64,000 bases of DNA from Morchella semilibera (taxonomy: Eukaryota; Ascomycota; Pezizomycetes; Pezizales; Morchellaceae), in NCBI GenBank assembly GCA_009192285.1, contig CM018609.1, forward strand, positions 1-64,000, read 5' to 3'. Both the position numbers and the translations under genes were made by a program. Below, piece after piece: positions 1 through 64,000 of this stretch; position 1 is the stretch's first letter, and every line of letters starts with the position of its first letter. The notes under the pieces are model-generated. The model ran no database searches. It was not told the DNA's origin and saw nothing but the letters and a program-made list of their open reading frames with translations.

Positions 1-175
1 ACGCCTAACCCCTAACTAACCCTAGGAACTAACCCTAACTAGCCCTAACTAACCCTAACTAACCCTAACTAACACTAACCCTAACTAACCCCTAACTAAC
101 CCCTAACTAACCCTAGCTAACCCTAACTAACCCTAACTAACCCTAACTAAACCTAACTAACCCTAAACTAACTAG
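1..175 (-). repeat. Telomere, left chromosome end
   Basis: C-rich telomeric strand reading inward from the left end. The dominant unit is CCCTAACTAA (G-strand TTAGTTAGGG, 10 bases) with occasional extra C and single-base variants. The usual fungal repeat is the 6-base TTAGGG. The array ends at about 173, where unrelated sequence begins. The orientation (C-rich strand 5' to 3' from base 1) is what a true left terminus should show, and the irregularity may be natural degeneracy at the inner edge or base-calling noise. Confidence 0.9.
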
Positions 176-184
176 TGGAAATTC

Positions 185-1353
185 TGCTGTACACTCAAAA
201 GTGCAGATACCCTAACCTGATTAAGACCAGCTTACGACACAAACAATAAGCTCAGATATGAGATATTACCTATCATACGACACTACGGAGGAGGGCCGGC
301 TTACTAAATGAACTGCTGTCCGACGAAATACAGGATGGCCAATGCTTATTCAATGTCCCTAGGCGGGCAGGACAGAGTAAAATAACGAAAAGAAGCGTTA
401 CCGGGAGGACATAATCTAAAATCTTTAAAAATACTTAAGCTACCATACGCCATCAAATGGGAATAAAATCTAAGTAGAAAAACACCATACGGCGAAAATA
501 TTTGCATATGATAATGGAATTTAATGTCCGATATGGTTTTTGAATATCTTTCCATACTATCTACAGAAACTGTGTTGTAGTGCTTAAACACCCAGATATG
601 AAAGATACTTTCACTCCAACAGTTTATGTCCTATGGTAGGTAAAGTCTGTCTATAGAAGTGGTTATTGGGTCATACGGGAGCTCATTAGCTTGATTGATT
701 AACAGAAACTGTCGTACATGACATTTTATTTAGACTCAACTAATGACATCGTAGCGGGTGAGAATGTTTCCTCCAACGTTAATTATAGAGAATTACCATG
801 CGGTTCGTAATGGTGTTTGAAAGACATAGACAGTCTATCGTACAGGGCGATATCAATGATGATGCCTGAAAGATATATATCGTACAGGGTGATTTAGCAG
901 AATTGTCAAAATCTTACTCTGCCGTACAGGATGATTTAATAGACTTGCTAGAAGTTTACCATACCGTACTGGCAAGGGATACAGGAAAGAAAATTTAGTG
1001 GGATACTGTACGGTAAGGAGATAGACTGCAAAGTTGTGTAATGCCTATCGTACGGTGGCTTTGACATCTCGTACGAGATTTTTGTAGTGGTCTTTAGCAT
1101 GCTATCATTCATATTTGGGCAAAATTGCTAGTGATTCACAGGAAATAGTGATTTTGGGCCGTTAAAAATAAGGTTTTGCAGGGGATCTGTGCCCCTAACC
1201 CGAACTTCACCCCACCAGAAACCAGTATAATGTCGCTTTAGGGATATAGAGAGTAAGATACCGTACAGTGTCCTATGTGTAATATGACTGGAGGTAAATA
1301 GCGCTGTACGGCCTCTCTTACCCTCTTGTTACAAAGTAAAAGGTGCCGTACAG
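185..1353. repeat. Decayed subtelomeric array with a 42-bp phased motif
   Basis: Motifs related to ACCGTACGG / ATCGTACAG recur at near-constant spacing of about 42 bases. Starts that I could place are near 189, 231, 273, 317, 358, 401, 443, 486, 528, 629, 672, 714, 751, 795, 838, 881, 922, 964, 1006, 1048, then 1261, 1304 and 1346. Some (1006, 1304) are in reverse orientation, and the 1068 copy is a palindrome. The sequence between motifs is not conserved. No plausible gene lies here. The gap at about 1085–1235 coincides with a transposon end. This is either a very old minisatellite whose core alone is conserved or a set of phased binding sites. Confidence 0.6.
1085..1233. mobile_element. DNA transposon end fragment inside the 42-bp array
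   Basis: The right edge reads CACCCCACCAGAAACC then AGTATAAT. Reversed, it is TTATACTGGTTTCTGGTG, close to the end at 42195–42223 (TTATAGGGCTTTCTGGTG). The phased motif is missing over this stretch and resumes after it, which suggests insertion into the array. The left boundary is inferred from the loss of phase only. Confidence 0.35.
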
Positions 1354-1417
1354 TCAGCTTGGGATTGACTTTTGCTCATTGCGAAGCACCTCGCCATTTT
1401 CTGTTAACCTTAACCCT

Positions 1418-1446
1418 GAGGACACCCCACCAGAAAGCCCTATAAT
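1418..1446. mobile_element. Transposon terminal sequence, second copy
   Basis: Twenty-eight bases (AGGACACCCCACCAGAAAGC, then CCTATAAT) are identical to 42195–42223, 41 kb away, where they bound the piggyBac-like block. Sequence on both sides differs between the two sites, so this is a shared element end. LINE-derived coding sequence begins immediately downstream. Confidence 0.5.
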
Positions 1447-1816
1447 ATTGCCTTCTCATCTCCACCCTTTTTCTACTGTTACAGGTATATCTGATCCGAC
1501 CATGCAGAGAATGCTCTGGGATTGGAGGCGAGGAATCTACTGTTGGGGCAGGAAATGTCTGTGCGGTGAGAGGTTTGATAGGGGCCATGTCCGATGTATG
1601 GACCTGGACTTGGTGTTGAATGATGAGGAGAAGGAAATGATGGAGTTTGATAGGCTTTTCCACCCACCGGATACCAAGTATACAGTCATTGATTACCTGC
1701 TCAACATCAAGGCGCACGATAGGGCATACAAGATATTGACCGATTGGAATAAACGGCTTGCAACAGCATTCCAACTGGACGAGGTGCAACGATTGATGGA
1801 TGAGTTTGGTGATTGA
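1447..1816 (+). pseudogene. LINE (non-LTR retrotransposon) ORF2 C-terminal end, 5'-truncated
   Basis: The open frame runs to a stop at 1814–1816 and includes WDWRRGIYCWGRKCLCGERF followed by DRGHVRCM. That gives a C-x-C-x7-H-x4-C pattern of the kind found near the C-terminus of reverse-transcriptase polyproteins of fungal LINEs, after the RNase H region. A further ~70 residues follow with no recognised domain. The frame stays open upstream to 1343, but there it crosses a transposon end shared with 42.2 kb and has no ATG, so I place the LINE-derived part from 1447. Reverse transcriptase and RNase H cores are absent, as expected for 5' truncation during target-primed insertion. A small host zinc-knuckle protein is the alternative. 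Confidence 0.45.
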
Positions 1817-2515
1817 GATTCTGATTGATGTGGTGTATATATATATGCTTGGGGTTGGAAAAAGGATACGGCGGTACTATTTCCTTACTGTTTATTGTTG
1901 TTTCTGTTGTCTCACGTATGTCACTCATTCTAATTATCTTTCCTATGTCTTGTCTCTTATTTATTTTTCCCATCGACCGTTCCTGCCTTGAGACGGGAAT
2001 GGTGGGGTGGAGTGGAGGTCTGGGGCCGCTAGGAGTCAGGTTTTTCTGGGTCTCCTCCTCTGTGAGGTTACTTGGTTCTCTCTGGTTCTTTTTCCTTGGA
2101 GGATGTACCTGTTGTTAGTCCTGGTCTTGGGGTTGTGCCTCATTTTGGGCTGGGCTGTTGGGTTTTGGTCTTTGCTGGATTGATTTGTTAGACTCGACTT
2201 AGGGGGTTGTGCCTCTGACTTGGGTTGAGCTGTTGGTTCGGGTAGGGGCTCTTCCTCCCTCGCATGGATTGCTGTTATAAGGGTGATGGCATGCATAGGA
2301 CCCGTGCTTGGTGTTTTCCTGTTTTCTTCTCGAGTGTTGTAAGACTCGGCTTTGGGGGTTGCGCTTCCGAACTTGGGTTGAGCTCTCTTAGGGGGCTTGT
2401 GGGGTTTCATTTTTGTACCTGCGGTTATAGTTGTAGTCATGTGCCTAGGCTTTCCCTAGCTGTGGTTTGCTATTTGTACCCTAAAACAAATACAGCTTGA
2501 TCACTAACCCTAACT
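1817..2515 (+). mobile_element. LINE 3' untranslated region ending in telomeric bases
   Basis: This is the non-coding tail after the ORF. Positions 2285–2515 match 47030–47240 closely. Both copies end CTTGATCACTA and then continue into CCCTAACTA-type telomeric sequence at the same point. Bases 2470–2500 (TTTGTACCCTAAAACAAATA and on) also match the 3' end of the poly(A)-tailed insertion at 7.6 kb. The tail contains a threefold internal repeat with the words GGGGGTTGTGCCT and TTGGGTTGAGCT near 2122, 2190 and 2338. Confidence 0.6.
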
Positions 2516-3505
2516 AGCCCACGGTCTTGCACACAACTAAACGCTCACCCACGGTCTTGCACACGCAAAAACGGTAACCCTAACTTACCCGGGTGACCTA
2601 CGGTCACCCTCTACCTTGCAAACAACTAAACGCGCACCCACGGTCTTGCACACAACTAAACGCGCACCCACGGTCTTGCACACAACTAAACGCGCACCCA
2701 CGGTCTTGCACACAACTAAACGCTCACCCACGGTCTTGCACACAACTAAACGCCACCCACGGTCTTGCACACAACTAAACGCTCACCCACGGTCTTGCAC
2801 AACTAAACCGCACCCACGGTCTTGCACACAACTAAACGCTCACCCACGGTCTTGCACACAACTAAACGCCACCCACGGTCTTGCACACAACTAACGCTCA
2901 CCCACGGTCTTGCACACAACTAAACGCTCACCCACGGTCTTGCACACAACTAAACGCTCACCCACGGTCTTGCACACAACTAAACGCTCACCCACGGTCT
3001 TGCACACAACTAAACGCTCCCACCGCCAACGGTCTTGCACACAACTAAACGCTCACCCACGGTCTTGCACACAACTAAACGCTCACCCACGGTCTTGCAC
3101 ACAACTAAACGCTCACCCACGGTCTTGCACACAACTAAAACGCGCCACCCCACGGTCTTGCACACAACTAAACGCTCACCCACGGTCTTGCACACAACTA
3201 AACGCGCACCCACGGTCTTGCACACAACTAAACGCTCACCCACGGTCTTGCACACAACTAAACGCGCACCCACGGTCTTGCACACAACTAAACGCTCACC
3301 CACGGTCTTGCACACAACTAAACGCGCACCCACGGTCTTGCACACAACTAAACGCTCACCCACGGTCTTGCACACAACTAAACGCTCACCCACGGTCTTG
3401 CACACAACTAAACGCTCACCCACGGTCTTGCACACAACTAAACGCTCACCCACCGGTCTTGCACACAACTAAACGCTCACCCACGGTCTTCCACAGCACT
3501 AAACG
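2515..3505. repeat. 30-bp minisatellite, about 32 copies
   Basis: The unit is 30 bases, containing CACGGTCTTGCACACAACTA followed by AACGCTCACC. Two units at 2517–2575 are followed by telomere-like bases (GGTAACCCTAAC), then about 30 further units run from 2605. GCT and GCG variants alternate at about 3165–3360, giving a 60-bp higher-order period. Copies with small indels break the register near 2750, 2800, 3020 and 3140. The unit length is divisible by three, so both strands show long spurious open frames with ten-residue periodicity. I do not call them genes. Confidence 0.97.
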
Positions 3506-4379
3506 GTCAGCCACTGTCTTTCACAGTCCTCTACGGTAAGCCACTGTCTTGAATGGCATGGGTTGCGGATTTCTTCTCCGTCATGAAATATCACTCGCAC
3601 GAGTTTTCCACAGCCAACCCGCCGGCGGTGATTTTCGGGTCCCGGTGATTAGTGGGGTCATTCTATTAACCAGCACATGAAAGAGCCCACTTCACCAACA
3701 CATAATAACAGTCTTTGCGTACCTCCACACTCACCCCATTGCTCGTACTCACTCTCACTCGCTCCGGGCTAGCAGCACCTTACTACTTCCGCCAGTGGTG
3801 GTTCTTATGTGGGATGATTAATCCCAATTCGCCAGTGTTTACCAGAGGTCGCAACTTTGGGCCCGGAGTTCGTCTTCTCATATTTTATTTTACTGTTTAC
3901 TTGGAGGTAGTGTGGTCGACGGGTTGTTCCCGCTCAGCACCTTACCCCAAGATGGCAGTCTACAAGGCAATTATTCTTCAGGCAACTGCTTCAGGCAACT
4001 CCTTTTGTTCGCTCGGGTAGCTCGAGGTATTATTAGGTAATAATGAGTATACGTATATATACATGAGCACCTCGGAACCGATTATCAGCACCTTGTTATC
4101 TGGGAGTAGCATTATATCACATATTTGCCTCGATTGCCTAAACACCTCCAGGCATCAATCCCGTTGCTCGGGCAAAACATAGCAGCCCCCCTAAAAGGCC
4201 GAGGCATCTCAAGCGTTTGGCTCTGTTCGCCTCAAGAGCCTCGTGGACCCTGTTTGGAGTTGTGGGAATGTACTCTGCCTGGGAGAAAAGGTGTGAGCTT
4301 GCGCCATAGATTCCGGGCTGCTCGCGTGGATGAATCATAAACAATCAAGTAAATCAACAGGCGTCAGAAATTGATAGAT
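3506..4379. other. Non-coding stretch, no gene seen
   Basis: The minisatellite decays into single imperfect units up to about 3545. After that I see only unique sequence. Short open frames (for example 3715–4020) lack ATG context, domains or repeats. A reverse-oriented copy of the scattered GAGTGATA motif lies at 3580–3598. Confidence 0.5.
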
Positions 4380-4660
4380 GTAGCCCCAGGCGCCGACAGT
4401 TAATCCCATTTGCATCAATGGATAAAAGTTCATCCCATTCGTTACCAGTCATCCCCCGGTCAGTAGCTCAAAGCAGCTTCCAGGGTGTAGCGCCAAGTCA
4501 CAAGTGCCAGTACTGATCCCATGCGCCAGCAGCTGAGGAACCAATCCTAGACGCCAGCTGCAATTTCTGGGCGCCAGTAGTTAATAGCAATCGCTCCTAG
4601 GTGCCACTACCCAGCCCCATGCGCCTGCAGTGATTCCTAGTTGCCAGCTTATGTTAGCAG
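4380..4660. repeat. Irregular GCGCCAG-type short repeat
   Basis: The word GCGCCAGYAG or close variants (GTGCCAG, ACGCCAG, TTGCCAG, GTGCCAC, GCGCCTGCAG) recurs near 4389, 4489, 4504, 4521, 4549, 4571, 4601, 4621 and 4640. It is often followed by ATCCCAT or TCCTAG. Spacing is irregular, 15–30 bases. A few more units recur at 5260–5330. Similar words occur in the 38–46 kb repeat family, so this may be an outlier of that family. Confidence 0.5.
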
Positions 4661-5494
4661 CGATGCTGTTCTGACCTCCTGGCCAACGTGTCCTCCCCAC
4701 CAAAGCTGATCGCTGTTACGTCCCACTCACCATACGTTGACAGGGAATTGGTGAACCTGAATGACTGGACGTATTGACCAGTGAACGTTCATGCTGGGAC
4801 GACTCAAATTTCTGACGTCAAACTTGTCAGCCGAGGAATACAAATCGAGCAATCAAACCCATCATTTTGTTCATGAGCATGGCGAGGCACTATGTAATCG
4901 CAGCCGGTGATGGTACACATTTCATCCCGTGATGTTCAACGGGAGTCTCTTTGTGGGCTTTTTTGATTAGGTGGGAGCGGCAGTCTTGTTGCTCCATACT
5001 TGAGCAATGTCCCTACTCTATCCAAGTACCAAGCCAGTCAGACCTCAACTGCAAATGTCATGTCTCGCGGGACGAAATGAATCATGAACTCTGAAAGAAG
5101 CTACACTGTGGAGTATGCACTACCGTCATCGATTTAACATCTCGGAAAAGTGTCAAGTTAAGGAACGTGGTATCCGTTGATTAGGGACACCAAGTTGACT
5201 TATATTGATGGCTGGGATGCGTTGACAGGTCAGAACAGCCCATGTGTTGGGATTTTCCCATGCGCCAGCATATATTCGCAGCCACTGCCAGGCACCGGTA
5301 GCCATTCCCAGGCTCCACTGCTCATTTCCTTGCACCCGCGCTGCGGTGACGGTGGTGGTGTTGCGCAAGTTCTCACTCGCACCTGCAATGTACAGCGGTG
5401 GATAATAAGACGAAACACCACCAGAATGCACTTTTACAGGCAAAATTTGGTTAGGCTATCCGATGGCTTATCACCCACCGCTGTACTCGGGTAA
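4661..5494. other. Non-coding stretch
   Basis: No supported gene. Overlapping open frames on both strands at 5150–5490 are short and show no recognisable protein. Part of 5260–5330 resembles the short repeat at 4.4–4.66 kb. Confidence 0.4.
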
Positions 5495-5551
5495 GAACCA
5501 GAAAATGCGAGTGACAAACAGGGATTTTTTGTGCGGAGTGGCCATACAAAT
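5495..5551 (+). repeat. Direct repeat with 6527–6585
   Basis: ACCAGAAAATGCGAGTGACA followed by CAGGGATT, then GGAGTGGC and CATACAAA, occurs here and about 1 kb downstream with small indels. The repeat edges lie within the matched words. The element type is unknown. Confidence 0.6.
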
Positions 5552-7548
5552 GGAGCATTGGTTCCAACTCTTACACCCAAGTAATGTGGTGGTAGTTGTG
5601 TGTGGCTTTCTTGCTGAATTAATATGTTAGTTAGATGGTGTGGTATAGCGGTGGCTCCTCCTCTTAATATAATATGTACTTCGGGTGTATATTAAGCTGC
5701 CAAGTTTGCGTGAAGGGTGTCTTCTCACTTACCCGAAGACTGTCGTTGGACTTCTGACTCTTGAGCCTTTGATTGGTCCAGAGCCGTGACCCCCGACCCT
5801 GACTAACTCCGCCTAAAAGGTTGGAAAAAATCTATATTTTAACGTGGAGAAGTAACCGGGACTTAGAGTTGTGGAGCAGTGGAGGGGTGGAGATAAAGTG
5901 GAAGAGGTAGAAGAGGTGGGGCATGGAGGCGGGAGACAGGAGGTAAAAGGCCAGAGTCCCATATTGATACGTGTATTTAGTGCTCCAAAAACTCGCGGTC
6001 GCGAGGTGGCACACCACTAGTTAGTATGGTACCGCAAAATCTGATAAAACTCGTTGAAATACCGCAGGGGTATCCTTTAGCCTGGCCGACCACCAATATA
6101 GAGGAATTAAATTACGGGAGGTCCATTATTGATGGAAAAGATGTGTTACTAAAGCCACGTCAAGTTAGCTTTCTCTGGGGCGGTCGGAACTTTTACTGAC
6201 AGACTAAGTGATAAGCCAGCACAACACTTACTTGTTGAGGTGGTGGTCCGCGCCCAACCTGCTGCACGTTCGGAGTAGGTACCGATAAAATTTACTCAAT
6301 TCCCCGCCCCCACTCCCGAGTCTGCCACTCAGACCTCACCCAAGCTCACACCATAGTGCTGCACAAGGTCAGCGTCACTCACACAATAGACTTTACAGTT
6401 GAGATAGGGGGACGGTCGCGCGGTCGGAGGAATACATTGGTAAATAGTCTCTCAGTGCAACTCCCCAAAGCAAAGGGGGAACCCATCATCCAAGAGCCCA
6501 CTATATACTCGTCTAGCAGCATAGAAACCAGAAAATGCGAGTGACACAGTCAGGATTATTTGCATGGAGTGGCAACGTTCTGTCATACAAAGAATCCTTT
6601 CACTTTTCCTCTTGCCCTGGTAGAAGAGTACCCCGGAGGTCCTTAAAGTGATGCAACGAGCTCTATTCTGGTGTCGCGACCACCATGATGGCACCATCAA
6701 AGCTAGACTCAGTGGATTTTTTCCATTAGTATTTCCATCTACTATTATAGCGCCGCCTGATGCAATTCGACACATATACATAAATTACTTCCCAACTTTT
6801 GGGCATGGTGGCCAGTAGCTGCGAAATTAGTGGCTTTTGTCGCCGTTGCACCACTTTGAGGACCCCAGCTGCATGCAGCCAAGAGTCCACTAATAGGTAC
6901 ATACCGCAAGGTCTCAGTTTGTTCGGACGGTTGCCAGGAGCGGTGTTGGCTGTAAAAGGCTCTGATCTCCTCAGCTCCTCTGCAGAATTGTCCTCTTGGC
7001 AACCGTCGCGGTAGTACGCATAGAGCCCTTGCAGCTGCATGCTGAGAAATACTTGGGACTGCAGATTCTACACTGTGTATTTCTGGTAAAGTGACTTGTC
7101 AGCTGCAATGGCGGCGCACGCTTGGCTGCATGAGTTTCCCTTTCAATATGATTTTCAGGTCGGTTGCTTATAGGGGTCAAATTGGTTACTACCAGAAAAA
7201 CCATGTTCAGGTTCTTCTTGCCTGACCCGAGTAACATTTTTCCACGGCGCATTTGAACATGCAGATTCCCGGCTCAGGAAGGGGTTATACGCTGTTTGGG
7301 CAGTGTCTTCCTCGGCTTATAGGAACGGCAAAGTGACTAGGTTGAATAAAAACCATCTAGTACGTGTATGTTTCTACACGCGAGGTACCACCACCACGGT
7401 TACGTCACGGAACACGGTGCCAAGGTTCTAGGGAAGAAGCTACACATTAGAGGCTTTTAGCCATCAACGAGCAAAAATTATTTATTCCCAAGACTTCCAA
7501 GTCATCCAAGTTGGAGCGAGTAGGATGTGATATAATACTCCCAACTAC
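5552..7548. other. Gene-poor stretch
   Basis: No coding region I can support. A purine-rich run (GGAG/GAAG words) lies at 5845–5945. Open frames at 6452–7250 overlap one another on both strands and have no motif. The direct repeat noted at 6527–6585 falls inside. Confidence 0.4.
6527..6585 (+). repeat. Direct repeat, second copy
   Basis: Partner of 5495–5551: ACCAGAAAATGCGAGTGACA, CAGGATT, GGAGTGGC, then CATACAAA. The pair flanks about 1 kb of sequence with no supported gene. Confidence 0.6.
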
Positions 7549-7665
7549 AAGACTTGAAGGTACTGAGGTTTTTTATGCCATAGTTTATACATTATGCAAT
7601 GTTTTGTACCTTAAACAAATACAACTGATTCGAAAAAAAAAAAAAAAAAAAAGACTTGAAGGTAC
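7549..7665 (+). mobile_element. Severely 5'-truncated retroposon with poly(A) and target duplication
   Basis: Fifteen bases (AAGACTTGAAGGTAC) are perfectly duplicated at 7549–7563 and 7651–7665. Between them lie about 69 bases of body and about 18 A residues. The body's 3' end (TTTGTACCTTAAACAAATAC then AACTGATT) matches the end of the LINE 3' tail at 2470–2500. The structure is diagnostic of target-primed reverse transcription by a LINE, and the perfect duplication suggests a recent event. Confidence 0.88.
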
Positions 7666-8456
7666 GCGGAGATACATTCAATCTCTATGCCCATGATTCC
7701 CCCCCCAGAGTACTTGTGAGCCCTTACGCGCGCCAAGAACACATGCAGCATATTCTTGAGAATTAATGAGTTTTTGTTCGTTGCCTTCCACCGTGGCTAA
7801 ATGGAACAGACTCTTGCACCTGGGTCTATAAGTAGTTGCTGCGGCTTGTGGTTTCTGCGCCAAGACTAGTTTTTGACTGTTGGATACTTAGCGCGGCAGA
7901 AAGCTATCGCGTGGCGCAGCTTAAAGGTGACAGGAATTGCATCGCTTATAACAAAAATTTCTGAAATCAAATTGTGAATATAGGTATGATAGAGATTTTA
8001 AAAGTTATAAGAGATTGGATTTGTCTGTTTTTGTATGTAAAAAACTTGGTAAAGTGGAACAGTATTACCCCTACATCGCCAGGATTTAGTTTTCAGCGGC
8101 GAGCTAGCAGCCACAATGTTAGGCAAGGGCAGCGGTACAACATGGATTCCCACCGACCTTCTCTTAATATAATACATAGACATCCATTGCTTGATTTTTA
8201 CATACATGAAGCGCGTGATGAGCATTCAAAATTTCATAGATCAACTACAGTACCGCCTTTACCCATATTATTTTCGGACTTAGTGAGCAACCTAGAGCTA
8301 ATAAAGATCGTATATCCATCCATCTAGTATGCAAAATAGCCCCCAATTGAGCATGGATCCGGTGATATATCTATTTGCTGCCTAGTAATCAGAGCTAATT
8401 ATGGCTCTTTAGGAGAGGCATGTACGAATAGGATTCTCAAAATCTAATGGGAAATC
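7666..8456. other. Gene-poor stretch
   Basis: The longest open frame (7974–8327, 117 codons, +) has a hydrophobic N-terminus but no recognisable family, and its initiation context is weak. I see no convincing gene. Confidence 0.35.
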
Positions 8457-8468
8457 AGGGTTAGGGTT
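8457..8468 (+). repeat. Interstitial TTAGGG-type repeat
   Basis: AGGGTTAGGGTT, followed within 20 bases by GGGTTAGGG. This interstitial tract uses the 6-base telomere unit and not the 10-base unit of the terminus. Confidence 0.6.
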
Positions 8469-8499
8469 CGGAACGGGGGTTAGGGCTGGGGCCTGGAGA

Positions 8500-8725
8500 T
8501 GTTGCGCCTCTTCTACACCATCTTCACTACACCTCCATCTCTACGCCCCCATATCTAAGCCTCTATCTTGATCTCTACGGCTCCATCTACACCTCCCCCA
8601 CGCCCTACCACCACCCCCAGGCAAGGGCTAATAGTAGGAGCAAGCAGTGATCCAGGCAGCGGACCAGACAGGCACGGCAAGCAGGTATCTCTATTCCTTT
8701 ATCCATGCCTTCATCTACGCCTTCT
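8500..8725 (+). repeat. Pyrimidine-rich CTCCATCTCTAC repeat
   Basis: Imperfect repetition of words such as CACCTCCATCTCTAC and CCTTCATCTACGCC. A related stretch lies at 59680–59815 (CACCTCCACCTCTAC, CACCTTCATCTCTAC), also just downstream of GGTTAGGGTT. The open frames across it are low-complexity and not called. Confidence 0.5.
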
Positions 8726-9600
8726 ACGCCTTCATCCCGCTACAATTGAGTACCCATCAGCGAATCTTACCGAACCCAGCGAGTCAAGCAGTCATCGAGC
8801 GCCCAATCATTCAGCGAATCAAGCAGACTTAACCGTGAAACCTCTCTGTGCTGGACAAGCATGAATACTGGCCTACCTGCGCATCTGGGCTTTTCAAGAA
8901 ATAAAAACCTTTTATATGGGTATTATCACGTATACTAAGATTCAGAAAACTTCAGGCTGAGTGAAAGGTTGGTCTAATAGCGACATCAAAAAGATATCAT
9001 ACTCAAGGCCAAATCAGACTATATTCGCGCCGACAGAAGCAGGAGACCAGACTGAAAATGATATGCATAAAGTCGGTAACGTAACCCCAGGATGACAATC
9101 CCGCAGCGCGAATCAAGAGATAGACACTCAAGTCGAAAGGCAAGGTGCACCAACGAAACAAAAGTAAGTAATCAAGACAAAAAGAGTGACGACATCCACA
9201 ACCCGTGGATGTGTTCTTTAAAGACACCAGCGAGATTAACAGAGTCGTCAGTTGAATGAGAGTAAGAAGCTTCTTCAAACTTGGGCGACAGCAGACGGTG
9301 CATTCAATGAGACGTATCGGTACGATTCTTACCCGATACTGTATCTACATTGTGTAGGTTGCTCATCTGTATATTGTAGCAGCCTCGGCAGATCACGGTG
9401 GAGAGGAGTGATAACTCATGATCATGTATCGGAAGAGTTTCCAGGACAGTCTGTGCGCTGTGAGCTGCTTCAACCTCCGGGTTGGGGAGAGCAAGATATC
9501 CATACACTTTTAAAAGTGTGAGAGTTCTCAAGTCAAGTGTTTCCGTGTGTAACTTACGCGCACTGTTGTTATAGCTCACGTTGGTAGATAATCTGCTCTA
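8726..9600. other. Non-coding stretch
   Basis: No supported gene. It contains one copy of the scattered motif (GAGTGATAACTCATGATC) at 9406–9423 on the + strand. Confidence 0.4.
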
Positions 9601-9709
9601 TTTGAGAAAATTCGTTGCGCGATTTTCTCTACCAGATCTTGTATATTGACGTCCAAATCTTGCCTCTGGATGGCTCGTACCCCTGATGCAGCGCAACGAA
9701 TTTCTCAAT
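9601..9709. mobile_element. MITE-like element, 109 bp, TA-flanked
   Basis: The left end TTGAGAAAATTCGTTGCGC (9602–9620) pairs with the right end GCGCAACGAATTTCTCAA (9691–9708), with a single extra A on the left. TA dinucleotides sit at 9599–9600 and 9710–9711, as for Tc1/mariner or pogo targets. The interior of about 70 bases is non-coding. The transposase family is inferred from the TA flanks only. Confidence 0.7.
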
Positions 9710-9994
9710 TAATGCGGCACACTCGCTGTTTCCCGTGACGTTGTACTACGAGGATAGGATAATGCTATTGAAAGTGGCCGTTCTGACTGTAGCAATCGCT
9801 ACATAAGGACTTATGTTTGCCGGTTGTGGCCGGTAACGCACCTAGCTAGCAAGCCCACCCGACGTACTTCCTACATAAGATATCAAGCTTGAGAGCAATA
9901 AATACATTCATCTTTTAATATTAATTATCAGGCCCGTTGCACAGGGAAAGGAACTCATCGTCGGTATGTGTATGTGGAGTTGTTAGGTGTGTTA

Positions 9995-10105
9995 CCACAC
10001 TGTTTCAACCACAACCTACATCTAGTACACCAACCGCCAGAATACCATGACGCTGCGGCATTGTTACAGCATTACTATAGTGTAGTGGTTGAAATTCCGA
10101 TTTAA
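9995..10105. repeat. Short inverted repeat
   Basis: TTTCAACCAC near 10001 pairs with GTGGTTGAAA near 10087. This could be the core of another degenerate foldback element. The arms are short, so confidence is low. Confidence 0.35.
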
Positions 10106-10169
10106 TTCGAAAGTTCTCCACGATACCGTATTGCTATGGTATCTATTACATCCCCTTTTTCGTACTATA

Positions 10170-10393
10170 CAACCCCGTTCAGAAGGTCCTGGCACCCCCA
10201 GGTCAAAGTACGAGGGTGTTTCTTCCATTTTCTAATTCTCCCATTACTGTGACTATAACAGAGAGCTACAATATCTCCATTGCGGCCATACCTCATAATT
10301 TTTGAGTATGTAAAGCAGAAATCGTTGTTGGTGTGTTAAAATTCATAAACAGACACAATAGAGTAGGGTGCCAGGACTTTCCGAACAGGGCTG
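10170..10393. mobile_element. MITE-like element, 224 bp, Tc1/mariner-type ends
   Basis: The left end CAACCCCGTTCAGAAGGTCC then TGGCACCC pairs with the right end read in reverse, CAGCCCTGTTCGGAAAGTCC then TGGCACCC. That is 28 bases with about four mismatches. TA lies at 10168–10169 and 10394–10395. The interior has no open frame of interest. CA-initiated ends with TA duplication suggest a non-autonomous fungal Tc1/mariner (Fot/pogo) element. Confidence 0.8.
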
Positions 10394-10395
10394 TA

Positions 10396-12050
10396 CCTAC
10401 TCATCAATGGGACAAAGAAAACGACTAACGCCAAAGTCCAACGGCATCAGGGCGAAAACATTCTAGTATAAGCAATTTCTCGCTCACCGTATGACGGTAA
10501 TCTAAGTAATGGCAAACTAGGATTTTAAGCCCCCTGAAAAACCTAGTGTGGCGTCTTATTATCTCTGTTATCAGATAATAGATGTTTCATACATACAAAT
10601 GTAGTCCCTCGAGCCAGCATGATAATGCAGGCTACCAGCGGGCACCTGTCGTAAAGACTTTCGCGCGGCAGGCCAAGACATGGACAGAGTGTTGGGTACA
10701 GATTTTCTGTCATCAACTACCTATATTATTTCCATATGAGAAAACTGCACTCACCGGATTCGGTCATGTTCTCGGTCTACGGGCGAGCAATTGATCGATA
10801 CCCAAGCCGAAAATCCCAAAGTGGTGCTGTTGATGTGGCACTTGGGTTAAGGGCACCACCACTACTAGGGGTGCACCTATAAAGTTCTACCCTCAATTCC
10901 TCATTTTGGTTGCGGTACAAATGTTCGCTTATGGTACACGGCTAAACAAAAGAGCAAGAAGCAAGTCACCTTTGAATAAAGACTGGATTTATAAAGAGGT
11001 AGAGTGTGGGGAAATAAAAGGAGAAATTCCCTTCCATTGGGATGAGAGAGATGAGGGAAGCGGCTGAGGGGTATATATAGCCGTCCAGTGTCTGCTATGT
11101 GACTTTAGGAAAGAGAGACTCGTTCCTAAACAAATATGCTACAATTTAATGGAATTGGTGTAGTCTACGAGGCCGCTTGAGCCGAGCGGAGGCAAAGGAC
11201 TTGAGATGCCTCTGCATTTTATGGGGTGTGCTTTGTTCCACTCGAGAAATGAAATACCATGCCTCGACGTGTAGGCAATCGAAGGAAATATGGACTCTTG
11301 ATATGACAATGAGAGTAATATAATATGGTGTTGATAGTTTCGTGCTCGTTCTGGGCTCCTTATATACACACATGCGCAATATATATCTGGTAGCGGTATA
11401 ATTCCCCAAACCTCGAGCGGGAATGCCTCGTGAACCACATTGATTAGGGTCGTGTTCTCCTGGGGACGAATCTGTCACTATTAGGTCGCGGGGCACAGGT
11501 ATCAGGTTGCGTAGTACACCAACTACACAATCTTCTAGTATTTGAAACCGGGGATCTAGGTCCCAAGGCAGGCCCTAATCTCCCCGCAAATGCCCAGGGT
11601 ATGTGCAAGCCATCTCTGCATTTTGACGGCTCTAGCTAAACATGAGATCTGAATTTAGTCTCGAGCGGAAACAGGCAAGAAAATTATTTTTATCAAGATA
11701 AACTATTTTTTGGCGCCCCTCGTCGATCGTCATATACTTGCGGGAAGGGTGCTAACATGATATATATAACCTCTCGCCTACCAGTTGTTATGAGGGTGTA
11801 TTCAACAATCTCTGGAAAAAGAATTGATCCTGACAAAATTGTGCAGATACCTCTCTCGGACAAGTTTATCAGAGCAAATTCCGAAATTAGTATGGTTCTT
11901 CAACTTTAGTTTCACATTGCTGTTTCAGTATTCTTTCTGTGGCCTTTCAGACAGTGTGAAGCGGTTGCAACGCGGCACCTTAGAAGATTTGCGAGCCATG
12001 CATTTCGGTTAAAGTTTGGGGCCCAGATAAAGCATTACATGTAAAGTCAA
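10396..12050. other. Non-coding stretch
   Basis: No gene supported. Two overlapping minus-strand frames at 11139–11496 have no domain and overlap in different frames without similarity to anything I recognise. Confidence 0.4.
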
Positions 12051-12182
12051 TTTTGGGGCAACGACGAACCTGGGGCAAGGACGAAAACACAGATTTCAGT
12101 TAATCAAGCAATTAGATACTAGCCCGAGCGACTCCAGTTGTCCCTGTTAGTCGTTCGGCCAGTTTCGTCCTTGTCCCCAAAA
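12051..12182. mobile_element. Inverted-repeat element, 132 bp
   Basis: The left end TTTTGGGGCAACGACGAA pairs with the right end in reverse, TTTTGGGGACAAGGACGAA. A second partial copy of the left end follows at 12071–12090 (TGGGGCAAGGACGAAA), so the left arm is duplicated. No clear target duplication is visible. Probably a small non-autonomous DNA element. Confidence 0.5.
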
Positions 12183-15100
12183 CGACCTTATTTGCACCGA
12201 ACTAGAGGCTGCTGGGACGCAGCTGGTGGCTCCATGCACATCGTGCGACACTCATGCCGGGGTAAGTCTGCCTAGTTGAAACAATACTCACTGTCTACAG
12301 TACTCCTACCCCCGTAGTACTGTCTCTTACCAGGTACCGACAAACACTGAGCGCTGACAGGGGCTCTGCGGCCAATCAGAGAACTTGGGTGTTTCTCTTG
12401 GGTATGATCCGCCAAAACCCAGCCTGATAAAGCCTATTGGAGATTTTTGATAGGTGCATCCAGCTGGGTGACGGGTGGTGATCTGCATCTTTGGCCATCA
12501 GAAAACTGCAGTCATTGCAACGGAAACCTTCAATTTATAAATTACTGTCTAGAAATTAGGGGCCTCCAAGTTCACCCAGAAATCATTATGCTTTTCTTGC
12601 GGAGATAAGAAGGCAAGGGAGGCACGGGACAGGTTGTGATTTAGTATTATTTCGTTGGTCTCTGTTTTGTTGTTCTGGGGCGTACACTGCTCCTGGGAAC
12701 GGCGAGCGCCTCGCCTATGGGCTGCATGCTGTGAGTTATAAATAAATAAATGATGCTTTTTCTTGATATGAGCTACCTTGTTAGAAAACCGTGAGTAAAA
12801 CGATGCGGAAATGGTTGAGGTGTAGAAATCTAGAGTTTCAGAGGTCACATTCGGGAAAGAAGATTCTGGATGTGATTGCGCAAAGGCTTCCACTTCATTG
12901 ATGTCCTACGGTCAAAACTCAAAGATTGGCATGAAAGGTCTAAATTACTACTAATGGTCACTTTGAGGCTGATAATAGGTTCCAACCAACTGTTAACGAG
13001 ATAGCCTGGCTGGAGAACCGTATTTGTCGAGCTTTGGCGGTATTGCGACTACATTTGTAAGGAATATTGCTTGGTTTGCTTCATGCTTACTTCCAAGTCA
13101 TAGAACATTGGCTATCTGTCATCCTTAGACTAAAGCGTCTGCCCGCTTTGCGGAAGATGATGCTGACCATGTCTAAATCCCACATCATACAACAAACAAG
13201 CCTTGACCGTTCTTTTGTGTATGATATAAGATTACCCCCCACATAGTTCGATATGTTATCTGCCGGTGTAAACTAATCTTCCGCTGAGATTCGTGCCCAG
13301 CCCTACCGGAGCTGAACTTTATTCTTCTGATACCTGTCGAGATCATTGAGCGCAGCCAAGGACCGTTGGTCATCAGAGACCAAGGGACGTATGTCGAGCT
13401 GCAATTTTTAGGTAAGTATCCTGTGGCGCAACACAACTTCTCAAACTTTCAAGTACTTGTTTGCCGCAATGTAGAGGAGAACCCGAAACAAACTTCACGT
13501 CTCAGGGCTGTTGCGGGCTCCCCCGACATTTTCCAGTACTTGGCTTCGGGATGCGGTGGCTCCTCCGGCGCGGGGAGACTTTTCCTGACGTAAATGACGG
13601 CCCGTTTAGGGTATCGAGTGGACACATGAGTATCGCGACAACATAGTGCATAGTGTTGATGTAATTGTAGTGAGGGAGACTCGCCAGAGTGTTCTATTTG
13701 GAAAAAGAAACATATTGTATCTGTTTACGTACTACATACAATATAGATAAAGGACGAGAGGCAGCTCCCTCGGCCGGGCCGGCGTTGGGCGCTGGCGGTG
13801 TGATGTCCTCTCCGACTCAACAAAGAGTCCAACACTAACCTAAACGGAATAAAGTTAACTTCCCCTTCCCCTCCAAGGTCAGCGGGGATATATGTTCCCA
13901 GACACTATGTGGACAGCAAGCTTTCCGTGTTGAATAGGTTCAAGACATTTGCCTTTAGTATTTTTTGAATTACTAGGAACAACCCTTCCATCCCTGGTAC
14001 ACAGAGTTCACCCTCAATACCGCGCATTTCGTTTTGATATGAGAGGCTGCATGCAACATATTTCCGCTATATTATCTGCTGCGCCCTTCGCTGATCGCTT
14101 CCTAACCTGGTTCAATATGGGATTGTTAAGTTTACACCTCCGGCAGCTCATTCCTTGGTGGCAGGGTTGGGGTGAGGTGGATACCTCCGTTCACTCAATC
14201 CTTATCGGCGTATCGGTTACTATCAACTCCACACGCGTAGGTTTGATGTTTTCGGCCTGTCGATTCGGCTATGTTTGCGTGGTTCAAATTCCGATAGAAA
14301 TAAACAGTAAAGTTCCTCTGATCTTGTAAAAGGCAATTATTCAGAGTGAAAGTATACATCTACAAAAATGAGGTTTATTCTCAAGTTATGTTTCCGCGGG
14401 TAAAGATACCCATTTTGATTCATACGTTAATTTCGTGCCTCGATCTGGAAGCTGCAGCTCATCGCGGTTTAGAGTGGAAGTAATTCAGGCTGCTCTATTG
14501 TCAGCAGTTCTTTATTCATAACCCCATACCGCAGGCATCTATAGATTAGGGTTCTCAATCATACTATTAATTTAAATTTCCTTCAATATGTGATTCTTAT
14601 AAAGTCGAGAGCTGTCGGTGATGGGAACCCTAACCCAGCACGCCCCACAAGAAAAAACACCGAGGCGGGCACAAGTGGAAATAGTTCAACTAGAAATAAT
14701 AACCTAGATCACGAGTAGCTTGGGGCTGGGCGTCCATAGGCTGGCCGCCGTATAAATACCGACTTGAGCGGGATAGGCACTTGGTTCGGGGTGGATAAAC
14801 TGGTGGGAGCTGGATAGGAACTTGGATAGGAGCTTAATTTAATGATTTACTACCCCTTATTCTAGCGATGTTGTCCACCTTCTAATAGGGGTTAGAATTT
14901 AGGTGTGAAATCAATTAGTTGATGACGAAGCCCCACAAACCCCAGCGCAAGCAGCATTCCCCGCCGGACGAAGGGATAGCTTGGTACCCCAACCGCAAAA
15001 AGCGGAGACAACCCATGGTTGTTTAATGCTAGTCATATTGTACGAGTTGTGTTAATAAGGAGGGAAGGGAAGGAGAGCGGACGGGGACCGCATCAGCATC

Positions 15101-16580
15101 TGACCCCCTTTCTGGTACAATTCTCCTTTGTTTCTATTTTCCTTCGTACGGTGGATGGCGGCGGAGGCAGAGGTAGTTCTGTGGCAGTGTGCCTGTGGTA
15201 TTTCATAGCCAGAAGGCTGCATTCAATGAATGAATTAAACGAGATAAAAAAAAAAGAATTTGTGATATGACAAAGTGAGACCGAGTGATATATGATGATT
15301 TTAATGTGCCGGGAAGGACAAAGCACACGCCGAAGCAATGACAAGATCGGCAAAAGGACGAGAAGGGGTCCTAGGGGTTTGGTAGTGATGTTCAGGATGA
15401 TATGAAGTGGAACGGTTAAAAGGCTGTTGGTCGGCTTGCAAAGGCTCCACCAAGATATTATCGATGGTACCGGATACCAAATCAAATCTACAAGTTCCGA
15501 AACGTGCACCAGCAAGATTTCCTCCGTGTCATATTATACTCTGGGCCTCAGGGGACTCAATAGACCTTCAGGGGCCCCAGGGGACTGTCAGGAGAGTCAG
15601 GAGACTCAAACATAAATGGTAAAGTTATATCGTATTTTACTCATTGGATTGATACCTGTTATTGGGCGTAGGTCCTCGTAAAGAGTTCGTTCGACACCAA
15701 GGATGTCTTCTTCTCACCCACTCCTAGACCACCGGTTCCCACAGATTGTCTATAGGGTTTAAAGTGCCATATCCTCTACACATGATAGACAACCCTACCA
15801 GCCAAACCCAAAACCTTTGTAGCATGAGCTGTGCTGGTTTGATGTGCTGGGTGGGTTTGAAGAAATACACCAAGACCTGGACCTCCAGCAACTCCAATTA
15901 TAACTCCTATAACCCCTCCCAACAATCCTGGAGCGGTCCCACTTTGGATATAGAATATTAAACAGGCGGTTACTCATAATCTCAACATATACCAACAATT
16001 ATTAGCATTTGCATTGTCAGTGGTAGTTGTTATCAGTCGACTTTAGCCATTTCAGGTGTGGTTTTGGTTGCTTTACGGCATGGTGCTGTACTTGCGGCTA
16101 GAATAGGTTTCCACCAGGTTTGTGCGAGAAAACGCTGTTGCAACACAGAAGTGGTGGCAGAAACCTATTTTCGCGGCAAGTACGTATCACCACATCGCAT
16201 TATCATTGGGAAATCAGATACACACACGGGGACAGGCAGATAATGGGCTTTCTCACCTTGAGGAAATATTTTCAAAAACGAGCAGGAAACCTTACTAACG
16301 TTGGTTCACATTCTTCCAAGGTGGTGGGTGTTGGGCTATTGTTCGTTCCCTCTCAGCGAGGTTTCCTGGTCAGAAAGATGCCGGATGGAGCAACCCAACT
16401 TGGTAGCTTTTCAGGTAGGAGGACCAAGGGCGCGTTCCATAGAAGGCTAGTTGTCACTGCCATGGAAAGCATAGAACTAGCTGGAATGACAGATTAAGGC
16501 CTTAGTAATCCAAGTAAGCGTACGGTCGGGAAGCTTTGAGGTGAAAGTCTATGCTAGAAGGACAACGTTACTATATTATT
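12183..16580. other. Gene-poor stretch
   Basis: No gene I can support over 4.4 kb. Open frames reach 126 codons (13949–14329, +, hydrophobic patches, no ATG start) and 140 codons (15093–15515, -), but none shows a family signature or plausible splicing. TTAGGG-type bases occur at about 14623 (AACCCTAACCCAGCA), a word that recurs at 21850. A copy of the scattered motif lies at 15283–15300. Short direct repeats of CAGGGGACTC lie at 15545–15600. Confidence 0.4.
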
Positions 16581-16648
16581 AACGGAGTTCCAGAAAGGTA
16601 TGTCCCTACCTCCGAAATGAGCAGGGACCTTTCAGTTAAGACTCCGTT
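16581..16648. repeat. Foldback hairpin
   Basis: AACGGAGT…AAAGGT…TCCCT on the left pairs with AGGGACCTTT…ACTCCGTT on the right, around a ~15-base loop. The stem has one internal mismatch block and one bulge. It could be a tiny foldback element or a structured RNA. Nothing flanking decides between them. Confidence 0.5.
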
Positions 16649-19600
16649 CTCTCCTTCAAATGGAGCGATAGAGTGGAATGACTAGGTAGCATTTCCTCAA
16701 AAAACCCTTTTCACCAATCAAATTTGCTTTTACAAGATATTTTCGAACGCGCCATTAATCGAATCAAAACGGAAGGGGCCTGCGCAGCCACCTCATCTTT
16801 GATACAGCAAAGAGAAACCTCATGCTCCTAAGGACGCCTCCACCCATACAGGCGGCAAACAATACACTTGACATGATTGGTAAACCATTCTGGCTGCTTC
16901 TCGCTTATTATGCCAGTTATGAGTACTATAGGGCGACGCAACAGATTTACTTATTGGGATTATCCAAGATTGATACCGGTCATTGAATACCAAAACTACT
17001 ACGTGCATATATAGCGCAAGACTGGCGCTTGAATATATATTGATAATCCTCATTAACTCTTGGACCGATCGTGATAAGTAGAATTGCGACAAAATATACC
17101 GGCCATTAGGATTCAATATATCCTCTCCACCTCGAGTAGGGCATTAAAAGAACAGTTTTTTTAGATCAGCGCCAGCTATTCTCCTGGCTGGGTGGGTCGG
17201 CGCCTCCAGAATCATTCTAGCTGGGAGTCTGGATCGGTGGTTAAGACATTATTCCCTCAATGGAAGACATCCCGTAGATGTTTTCAAGGATCTGTAGGCA
17301 TTCGGTGAAAGCCTTATTTGGTATCCCTCACCTTGCAATTATATATCTAACTTATTATTCACCAAGCTCGACTAGTCGCAGTATATTGTGTTATATCAAA
17401 ACTATTCGGACCCAAAGGACTATGGAACAACGCACTTAATCTAGGAGTAACCCACAGAGTGCTAAACCGTCGGAAGAAATTATGAAAATACTCGAGAGTC
17501 CAATTGATGTCTAATCTGACGGTCCTGTGGTAGAGTTTTGTCTATCTTATGTTGGGGTTTGTTGCGTTAACTGCCGTCCGGGCAATTTTGATAACATTGT
17601 TCATTCCAGCAAAAGCCATAATTTCTGAGAATCTGTACTGACCAGCAACATAGCCTTCAAATCCAAGTCTCGCCTCAAAATTACTACTTACGACGCGGCC
17701 GCCGCGCACTATTTGCAACGAGTCCGTCTACCCGTTTTCGGGTGCCAGGCCAAAGAGGCGTCAAGAATGGTCCGTCTTGAGGGGCAGTCAGGAGCGGGCT
17801 GTACTTTGGAGACGCAGGACTGAAGACGGCCGTCATGACAGCCGGGTGCTTGGTATGGCTGGCTGATGATATCTAGTGACAGAGGAGTCCTATCCAGTCC
17901 TGATTATCAATGCTTGAATTGAGGAATAATCGATTTCCTACCATAGTTTGTGATTAAACAATCAACTCCGGTCATTCCGTGTCCCTCCGCCGATGCCACC
18001 GGTCAAATTTAGTTCCCAACCGTCAACTGAGACCTCCGGCTACCAATGGCAGTCCCCAGCAGCTCCTTGCAATGATTACAGACCTCTCTAGGGCCTTCCC
18101 GCCGTTTGATGTCTTCAATTTTTATAGATTGGACGCCGTCTGTTTAGCATTCTCCCATGTAAGGGCAACGGAGGGACTGCAAAGCGTCCGAGACAGCTAG
18201 GAAAACTCCTTGAACTTACGCGCCATCCTTAAATAGTTCCAATAGTTCCATAACGACAGAAAGGAGAGGATTGTTGAAGAGGTAAGGCAGTTCAATATGC
18301 GTTGCGTCTGAATGTGCAGGTGTCGTGAAGGTATATGCGAAATGAATCGCCACGTCAAAGATCCCGGGACAAGCCCCATAGCAACCCGCGGTTGCGTTGT
18401 CACGGAACTTTTGAAGAACTAACACGTTTCCAGCTTCTTCTTAAAGATCTGGACATTGTTAATGGATACATGTATGTTGGTTGCGGGTGCTCTGAACTAT
18501 GTGATATAGTGACGTACATATGGCATGTGTCGGGTACATATGCCTCAAAGGGTTATCAATGCTCTGGCCCGTAAACATGCTCACGGTGTTTGGGGATATT
18601 GCCTGTTCCCTTCCATAAGACAGCCAAATTTGAAATACCATATGAGATCTGAAGAGTTCATGCTCTCGATTTATGAGCTTGTGCAAACCAGTCCTGGTAG
18701 TCACCACCTTGGAATAGAAAATCCCAACACCCCATGAACGCGTCTACATCAACTTTTCTCACCCGTGAATCTTGACCCACCAGCCAACCTTTTGGTCTAT
18801 TGATAGTAGTAATAGGCACGGGACAATACGAGACGAGACTTGGACAGGTCTTGCCCTGCCTTGTAATCCCTGACTCTGGCCAGTCTCGAGACAACGAGGT
18901 CTTGACAGAATCTCGAGACTTCGATTCCGGTTCCAGGAAAGGCCAGACAAGGACAAAGGGACTCGGAATTCTATTGCTAACCCTAACCCTGATTTAGTTT
19001 GTAATATCAAATTGTATAGTGGAAAAAAGTCCAAAAGGTCTCGAGATAACTCGGCTCGTGCCCATCACTAATCCATAAACTGTTTGTTTTACTGGAAAGC
19101 GATAGAGGGGTCACTATCGATGAGCATAATCCCATGGTGCCTTAAAGCAACAGAAAGAGCACGTGGATGTTTTTTCCAGAGTAATCCAAGCGTCTACTTC
19201 TCTCCGACCTAGGTTCCCTACCTTCTGGCTTTGTATGTTATGTTGTTCCTATAGTTAGAAAGAGCTGCTAGGGTGAGGCGGTAGAGCCCCTGAGCTTGCT
19301 TTTCGTATTAACTGCCGCTAGATAGTGTCCATCCGTCCAGGGGCTTGGGAGGTCAAAGAGCAGCAATGACCGTCCAGAGGGGCTTGGTAATGCCCAACCG
19401 TTGGGTATAAGAACAGAGTTTAACGATCAATTATATGTAAAGTATGAAAGGACCTCCAGCGGTCTTTCTCCCACTGAACCCCAACAGGTTCATAGTAACC
19501 AGCCATACAACGGAACTATACGACGGAACTGTTGAGACCAACCACCCTTTTGAACAATGATAACTCGCATATGTGTTTTCCTAACACCCGCAGGGAAGTG

Positions 19601-20567
19601 CGTCTGGCAGGAAAACTAAACGAGTGTTGATAGTAAACGGAGCCCAAAGATTTTGAATTCACAACAATTGGGCACCGGCTCTGTCAAGACCGGCTTGTTG
19701 GATGTTTCTTACCAGCAACAATATCTGACTGCGTCTCATGTCATCCAGATATGTGGGCGTTGACAGGCACCATACTTATTGTCTGCAGCCCGAGGAGGGG
19801 ATGCTCCTTTTGCGTGTTTTTGCGAAATTAAACGTTGTAAAGGTGTGTGCTGAAGCTCTGGCTCCGGAATGGGGGGAAAGTTTTGGTCCCAGAGAACTAC
19901 AACATCCGTCATAACCACGCATGTGTATCATTACTAACTTTGTTCTTGTATCGAACAATTTGACAGTTGACGGACCGTGTGATGATGTCAATCATAAAAG
20001 AGGTTCATAGATAAATACGGCCGGTGGGGTGGGGGAAGTATTCAGTGCTCGTTCCCACCCCTTAACTAAAACATTGGAGGGATATTGCAAATTAGCAACA
20101 AGAAAGACCTGGGAAATACCAAGAAAAACTGCAACTCGATCAAGTGGTAGGATCAGCGGTACATACCATGACTAATGCAATGCTGCGTTTGCAAGAAGAT
20201 TTAAATCTACTTATGCAATCAAGCTGTGCATCCGACATATAACACAATATGGAAGTGTAATGCTTTCTTACCAATATAGATTTGCTAACCCTAACTGGCT
20301 TTACATGTCCCTCGTCAAATTCACTAGGATTTGAACCATCTTGATACATGGCATGATAGAACCCATGAATAGCAATTGCTTGACAGGTCCAACCTATTCG
20401 AATAGCGCGTACCTGCTAATATATCCAGCATGAAGGCGGCTGATTTAATCACACACGCTGTCCCCAAGCAGCCTCCGCACCTAATTACGACCTCATATTT
20501 CTTAGCTGACCGGCTACGCGTGCTCACTGAACCAAATGGGAAAAGAGAAAGAAAAAAAAACTGATAT
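16649..20567. other. Gene-poor stretch with CTCGAG-rich patch
   Basis: No supported gene. At 18835–19050 the word TCTCGAGAC or TCTCGAGAT occurs three times with related GAGACGAGAC words. It is followed by CTAACCCTAACCCT at 18977–18990, an interstitial telomere-type tract. Other frames here are short and featureless. Confidence 0.4.
18977..18990 (-). repeat. Interstitial telomere-type repeat
   Basis: CTAACCCTAACCCT, two C-strand units of the 6-base type, inside the CTCGAG-rich patch. Confidence 0.6.
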
Positions 20568-23500
20568 CGAGTGACATCCTATGATCCGAAAATATATAAC
20601 CACCGCCCCGGAGTTCTCATACTTATGTCGACGACGGACTCAGTGAACTTTCCTCCTACAGCCTTGCTGAACTAGTAAGAATACCCAGTATGCTCAGTCT
20701 CTGACCCTCGCGAAAACGTTAAAGTCCAGTATAATGTCAGTCTTTAGTGCCCTGGCATTTGTATTTTTATCTATTATGAACAACGGATTCATTATCCAAT
20801 GAGCTAATCTCGGACCAGCTCCTGAGGTTCCTTCCTGGTAAGGAAAAGGTTAGGTAGAAATCAGGGGGAGATAGACTTAAGCCAACCCATTGGGCACATG
20901 ACTTACGAATTTATGGAAAAAGCTTGGTAGCTAAACATAAGATGTTTGGTACACTGATTCTTGTTGAGTGAAGTATTATTTCAAGTATAGGGATCTCGTG
21001 AGAAAGAGAGCTTGCTTGTGAACCGATAATATAACCGACCAAAAGCAGTTGCCTTTCACGATATAAGAGTGGTATATGGACACGAACAGGCACTGCATAG
21101 TTTACTAGGAATATGTAGCGTACCGGTCACCGGACCCAATGGGTATAAAGGCCATAAATCAATACTAGGCTCACTACAGCTACCCGAGGGCTACACCATG
21201 ATCCGAACCTAGCTACAACGTGGAGCGGGTGATAGCGGGTGACCAACATGCAAGTGATAGTTTATGACGGCGATACGGAGGTGGCAAAACACTTTCCTTA
21301 TTTCACTCGTTACTTGTGGCAAAATAATTAAAGAAGATTTCCCGACATTTTGTGTATTCTTAAGGAACTTGTGGGGCGTCAACATTAAGTACGCGAAATA
21401 GTTAGAGACCAGGCCCAAGCCCGAGATTATCAGGTAAAATTTTTAAATATAGGTTCGTCAGAACGAGAGAGAGAGAGCTGGAAAACAGTTATCAAATGTA
21501 TATATAAACAGAAATCCTCTTCCGCCGTTATAGGTCTGTCAGATAAGCGTGGTACTATAAAACATTGTTATATCCAAAAAAGGTCTAGCAAGGTTGGTAT
21601 AAACGAGGCATAAACACTTTTCCTGCAAGATATAGTGAAAAAGAAAAACAGCTTACTCAACCAAAAGTAATAATAGGATCTTGCTAGCCGTGCTGGTCTA
21701 ACCCGTGAAACAGGTGCCACTCCCGATAATCTATTCACTACAAGTTTTCACATTATTTTCTTAGGCTAGAGCAAAGATCTAACCTACTAGAACTACTATT
21801 TACTGTAAAAAGGATTTGCGAAATTCCTGGCGTTTCAGGTAAGAACAAAAAACCCTAACCCAGCATGGCAACCGTCTATCCAACAAAATATACCTTAACT
21901 AGAAATACTAATGTCACAATACGGTGTGGGAAATACCCTGGGTGAAGACGTCACGCAGGTTAAATTGAGTTACTAGAGTGAAAAGTTAGCGGGGACGGGG
22001 GCAGAGGGGTGGGGGTTCTTCAGGCCCATAGTTACACCAGGGGTAGGAACTAATACCTATACACAAAGAGAGAAATATTGATTACAAGTAACCACTCAGT
22101 TGTGCTACATTGCTGTGAGAAGTAACGACCAACCCCGTATTGCCGAGAGTAAGTGATGGAGTCAAAATCGACGTTTTATAGACATACACTTCTGCAACAT
22201 AATTAATACATTCATGAAGAAAGTACATGACGCCCAGGATGTACAGAGCGGCCGGTAAACATTGTAATGGACTAAACAATTAAGAAATACCGGAGTCGCC
22301 GGGACGTAGAGAGAATCTAGGCTCAGTACAGAAGTTATTGACCGACGGTGCTCGTGCAAATTCATTGTTGTTTAATAGCCAAAAACTTACAAACTATGTG
22401 TCAATCCTAATTATATTATACAAAATGTACCATAATGTAATCCTCTCAAGCGACAGAAGAACACGAGTGATAGCTGGTGATCCGGTCTCAAAACGTCATT
22501 CATCGGATATCATTTTTACGTATTCTGCGGCATTAGCTGGGAGCTTGAGCTATCGTGAGACTATAACCGTCGCCTTGAACATTGGAGGCTTTTGTTAGCC
22601 ATGTAGAAGTAACATTTCCACCCAGGCGGCCGACAAACAATATCTTGGGGCCGGGAACCTACCCTAAGCTTTTCCGGAATCACAGAACCCGCAAAGGTTC
22701 TCATGGATTCCATCTCACTCTTGAAGGCACAAGCTCTGGCCCGACCCGATTCATGGTCACAGTTTGGCTGGCGATGTGAAGGAGGGGTCGGTGGGCTTAG
22801 GCTGGAGTAGACGATACCCGCAGGTAGATATTTATTATAACGTATCGCGGGTTTGCGTTCTCGTGATTGTTATTTAAATAGCCCGTGGAAAGAGCATTGA
22901 GAAATTTAGATTGTCAGAAAGCTAGAGCGTTCTAATAACCCGCAGGATTGCATATTTTCCGATCGTCTATGTTTGCAAATAGGGTAAGAAATAATCCTGT
23001 AAATGTCGGGGCTGATGAGGTCTCTGGATAGTTTAAGAGAGGAAATACGCCCTAAGCGGAATTCAGTGTAGCTGATAATCAGTATGAGGTGAATTCTGGC
23101 GCTCTTTGAATGGGCAGGCTTAGCCGTGAATGTAGTATTACGGTGCTAAGGCAGGGATACATGGACCGAAACCGACAGGTGAAGGTAAATAGAGGTTCTA
23201 GTCCTCGTCATACTCATTCTAACATGTTGCGGGATATGTATCAAACTGGCGTCTTGTGATTCATTTTTATATGGAAAGATTCGTCACAAGTAATCAGTCG
23301 AGTGATAGTTCGTGATCGGAAAACTTCCACGGCACTCTACACAATTGTCGGCAATAACTAGAAATTTATATTCCGGGCTTGGCTCAAGCGCTTCAATGAG
23401 CCTACCGTGTGTCTAAAGATAGGTTGGTAACCCATAACACCACCTGCACCTGATGCACGTACGTGTATTTACACCACAATTTTGCCTGCAAACGCGCATT

Positions 23501-26500
23501 CTGGTGGCGTTCCGTCCGATGACTTACTACCCACCGCTGTACAATGACTTGTACTACGTCTATCATAAACAGGTTCCGTTAAGGGAGGTAAGGCCCCACT
23601 GTCCCTTGACCTAGCTAGTTGTGACAAGTTGGATTATCACCCAGAGTAGTACTTTTCTTAACGGTTCTCACTCTCAGCCATTCCCCGGCCAGATTATGCT
23701 CCCTAGTACTATTATGACTACTAGAGCACCCTAAAAACAACAACTATCAGTACGGGACTTATTTGAGGTTTTGGTTTCATGGAGGTTGCATGAACCTTTC
23801 CAAAGAATCATTAGTTTACTCACAGCATGTGAAAAAATGCCGACCAATCACTGCGGGAGAGCTGCAGACGCAACTACCGCTAAACGGATAAGTAGAAAGC
23901 CTGCGGCCTTAAGGGAATAGAGTGCATCAAAACTTGTTGGTACGAGTTTGTGAGGGTTTGGATCGGGCTTTGTTCAATATCAGAAGAGTATAGGCCGTAA
24001 CACGTTTGAAGAAAAAGTTACATTGATTAGCATGATTTGCCCCGATATTTTTCTTTGATAGGCTCGGCTACATAAGCAAACGTATAGGGGTTTCTCGAAC
24101 ATCTTGCTTTACCTAGACAGGCGGGTGGTTATATGGCTGACTTCATCGCCGGGCGAAACACAATCTTCAACGAAACACACCGAGCTGAACGCGCCCCACA
24201 CGCAATAGCACCCGTATGTATATATATTGGATTTAAATTGAATCCGCCTCGAATTCTGTAGAGTTTGAATTGGCTCAATGTTCACCGGTAAACGCAATGA
24301 TCTGGCCTGGGGCTACTTATAGGTTCAGTCCTTACTTTGATCGATGTCCCATAGCGACCCACTAGTGTAAGCTGAATAGCTTAATGTAATGCCATATGCA
24401 CATTCTACACCAAGTATCTATGGTTTCTCCGTTTAGTTCCATCTTTCTAGAATTGGAGTATCACTCGGGCTTAAGTTCTTGATTATTAGTAGAATTAGTT
24501 TAAATCAAAGGGATTTGTACTTTTCAGAGCGCTAGTAGTCTTTTATAATCTTGAAACTATGAACAAAGCATTCAAATGTCAAAATAGTCCTAAAAATGCT
24601 TTTCGGGAATGGGTAATAATACCGAGATTTCACCTACAATTCTTTTTTATCACTAACCACGATCATTACTTCATTTCCGCTATTCTACTATCCTCAGATA
24701 TGTTATTTCAAAGATTTTAGCTCTATTCCCGGAATAAAGACAAATAATCACAGGGGTACTCCGATAGCAGTCACATAACACGCAAATTACTGGAAATTAA
24801 AAAACAGCTTGAATAGCGTTGACAACTAGAGGAGATTAGCTATATGTTATTTGAAGATTGCCTTATTGAGATAGAATTAATGATGTGTCGCGTTTTGCGA
24901 AAAGCAGAACATCCATGCGCAGGGGTAGGTTTAGCCACAGGTCCTATCCATATATGACTCTTGCATGTGATTTGGCTGGTCGACTACAACCCAACACGGA
25001 TATAGCATAGGCTTTCAAGTAACGTTTTACCTGGGTAAAAGCAACGTACGGAGTGTGGAGTAGCGCGGGTATGGGATGGATATCCCAGCTAGGCGGCACC
25101 CATGCCGAAACGTAGAGACTAAATATGAAACGAGATAGTACCAAGCCGAATGATATTATAATATAATGGGATGAAGGAAACTATAACCTAAAAGCTCTAG
25201 GATGAATGAAGTAGAGTTTTGATGGAACGGTACATGTTTTTTTTTTTGAACATTCGTCCGCCTCAGAGAGGGTCAAATGATATTGATAGATATCGTTCTA
25301 TAATAGTTAGAATATATGATCAATCAAATGAGACATTTTCCGAGATACCTGCAGTACCACATTCTTTTAAAATGGTCGGCAGAGCACCACAAATACAACC
25401 GGTGGCGGTGTTTTGAGAGATGATCCTCCTTAGGGATTATATTCGTTGATAAAATTAATAACTAAGAACTTTGAAGGCGGAAATGGCAGAGAATAGTCTA
25501 TGGCGGGATTTGTGAGGCCGAGTGATATCCTATGACCGAACCACTTACGAGATTTCTGACAGGGACTGCAGAGACTAACGACTGCGCCAAAGATTGTATG
25601 CACACACAGTAAGGCTTAGCATATTCGCATCTTCGTGATGGCAAACGTTGCTGTAAACATCGTAGGATGAAATTTAGAGAGATATATTTGCTAAGGAAAC
25701 ACAAGTTCCGTTCCCTCCGAACACTAGGGTTTAGCAAGAATGGAATGTCGGGGAGGTGAAATAATGAAAGGTTTCTATGTATTGAGTATATTTGGACACT
25801 TACATAAATGTTAAATAATAATGGCGGTATTCCAAACCCACTCCGTAACAGAACATGAACCATTGTACTGACCGGAAGAGAGTTTAACCTTAGAATACAC
25901 CATATGACCCCCCTAGGGTTCAATGGTGCATACCTCCCCCGGAAACGTCAAATACAAGTATTGAATCGTTCTCCGCTTATTAGTTGACGAGATATATTAA
26001 AGTATAGTAGCAACGGTAACATAGGAGAGGCCCACAACACATCACATTATATGTTCGGCGCCAGCCACAAAGTCTGACTCTTGCAAGAAGGCCAAGCATA
26101 CACATGCTATTATTCTCAACCGCCTAACAAGCTAGACTTTGCTCAAAAGCGGTATCATTTATCGATAATAGCAGTGCGTGGGCGGGGCGGGACATATAGG
26201 GGATGACAAAATAAGGTAGAGATCACTTCAATGGAGACAGGAAGCTGTAACAGAGGAAGATTTGAATACAGGAAACACTAACTTACATAGTCCATAGACC
26301 ATAAATGACTAGGTGCGCTCTTTCTATGGTGAGTGATAGCTCATGACGGAATTGTTTCTGGTAACGGGTGTTTAACTTTTCACATTATTGGCGCTCTAAT
26401 GATTAGAGATGGACGTTAATGTAGTTCAATAGCTGTCCCCGTCCTATGTAGGAGTGTGACCTTAGAATAGGGCTCGGAAAACATGTTATGCCAGGTTCTG

Positions 26501-26996
26501 TACGGTCAAGAGAGTTTTCCAACGGGCGCTATATCTAAACAGAAAATATAGATGGGGTTCCGCCCCCTCAAAACAGTGACTGAGGGTATAAATGTACAAA
26601 GCTCCCGTGTAGCTTTTAGCGGAATGAGAGAAAATGGAATAAATTAGTTTCGAAGCCAATTCTCGAGTCGAGTGATGGCGCATGACCCTAATAAGTTGCA
26701 TCAGGCGATGGCTCTTTCTGTTAGAACAGTGCGAATACATACTAAATCTAGTTCAACTCCTCAACCCGTATCCGTAGCCGCATAGATATGGTGTACGCTC
26801 AAGGTGAGTAGGGGGCGGGCATGTTGCAGTATGGGACATAAGTGCGGATAACTTTACCGGAAAGATACAGCAGGTCGTCATTTAAGAGCGTAAGATACTG
26901 CTGTACCAACGTCGTGATGCTACATACGGGAAAGCTCTAACTTTTTAAAAATATTTTGAAAGAATTCTCGGGAAGCGAGTGATAGACCATGATCCT
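20568..26996 (+). repeat. Dispersed ~20-base motif, gene-desert cluster
   Basis: A motif close to CGAGTGATAGCTCATGAYCS recurs at 20568, 21185 (degenerate), 21225, 22464, 23299, 25519, 26331, 26670 and 26976, all on the + strand. The fixed parts are GAGTGATA, a variable 4–5-base spacer, then ATGA or GTGA and C/T-C. Flanks share no similarity beyond the motif, so these are not ordinary transposon copies. Outliers lie at 3580 (-), 9406 (+), 15283 (+) and weakly 45702 (-). I find no gene over this 6.4 kb; the open frames are short and unconvincing. Confidence 0.6.
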
Positions 26997-28484
26997 AGCA
27001 CTTAGTGTTGTTTACTGCGTAAATCCTCTCGTATAATACCTCGGGATGAATAGACAAATAGGAGCCCGTTCAATGTGAGTAGCTAACCTTTGCAGTTAGC
27101 AACGGGTGTGTGTGGATTGGTGTCGTCACGTATTTCAACAGTAGGACTGAACCAGGACATAGCTACAAAGCGGGTAGAAAGGTCCAAAAATAAGAAGAAT
27201 TAGAAATAGGGCAACGGCATTACTCCGGGTCATAGAGAAGAAAATCTAGTCTCATGCCCTAGTATTTGCGTGGATACAGTTCATGGTAAATCTTCGTGAT
27301 TTATGAATCATGAACGACCTTACAAGCTTGAGTTTTTTGGTCATTGAATAAAAGAACAGACTGACTGACCAGGCTTCATTCGTGCTATTTAAATAGGTAC
27401 TTGGGCGAACTAATACAGGTCAAGGTATTGCGGAGTGCACTGATCTCATAATATAATTGAAGTTTTAGTGTATGTGGCCCGGGATGCACCCCTATTCAGA
27501 CCAGAGAAAACGTAGTGATCATGGTAGTAAATGACTCGAGGGAAATATGTACGCGGCCTAGACTTATGGTATTGAGCTATGTATATATATACTGGTCATG
27601 GGCGAATGACAAAGTATAATAGGGGAGTTATACATATGAGTAAACACGTGTGGGCAAAGCAGGAAACCCCGTCATAGTTGGTCCTCGTTGGTTCACATGT
27701 AATACGAGGTCAGGATGATATAGAAAGATGAGAATGCCTGCATTGCTTGTGAATAGAGATAAGTACTTGATGTAGAGATGTCACATGGTGTACAAGGTAT
27801 TGCGAAGAGAGACATAACAAAAGATAGTACCCGAATCCAACATATTATTTTGTTACGCCGAATGTAAGAAGATATATAGTCGCAGACCCGTCGACATTAT
27901 CACTGCCATTTCCAAACCTGTGTACATGACACATATCCCGAGTAGAATATCACCACCAGTCCCGACCCTAGCAAATATATATCATCATATACGAGATCAA
28001 GGTATATTGAATCCTCCACGCTGACTATCCATCCTCCACCACCACCGTAATATGGAAAAAGACAAGATAGAATATATTACTGATTGTTAGCAAGGTTCAC
28101 ACAAGGAGATAGCAAATTTACCTTCTTGCCCTTTTCCGTTATCACAACGAGAAAAATCAAGTTGATATCCCATCAACTGTCTATCATCCACACTTCATTT
28201 CCTCCAGTAAGCCCAACAACGGTACAGCCAGTCCTGGATAAGCGTGGGTGGTTGGCGGATCTCCTATGTGAACATCTAGACACAAAGTCAGTGGTCGATC
28301 ACAACAAAGTACTAGATCTTGATCCATAAAGGGAATCTCTAGGGGAATAGACTTACTAAGCCAACCACCGGGAAGGGGGATTTACTAGGAATAAGCAAAC
28401 CAGCAGTAAGAAACGATCAGGTTAGATAGCGAGGGACTTGGAAACACAGCATGGAGTTACGGTCCTCAGGACCGGCCAGTGTAG
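26997..28484. other. Gene-poor stretch
   Basis: AT-rich, no supported gene. A frame at 28084–28329 (+) has no recognisable domain. Confidence 0.4.
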
Positions 28485-28489
28485 TGGGG

Positions 28490-28690
28490 GAAGGGGGGGG
28501 GGATGGGGGCTTAGGATTGATCGCAGGAGTTACAGCAGAAACCAGCCAGCGTAAATGTGGGGGGGGGGGGTGGGGGCTTAGGATTGATCGCAGGAGTTAC
28601 AGCAGAAACCAGCCAGCGTAAATTGGGGGGGGGGTGGGGGCTTAGGATTGATCGCAGGAGTTACAGCGGAAACCAGCCAGCGTAAATGGA
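28490..28690 (+). repeat. Three-copy tandem repeat, ~66 bp
   Basis: The block GGGGGCTTAGGATTGATCGC followed by AGGAGTTACAG and AACCAGCCAGCGTAAAT occurs three times at 64–68 base spacing, each led by a G run of 9–12. The copies are almost identical, differing in G-run length and one transition. Decayed echoes (GGAGTTAC) continue to about 29000. Confidence 0.92.
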
Positions 28691-30628
28691 GAAAAAAGGA
28701 GTAGAGAGGGAGGGGAACTGAGGGTAGGGGAAGTGAACTATGCCGATATTGTTAGGAATCAAAGTATTCCGAGAGGAAGGCAAGAGATTGAGTAGGGAAC
28801 TGGAGTTATGGTACTTAGACACAGCCAGCATGGTAATTAAAAGGGGCGGAAAGGGGGAGGATATGGTAAGTGGTACTGATCGAAAGCCAGACCAGGTTCA
28901 TAAATGCAAGAAGCATAACGGAGCGCCGGAGTTACTGCACTTATACAAGCCGGATGCAGGGGAAGACTAGATAGGACAAGGGAGGCCTCAACTGGAGTTA
29001 CGTTTAAAGACCCACGGCCAGTTGGAAGATAGAAAACGCACGAATAGTATGCTTCACAGAGAGAATGGTGATTGTACACATGCTCATTAGACATGATAGA
29101 AAAGGGTAGAAGGTAGGGGCTAGGCGCTTGACGGGCAGTGGACGCTTGTATTTTTTTTCCCCGCCAGCGTAGGTTGGGATTAGCATGTTCATGGAGACCT
29201 GGATATTATTTCTTTTTGTTGATTCATTTTTCATGATGTGAGATGTTGTAGGTTATAGCAAGGCTATGAGTTTTAACTGCTTAGGGTATTCTTAGTCAGT
29301 GAGGGAGGATTATTATCTTGGATTGCGTGTGCGAGCGCCGAAGGGAGTAAAGGCATATTTGAGGGGGGATTTAGCGGGTGCATTCATTCTCGGACGTTCG
29401 ATACTGTTGGGGATAGGGGCTTGCGAACATTGGGGGACGGTGTGGCGCAGGGAGATGAGATTTCATTATGCTTGGGGGGTTTCTTTGGGTGTAGATGGAG
29501 CGTAGGTGTTTTGCATGGCGTTTGGGGTTGTGAAGCTACTCGGAGGCTGGTCATATTCTGATAGGATTGGCATTATGGGGCTTGGATTACGGTTGCACGT
29601 CGGTTGAGTCTTGTGAGTAGAGTCTTGGCGAGCTTTTAGTGGTAGTATCAGTCGTATCTAGTGGGGAGCGGAGCAGGTGAGTTCGGTGGTAGGAGGCGTA
29701 CAGTGGGACTCGAGCTGAGAATACTTCTTTAGTATGTTTGAGACGTTCTGCTGGTATTTTGATTCACTTCCAGCCTGTCTTTTGCCCCATAGATGGCTGT
29801 AAGTATTAGACATTTCACAGTCTACGCATGCATAGGGAGGAACGGCACCTATTTCTTGGTGTACTGGTTGTCATGTGGCAGCCGTTCCTGTTGTAAGTGG
29901 AGCCATAGAGAGGCGGGAGGGCGTCGAATGTGTTATGGCGAGTTAGGCGTGTCTCACCGAGTTAACTTGAATACTGATCGTGGACGCTGACTTCGTACGT
30001 TCGTTCACCGATTCGCTTATCCTGATGGCTGGGTCATGAGTCAGAATATCTTAGCGTTTTTTCCTATGTTGTGGGGAGGTTTACCGGTTGTTCTTAACGG
30101 AGCCACGGGGGGGGGGGGAAGGTGGGGTAAAGGCCTGCTGTGCGACTTTTCGAGGTTTTTGGAATCAGTCTAGTGCTTCTTCATCGTGGTTTCTGCGTCT
30201 GCTGTGTGGCGGTGGTGGTGTGGCCGGCTTACACGTTCTCAGAGGCACGTGACGCCATATAAGAGGATGCAACCCTGCTTGAGGATGGTGGTATTGATGA
30301 TTCATATTTCGTAGCTTGGACCTGCGTTCGTTAGAGTGGATTTTCAAAAGAAGTAGGTGACGCGGCTATTGCGCACTACTTCACCTGGCCGTGATACCAA
30401 CGTCTCTGCTTTGCTGGCACACATGACTGCTTGTCTTTGCTTTGGGTGTCGCGTGCTCTATTTCTTTCATAGTGCATGTTCTGGCTCTTGGTTTTATAGC
30501 GTACTCTGCGCTCTTTATTCCTCTCTGCCGGAGGTCTCTTCGATGAGCTCTTCTCATCACTCCGAAGTACATATAAGTGCGGAATATTATATATATATAG
30601 TAGTCTCATATTGATACATGGTTACAAC
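28691..30628. other. Gene-poor, G/T-rich stretch
   Basis: The + strand is G/T-rich from about 29200 to 30550. No gene is supported; the frames are short and lack domains. Confidence 0.4.
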
Positions 30629-31934
30629 GGAGATTAAAACGCAGGAACCAGGAACGGATTAAAGGAGTTAAGCGGGTTTTTAAGCAAACGGGAATTGGCT
30701 TGATTGGAGGACGGGAAAATTAGAAGGATTTACATAGAAAGGGGATTGCGTATTCGAAGATGGAAGAATGTGTTTGTGGTCACTTTGCACTGATTCGCCT
30801 GTTTTGGGTTTTGACTACCTTTGTTGGTTCACTGGACTGGCTGGTGGCGCGTGGGTAGCACGCCTTACTATATAATTCGGGGAAACAACAACATTTTTTT
30901 AGGAACCTGCGGAGATTTTAAAGGAATTACATATCTGTTTCGGAGTAGGATTAGCTTAATCATTTTTTACTGGGACTGGATATGGGTGAGAACTTTGGTT
31001 TCATAGCCAATGAGACTGGAGATCTGATCCGGGTAAGAAGGAAGGGAACCTGCAGGGAAGCACAACAAGGGGTGGAAATTCCTACCGATACTCATGCACA
31101 AATTAGTGCATACTGAGATTAAGTATTCGCAAGATGAGATCGATTGATAGCGTGTTATGGTGTTTCCATTGTCCCGAGGTTGATGGAAGGGGTAGGGAGA
31201 GTCTGTCCTCGCGGTTATTTCGCTTACTGTGATATATCCTTACGTAAGAGATCGGGTATTAAGAAGGGATTGAAGAGAAAGGGGGGAGAGCGGAAGATAC
31301 AGTGTTCTTAAGAAGTTAATAATGGTTATCCGCCGTGCCGCATTTCATCCCGCACTGGGTTTAGTCCCACGCTATGTATATGCTTGTACATTTCGTGTAG
31401 CGTACAACATCTACATATTTTTACAACTACGGCGCCTCCTATCGCCCCCCCCCCCCTGGGTAAAAAAGAAAATAAACTGTTTCTCTTATAATAATAATTT
31501 CTAAGTAGTGGAGCATGTAGCCACGATATGGTGAATCAATTGAGCCGCAAGGAATGTATATACATGTACATTACAGATGTATCTGATAGGACGCCTTGAT
31601 TGAGGAGTCCATATTTCAATGTAAAAGCAAATCTTACCGTCCAGATTATTGTATTTTACACAAGTCGGTCCTGAATAAGCGCATAGATACGAGTATAATG
31701 TTTATTCTTTTGGTAAATAGAGCTTATTCGCTACCAAGCAGAATGAGCACCCAGACCCGTAGCATTAGGAACTGATCAATTCTGTGGACCAAGCTAGGTT
31801 GAGATAGAGCTATCAATGATATACAAATACATGTATTAATGATCCCCCGGATAATTGATATATATCATCACCTATCAACAAGGATAGGATACAAAGCTCT
31901 TGAGATATCTAGCATCTATGGATCTCACAGCGTA

Positions 31935-33420
31935 TTAATCGTCTGAGTCAATGTTTATAGTTCTAGATTTCGTGACAGACTTTTGCTTTTTGCCTTTTCC
32001 TTGAGCTGCTTGCCGCTTGGCTGTAGCGGACCTCGTGTTTCTAGCTTGACTTTTCTTTGGCTCCGCATAGAGAAAGTCAGAGCCATCAGGATCCATATTC
32101 TCGTCTTCAGATGGTGGATCCGGCTTGGCCCCAGACTGAATTGCTGGGTCTTTATCAGAGCTTTGATCAAACTCTCCACCGGACTCATTAACAACTTCAT
32201 CGGTTAATGATGCAGCATCAAGATGCTCCTGCGATCCAATATGGATATGTTCCATAGTTTTATTAAGAGCTTTCCTTCCAAGTCTTTTCCTGCTAGGCGC
32301 ACCAGCAGGTGTTGTCCCTGGTCCACCAGCCTCCTCTGTCTGACTGGTCATGGCCCTTTTTCTTACAATTTTTTTAGGCGTCTTTGTGGCAAGATTAATT
32401 GAACTCTTTGCCTTGGTAGCCTCGACAGTCTCTGCTACTTCAGTTAACCCATTCGCACCCTGCCTGTTTCCTGCTCCATTGTTGATTTTTTCCCGCTGCT
32501 TTAGTTCCCTTCTTTCCGGCTTTTAAATTTGGTGAGTTCTGTCCTTTTCCAATTTGTGGTGCTTCGACCTCAGTTGCGTCAACTGACGGTCCTTGATAGA
32601 TATGGGTCTTGAAATGTTTAGGCATGTCAAACATTCCGGTCGGCTTCTTGCTCATACATGGGCATGCGGGCGGAAGAACTTTGCTTCCACGCCGTGAAAC
32701 AGATTCAGTGATAGTCATCGTTCTCACTTCCAATTCCGCTCCCCAGTCCTTTCTATCCTTATCTAGCAGCTCAATTGCCGAAATCCAGTTCTTGATAGCT
32801 GTTATCAATTTTTCACCAGTACTATGGAGTAGCTCATACTCCAAAAGATCAAAGACCAATCCAACAGTACTATAGAGATCATCGGCATCGTTCCCATACT
32901 GAATTTCGTTCGTTAGACAGCGTAATACTGTGTTAATTCTGTAATATGTAGTCCAGGTGTAACCCCCAAGCAAACCGCCTGTCACGGTCAAGACTCCATA
33001 AATCCAGCCCGCTGGTACAAATAAAGCATTTTTTCTTGTAGTCTTTACGATCCTACCACCTTTCAGGTACGGTGCTATTAGGACCAGCTTGGAGCTTAAA
33101 GTCAGCCGGCTATAAGTGTCTGATTGTTTGCTTTCATTATCTTCAAGCTTTTTGTGAAGGAATGCTTTATCGTAGAACTGTTTCTCATTTTCTTTTGTCG
33201 GAGGCCAGAGGAACCATATTTTCTCGGTACCGCCAACTGATACTGCAACATTGTCCTGACCCCGATCAACATGAAGATCAACCCAGGAGTGGAGTGGAGT
33301 AGCATTATATCCAGCATAACCTGTTCTATGACCTCTTTCGAGCGAAACAGGAATAGATATCCCGTACTGGTTATTAAGCTCGGTAGGACAGATATCCAAA
33401 TGTACTTAACTTCACTAGGA
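31935..33420 (-). pseudogene. JmjC-type protein gene, 3' half (copy A)
   Basis: An open frame from about 33417 to 32440 encodes HSWVDLHVDRG followed by GTEKIWFLWPP and, about 75 residues on, FVPAGWIYGVLTVTGGLLGG. This has the order and spacing of a JmjC fold: HxD iron-binding motif, then the C-terminal beta strand. The usual distal iron-ligand histidine (GWIH in relatives) appears as Tyr, so catalysis is doubtful. A basic, low-complexity tail with KKQK- and KRQ-type nuclear signals follows (32440–31935) in another frame. A one-base slip near an A run at about 32490 would explain this. The upstream exons are lost here but present in copy B. Known JmjC proteins hydroxylate or demethylate histones; here that is inference. 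Confidence 0.6.
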
Positions 33421-33475
33421 GCGGGTGATCACTATAAGTTTGACCATATTTGATGGGATACGGGTAATGATATCC

Positions 33476-35540
33476 TCACGCCTGGTTCGGATATCGAAGT
33501 GCTAGGACGGCTGTCAGCTTCGTGGGATGGAGGTGGCGCAGTTCACTAGAGAAGCAGACAGTGCGAGTGATGGTCTTGCGGTTGTCGACTTGGGTGTGGA
33601 GGCTCTTTAGCGTGGTCCTTGGTCTCTTTTCTCTGAGGACAAGTTCCGCCTACGCTGGTTTTCAGAATGAGAGAGAGACGCGCGCCTTTTTTCTATGATT
33701 TGGGTTTGACGGACGTCTTATCATGGTCTCTGCTGCCGGTTATCAGACTCAGCCAGCCTTTGGACGATGACTCACATCATGCATGGTTTGGGCTGTATAG
33801 GTAAGCTAGGGAGTCACCTTTGATGCTCAGGTGACCTTTTTAAAGTAATCAGGGTTTAACAGCTCCGCCGGCATTTAGTGCGGGGATAGGATCACCTCCG
33901 CTTGATTTTCGCCCTTGTTTCTTAAAATGGATTTGGCTCGCTGCCCGAGCTTGAAAGGGTGACTTAGGATTAGGGCATACAAGGCGTTTCCGCTGCACGA
34001 TTCATTGGGCTCTCGAGACCACGGCGTGTGGATCACAGACTTTGAGGATGAGTCGCAGGAATCGCATATTGGTCATCGTGATTCCACCGCCCACAGGCGG
34101 CTTTTGGGGCTTTTTCGCGGCAGATTTCGGGTTAATTGCTTCGAGTACGCGCACGAAGTGGTAGGCGTGCCAGTCGCACTCTTGACACGTTTCCGTGCAG
34201 ACCACTAATTGACAGCATCGGGCTCTTTTTCAATCCTACTAGAGCATGAATAGGCCAAGATCAGCTTTATTGTCTGTGGACTCTGGTTTGTGTGTCGGAT
34301 ACCATGGATAGAGTGGTACCTGCGCTCTGTAACATTGGCACTTGTTGTTTCCAGAACATACTCTCTTTGGGTCTCTGCACGCCGCAAGGTCGACCAGTAG
34401 AGGTACCTGCTGTTGTCTGCGTATCCTTAGTATTCTCATTCTTATAAGGTCTCGTTGGGCATATTTCGAACTTTCCTTTGGACATTTTGCTTGAGAATAG
34501 CTACATGCTTGATCCCGATGAATGATTCCTGGTTTGCAATGTTCGTCCGCCGGAAACGGCTCCTTGGGCCTGAACCTCCCCGTCTCAATGACTTCGTAAA
34601 CCTCTGTGGAGCACGGTAACGCTCAAGGATCTCTTAGAGCGAGTCATAATTCACTGTATCTTCATATTCTACCTCGCCGCTTCGTTATTCTCGGTATCTG
34701 CGCTCTTGTTTGCACATAGAGGGCTTACGATTGGGACTCAGTGGTGACGATGGATTCGCTGAATCGATCTGCGTCTCAATCGCAGACACATTAGGCAACA
34801 CGGGAGAGAAGGTTGGAGAGGAGTTAAGAATTACCGGTCAAACGATAATCTCTGTGGCACGTTAGTTAGAGGAGAACATCTTGAGCGTAGAGAGTATATT
34901 ATTTGTGATGATGATGGATTGACCTCTTGATTGATGAAGTTTAGTCCAGATGTGCCTTAGGACAGAAGTTGTATTCTGACGAAGTCATGAAGACCGGTCA
35001 CGTGGAGCAGGACAGGCGAGGTATTGTTGGAGGCCGAACGAAACATGAACCAGGAATCTTCTCGATACATTCTACTCTCGTTATTCAGTGAGATGAGAGT
35101 AAGAGAGGGTGATTGTTGAGCGCACTAGCTTCTTATGGAGTCTGTCGCAGAAAGACAGTGATTCTACCTCTACTTGGTCGCCTTGCGGGGGTATACTCGC
35201 ACGGGTCGGGAAGGGAGGTGCGTGGCATCTTCTGGGCAGACACTTTTGCTTGGTGAGGGGCAAGAAAATCAAACAAGTCGCTATCAGGACACTTATTAGG
35301 AATGGCGGTGATTACATTAGAGTTGACTTTGACGGACGCGGAAGATGCGAGACATTGCGGTTGAACTTCAATATCGAGGGTGCTCACGCAGAGGCTTGCT
35401 TCTTCGGTTCAGTTGCTAGGAGGTGAGATTACCTGGACCGGAGTGGGAGCCGCACTGCTTCGAACTAGGGAGATGAGAATAAGATGAAACTTCATAGCCG
35501 CAGGAAGCTAATGGGCTCCGGGTAGAATGGGTTCCCCTTT
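33476..35540. other. Decayed part of copy A
   Basis: Expected to correspond to 42.56–43.5 kb of copy B. Only scattered similarity remains (for example CTGGTTCGG…GAAGTGCTAGG near 33480). Short open frames at 34.0–35.4 kb are not convincing genes. Confidence 0.4.
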
Positions 35541-35810
35541 TTGCAGGGAGTTCAGAAGTCTTTGAAGTGGCTTGCTGGGGGGTGCTGAATGGGTGGCTTG
35601 CTGAAAGAGTCTGGTTGCCCCCGGCCATGCCACACTGGAGGAATTGGGGAAATGGAGGCTGTAGCAGAGAAAGAGCTGTCAAAGACCTTGATATTATCCC
35701 GGTCTCCTACTCTATCATCTGCTCGCCTTCCTTCTGACTTTGGGGATTGATTGATGGCTTTTTGGTTGGACCCATATTTTAACCAGTTGACGAGCCATTG
35801 GCAATTTGAT

Positions 35811-37873
35811 TGACGAAGATGATGAAACGCGTGTCACTCAAGGGTTTGGGTATAACGATGGAGGAACGGCGGAGTATGCCTGAGTTGGGAATATCGTTGT
35901 TCCATCGTACGGGCATGCCGCCTCACATTAAAGAGGCCCTACATACTACTCAGCGCTCACAAATAATAGAGACGTATATCTAATGTGATGCCACATCAGG
36001 GGTATGCTTGGTGTAAGTGGGATCTGGTCGGACCACCGGCGGTAAGTTCTTGTGTGTTAATAGATTGGTAGCTATGTTCGGAGGGAATCCCTTGAGGGAC
36101 ATGTCCGCACCAACCCCCCAGATGAATTTCCGGGCTCGGGAACTATACCTTTACTAATAGTCACATCTGAGGCGCCACAGACGACTACATAACTGCACAA
36201 GCTAGGACACCGAAGGAATACCAGGTTCTAAAGAAACGGCCAGCTCTAATATTTATGGGAACCAGGACTTTACGCCTAAACCTGGTGGGGCAGCAAGGGG
36301 GTCGCTGGGCCGGTTCGGGTGGTTGGTCATGAGGCCATTGGGGAGGCCGGACAGGAAGGCCAGTGGTTCGCAAGAGGGCGGCGGGGATGAATACAGACAC
36401 GTCGTAAGGAGTACCTCAGGCTGATGTGTATCACTGTAGTCCGTTATCAGGTACTTTGTATTGAAGGAGCGGGAATCAGCCAGCGTAGGGGATCCATGGG
36501 TCCTCCTCGGGGGTGCGGAGAGGCGACGGGTAGAGAAGGCACGGGCGGTGCTAGATCTGGGTGTAGTCTTCCTAATAGCGTCCTCCATGGCACCAAAACG
36601 TATGTAGAGTGTAAGCAAAACCTAAAAAAAGCATGGGGCATTTAAATATCGAGGCCATATGGATTGGACCACTCAACCCTACACTAACCACAACGCTAAT
36701 TGTCCCGATTGCCGCCCCACCCGGGACAAATACCATCTGGCGGCTCGCCTTCGCGGGTGAACGAGGATTCAGCCCACATTCCCCTGCCCTCAGGTTCGGA
36801 GGGGGCCAGGGAGTTTGATGTTAATTGCAGGAGTTATTGGATTATCACCATTTACTTCGAATTGTGTTTCTGCAGAATGAACTCTCGCCTATCCAGACAC
36901 CAGTAAGCCATCAGGCCTGGACAGATCCCTGAAGTGAGCATATTTACGACTCGTTGACCCTTCGGCTGGCTTAGGCTAAGCCAATAATTGGTGTTCGGGA
37001 GTGAATGTAGAGGCAAAACGCATTTTGGCTCCGCACTGTATTGGATATCCATAGGCTTCCAGTTCACAGGGGTCGGTGATGGGCCAGGGGCGAGAGGAGG
37101 GAGGCGATGAGTTTTGATTCAGGTTGCAGGTAGTATATAGGAAACAACGTAGGAATAGGCCGCACTAAGTCCTTGCAGGGGATCATTTATTTGGTTGGGA
37201 TGTTGCTGGGTCGGCGGACATCCGGGGATGAAAGACAACATTAGATTTAGTTCAGTTGAGGGGTTGGCACGGGTTAAGGGGGGAAGTTGTCACTCACGGG
37301 CTAACAACCATAAGGCTTGCATTAGATGTGTTATTGGACTTTAGGCTGGAATTCCGGTCGATCCTGGGTATTTTGGCAAGGGGTTTGGTTACAGTGATTA
37401 GTGTAGGGATTGATAGCCACTGGGGTCCGTTGCCCTGGGCCACGCCGGGGTCCTGGGGGCCCTTGTTTTTAGTTCCTCAGCGCGCATATAAAGGTAGTCC
37501 TAAACCACGGGTGTTGCCGCAGGGAGCCATGTCGGAACCGGTGCAGTGCGGGCCCTGTGGCACAAGAGACCAGGGAAGCCCTACGGGGATATGACCGTCA
37601 GAAGTAACGGGGAGGACAATGGAGAACATGTGGTGTGAAAGAGGGGCACAAGTTTGTGAAGACGGCAGGAGGGGCGCTTAAGAATCAATCCTAGGGAGTG
37701 GGTACCTCCAAGGCAGAGTGGGTCAAAAGAATAGGGCGGTGCTGCCCACCAGGACGTACACGCCAGGTGCTGATGGGCTTCGCACGTCTCGGCACACTGC
37801 CACAGGTCGGGGTGGCTGGTGCTATCATGTCATTCGAGCCTTGCGTTCACAAGGCAGTTTGCTGATGTATACG
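35811..37873. other. No gene supported
   Basis: Frames at 36253–36618 (-) and 37256–37594 (+) have no family signature. The sequence is GC-richer than the left half, without an obvious repeat. Confidence 0.35.
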
Positions 37874-37950
37874 TATGAAATATATCCTATGTATGTGCCG
37901 CATGTGTGTGTCACTTGTATAGTGTCGTTTGTATGTGTCGCTTCCTAATA
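37874..37950 (-). mobile_element. Solo subterminal repeat of the piggyBac-like element
   Basis: GAAATATATCCTATGTATGT then GCCGCATGTGTGTGTCACTT matches 42028–42100, next to the transposase. The (GTGTCGCTTGTAT) sub-repeats are present, but no transposase is adjacent, so this is probably an internally deleted or recombined relic. Confidence 0.6.
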
Positions 37951-40900
37951 GCTTTCATGCGCCAAAAAGATATGAGCCCAGGCGCACGTGGAGCAGTCTA
38001 GGGATCACGATTCATTCTAGGCGTAGGTGAAGTCATGTATTCGATGCAGAAACGTACGTCATCACTGGGCTTCAGAATTATGACTCCATATGAAAGGGTT
38101 CGAATGAGCATTCACTAGGCCCACCTATGCTCAGCGAGAGGCCATATGGGTGTAGATCCATAATTTCCTCTTTGTGCTAAAAGCTTTTCCATCCGCAGGT
38201 GAAGCAGTTGTAAAAGCAAATTCCCATGCAGAGGTGAACCAGGCAAAGAGATATACATATGATGCGCATGCAGAACCATAGTCACCACCTGCGTCAAAAT
38301 CATGATCCCTCATGTCGGAGAAACGTGGGAGTGTGTTTTTTTATGTTCATTTTTAATTTCTTTGTTTGCATCTGATCGTATAGGGTAAAGGTGGTGGGAG
38401 TTGATTATGAGAGGAAATTTACCCTCTCCGGGAATGAGGAGGGTGACTGCCATAGCCTATGGGCTGAATGTATGTATGAAATAGAAATAAATAGAATCGC
38501 GACCCCACATGTAATGGTGGAGATCTCACTGCGCCCGCCCTTCCCGAGTGGGGAAGGCATGTGGGCGTGCCATTTTAATTCAGGTGGGAGTCAGGCTAGG
38601 GCAAGTGTGGTTGAGTGCTGGGGGTACGTTGAATTTGTATGCGACCCGTAGTCGTCCAGCGTGGCAGTATTTTGTATGAGTGCGACGCGAACTGGCCTTA
38701 GGATTTTGTATGGTGAGGGTTCAAGGGGTACACGATTCCGGGTCGGAGTAGCGGACGGGGTTTTGACAGAGTTACTGGGTAAACCCAAGCCTATAACCAA
38801 AATAAAAGGAGGGGAATAAACTTCATTGGGGTCCCCGTGTAGAGATTTCAAACGGAGGATTGAAAAATAGCCGAAACCTGACCGAGTTTATTTTAGGTAG
38901 GAGCGGGCTAATAGGATTACCAGAGTTTGACAGAGCCGAAGTAATAAAGAATCATCTATGATAATAAAGTTAGTTCATCTAGGTACAACGAGATAAAACG
39001 ACAGAATCAACGGATAAAGGAGTAGCGGTAAGCAAACGAGATGCTGATGGAGACGGAAAACTAGAGGATAAAAAAGGGATTGATGAAATGGAAGAATGGT
39101 TTGGTACCTGATGATCGTGATGGGGGGTAGCAGTTCAATCCGGAAAACAAGTTTTTAGAACCTGCGAGATAAAGGAATAATATCTGTTTTCGGAGAGGTT
39201 AGCTTAATCATTTGTGGATGGATATGGATGATAAACTTGATCTCATAGCCGATGAGACCAGGGACATGATGGGAGAAGGAAGGGACCGCTGCAGGAAGCA
39301 CAACAAGGGGGTGGAAATCTACCGAATATCAGACAAATAGTGATATATTAAGTATTCGCAGATGAATGATTGATGCCTGATGGTCCATCGATGATGGAGG
39401 GGTAGAAAGAGGCAGTATTGGTGATGATATATGTAGAAGAGGGGCAATGAAGAAGAGATGAAGAGAAAGGGGGGAGAGCGGAAGGATAAGTGTCTTAAAA
39501 ATAGTATGGTATGCTAGCATCATCCCGCACTGTTTAGGCCACGCTAAGCTGGTACATAGTGTGCATACACATATATATTTTACAAGTACGCTTGCCGGGT
39601 ATATGTATATAAATGTAAGTGGATGTAGCCACGATATGGTGAATCAATTGAGCCGCAAGGAATGTATATACATGTACATTACAGATGTATCTGATAGGAC
39701 GCCTTGATTGAGGAGTCCATATTTCAATGTAAAAGCAAAATCTTACCGTCCAGATTATTGTATTTAACACAAGTCGGTTCTGAATAAGCGCATAGATACG
39801 AGTATAATGTTTATTCTTTTGGTAAATAGAGCTTATTCGCTACCAGCAGAATGAGCACCCAGACCCGTAGCATTAGGAACTGATCAATTCCTGTGGTACC
39901 AAGCTAGGTTGAGATAGAGCTATCAATGATATACAAATACATGTATTAATGATCCCCCGGATAATTGATATATATCATCACCTATCAACAAGGATAGGAT
40001 ACAAAGCTCTTAAGATATCTAGCATCCATGGATCTCACAGCGTATTAATCATCTGAGTCAATGTTTACAGTTCCAGATTTCGTGACAGACTTTTGCTTTT
40101 TGCTTTTTCCTTGAACTGCTTGCCGCTTGGCTGTAGGGGACCTCGTGTTTCTGGCTTGACTTTTCTTTGGCTCCGTATAGAGAAAGTCAGAGCCATCAGG
40201 ATCCATAGAGAGAGAGGAACTGGAGTTAGCTACACCTGCCAGCCCTTGGCAGGGAGCGATATTTGTATGCTTCTAGATGTCTTTCATGATGTGGAACTAG
40301 TGTGGAGGTAGGAAGTCACTTAGGTGTCGCGAACATGTATTCACTACATGCACCCAGCATGGAGTAGTATGTGGCTCCATGATAGCTTCCAGTATATGGA
40401 GGCGAGTGCAGAGGCAGGAAGCTGTATGGAGGCGGAGGAGCATATAGGTGCAAGGGTGCCAGGGCCATGGGGTGCATGGAAGCTATGGAGACGACAGAAG
40501 CCACCCAGCGCATAGAAGCTATGGAGGCGACAGGAGCCATAGTGCAAGGGTCTAAGGTGAGTACAGAGACCTGTTAGGATACTGAGCTATATGTAGTCTG
40601 TTGAAATACTATATATATGGATCGGAATTGTCCAGTGTAGCTGAGTCTTATATGTGTACGATGCGTGCTGGCTTCAAGGTCTTGTATGAGGGAGACGTAA
40701 AGGCTATACAATTCTGGAGGTGGGATCGCTCGTATTATTGAGACAGGGCGTGTACGAGATTCACTGCGTCTGGCCATCGCTGGTGTAAGCCATATATATA
40801 TATGCGGAGCTCCATAATAGCTTTCAGGGTTTGGAAGTAGGTCTCCGGCAGGAAGCCATGTGGGTGTGGTTCCATAATAGCTTCCGGACTGCGGATTCAC

Positions 40901-41002
40901 GTCTCCGCTCTGGCAAAACGGAGTGCTGGGGCTTCATGTCTCCGCCCTGGCGCTCAGCATTATATAAATACGAAACCATTTGTGAGAGCTTTTCCGCCGC
41001 TG

Positions 41003-42026
41003 CTATAAAGGATGCAAGATAGAACTCATTTTATATGCATTTACAATACTAGTGTCAAGGAGCCAAAAAAAATATGGCAACCAATTGCGACGGACCTTTT
41101 GCTGAATAGGATAATAAGATCGTAATTGATCTGCAATATCGACGCCTCCCATATTAAAGTTGTAGTCGTCAATAAAAGTGGGAATAGATAATCGCATACG
41201 AGCGTGGCTACCAAACAAAACACGGGCTACATGCATTGGTGCTACTAAGTTTAGGCCGTCTCCGTATACGCATAGTTGTATCCGAAACATTGTGAATAGT
41301 TGTCATAAAAAAACTGAATTGTTGTCTTGCCAGACAAGACAACATACTCCGTCAACAACAGCACCACTCAGGTGTCCCAAGGTAAAATAGTTTTTGCCTT
41401 TTCTTTCTCTATTTTTAGGACTGTAGGGAATCCTGTCGCATCCACCCTTGTTGTACCAGCTGCACCTATTCCTAAATTATCTCGTAATGCACAGAATAAT
41501 GGCACATTGGTAAATAAGTTGTCCATTATGATGTCAAAATGTCTGGATTGGTACGGTAGAGTTTGCGCAAGTGCATAAACTACTGATGCCGTTGGTGTTA
41601 AATCAGTAGGAATTGAACCAAAATCAGTTGAAGTAGGAAATGCTTTAAGCTCTGCAGTTCCAATACCTCTTACACCAGAATAATATAGGAAGGAATAGGT
41701 ATAGCCACGAAAGGATAAAGCCCATATTTTATACCCTTGTTTTATTGGCTTATTCCTTATCTTTATCGTATGTTTGCTTCTTCCAAAAAATCGTACTATC
41801 ATCTCATCGACAGATACTTTGGTTCCAGGAAGGAAGTATTTCTGAAAAGCACCTCGCAGTTTTGAGGAGAGTGGGTCAAGTTTGTAAAACCATTTGCTAT
41901 CGTCAGGTTTAGGAAGAGTAGGATCGGAAACGTGAAAATATCGCTTGATTTGCTCAAATCGTGCAACCCCCATTGAAGAACGCACGAGAGCATGTAAAGT
42001 ATTTCTATTAAGGTAATTATGTAATA
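41003..42026 (-). pseudogene. piggyBac-like transposase (DDE_Tnp_1_7), broken
   Basis: Reading right to left, the frame contains FEQIKRYFHVSD, then KVSVDEMIVRFFGRSKHTIK and RNKPIKQGYKIW. This is the classic PGBD motif around the first catalytic Asp. HFDIIMDNLFTNVPLFCAL follows as the second conserved Asp region. The C-terminal part, DDYNFNMGGVDIADQLRSYY, lies at 41003–41290 in a different frame, with stop codons and frame change between (about 41290–41370). The N-terminal domain and C-terminal Cys-rich finger are missing. The open frame continues upstream into TGTCGCTTGTATG repeats, which are terminal DNA and not protein-coding. A typical piggyBac transposase is ~550–600 residues; about 350 are recognisable. 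Confidence 0.88.
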
Positions 42027-42027
42027 T

Positions 42028-42223
42028 ATATGAAATATATCCTATGTATGTGTCGCATGTATGCGTCACTTGTATGGTGTCGCTTGTATGTGTCGTATAT
42101 GTGTGTCGCTTGTATGGTGTCCCTTGTATGTGTCGCTTGTGTGGATGTCGCATAAATGATTTCTGGGGCGGAAATCGTGGACCTATTCTGCCAGGACACC
42201 CCACCAGAAAGCCCTATAATTAT
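42028..42223 (-). mobile_element. Subterminal repeats and end of the piggyBac-like block
   Basis: Imperfect units of TGTCGCTTGTATGGTG fill 42050–42150. A near-palindrome GATTTCTGGGGCGGAAATC lies at 42158–42176, and the terminal sequence CACCCCACCAGAAAGCCC then TATAAT lies at 42200–42223. The same end occurs at 1418–1446. No TTAA is present at this edge, so a canonical piggyBac junction is not shown, and the end may belong to a different element nested with the transposase. Confidence 0.55.
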
Positions 42224-42225
42224 CT

Positions 42226-43769
42226 TCAAGCTTTTTGTGAAGGAATGCTTTATCGTAGAACTGTTTCTCATTTTCTTTTGTCGGGGGCCAGAGGAACCAT
42301 ATTTTCTCGGTACCGCCAACTGATACTGCAACATTGTCCTGACCCCGATCAACATGAAGATCAACCCAGGAGTGGAGTGGAGTAGCGTTATATCCAGCAT
42401 AACCTGTTCTATGACCTCTTTCGAGCGAAACAGGAATAGATATCCCGTACTGGTTATTAAGTTCGGTAGGACAGATATCCAAAATGTACTTAACTTCACT
42501 AGGAGCGTGATCACTATATTGAATTTGATGAATGACGGTAATGATATCTGCACTGTCTGGTTCGGTCGAAGTGCTAGGCTTGGGGGACGCCAGAAAGCAT
42601 GCAAGACTTGCTTTTGATTGTGGGGGCTCCATGTTTTCCCATACCTCGCTAGGTTCAAATAGAAGCGGAACCTCCATTGATGGGTTCACGAGTTTATCAT
42701 GCTGCTGAACGGCTTTAAAACCACATGCATGTTTGGCGAGGACGCCCCAAATATCAGGCCGCATATCGGGGTACCTCGCCTGATAGGTAGTTAACTCTTG
42801 CCATAGCTCTCCCACGCCTGGGTCACACTTGTAGGGGCAGATTTCATTGTGCTCCGGCTTGCTTGATTCTGGAATCGTTATTAGGAACTTGCACCCAAAC
42901 AATTTCCACTTGCAATCGACTTCTTCGGTCCTGCAGTATATCAGCATTCTGCCGATGGTTGCGGGATAGAGTGGATGCTCTTACTTAATATTATTAACAT
43001 ACTTAGCCTCCCACTTGATCCTTTTATTTTCAAGTCGTGCTTCCACTCTTGCTTTATGCTCCTGCCGTTCCGCTTGAGAGCGACTTAAGATCTTTCCTGG
43101 TCTTTGAGCCGGTGTAATAGGCTCGGACAGCGATGATACTGAAGGTGGCCATGCCTGAAAATGGATAAAACGCGGTGGCGGACTAGGAGATATTTTTGAT
43201 GCTTGACTTTGTTGATAGTATGGCTGCATGATCGGCAATCGAGCAGCAGATTTGAAACCTGGTGGTGGTGGTAATGCTGTTATTGGTTGGGGGAAGTGGT
43301 ACTGTTGAACTCCGGAAGGAGGTGGCATCTGTGAGAATAGCGGAATATGGTCTTGTGAGGATGAAGTTGATGAAGGGATGCCGGAAGCTGCTCTCTTCAG
43401 TGGATTAGAGGTGATAGGATACCTGACCGATGAGGCCCCTGCATCAACAGGGGATGGGATAGATGGAATCAGTAGCGGAAAGATTGCCGGTAGAGTTCCC
43501 CTTGAGTTCAGTGAAGTGGCTTGCTGGGCTGCTGAAGTGGCTTGCTTGGTTGGTGCCGGGCATGCCACAACTGGGGGAATTGGGGAAACCGAGGCTGTAG
43601 CAGAGAAGAACGCAGATGATATATCAGCACCCTGACTGACTGATGATGGCTTTGGTGGAAGATCGTGACGAGCCATTGATTGTTGATGGTTCAAGGTTTG
43701 GATGCATGATGGAGAAAGCGACAGATGTGTGGGGTGGGTATAGAGCGGGGAATGTTGTCCACGCCACAT
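42226..43769 (-). pseudogene. JmjC-type protein gene, 5' half (copy B)
   Basis: ATG at 43769 opens a Pro/Ser-rich, probably disordered region. A second possible ATG lies at 43676. Exon 1 ends at 42985. A 54-bp intron (GTAAGAG at 42984 to CTGCAG ending at 42931) joins AA|G so that ...YVNNIK continues with TEEVDCKWKLFGCKF. Exon 2 runs through GVGELWQELTTYQARYPDMR and DICPTELNNQYGIS into the JmjC core HSWVDLHVDRG and FLWPPTKENEKQFYDKAF, then is cut at 42226 by the transposon end. About 500 residues remain, including a charged KAR/KRIKWEAK helix before the intron. This copy supplies the exons that copy A has lost. The first exon could be the disordered arm of a chromatin protein (inference). Confidence 0.6.
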
Positions 43770-43770
43770 A

Positions 43771-46640
43771 AAGGGTGCATGTATCTACGGTAGAGAGCGT
43801 TCTGTTGATCCCGGGGTATTGCAGGGATGGTTACATGTAGTTAAAATCAGATGTAGCAAGATGTATCCTTAAGCGTCCTGGCTACGGTGTACTCCAGCGG
43901 GCTGTAGGGGTCTGTGGCTACAATAACGCTCGAAGCCCACGGATTACACAGCAACCATGGGAATAGAGAAGTATGTGAGTGCAAGGGCGCCAGGGCCACG
44001 GGCGCGTGAAAGCTATAGAGGTGATAGAAGCTATCATGATGTCCACGGGCGGAGTGTGATACAGACACGTAGTGTTATACTAAGCTATATGTATATGTAG
44101 TCTGTTCTAGTACTTTGTATGAGGAGCCGAATCGGGTAGGTTGGCTTCCTAATGGCTTCCACGCGTCAAGAAAGTATTATTCCTAGCAGTCTAGGAACCA
44201 AGATTCCAAGCGTCAAAAAATCATGTTTCCATATAGAGGTGAAGGGGTCGAAAGGCATATGATGCAGAATCATCGATTATCACCCACTTCAGAAATGCGA
44301 CTCCGCATAGGAGGATGTCAACTCACTGGCAGGGAGCCGTTTAGTTGTGGCCCTCATGATATAGAAAAGCAAGGGTCAGCGGATTCAATATATGATGGTT
44401 AAATACCTAGTATATGAAGGCACTGGGGGCGAGAGAATCATGAGGGGTGGCAGAAGCACGGGGAAGCCTCAGGTGCGAATGATATCATATAGAATCTTTA
44501 GAAGAATGCCTATACTTGCCAAAGTGCTTCCAGACAATGGTGTTATTTACGGGTTGAGCTGAGAGCAGTAAGCTCATAGCCCCGTCGGTGCTCCATGCTA
44601 CCAGGATGCTTGCATGCTTCCGGGAGTGCTTTCAAAATGCTTCTGGACTATAGTACTGTAGTTGGGGCCGGAGTATAGTTAGTGTAGTCCTAGCGGCGGT
44701 GGAGCCCAGTGGAATTGCTGGGGGCGGTGGGTCTTGTGAGTGCAAGGGCGCTCTAACCCATAGGGACAGAGAGGCATGCGGGCGCAAGGGCGCTAGGGCG
44801 ACGGGTCGCATAAAATCCATGAAAGCGGAAGAAGCCATAGCGTAAGGGCGCAAGGGCGCAAGGTGAATACAGATACATGTCGGGCTACTGAGCTATATGT
44901 AGTCTATTATGGTACCGTATATGAGGGGTGGAATCGTTTAGTGTAGCTGGAGTTTGTGTGTGTATGACGCATGCTAGGCTCCAAGGCCCTACATAGGGGA
45001 GGTACAAGGACTACACAACTCCAGGGGTGGAGTCACTCGTAGTATAGAGAGAGGCTCTGGCATCACTCCGATGCTATAGGAGATGCTTCCATGCTCCTAA
45101 GAGTGCTTCCAGAGTACTTTCGGCCTACAGTGGCGTAGTCGGGGCCGGAGTATAGTCAGAATACTCCTAGCCACAGGGTAGTCCTGTACGTGGTGTAATC
45201 CCAGCCATGGTGTAAGCCTGGCCACCCTGAGTTTTGGCTGCGGTGTAGTTCTGGGCGTAGTCTAGTCCTAGCTACAATTTACTTCAGTGGAATCACTGCG
45301 GGTGGTGGAAGCGTGTGGGCTCAAGGGCGCCTGAAGCTTACAGGATACATGGCAATCATGTGGACAGAGAAGCATGTGGGTGCAGGGGAGCTAGGGACAC
45401 GGGGTGCATAGACCCCATAGAGGCGACAGAACCAACAGTAGAAGGGCGCAAGGTGAATAGAGACACGTGGTGGGATACTGAGCTATATGTAGTCTATTGC
45501 AGGACTATATGTATATATGAGGAGCGGAATCGTCCAGCGTGGCTGGATTTTGTATGTGTGTGACACAAACTGGCCTCAAGGTTCTGTATGAAGAAGGCAC
45601 GATGACTACTCAATTCAGGGGGTGGAATAGCTAGTAGTATTGAAACAGGATTCTTTGCAGTCTAAAACCACAATTCTATGCGTCAAGGAAGGATACAGTA
45701 ACATACACTATCACTCGCCTCAGAATTGTGCCATGGCGGATGCCTCCAAATGAGAGGTCATGAACAAGGATTCACTGCAATCACCCTTCAGTGGCAGGGA
45801 GCACGTGAGTGTGGCTCCATAATGGTTTCCCTTGGAAGAGAGTGTAGAGACAGAGCCATTTGGGTACGGCCCCCCCATGCGCCAAAAAAGAAAGATTACG
45901 AAGAGGCTAAAACCACGATTCAATGGGCAACAAAACCATGATCCCATGCGCCTACAGAGAATGTTTTGATACGCGAGTGCCACTCGAAGGAGTATGATTC
46001 TAGGCACAAGCGAACTAACCAAAAAGTATGCATTTGATGCAGAATCATAGATTGTCACCCGCTTCAGAATCACGATCCCACATGTAACGAGAGAGGATTC
46101 ACTGCGCCCGCTCTTCGCTGGTAAGAAGCTATTTGGGTATGGGTTCCAAATTCAGGAGTCAGGGCGTGTGAGCTTGGGTGCTGTGGGTGCGTTGGGTTTG
46201 TATATGACCCGTAGTTGTCCAGCGTGGCAGTATTTTGTATGTGTGTGACGCGAACTGGCCTCTAGAAATTGTATGGTGGAGGCGCAAAGGGTACACAATT
46301 ACGGGTCGGAGTAGCGGACAGGGTTTTGACAGGGTACATGTTTGCGTGGCAGAGTAGGGAACGGGGTTTTGACACGGTGATAACATTCATAAGTGTTCCG
46401 GCGTCTTGGCATCAGTCCTGAGGGTTTGGTAGTCGAAGCGATGCAGCGATTGTTTAGAAGTTGTTAAGCGAGGAAGGGGTGTGATGAGGGGGGGTTGTCG
46501 TCATTGGGTTCTAGGAGATTCTATAGCGTGATGGATTTGTAAGATGAATAGCGAAGTTGGTGGGAAGGAATACGAGGTGTGGCTTCAATGGGTTTCTATG
46601 GATTTCAAATGCCCTGATGTATGCGTCATAGCGGACTAGT
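43771..46640. other. Repeat-filled stretch, no gene
   Basis: Occupied mainly by the long repeat family described at 37960–46390. The open frames (for example 45720–46073 on the minus strand) cross repeat words that differ between copies and are not conserved in frame. Confidence 0.5.
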
Positions 46641-47029
46641 GGAGGGGAGGTGTTAAATAGCGGGCATAGATGTTTTTCTTAGTTCTTTCTTTCTTTCCTC
46701 TCTGTCTCTTCTTCCTGTTATCTCGATACATAGGAATATACTCCTATCCTCGAACCATAGCTCCTCGTACTCAAGACTTTGTCCCCGTTAAAGGGAAACC
46801 CATAGTATCTCTCATCGTTCTCGTTGAGGTCCATCTGGCCCTCACTCTCCGTGCCCTGCACACTTGTGTCCTTACTCTTGCCTTTGCCTTTGCCGGTGCC
46901 TGTGCTTATGCCTGCCCGGTGTTGTCCCTGTCTTCGTCGGTGACCTCGTCGCCCTGACTATGCTCCTCGAATCCTTCTGCGTCATCATTGTCATCTTCTA
47001 ATTTGCGTCGGGTTACTCCGTTACAATAG
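46641..47029. other. No gene supported
   Basis: A + strand frame at 46670–46957 encodes a hydrophobic, Leu/Val-rich, low-complexity product with no ATG context I trust. It may be decayed LINE 3' sequence upstream of the conserved tail. Confidence 0.3.
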
Positions 47030-47240
47030 GACCAGTACTTGGTGTTTTCCTGTTTTCTTCTTGGGTGTTGTAAGACTCAGCTTTGGGGGTTGTGCTTCCG
47101 AATTTGGGTTGAGCTTTCCTGGGGGGCTTGTGGGGGTTCATTTTTGTACCTGTAATTATAGTTGTAGTCATGTGCCTAGGCTTTCCCTAGCTGTCGTTTC
47201 TATTACACCAATAAATCAATATAACTTGATCACTATCCCT
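47030..47240 (+). mobile_element. LINE 3' tail, second copy, joined to telomere-like bases
   Basis: It matches 2285–2515 over about 210 bases, with many transitions and a few indels. Shared words include CTTGGTGTTTTCCTGTTTTC, TGCCTAGGCTTTCCCTAGCT and CTTGATCACTA. It ends CTATCCCTAACTA, so the telomere-type bases follow the same 3' end as in the terminal copy. Position and orientation are those of a former chromosome end or a telomere-targeted insertion. Confidence 0.75.
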
Positions 47241-47320
47241 AACTACACCAACCCGGCCATAACAGAAGATCATGTAAATAATTATATTATAATTTAAACT
47301 ATTTTTGATACTATCCACTT

Positions 47321-47881
47321 ATGTCCTCCTCTGGCGACGCTGTCTCAGCCCGGTCCGATTCGTTATTCCTGAGATTTTGCGGTAATTGTGGTGGTAGAGT
47401 ACAGAACGGAGGGAACATGGCCTACTTTTGTTCCTTGGACCCTAGAAAACGACATCAGGTACGAGGTAACACAATGGCCCAAAGTAGCAAAAAGGCCCGG
47501 GCACTAGAGCACCTTATGCCTGGCCCAGACCAATCTATATTTATTGGGGCCCGGCCTGGGTATCCCCGGCAGAGAGCGGGCTCGTCACTTTGGGCCCCAG
47601 CTCGCTGGAAGACCTGGGGGGGAGTGATTAGGAATACTAGAGGATACAGCGGCAACTGGCAGAGGACTGGTCGGGGGCTGAGAGTCATCGCTCTCCTTCG
47701 AGATTATCAATGCAATCAAGTTACAAGCCTTTGGCATACTACAGCGCGTTGTCTCCCGCATACAACTCACAGTGCTGCATACCGCGAACGATTGTCGACT
47801 CGCCGCGATAGTCTAGCCGCCGTTTTTCTCGGCAAGAAGTGTATCAGGCTAGTTTTTACAAATAGGGAGAAAACCTCGTAG
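47321..47881 (+). CDS. Hypothetical protein with a Cys-rich N-terminus
   Basis: The frame has 186 codons with ATG at 47321. Residues ~18–37 read RFCGNCGGRVQNGGNMAYFC, a CxxC followed by a third Cys, suggesting half of a zinc ribbon. A basic KKAR patch and a Trp/Arg-rich region follow. The C-terminal ~70 residues look like random sequence, so the true gene, if any, may be spliced near 47640. It sits 80 bp downstream of the LINE tail. No family recognised. Confidence 0.3.
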   Translation: MSSSGDAVSARSDSLFLRFCGNCGGRVQNGGNMAYFCSLDPRKRHQVRGNTMAQSSKKARALEHLMPGPDQSIFIGARPGYPRQRAGSSLWAPARWKTWGGVIRNTRGYSGNWQRTGRGLRVIALLRDYQCNQVTSLWHTTARCLPHTTHSAAYRERLSTRRDSLAAVFLGKKCIRLVFTNREKTS

Positions 47882-48275
47882 ATCACCCTCCCAAGAGAGT
47901 GGTGTAATGTGGCATCTTGGTACAAACGTTTGGGGGGTACTGGGACGCAATCAGGGGAGGGGTTTATACAGTATTAAGGAAGAGTGCCCGTAGATGTTTT
48001 TCTCGCTTCCGGACACAGCATGTCACTCACATCGACCCCAATATCTCCCCCAACCCTAACGGTATACCAGCCGCTCACATTTCACCCCTAGATGCCTCAC
48101 AAAAAGCTGCTATAATTATGATTGCGCTTCGGTGCTCTTGGGAGCAACAGTGCCATAAGACTACTACTGCCTAATCTAACTCTGTTTCACTAAATGGTAT
48201 CTAATGTAGGAATATCTGTCCTATAGAAATATCTCATTATGGCCCCAACACCTACATATTCGCGTCTGTGTATAA
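47882..48275. other. Intergenic region 3' of the NLR
   Basis: No gene seen. It should hold the 3' untranslated region of the minus-strand NLR gene that ends at 48276. A telomere-like CAACCCTAACGG occurs at 48050. Confidence 0.5.
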
Positions 48276-51200
48276 TCATAGCCGTGTCAAGTGTTTCCGG
48301 ATCTCTGCGGTCGAACTATGGGTTGGTGATATCGCGCCAGCGTCTAGAAGCATATTGACTATCCCCTTATCACGTCCGCGGGCCGCAGCTTGGAGAGCGG
48401 TACCATATTTCCCCCCCTGAAGATTAACATTGGCACCCGCGTCTAGAAGCATTTTGACTATCCCCTCATCCTGTCGATAGGCCGCAGCTTGGAGAGCGGT
48501 ACCATATTTCCCCCCCTGAAGATTGACATCGGCGCCCGCGTTGAGAAGCATTTCCACTTTCTCCTTAGCACCAATGTAGGCCGCAGCTCGGAGCGCGGTA
48601 CCATATTCCCCCCCCTGAAGATTAACATCGGCGCCCGCGCCGAGAAGCATTTCAACTACCTCCATAGCACCTCCGTAAACTGCAGCTTGGAGAGCGGTAG
48701 CATATTTCCCCCCCTCAAGATTAACATCGGCGCCCGCGTCGAGAAGCATTTCAACTATCTCCTTAGCACCTCCGTAGGCCGCAGCTTGGAGAGCGGTACC
48801 AAATTTCCCCCCCTGAAGATTAACATCGGCGCCCGCGTCTAGAAGAATTCCAACCTTCTCCTTAGCACCTCCGTAGGCCATAGATTGGAGAGCGGTACCA
48901 TATTCCCCCCCCTGAAGATTAACATCGGCGCCCGCGTCTAGAAGGAGTTTGACTATCTCCTCGTTGTCTTGGTTAACTGCAGCTTGGAGAGCGGTATCAA
49001 ATCCCCCGCACTGAAGATTAACACCGGCGCCCGCGTCTAGAAGGATTTTGACTATCCCAGTCCTGCCCCGGTAGGCCGCAACTTGGAGAACGGTGCTGTA
49101 GCCCACAGACAGCTCGTCCACAACGTCGCCGCACACTGAATCGGGATCGGCACCAGCGTCCAAAAGGATTTGGACCACTGGCGCATGGTTGCTAAGCACC
49201 GCATTGCAGAGAGCGTTCTGACCACCCACTATAGAGCTAATGTCCGCATTGTATTGCAACAGTAATTTTACCATTACCACACTTCCTGAACATACACTAG
49301 CATGGAGAGCGTTGTCTAAATTCGTAAACCTACCACTCTCGAGAAGGATCTTCGCCGAATCAACCATGCCATTTACACAGGCGTAATACAAGGCAGACCT
49401 CCCATTCCGATCCAACGAACACACTTTCGCCCCTCTAGCAACCAAAACCAAAACTACAGGCTCACACCTAGAAGACGCTGCAGTTATCAGGGGAGTATTT
49501 CCATCCGAGTCCCGATAATTAATATCACAACCACGATCCAGCAAGTCCTTCATCGCGGACGCCGACCCACCACGAGCCACGTCACTGAGCACGTCATTGA
49601 GCTCCTCCGCAACGTCCGCATCCGGGTATAGCTGGAAGTATAGAGGTAGCAAATCAAGCCCTGATAATAGACCTAGTGGGCTAAGGGAGCAATAGTCCCG
49701 TGGAGCACCCCGGTATATGACTCGTCCCTCCATGCAGCCAACCCATACATATTCATCATGATCACCATCCTTGTTATAATAGCCATAACGCCACGCGGAG
49801 CGATCATAATCGTCATTACTAACATCAGCATAGTCAGGCACCGCCCTCTCCGGATTCCCACATGTTGCAAGGATGGCCCATCGAAGAACATCATAATCAC
49901 CCCCCATTAAGGACCTGACGAGGCTGAGACAGTCCGGTGGCGGGTTTACTAACTCACGCAGATGTAACCCGAGAAAGGTACATGCATATTGGAAAAGGTC
50001 TAGTCCCAAGAAATTCGTAGAGTGTATTTCGCAATCATATATACTACACGGCCCCAAGGAGCACAAGTACACAAGTATGCTCTGGGTCACAAAGGCTCTC
50101 ATGCTCGTACCTTCCAAATGCTCGGGGTTCCTGGCGTCCAAGAACTCTTGCACGGTAAAATGGATCAGTCTCACTGTCCCACAATCATTGGTGACTAGGC
50201 CGCAGCACGAAGAGAGAACAGCGTGTTGTGAATACACCCACTCAAGATCATCGCAGCGCTTTGTGGTAGATTCCAGAGCTACCGCGAGTACCAACTCTCG
50301 AATTGTTAATGGTCTCTTTGCGGTAATGACCCAAGCCAAAGCACGGTACGCCAGCTTTCTTCTGGTCTCGGTCTGCTCATTTATTTTTTTCAAGATCCGA
50401 TCGTAGATATCATGCATCGTAGCGGGAAGGGAGTCTAGTGCATCTCGTATATCCTTCACTGATGGCTGCTCGTAGATAAAGTCAAGCTGACATTTCACCC
50501 ATAGGAACCTACAGATCCATGGTCCATTCAGCGTCGTGGTTGGTCCGGTACTTAGAAGATTAAATACTTACATTCCATTAGCTTGTTGCATCAGCCTATT
50601 TCGAATTGCTCCCTTTAGTGTTTTGCTAATAGCGCAGTAGTCCTGGTTTCGGCTTTCCAACTCGTGGTCGACATACATTGCGATATCACCATCTACCTTT
50701 GTCACCTGGATAGGGAGTACCGCGAACTTAGCAGACAGGATATTACGTTCAATATCCACTTCCCGTCGGCTAGCGATAAAGATCCTTATCTTACAGGAGC
50801 CCGCAACCCGCCCGAGATAATTTATGAGATCGTTCCTGCTTTCCTTACCGCATTCGTCTAGCGCGTCGATAACTAGGAACACCTGTTTGAAGTATTTGAC
50901 CACTTGTTGGAATAAATCCTCAAGTTTGCAACGTTTTGGTTTAACATCATTGTCGATACACGCTCTATAGAGGGCGAACAAGGGATTCGGAGGTTCCTCC
51001 ATTCGACGGCACAGCTGCTTGATCCATATTCTGAGAACGTCCTGCGGTCCGACTGTGATCTGGAAATTGAAGTAGAAATAGGCTATTCCAATAGCCTTTT
51101 CGTGTTCATACTTTGTCTTGATGCTCTCTAGAAGTGTGGATCTGATTCATATATTGTTAGCGCAGTTTCTAGGTGGGGGTGGGTATTGGGGCGCAGGTGC

Positions 51201-53267
51201 AGGTGCAGGTGAGGGGGGGTTTCGTTGTACGAACGTTAGAACCGATTTTCCCACGCCGGCTAGAATCTTATTAGCAACCACTCAATATTATAGGACAATC
51301 AAGTGTCACTAACGGTTACCGTAAGACCATAGAAGGGAGGTTTCTAGTTCCTCCAACCATTCTCGTACCTCTATTGAGTCCAGAAACCACTGCCCTGTGT
51401 TCTCATATCTCTTGCCATATATACGCTGATGATCGTCTTCCGGTTCAAGCGTTGAAAGCCAGGCCAATATCTCTCCGCGTTCAATACCGGAAGTGTTGCT
51501 GGTCAGGTTATGTTCCATTCCACGCCATTTTGAGTTGTTCAAATCAATTTCCTCTTGAGGGCGCTTGCGTAGTTGCATTGAGTCGTCACATCCTCGAACG
51601 AGAGTAGCGTACCCGGAGCGAGTGCCCCCGGTACCGATCTTGGCACCATGACGTAATAACAACCTACGCATACGGATATCCTCCGTAGATATTGCCGGTG
51701 ACAATGCCCTCCCCCTGATACTGCACTGGTGGTCCTCCGAATTTGGATCAGCACGTCCGAGAGTTAGGAGGACTGATACGAGCTGGTGTTCATTCCTCAA
51801 AACGGCAAGTCGGAGCTTCGTGTTAATCTCAGCCTGGTCTTTGCCGCTGGCTTGCTCTAATGGGGTTCGGGTTTGTGAGTATTTTACAATGACCACCAAG
51901 CGCGGAGAAGAGACATACCAATATAATTTAAGAGGACTCTAAGGCGCTCACAAAGGGTGGTGTAGGCATGGTTTGACTGGTTATCAAACTTGACAAGAGA
52001 TGAGTGGTTTCCTTCCGCGGTTTGTACATCCTCGAGATGCTGCGGAAGGCCCAGGATCGAAGACTCCCTCTCAACAGCTGTATAGTATTCGCCAGTTCTC
52101 GCCCATTTGCCTGTGACTGAATTCTGAACACATAGGTTTCGTATCAATAACTCCACTCACCTAGTCTAGTCTAATCCCTCCCCGATAGAGACCTACCTTC
52201 TCCACCTTCCTTGTCTCCATCGTCTCCTGGAAGCTTACCACTCCAAAGTGTTCCTCTTCAGCATATGTAATAAAAGATTTGAGATGCTCCGCGTCTTGAC
52301 CCCTTTCGATTGCATGGACCAGGTCCAGACGCGGGGACCCCTCCCCAACCATTTCCACTATATCGTCAAAAAGAATGCCCCTATGTGGGCTGGCAAAGAA
52401 GATAATTGCTTTCGTCATTTTAAAGAGCTTGCCTCGCCGTGGATCCCCTTTGTCCCTAACTATAGCCTACTCACTAGAGTTAACTTTTTATCCCGGGTGT
52501 GCATTTAAGTCTGTTAACCTCTGCCCCGTCAGGGGCATTTTGTACTTACATCTGCTATGATGATGCCCCCAAAGCTATGGCCAATAAGCGCTATAGGCCG
52601 GTCCTTATCCCATGGCGTACAGGTCAGCCCCCTAGTCGCCATTGGTAGGGCATTGCTCATACCTCGCATCCTTTCCGAGCCTTGTCTATTTCCTCCAACA
52701 GCCCCCTACTGTAGTCAGAGAGTTTATGAACACACGGTTCACTCAGCCTGGAGTTGTAGCCGTATATCATTGTTCTACACTCCGGTCTATCCCTTTCAAA
52801 GAAATGGCGCAGCCACATCTTCTTCCACCCCGCACTGTTGGCCTCTCCGGCCCATGAACCATATGCGTGTCCATTGAGACCAGATATTGCAATAACACTA
52901 ACCCCATCATTAGCGTCTGTGCATTTGTAGCCGGAAAGATATATACTCAAGCCTGATATCCTTGGTCGGCGTGTAGAGTTGGGTTAATCCATAGAAGTGC
53001 TTATCAATGAGAATATCCGGGTATTGTGACGAGATTTCAAGACTGTACGTCGCGCCAAACGGTAACTTCTCAAGTCTGGCGGGGGGTCTCGGGTTAAAGT
53101 GAATGATTGCAGCTTGTTTTGTCCTTGGGTCCGGGTCATAACAACACGGGACTAGTGAGCTCCGTTTCCGGTCTATGGTGATGCCTCTCCTCTAGAACAA
53201 CCTGGATCAGGCTGTCGAGTGTGTAGTTTAGCGGTATCTGCCTCACACGGAAGCACTCGTCTGGCAT
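48276..53267 (-). CDS. NLR: alpha/beta-hydrolase–NACHT–ankyrin protein
   Basis: A multi-exon gene read right to left. ATG at 53267 gives PDECFRVRQIPLNYTLDSLI and, after a one-base frame break near 53185–53196, SSLVPCCYDPDPRTKQAAII, the usual N-terminal segment of fungal hydrolase-NLRs. The hydrolase domain follows: ISGLNGHAYGSWAG and MIYGYNSRL (52950–52650), the nucleophile elbow IALIGHSFGGIIIAD (52560–52620), FFASPHRG (52400) and GNHSSLVKFDNQSN (51990). Two ankyrin-like repeats and the NACHT linker (ENTGQWFLDSIEVREWLEEL) lead to a 54-bp intron (51260–51313), across which splicing creates Walker A GNPGVGKS. Walker B is VFLVIDALDEC (~50870). After an intron at about 50504–50573 (GTAAGT donor, GTAG acceptor), winged-helix sequence and ~12 ankyrin repeats run to 48276. 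Such proteins act in fungal non-self recognition; the hydrolase would be the effector. Confidence 0.85.
48320..49060 (-). repeat. Near-identical ankyrin repeat array in the NLR
   Basis: Seven to eight 99-bp units encode LLDAGADVNLQGGKYGTALQ followed by AAAYGGAKEIVEM. The framework is almost invariant, while the AAY-GGAKE positions vary (YRQDEG, RGRDKG, NQDNEE, YIGAKE, YGGAME). The older repeats upstream (49060–49600) are far less alike. Confidence 0.9.
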
Positions 53268-53523
53268 TGTTTCAGCTGATTAGTTGAGCTCGCGGTGATT
53301 GTATGTATCCCAAGTTCAAACAGGTGGTGGTTTCTTAACAGACAAGATCTTGCTCCCGTGCGGGGTTATGCACATCATATCAGCCTTCGGCTGAGGCTTG
53401 AATTGTGGCTACCAATGAGAGAAACCAATAAACACCAGTTAGTCAGCTGCACGTAGTCGCAATCGGGAAACCAACCGGACAGATTACCGAACCCGCAGCG
53501 GCGATTATTTCTACAATATTATT

Positions 53524-53949
53524 ATGTACCGCAAGCTTAACAACCCCGCCGACCGCCACCTCTACCTCTACAAGCGCGGATCTGCTACCGATATCTGGCT
53601 GTCGCCTTCGCCTCTTTCGGCGCAAACCCATCTTCGCTTTGCCAGGGTTAAAATGCCAATATGGGCCACGTTGACCAAGCTTTTCTTATGGAAGCCGTAT
53701 TTTGGCGCCGGCGGTGCGGGAGTTACATTGCGGGAAACAGGCAACACAAATTGGGTGCAATACCGCCCAGACGCGCCGCCCCCCAACATGGCCGACCCCA
53801 CCAGCGCCGGCGCCGACACCAACACCCACACAGGAGGCGCTCTGATGCCCCCGCCCGCCACACCGTCCCCCAAACGACGCCGCGCCGGTGACACCAACGG
53901 GGACAGCACGTGTACGCCCAGCACCTCCGCTTCGTACCAGGCCTCCTAG
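53524..53949 (+). CDS. Hypothetical Pro/Ala-rich protein
   Basis: The frame has 141 codons with ATG at 53524 and a stop at 53947–53949. A TAATAAAT polyadenylation-like word lies about 20 bases downstream. The C-terminal third is Pro/Ala/Thr-rich and carries PSPKRRRAG, a likely nuclear signal. GC content is clearly higher than around it. The N-terminal part may be non-coding, and an intron could lie near 53650. It is divergently placed 260 bp from the NLR start. No family recognised. Confidence 0.35.
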   Translation: MYRKLNNPADRHLYLYKRGSATDIWLSPSPLSAQTHLRFARVKMPIWATLTKLFLWKPYFGAGGAGVTLRETGNTNWVQYRPDAPPPNMADPTSAGADTNTHTGGALMPPPATPSPKRRRAGDTNGDSTCTPSTSASYQAS

Positions 53950-55387
53950 TCCCTGCCTGCCCCCCATGCCTAATAAATGCTTCTTGCTCGCCCCAAATCG
54001 ATTACATGTACTTAGCTACGAACAGAAATTGACCGGGATCGCAGCGTCTAAGACACATAGTTAGGATAATATATTGGGTTAAATCGGGCCCTCAGTGCAC
54101 CCCCTGCCATGATATCCCAGGCTGTTCTAGGTCATATAGCCACTAGTTGGGACATAACTTCAATACTCCGCGCCTACTATGATGATGGGGAGACTCCTGC
54201 GGTGATGCTGATGTACTTTGGGGCCGGGTCGGGCCATTGTTGGCTCCGTAATTCACTTAGAACACCGCCTATCACGAAAACAAGGCTCAGCCATTGAAAG
54301 CCACTCGCCAACACTCTTTATTTCTTTATTGGTACTTCATATGGAAAATATGAACACCAGTACTGTTCCATGAAATCAGGGGCCGCCCTGTTCCCGCTTT
54401 GGGGAGCTCCCATTTGGGACTACTTGTAACATTAAGACAGGAAACCCGGAATAGCTCGACGGGCATCCAGGATATGGGGGATCTGGGGCTACCAAAAATT
54501 TTGACGCAATTTTTACGTCGCCGGACCGCCCCCGACAGCTCAGTCCCTACCGGCAGTACTACAAGACGGTCCTGGATATGTCGCTCGGCGCTGGGTGGAA
54601 TCTGACACTCGTCAAGTGATTCCCGCGGCCGTTTCTAGACCGTTTTCTAAGCACTTTTCTTTTTTTTAGCTTATATGCAGTATCATTATGCCTCTCCGGG
54701 TCACTTCTGGAGCTCTGGGGGGCTGCCTCTGTCCTTTAAATGTCTGTTTGGGGCGGCCTGGGAGGGGGAGGGGGGGTTGTGCCTTTCCCGTGACCCCAGG
54801 GGGGGGGGGAGGTACCGAGTTCTCTCTGTGGTGTCTTTTCGAAGACTCTCTACCATCTAAGGTGGTCTCCCTTCCCAATGATAGTCGCCTTAGAGAGGTT
54901 CTTTTCTCTTTGGCTACGGTGTCCTTCATCACTGGTAGCTAAGGGACCGCCGTCCAGGTCTTCCTGCGAAAGTCCCCCCCGCCTTTGGGACCATCACTTA
55001 GTATGGTGGTCGTCGGAAGTGTTTGGTCGTTGACGACCAGGCGCTAATGGACAACCTTTACTTGGTAATAAACCTAACCCTCGTTCCGTGAGCCTTTTGC
55101 TGTAAAGCCACCCCTCCTATACCTTTTTCAGGTGTCTCACAGTCTGTAGGTGGCTAGAGTTTTCGAGTATCACCGCGCCGTGGCGGGCCTAATATGTCTC
55201 CGGTTTTGAACGAAGGGATATAGCACTCGACTCGCCGAACTTGGTATAGCGAAACCAAGGATTTTTGGTTCCAAGTAATGCAATATATTCCGTATCCCCG
55301 TAGGCTCCATAAAAACGATACAAAAATACATAACCAAACCCCAACCAACGATAAAAAAAAACCCCCAACCTCATATCAACACATGAT
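53950..55387. other. No gene firmly supported
   Basis: A + strand frame at 54688–54942 ends WCLFEDSLPSKVVSLPNDSR then LREVLFSLATVSFITGS. This is reminiscent of the C-terminal tails of LINE polyproteins, but is too short to assign. G runs occur at 54760–54810. The remainder shows nothing recognisable. Confidence 0.35.
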
Positions 55388-56948
55388 CTAAAGTTCAAAA
55401 TCCCCATCTGCCTCCGCCTTCGCATTAGCATGTGCTCTCAGCGCCTCCACCGTGCGTTTCACAATACCCTTCATCACAACGACCGCCTGTAGCACATCAA
55501 ACACCATCTCAAAGTTCTCCAGCTTATGCGGGACCGCCCTCCACGCTCCCGGCTGCAGGACAAAGACGCCCCTGCTCACGGCACACATGGTCGATATGCG
55601 TATGTTGAACCCTGCATTTGTCAGTGGCTGCCACACTAGGGGACAAGGGGATTACTCACCAACATGCTGCACACCCACAACCTGGAGCTTCCTCCCCGCC
55701 TCACCGTCACACTTTGACATTGTCCACAGCGCCTTCACCATTGCTTTCATAAGCTCCCTCAACTTGCCCTGATCCCCGCGCCTCTTCCTCACGGCCAACA
55801 CATCTCCAGACCTCGACACCTCCACCGCCCCCACCTCCGCCACATCCACTCCCACACCCCCGGCCAAGAACAGGGCATCAAACCTTGACAAGTGAGTGAT
55901 GAGTAGTCATTCGACCCGGGCTGCAGTGAAAGTAAAAAATTTGTATCATACCTCCGCCCCGGACACCCAACCTTCGACGCGATATCGGTGCGCGACACGG
56001 TAAAGTCATCAAGGTCGTCCAGACAGTGGTCCAAGAGCATGCTCCAGATCTTGGACCCATACCACCCCTCGCGGTGACTCTGTGGGGAGCCAAAGGACTC
56101 GTTGGTGGCGCTCTGTTCAATCGTGGAGAGGAGGGAGGTAACGGCAGCGTTGACATAGGTGGCGTTGAAGGTGAGTTTGCGGTCGTAGGGCGTGTCGGGG
56201 GGGGTAGGCTTTGATTCCGAGGTTTCGCGGAGGTCGATGATGCTGGATTTCTGTAGTTGTTAGTGTGGGGAGAGAGGGAGGTACGGACGGGTAGGGGTGT
56301 GGGCGGGGGAGAGTTGTGGAACGGCGAGAGAGAGAGAGAGGGGTTAGGCCCAGAAATACATACCTTATCATACCGGTGACGAGCGTACGTAAAGAATTGA
56401 TCGACCTTCGGAGTCGGCGGAAGCCACGAGCCAAGTTCTTCAAGTTCAGGTGGCGAGAACCAATCGCGGACGTTTTCGACTTTCAGATCGATAACCCAGT
56501 CGAGAGCATCCTCGGCGGCGGCGGCGGCTGGATTGGCGATGACGGCTGCGTGGATGAGGTTCTCGAGGACGCGTCCAGAGCACGTAAATGTCCGCTTATC
56601 GGCTTCCCGCATGGCCGAGAAAGAGCCAAGGAAGGCATCTAGTCGATCGGTATCGCTGGTATCAAGGCGATCAGGCCTGCCAGTGGGGATATTGCTTTCT
56701 TCAGGGTCCTCCTCCTCCTCCTCCTCCTCCTCCTCCTCCTCCTCCTCGGCTTCGTATTGGTCCTCCTCACCATCAATATCACCTTCTTCAGAAGATTCTG
56801 ATAGGGTAAGGGTAGGTGTAGGTGTACGTCTGGGCTCGACACGTCGCCCTTTCTTCGTGCCTTCGATCGAGGGGTTTCCGCTGGCGGTGCTTGCGGTGAT
56901 GTGCTGTCCCTTGCCAACCCGCTGGTCTCCGATGACATTGCTGCCCAC
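55388..56948 (-). CDS. Four-exon gene, conserved-looking protein of unknown function
   Basis: Exons read on the minus strand: ≥56948–56364, 56250–55952, 55883–55660 and 55635–55388. The introns have GTATGT/CAG, GTATGA/AAG and GTGAGT/TAG borders, and the frame is kept throughout (~450 codons). The N-terminal part is acidic with a run of ~13 Glu, followed by RLDAFLGSFSAMREADKRTF and LENLIHAAVIANPAAAAAED. The middle has WYGSKIWSMLLDHCLDDLDD and RFDALFLAGGVGVDVAEVGA. The C-terminus is ENFEMVFDVLQAVVVMKGIV ending KAEADGDFEL. No ATG opens the first exon, so the start is either inside or in an upstream exon. Good codon regularity and clean splice sites argue for a real, expressed gene. I do not recognise the family. 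Confidence 0.7.
56708..56747. repeat. (CTC)n trinucleotide repeat in coding sequence
   Basis: Forty bases of pure CTC/GAG repeat encode the poly-Glu run of the four-exon gene. Length polymorphism between strains is expected and would stay in frame. Confidence 0.95.
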
Positions 56949-57084
56949 CGTATGGGCTATAGAGACTTTACCATGATTAATGAAACCAGGTTGCTGTTCT
57001 CGATTCCCCTGCCCTCGATTCCTTCGTTGTTCTCGATTCCATTTCTAGAAGTCCACACCCGTCAGTAACACGCAGGATGTGGTC

Positions 57085-57255
57085 GAGCACTGGGCTGCAA
57101 GGGCTGGCACTGGGGCCGCTACACGCACTGGGCTGCAAGGGCTGGCACTGTGGGCCGCTACACGCACTGGGCTGCAAGGGCTGGCACTGGGCCGCAAAGG
57201 GCTGGCACTGGGCCGCTGCTGGCTGCTCTGGGCCGCTGCTGGCTCTGGGCCGCAT
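57085..57255 (+). repeat. Minisatellite, ~39-bp unit
   Basis: Three near-perfect units of CTGGGCTGCAAGGGCTGGCA followed by CTG(T)GGGCCGCTACACGCA, then several shortened units (GGGCCGCTGCTGGCT). Open frames on both strands across it are low-complexity artefacts. It may lie in an intron between the exon at 57373–57588 and the four-exon gene. Confidence 0.85.
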
Positions 57256-57339
57256 ACCACAATCACTGCGCAGGGAAACCCAACTCCGGAATGGATGTAT
57301 TCCCAGGAGCCAAGGAAAATCAAAACAAGCATGGAGGTA

Positions 57340-57588
57340 TACACACGCGTTTATTTGACCTTTGTTGCACGTCGTACATCAGGACCTGCACTCTTGCGAG
57401 AGCCTGGCTTGAGGAAGAGGCAGAGGCAGCGATTCTCTTCAGAGCAGTGTAGAAGCGAGAGTTGACTTCACCAAGGGTTTGGGCGGGCTTGAGCTTGCTG
57501 ATGCCATCAAGGTAGGACCGGAAGTCCCATTCCGAGGGGGTACGAGAAGCGAAATACCCTGTGGTGAAAGTGTGGAGATCTGAAGTCA
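57340..57588 (-). CDS. Possible exon, helical N-terminal region
   Basis: ATG at 57588 opens MTSDLHTFTTGYFASRTPSE then WDFRSYLDGISKLKPAQTLG and SRFYTALKRIAASASSSSQA, ending near VLMYDVQQ, where AGGTCAAA may be a splice donor. Codon choice (C-ending third positions) resembles the four-exon gene 400 bp downstream on the same strand. It could be that gene's 5' exon, with the minisatellite in the intron, or a separate short gene. Family unknown. Confidence 0.4.
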
Positions 57589-57589
57589 T

Positions 57590-58292
57590 GGATGGAAGGA
57601 TGGAAGTGTGGAGATGGAAGTCATGGATGGAAGTGTGGAGACAGGGAGGAGAATATGTTTGGCGGTGATATTATGATATTACTCCCACCTCTCCAGAAGA
57701 GGGGGAAAGAAGGGGGCTGGGGAGATTGCCTTGGCACTGCCTTCTGCGGAGTTGTTAGTCAGCAATGTCCTTGGCTCCATGCGAGTTTATCTGATAACCC
57801 GTCAGGCAGAATCTGAATCTGAGACACCAACACCCTTTATGGCAGCGTGATGAATTTAACGCCCAGAGTACTCAGGTGGCAGTTTTTATGCGTGACAGTT
57901 TGTAACTTTGTTTCAATTCATCGCGCTGTTGATTACTAGAAACCGTTTAGGTGTCTCGTTGCAATATCGCCTGACGAGTTATCAGTTAGGCAAAGGGGTA
58001 TTAGTCATATACGAGCCAATTGCGCCAACCCAACCACGCTGTAGAGGTTTTAACTGCTCGAACCAATGAATGATGAAAGAAAAGAAGAAACGAACCACTA
58101 CCACCAAGCCGCCAAGTAAACCACGTGCCAGCTAACTAGGCGCAGATAGACGCGACATCCCAAAATGCTTACTAATAGCCGCTCCTGAATCAGAATTCAG
58201 GCGTCCCACAAAGCCTACCAGAGAATTAATTACCCACCTTCAAAACTGCCCGAAACCTCCAGCGCACTGCTCAGAGTTGACAGACATCACAA
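57590..58292. other. No gene seen
   Basis: Short direct repeats of ATGGAAGTGTGGAGA and ATGGATGGAAG at 57590–57645. Otherwise unremarkable. Confidence 0.4.
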
Positions 58293-58601
58293 ATGGCCAA
58301 ACCCATACCAGAACCTTACATGACAGGGACAGAAGCCGCACAAACAGGCGACCACGCCACTCCACCAGACACCTCTGGCCTCGATGTGGAAGAGGGGCAT
58401 GAGATCCCAGGACCACCTCCCAGGTGCGAGCTTCCGCTTCTACCCGGGGAAGACGCTCCCGTGGAGAGAGACATGCTAGGGATGAGGGCGTGGCCGAACA
58501 CACCCGGCTCCCGGCATTCCACCATCGGCCGGGAGCGAGAGGGGGAGAACCCTCCGGAGAGGGCTTCCCACAACAGGCCCCTGGGGGCGGTCGACAACTG
58601 A
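58293..58601 (+). CDS. Small hypothetical acidic protein
   Basis: 102 codons with ATG at 58293 (ACAAATGG context): MAKPIPEPYMTGTEAAQTGD, then GLDVEEGHEIPGPPP and LPGEDAPVERDMLGMRAWPN. Pro/Glu-rich, no Cys cluster and no hydrophobic segment, so probably soluble and disordered. Overlapping minus-strand frames are Cys/Ser-rich shadows. No family recognised. Confidence 0.3.
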   Translation: MAKPIPEPYMTGTEAAQTGDHATPPDTSGLDVEEGHEIPGPPPRCELPLLPGEDAPVERDMLGMRAWPNTPGSRHSTIGREREGENPPERASHNRPLGAVDN

Positions 58602-59862
58602 GTAAGCATAAATCCAACAGTCCATGTGTCAAAGAGTTTAAGGAATTTAGGCTTCTCATGTGCGTGTGCCCTTGGTTTATGGTAAGACTTCGAAACACTG
58701 CTAATTGATAAACTAATGTAAAGCCAGCATATTGAAAGAATCCACCTCAGACCCCACACCTGTGATACATGCGGCTTACGGCTCGGGCGCGATATTGAGA
58801 GACATAAGAACAAATCTTGCAGCGGGCGGGGTTATAAAGCAGTATCCCAGGTTCCTGAAGTAGCGATTACGTTAGCGGCGAGGTTAAGGGATTATCGAGG
58901 TTCCGAATAGTTGGAACACCTCCTCATACAGGATGGTATAGTGGTGTATGACTACATGTATGCATGAGGTTGGTTGTTACTAATATATCTACCTATATAT
59001 CTACCCATTTACTGAGAATTTGCTAATCCGGGATCCCCTTATGTTCCTCTCTATAGGGCCCGAACCCAGATGTGGAGAATCAGACGGCGAGGGTGGCGTT
59101 GGTGCAGGTACCGCTAGCAGAGCCAGTGCAATGTCTCAAAACGATAACGACGGCCGCAACACAACCCCCCCGCCCAATGAGTTCAGCTTTGTGCCGGATG
59201 GGAGACTTTAGAGAATTGAACTATTTTGTTTTTCTTTGTTGGGGAACGTACCTGTACGTTTGCGACTGAGTGTGACATCGGTTATCCATAGTGGATTTCA
59301 TCTTGTATTTATGTATGTTACCTGAAGTTTACTAAATTCATAAATCGGGGCCTCCTTTTTTGGGGGGCGCTTGGTGTCAGCTTTCCATAAAACCTAGAAG
59401 CGAATCAATGAATATTGTACTTGATTCAGTCTAGGCTTTGCCGCCAGTCCGTATAAAACCATCAGACCGATTTTGCAACCGAGGTCTGATATGAGCAGGA
59501 TCACCCTCAATCTCCTCTGATTAGGCGGTTACTCTAATATTTGTCGTCCATTCAGACCCCATTTAAGCTCCCTTTTTAGCGAGTCTTCCACAGAGAAATC
59601 AGATGATCAAAAAATCTCTGCGGGAATGAGGGTTAGGGTTGGATAGGAGGACTAGGGTTGGAGACAAAGATATCCGTCCGACCTCTCTACACTTCTGCCT
59701 CTACACCTCCACCTCTACAACTTCATCTCTATACCATAATCCATACACCTTCATCTCTACACCATAGCCCATACACCTTCATCTCTATATCTTCACTATA
59801 GCTCCACCCACAGCCCTCCCCAATTAATCAATCATCGCCATTATCAGGATATAAGCTAATCG
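58602..59862. other. No gene firmly supported
   Basis: A short + frame ending at 59211 (GESDGEGGVGAGTASRASAM then SQNDNDGRNTTPPPNEFSFV) has an upstream TATAG acceptor-like site and could be a terminal exon, but nothing joins to it convincingly. 59680–59815 is the pyrimidine-rich repeat related to 8500–8725, preceded by GGGTTAGGGTTGG at 59630. Confidence 0.4.
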
Positions 59863-60029
59863 GTGAATTATGCAGTGAAATCAACGAACCCAAACGGGAA
59901 CGGAGCCAAACACTGCACCGCACTGCACTGTACCACACCGAACCACACCTGCCACCAAAAGGGGGTGCCGCCCAGACGAGCAAGGTCTCTGGTCGCTCCC
60001 GTCCAGACTGTCAAGAAAGAGAGGCCCGC

Positions 60030-60383
60030 CGTGTGGAAAACCGCTGCCATTACTGCGGAGGCGTGGGACACCTCCGGGACTGCCATCAATCACCCCCCTT
60101 CCAGAACCCGGCCCCCAGGATGAAGGGAGTCCGGGTATATGTTAAGACTGAAAAGAATGAAGAAGCCTCCGGCGATGAGGCGTTAAAATCTTTTTCCCTG
60201 GACTGGGTAGTGCCTTTTGTGATACACAATACCAGACCAAAACCAGCCAGTATGGGATATCCATTAAGTGAGGAGATTGCGGTTGGTTCCCAGTCGAGCA
60301 CCACTCTTAAGAGACCGAAGTCGCAGAATAAGGGCACAAATCCACAAAACGGGGGGCTTTCGCTGCTTTTATTCACACAATAG
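60030..60383 (+). CDS. Zinc-knuckle (CCHC) ORF, possible retroelement remnant
   Basis: The frame reads VENRCHYCGGVGHLRDCHQS near its start, a complete C-x2-C-x4-H-x4-C knuckle. It is followed by RVYVKTEKNEEASGDEALKS and a polar tail to the stop at 60383. Knuckles of this form occur in nucleocapsid-type retroelement proteins and in some host RNA-binding proteins. No protease, polymerase or terminal repeat is seen nearby, so this is at most a fossil fragment. Assignment is tentative. Confidence 0.4.
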   Translation, partial: RVENRCHYCGGVGHLRDCHQSPPFQNPAPRMKGVRVYVKTEKNEEASGDEALKSFSLDWVVPFVIHNTRPKPASMGYPLSEEIAVGSQSSTTLKRPKSQNKGTNPQNGGLSLLLFTQ

Positions 60384-61129
60384 GGTATGCGGCAGCAAGA
60401 AAACCCTTCCTGCCAACGACTCGCCCTAACAATGCATTGATGCGGTAATCAAAGTGAGGCTTCCACAAAGACCGAAGTAAGCACAAGACTTCCAAATTAC
60501 CCCCGTCAGGTTCTTGGTCGTTTTGGGGTCAGACCTGGCTAGGCGGACTTCATCCTGAACAGCCCCATTGAGATATTTCTTTTAGGATACTATGTTGTTC
60601 CGTGAGCTCAGTTGGGCCATGGGTTATTAGGCTATTATATCAGGCTATCGTGGACACCGCCAGAGAGGCAAGGTTTGAGCTCTAATGTCTTGAGATTGGG
60701 CGGGCCAGCCTCCTCTTGGCCCAAAGCTGCCCCTTTACGGTCGTGGCTTCAGGGAATTTATACTTTAATAAAGGTACAAATATCACAGGCAACTTCACAC
60801 GAGGTAATCTCAATGTGGGTTATCCATTTTGCTGTCCCCGCTCACCTTGATGGTGGAAAGCTCCTTCTCATACTAAAAATGGAAAGGAACACCGCACCTG
60901 CTGCATAGGCTACCTGGATAATTCACAACAACCTGGCAAAAACAACAGAAAACACATACTTCAACGTTTCGAGCAGATGTAAATATTTATCCCACTTAGA
61001 TTGGGAACTAAGAATACAATTCGCGATAACTCCTTGAGAAAGGCCGGGTAGAATGCTAAAGGATGATAAACGGTCTGGCGCTTGTGGCAACAGATCTAGC
61101 ATAAATAATCTAACGACGCTAACTGGACC
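60384..61129. other. Intergenic, 3' side of the kinase gene
   Basis: A + frame at 60612–60908 has no recognisable domain. The region should contain the kinase 3' untranslated region. Confidence 0.4.
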
Positions 61130-63997
61130 TCAGAGTTCATCTCTCCTCCCTTCTAGCCCAGAACCTATCGCAGGTAGCCTAATCATACGGCTAATTTCAC
61201 CCAGACATTGCGAAGCTGAAGGTCTCATAGAAGGGTCTGCCCGCAGAAGTGCCTGTATAAATACCTTCGATCCCTCACTCGCACAAGTTTCAAAGTCCCC
61301 TAAGGGAAGACCTACGTCACCTGAACAGAATTTCAAGAAACGTTGCATATCGACCTCACCGGTGGCCTCTGTCTCAATGGCCAGCCCAGTCTCACCTTCC
61401 GTAGCAAAAGTCAAATTACTCGATGCAAACGGTGTTGCGGAAGTAATCATTTCGAAAAAGACACACCCTGTTGACCATATGTCTAAAGCATATGGGAAAC
61501 GTTTCTTTCTGTTCTTTGGTGTCCAGAGGCCCAAAATCTCAGGTGCAGTATAGCCTACAGTCCCAACTCTTGTTCGAAGCTCTGTCTCCTTGATGCACTT
61601 TGATGTGCCAAAGTCTGAGATTTTAACTTTGACGGGGTATGGCGAAGCAATCAATATGTTCTGGTAATATTAGATCAGAGAGGTAATCAGCTAGAAATCC
61701 CTTGCACTCCAACCTATGGGTACGCAGCACCTAAATCATAGCGAAAGGTAGAGGTAACATATGGAAAGAAACCATACATCAACTCCCTTCGTCAATGAAG
61801 TAGTTTCTACATGTCCCCATGGCGACTCAGAAAGGAAATCATCGGAAGGTTCAAACCTGAGGTTTCAAGTCCCTGTGACAGATACTACGCTCATGGAGAA
61901 CCACGAGGCCCTGGAGCACCTGTGTCATAATCTCCAGAGCAGTTTCTTCCGAAAACCGAGTGTACCTTTTCAGATAGACACTAAGATCCCCATGCTCCAT
62001 ATACTCCATAGTGATATTGAGGCACGAATGTCTATCCTGGTACCAACCGAGAAAGCGTACAAAGAGATCATCTCGCTGTTGGCCCAAAATACTTAGTACA
62101 GCTACCCTAAACATCCGAGAGGTGTAACCTACATCCGCAACCTTTGCCAACGACTTAACCTCTCTGTAATCAGATTCCGGTCTATGAATACGCTTAACCG
62201 CCCGAACGTAGCCATCATGGCTTTCCTAAATATAATAAGAACGTTAATAGAATTCCACCATTCACAAGGTTATCATCAAACCTAACATGTACTGTGACTG
62301 TACCGAAGGCCCCGCTACCAATCACATGTTTTTCCAACCACCACCGGTTGATGGAAACCTCGCGGACCGCATCCAAAACTACAGCATGCCGTGGCCGATG
62401 AAACACGGATGACGACTCCGCGCTGAAACTTGTGTCTAACCTGAACATCTCATGGTCACCGGACATCATAACATTTATAGGCTGTTGGGTATCTGAAGCG
62501 CTGTAGCCCCCCGTTGCTGAGGGCTCCGATGTGTTCCCGCTATGAACTATAAGCGGTGTATTTCCTACCGCTGTATCGCCTGAGGGCGCGCCTTGGTTTC
62601 CTGTCTACACAACAATCAGCGCTTAGCTGCTGGTGGTACAAATATACCTACACCAGGCCGTGTTGCTGGGTTAAATCCTCCAATCCCCATAAGGCCACCA
62701 ACCATCGCCATTAGGAGATATTATCTTTGATACTTACATTTTCATCGTGGTCACATATATCAATATCCATCTCATCCTCCAAGCTATATTCAATGTCTCC
62801 ATTCCCTACTACAGAAGAGAGGCTACAACCGCAGCAGACATCAGGTGGAAGATGTCCTAAAAGTATATTCCTGACTTTGATGAACTACATGTAGTCATTC
62901 TGTGTATTAGCGCATGTCGCAGGGGAGTTACGTCCCGCGTTCTCTGCATGACACGGAAGTAGGGGAGTGTTGTCCTGACCCTTCCGGCAAATACTGAGGG
63001 GTTAGCTCTTCCGGGACTTTAGTCGTCGTCTAAGTCCACATACCTGTACTTGCACGCACAAAACAGTAGGAGTTTGACTCATCACTATATCTCCAGGCTC
63101 CAATTCTTTTCGCGAGCGGGCCGCAAAAGACTGCTGTAAGCGCTATAGTCAAGTATTAGCCATGACCATGTTGGAAGATGTTCCACCCAGTATTGACTCG
63201 TAGATATCCATCTCACAAAGAAACCACCTACCACCCCCTCGTCCCTGTTCTCTGAGTTTAGGTCTGGTCGTGGACCAATCAAGCTCTCTGGCAAAGCTAC
63301 CTGCGGCCTTGGATCCGGCACCCTTAGATCAGCACACACGCTCTACCCCTTCCAAATTGGCAGGATAATCTACCGGGCGATATGTTATGGCCAGGGCAAT
63401 CACTGGCTTCTCGGCAGAGCCCGACCTATCCCTTCCTTGAAGCACCGGCAAAATACTCCAGGGGTTATCCACATCAACCTTAGACACTCCTTGTAAGCTG
63501 GAACATAAATTTGATACGTCGGTAGAGCTCATATTATAGTATTCTCCTGCCTTTCCGATAACACGTACTGAACAAATTCCGCGGGGATTGGCGTAGCAAT
63601 AAACAAGGGAAATCTGATCGATGAGGTAGGCAATATTCTCGGTAGAACTTAAACTCAGGGTGGTTAGCTTTCGGCACATCTATATAGGAAGTTAGTTAAC
63701 TCCTAGCATGCAGAAAATAGCGATGGTTATATACGGACCAATTAGCAATGCTAGATCGTACAACACAAGGTTTGAAAGTTGTAACGCGCTCGGCATATCA
63801 CATCCGTCGGCGAATAGGGCTGAAACCATTCCAGAGGCCCGGACAGCCGGCTCGTCCAGCTGGTTATCATCATAAAACTTCCTAAGACTCGGCCTTTGCC
63901 TCTCGATATGTTCAATGAGCCGGGCCTTGCACGTGGCATCCAAAGCTGAACGATCTGGGTCAGAGATATCCGATATTCGAAGGTCTGGTTCGCTCAT
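61130..63997 (-). CDS. Serine/threonine protein kinase, multi-exon
   Basis: ATG at 63997 (MSEPDLRISDISDPDRSALD) opens an N-terminal region of ~350 residues, partly RKLTTLSLSSTENIAYLIDQ and WSILPVLQGRDRSGSAEKPV, which I cannot assign. An acidic exon (IEYSLEDEMDIDICDHDEN, ending at a GTAAGT donor near 62740) and another from about 62605 precede the catalytic domain. The kinase domain reads EKHVIGSGAFGTVTV (Gly-rich loop), YVRAVKRIHRPE (Lys), VRFLGWYQDR, ICHRDLKPQ|NILIA (catalytic loop, split by an intron at 61661–61856), ISDFGTSK, GTVGYTAPEIL and DIWSTGCVFFEM, ending with the stop at 61130. All core catalytic residues are present. A one-base frame break near 63331–63340 interrupts the N-terminal exon. 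Substrate unknown. Confidence 0.8.
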
Positions 63998-64000
63998 CGT

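Follow-up and report, generated by a model that had tools for sequence, protein, structure and literature searches.

To our knowledge, little is known in filamentous fungi about the DNA signals that set gene-poor chromatin, replication direction or boundaries. Long, asymmetric recognition sequences are familiar from other systems: CENP-B boxes and pogo-type sites are each read by two helix-turn-helix units and occur in same-strand arrays, and CTCF, an animal protein, has a long asymmetric motif that is found in oriented clusters. At the RNA level, transcripts of the DSR/Mmi1 system of fission yeast each carry several same-strand copies of the DSR, a hexamer with loose spacing. For Sap1 of fission yeast (Schizosaccharomyces pombe), direct-repeat binding has been proposed at the Ter1 fork-stalling sites, the recognition helices being spaced by about one helical repeat, and TAACG is given as the half-site (PMC6053445). 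Sap1 binds inverted repeats as well.

The morel motif analysed here is like Sap1 at Ter1 in that two like half-sites form a direct repeat one helical turn apart, and the effect of Sap1 is directional; its half-site, GTGAT/RTGAY, differs from the TAACG of Sap1. It is also unlike the DSR in having 14 specified bases and a rigid gap. The letters of the CENP-B box presumably do not match the morel motif, and this candidate was rejected after a six-frame search of the genome had returned 0 matches to CENP-B_N.

Sequence and sampling

The window was the 64-kb stretch of Morchella semilibera DNA at C7:1-64000. Its first base lies at a telomere, and mixed TTAGGGTTAG units occupy positions 1-172; the telomere unit, CTAACCCTAA, equals the unit reported for Morchella crassipes in the accessible part of PMC7014384. 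Genome-wide counts refer to 56,756,124 bases in 23 scaffolds. Parallel matches at almost equal coordinates were found for the scaffold pairs C9/C10, C12/C13 and C21/C22, and 601-base samples were identical within C9/C10 and within C12/C13 (the two pairs sampled). The assembly therefore appears to carry duplicated scaffold copies, so that unique motif counts would be roughly a tenth lower than those given below, as estimated from scaffold lengths. Core conservation between duplicated scaffolds was uninformative, since both sampled pairs were identical over the 601 bases.

Loci were picked for tandem copies (L037-L044), for a MITE (L030-L036) or for clusters (L049-L052), and a 200-kb stretch of C1 was picked for its frequent exact matches. 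The codon model was trained on 200 kb of C1. A description of the motif was not found in titles and abstract openings, a coverage mostly exclusive of subscription papers and preprints, and the word 'motif' is absent from the accessible part of the Morchella crassipes genome paper (PMC7014384).

A same-strand cluster near a telomere

The sequence-only reading had reported nine copies of a motif, all on one strand, in a gene desert, and both statements held. Between 20568 and 26994, nine copies reached a score of 17 or more, every one of them on the + strand, with a tenth, degenerate copy among them. Copies with an exact core were located at 22464..22482, 23299..23317, 25519..25537 and 26976..26994; those at 20568..20586 (CGAGTGACATCCTATGATC), 26330..26348 and 26669..26687 each carry one mismatch to the core; and a pair 25 bp apart comprises 21226..21244 and 21251..21269, the second member having two mismatches. 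The degenerate copy (CGAGGGCTACACCATGATC; 21185..21203, +) likewise has two mismatches and also turned up as a member of a repeat. Within the cluster, the shortest spacing is 25 bp and the longest 2,220 bp. When the 6.7-kb sequence was resampled with a Markov model (n=200), each resample contained a mean of 0.02 such sites and at most 1. From 3.5 to 32 kb, frames starting with ATG, GTG or TTG were all shorter than 150 codons, and the codon model marked no coding-like segment there. The cluster in the window is thus confirmed as an observation.

Outside this interval, the window holds an exact core at 9405..9423 (+) and copies with one mismatch at 3579..3597 (-) and 15282..15300 (+). When up to one mismatch was allowed, its whole length yielded 11 matches, compared with a shuffle mean of 0.12 and a largest shuffle value of 2.

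Solitary sites and repeat-family copies

Two kinds of copies were distinguished. Those of class (a) share a longer common stretch as part of a diverged repeat family at C1:5,706-5,725 kb and, on the - strand, at window 44-46 kb; those of class (b) are solitary and lie in non-repetitive DNA. The C1 representative of class (a), at C1:5,706,600-5,725,300 (L019-L021), is an 18.5-kb array with interspersed coding-like pieces in which 23 of 24 motifs are on the + strand. In the window, family copies were found at 44268..44286 (-) and 46043..46061 (-), together with a copy in the same area whose flank is less family-like (45699..45717, -). The intervals C1:5,706.6-5,725.3 kb and window 44-46.2/46.3 kb were left out of all class (b) counts.

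For the 6.7-kb window cluster, the sole other match in the genome was a 70-bp MITE piece, in a search that skipped very common words and may miss weak or simple repeats. This genome-wide repeat search was applied to the window cluster, and the other class (b) sites were compared with the sampled sequence, where a self-match overlapped 5 of 77 strong sites, including 4 that belong to tandem arrays. The possibility raised earlier that each copy is embedded in a longer diverged repeat accordingly applies to the class (a) minority elsewhere and not to the window cluster. Lacking the longer stretch of class (a), class (b) sites would not simply be its remains. A transposon terminal repeat was not recognised either: the window cluster has neither an element between its copies nor a longer common flank, the latter being a feature of class (a) copies.

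Form and abundance of the motif

The model built from the copies reads C-GAGTGATA-NYYY-RTGAY-C over 19 positions, with an exact core of 18 bases; beyond these positions, information was at most 0.28 bits per position. Columns 3-7 (GTGAT) and 13-17 (RTGAY) form a direct repeat with a shift of 10, which was the best direct shift tested (score 4.05, with a column-permutation 99th percentile of 4.08; about p = 0.01). Every palindromic register tested scored below 0. Among 56 strong solitary sites, picked by score, G replaced A2 in 2, A6 in 0 and A16 in 1, and position 13 was G in 19. Identification as a GATA-factor site was rejected because position 9, where a purine should follow GATA, is free in the pattern (100 exact sites: T36, G23, A22, C19).

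The exact core occurs 884 times genome-wide (440 forward, 444 reverse), as opposed to 0 for a reversed control, and with one mismatch allowed the counts are 4,412 and 47, so that the motif is far denser than expected by chance; exact copies are spread along the whole of C1. The gap is rigid. Shortening it from 4 to 3 left 10 copies genome-wide and lengthening it to 5 left 6; in a local sample, GAGTGAT and RTGA were paired at 41 gap lengths, one of which gave 48 matches and the rest 3 or fewer. In a gapped 4-mer pair scan of a masked, motif-rich sample, motif pairs stood at the top among the best 60 of 443 listed, low-complexity runs having been set aside. The motif barely stood out in a plain k-mer scan (CGAGTGAT, 66 observed vs 44 expected). 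Taken as a whole, the motif is present in thousands of intergenic copies throughout the genome and is probably under constraint.

Orientation and origin of clusters

The strand bias of the window recurs elsewhere over distances of up to about 3 kb. Neighbours less than 3 kb apart were on the same strand in 28 cases and on different strands in 6 (p = 0.0002), a count in which the window and L049 were excluded and tandems collapsed, the pairs being not fully independent and several loci having been picked for clusters or tandems; beyond 3 kb, 6 were on the same strand and 8 on different ones. The two least selectively sampled sets, which overlap, showed a modest bias (10 vs 4 in the 200-kb stretch, 9 vs 4 for a list of 100 exact sites on C1). 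Around 54 sites, 85 same-strand and 12 opposite-strand strong neighbours were counted at distances of up to 2.5 kb, with the window cluster included and each pair counted from both sides. Of the clusters picked, L049, taken from a listing of forward matches, has 6/6 copies on +, L050 (C1:1437800-1442100) 5/5 on - and L052 3/3 on -, and L051 consists of two + copies followed by two -. Strand polarity is local, the strands being balanced genome-wide (440/444).

The flanks had been described as unrelated. Within clusters, a weak likeness extends mainly over about 20 bases to the left and 10 to the right. In 130 within-cluster pairs at least 60 bases apart, among which large clusters weigh most, identity exceeded that between clusters at spacer positions 9 (45% vs 28%) and 11 (54% vs 38%), was equal at position 12, and amounted to 35% vs 26% at downstream positions 1-10 and about 30% vs 26% at upstream positions -20 to -1. 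A slight within-cluster excess was also present at -50 to -20 (p = 0.047; p-values include pairs closer than 60 bases). In L050, a right-hand extension, TATTAGA, is private to 3/5 copies. Tandem copies with a period of 18-19 bp occur at 8 places, including C1:25.8 kb and C1:5,704.6 kb, 6 of these places coming from a scan for 19 bp only. The near-flank sharing makes short local duplication likely and, together with the 18-19 bp tandems, suggests that clusters probably expand through very short duplications that preserve orientation, with mainly the core being kept afterwards.

Score distribution and position relative to genes

In 259 kb from which class (a) and window 37-47 kb had been left out, 69 sites scored at least 14, vs 0 in the reversed control, and scores of 8-14 showed no clear excess (43 vs 35); scores of 5-8 were found 103 times vs 71. 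Around 54 strong sites (2.5 kb; five tandem loci left out too), intermediate scores of 9-14 numbered 14 on the same strand, 24 on the opposite strand and 11 in the control, and scores of 5-9 numbered 62, 60 and 40.5, respectively. Within 300 bp of strong sites, the corresponding numbers for scores of 9-14 were 7, 1 and 0, which indicates that a few partly decayed copies exist nearby. Neutral decay is expected to leave many more partly mutated than intact copies; the bimodal scores and the scarcity of half-decayed copies thus point to selection as the likely cause of the kept core.

None of 77 strong sites lay in a coding segment, coding DNA making up 67.5 of the 324.8 kb sampled; taken alone, this would also fit a neutral element that is barred from exons. 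The median distance from site to coding segment was 2.8 kb, as against 1.6 kb for other non-coding DNA (32 sites of the 200-kb stretch, with a coding mask that was not overlap-filtered and covers too much). A promoter element was rejected, as the sites are farther from coding DNA than other non-coding DNA is.

Proposed recognition by a DNA-binding protein

Among the roles suggested by the sequence-only reading, a site for a DNA-binding protein agrees best with the evidence, and an RNA motif is less likely. With a recurrent fixed core, free flanks and clustering, the sites fit a homotypic cluster of putative protein-binding sites, and the motif may well be the directional recognition site of one sequence-specific, putative morel DNA-binding protein, a reading in which our confidence is even. 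A single protein with two like domains, arranged head to tail one helical turn apart, would read GTGAT and RTGAY as half-sites offset by exactly 10 bp and make further contacts with C-G-A on the left. The direct-repeat geometry would give each site a direction and, if binding is head to tail and directional, same-strand clusters would be meaningful. New copies would arise by local duplication of a segment reaching from about 20 bases to the left of the core to 10 to its right, and also as tandem units of 18-19 or 25 bp. Selection would then keep the contacted bases, the spacer and flanks would drift, and same-strand clusters would remain in gene-distal DNA. The rigid spacing, the asymmetry, the clustering, the short shared flanks and the bimodal scores are direct observations; selection as the cause, the protein, its binding and its role are inferences from them, and a polar chromatin or replication element is a guess at that role. 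It counts against recognition by a DNA-binding protein that an ordinary transcription factor has no need for polarity and that the sites are not promoter-proximal. The direct-repeat signal of about p = 0.01, the 0 matches to CENP-B_N, the partly decayed same-strand copies close to strong sites and the excess of scores of 5-8 (103 vs 71) weigh on the same side.

In favour of such a protein, matches to HTH_Tnp_Tc5, a pogo-type DNA-binding domain family related to CENP-B_N, numbered 44 in the genome, duplicated scaffolds and broken copies included, and several were inside open frames of more than 500 codons. No tight tandem zinc-finger array was seen among at least 22 zf-C2H2 matches (150 of 201 candidates scored; weak fingers could escape).

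More broadly, the sites might constitute a lineage-specific directional system of about 4,000 cis-elements that organises gene-poor morel chromatin through a putative head-to-tail binder, a proposal that we regard as doubtful. Such a system could act as a polar barrier to replication forks or transcription or as a nucleation point for silencing, with a logic like that of bacterial Ter and KOPS. A specific, abundant and directional motif whose natural copies run into the thousands and bring their own control for spacing provides a handle on its binder, and oriented binding-site clusters may form through very short local duplications.

Alternative explanations

It is possible, if rather unlikely, that the motif acts in transcripts (long non-coding RNAs, introns or UTRs), where a protein or guide RNA would bind it. 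Copies would then share a strand because they sit on one transcript, and clusters reach about 3 kb. At C21:2084739-2084776 (L044), a predicted 94-nt intron with GTATGT, CTAAC and CAG signals contains two tandem copies on the sense strand; the host is a WD-repeat gene that we take to be ELP2-like. These copies are equally compatible with an RNA role and count against a reading restricted to DNA. Another cluster, in sense, precedes a coding segment by about 120 bp, and a weak copy, also in sense, lies just past the inferred stop codon, with an intron allowed for, of a '-' gene at C1:5,783.6 kb. Of the copies no more than 300 bp from a coding segment, 6 were in sense and 2 in antisense, a third antisense copy being added by a second scan. 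Gene orientation was otherwise balanced, with sense and antisense counts of 14 and 14 on the 3' side and of 16 and 11 on the 5' side, which argues against action in transcripts.

The remaining signals are divided in the same way. The degenerate positions lean towards R or Y, as wobble pairing would have it, and A2 and A16 are G in 12-13% of copies when class (a) is included; in the 56 strong solitary sites, however, G is rare at A2, A6 and A16 even though G-U pairing would allow it. A G-over-C skew of about 0.09 was present on the motif strand within 200 bp. Words resembling branch sites and acceptors followed the motif in 13/99 cases in sense and 3/99 in antisense, an asymmetry that fell to 12 vs 7 of 76 strong solitary sites; control windows at a distance of 500 bp gave 10 vs 6 of 74. 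A structured RNA motif was rejected: the mean folding energy of 63 motif windows (-14.9 in sense, -12.6 in antisense) gave no signal relative to the control (-14.9), and Rfam returned 0 matches in the window at the gathering threshold. Fourteen specified bases with a rigid gap are, moreover, long for an RNA-binding protein.

A selfish or mobile footprint, in which the motif is the target or binding site of a transposase or similar protein and its copies spread and persist for that reason, appears unlikely. It would account for the short local spread of copies in the same orientation and for class (a), whose diverged repeat family lies near piggyBac-like and weakly JmjC-like coding pieces; LAGLIDADG target sites also have a four-base free centre like that of the motif. 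LAGLIDADG_1 (PF00961), the one family of this kind searched, gave 0 matches in the 23 scaffolds, which do not include a mitochondrial genome. The window cluster lies in single-copy DNA without an element and 5/77 solitary sites overlap a self-match, both of which speak against such a footprint, and neutral footprints would leave many half-decayed copies, of which few were seen.

A replication element, be it an origin or a polar fork-barrier site, is still less probable. Thousands of sites in same-strand clusters would suit it, as would a directional head-to-tail geometry like that of Sap1 at Ter1; the half-site is unlike the TAACG of Sap1 (PMC6053445), which counts against it.

That the copies are functionless remains of an older repeat or minisatellite is very improbable, since the core is kept while spacer and flanks are near background and the scores are bimodal, despite the tandem 18-19 bp copies at 8 places, the within-cluster near-flank likeness with its slight excess at -50 to -20 (p = 0.047) and the handful of partly decayed copies that lie on the same strand within 300 bp.

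Other features of the window

A minisatellite of about 33 copies of a 30-bp unit lies near the telomere, at window 2518-3525. The MITE piece at 23474-23546 is a left-truncated copy of an element of about 105 bp with terminal repeats GTACAGCGGTGGGTAATAAGTCATCGG, for which at least 39 other copies and at least 9 matches with the opposite terminal repeat were found (40 of 82 candidates scored). The areas 41371-43769 (-) and 32443-33399 (-) hold a piece of a piggyBac-like transposase (DDE_Tnp_1_7) and a JmjC match that falls below the Pfam cut-off, and they have a 373-column stretch in common at 93% identity. An open frame at 48276-50567 (-) encodes ankyrin repeats and a GPIID_WHD domain and contains 99-bp internal repeats.
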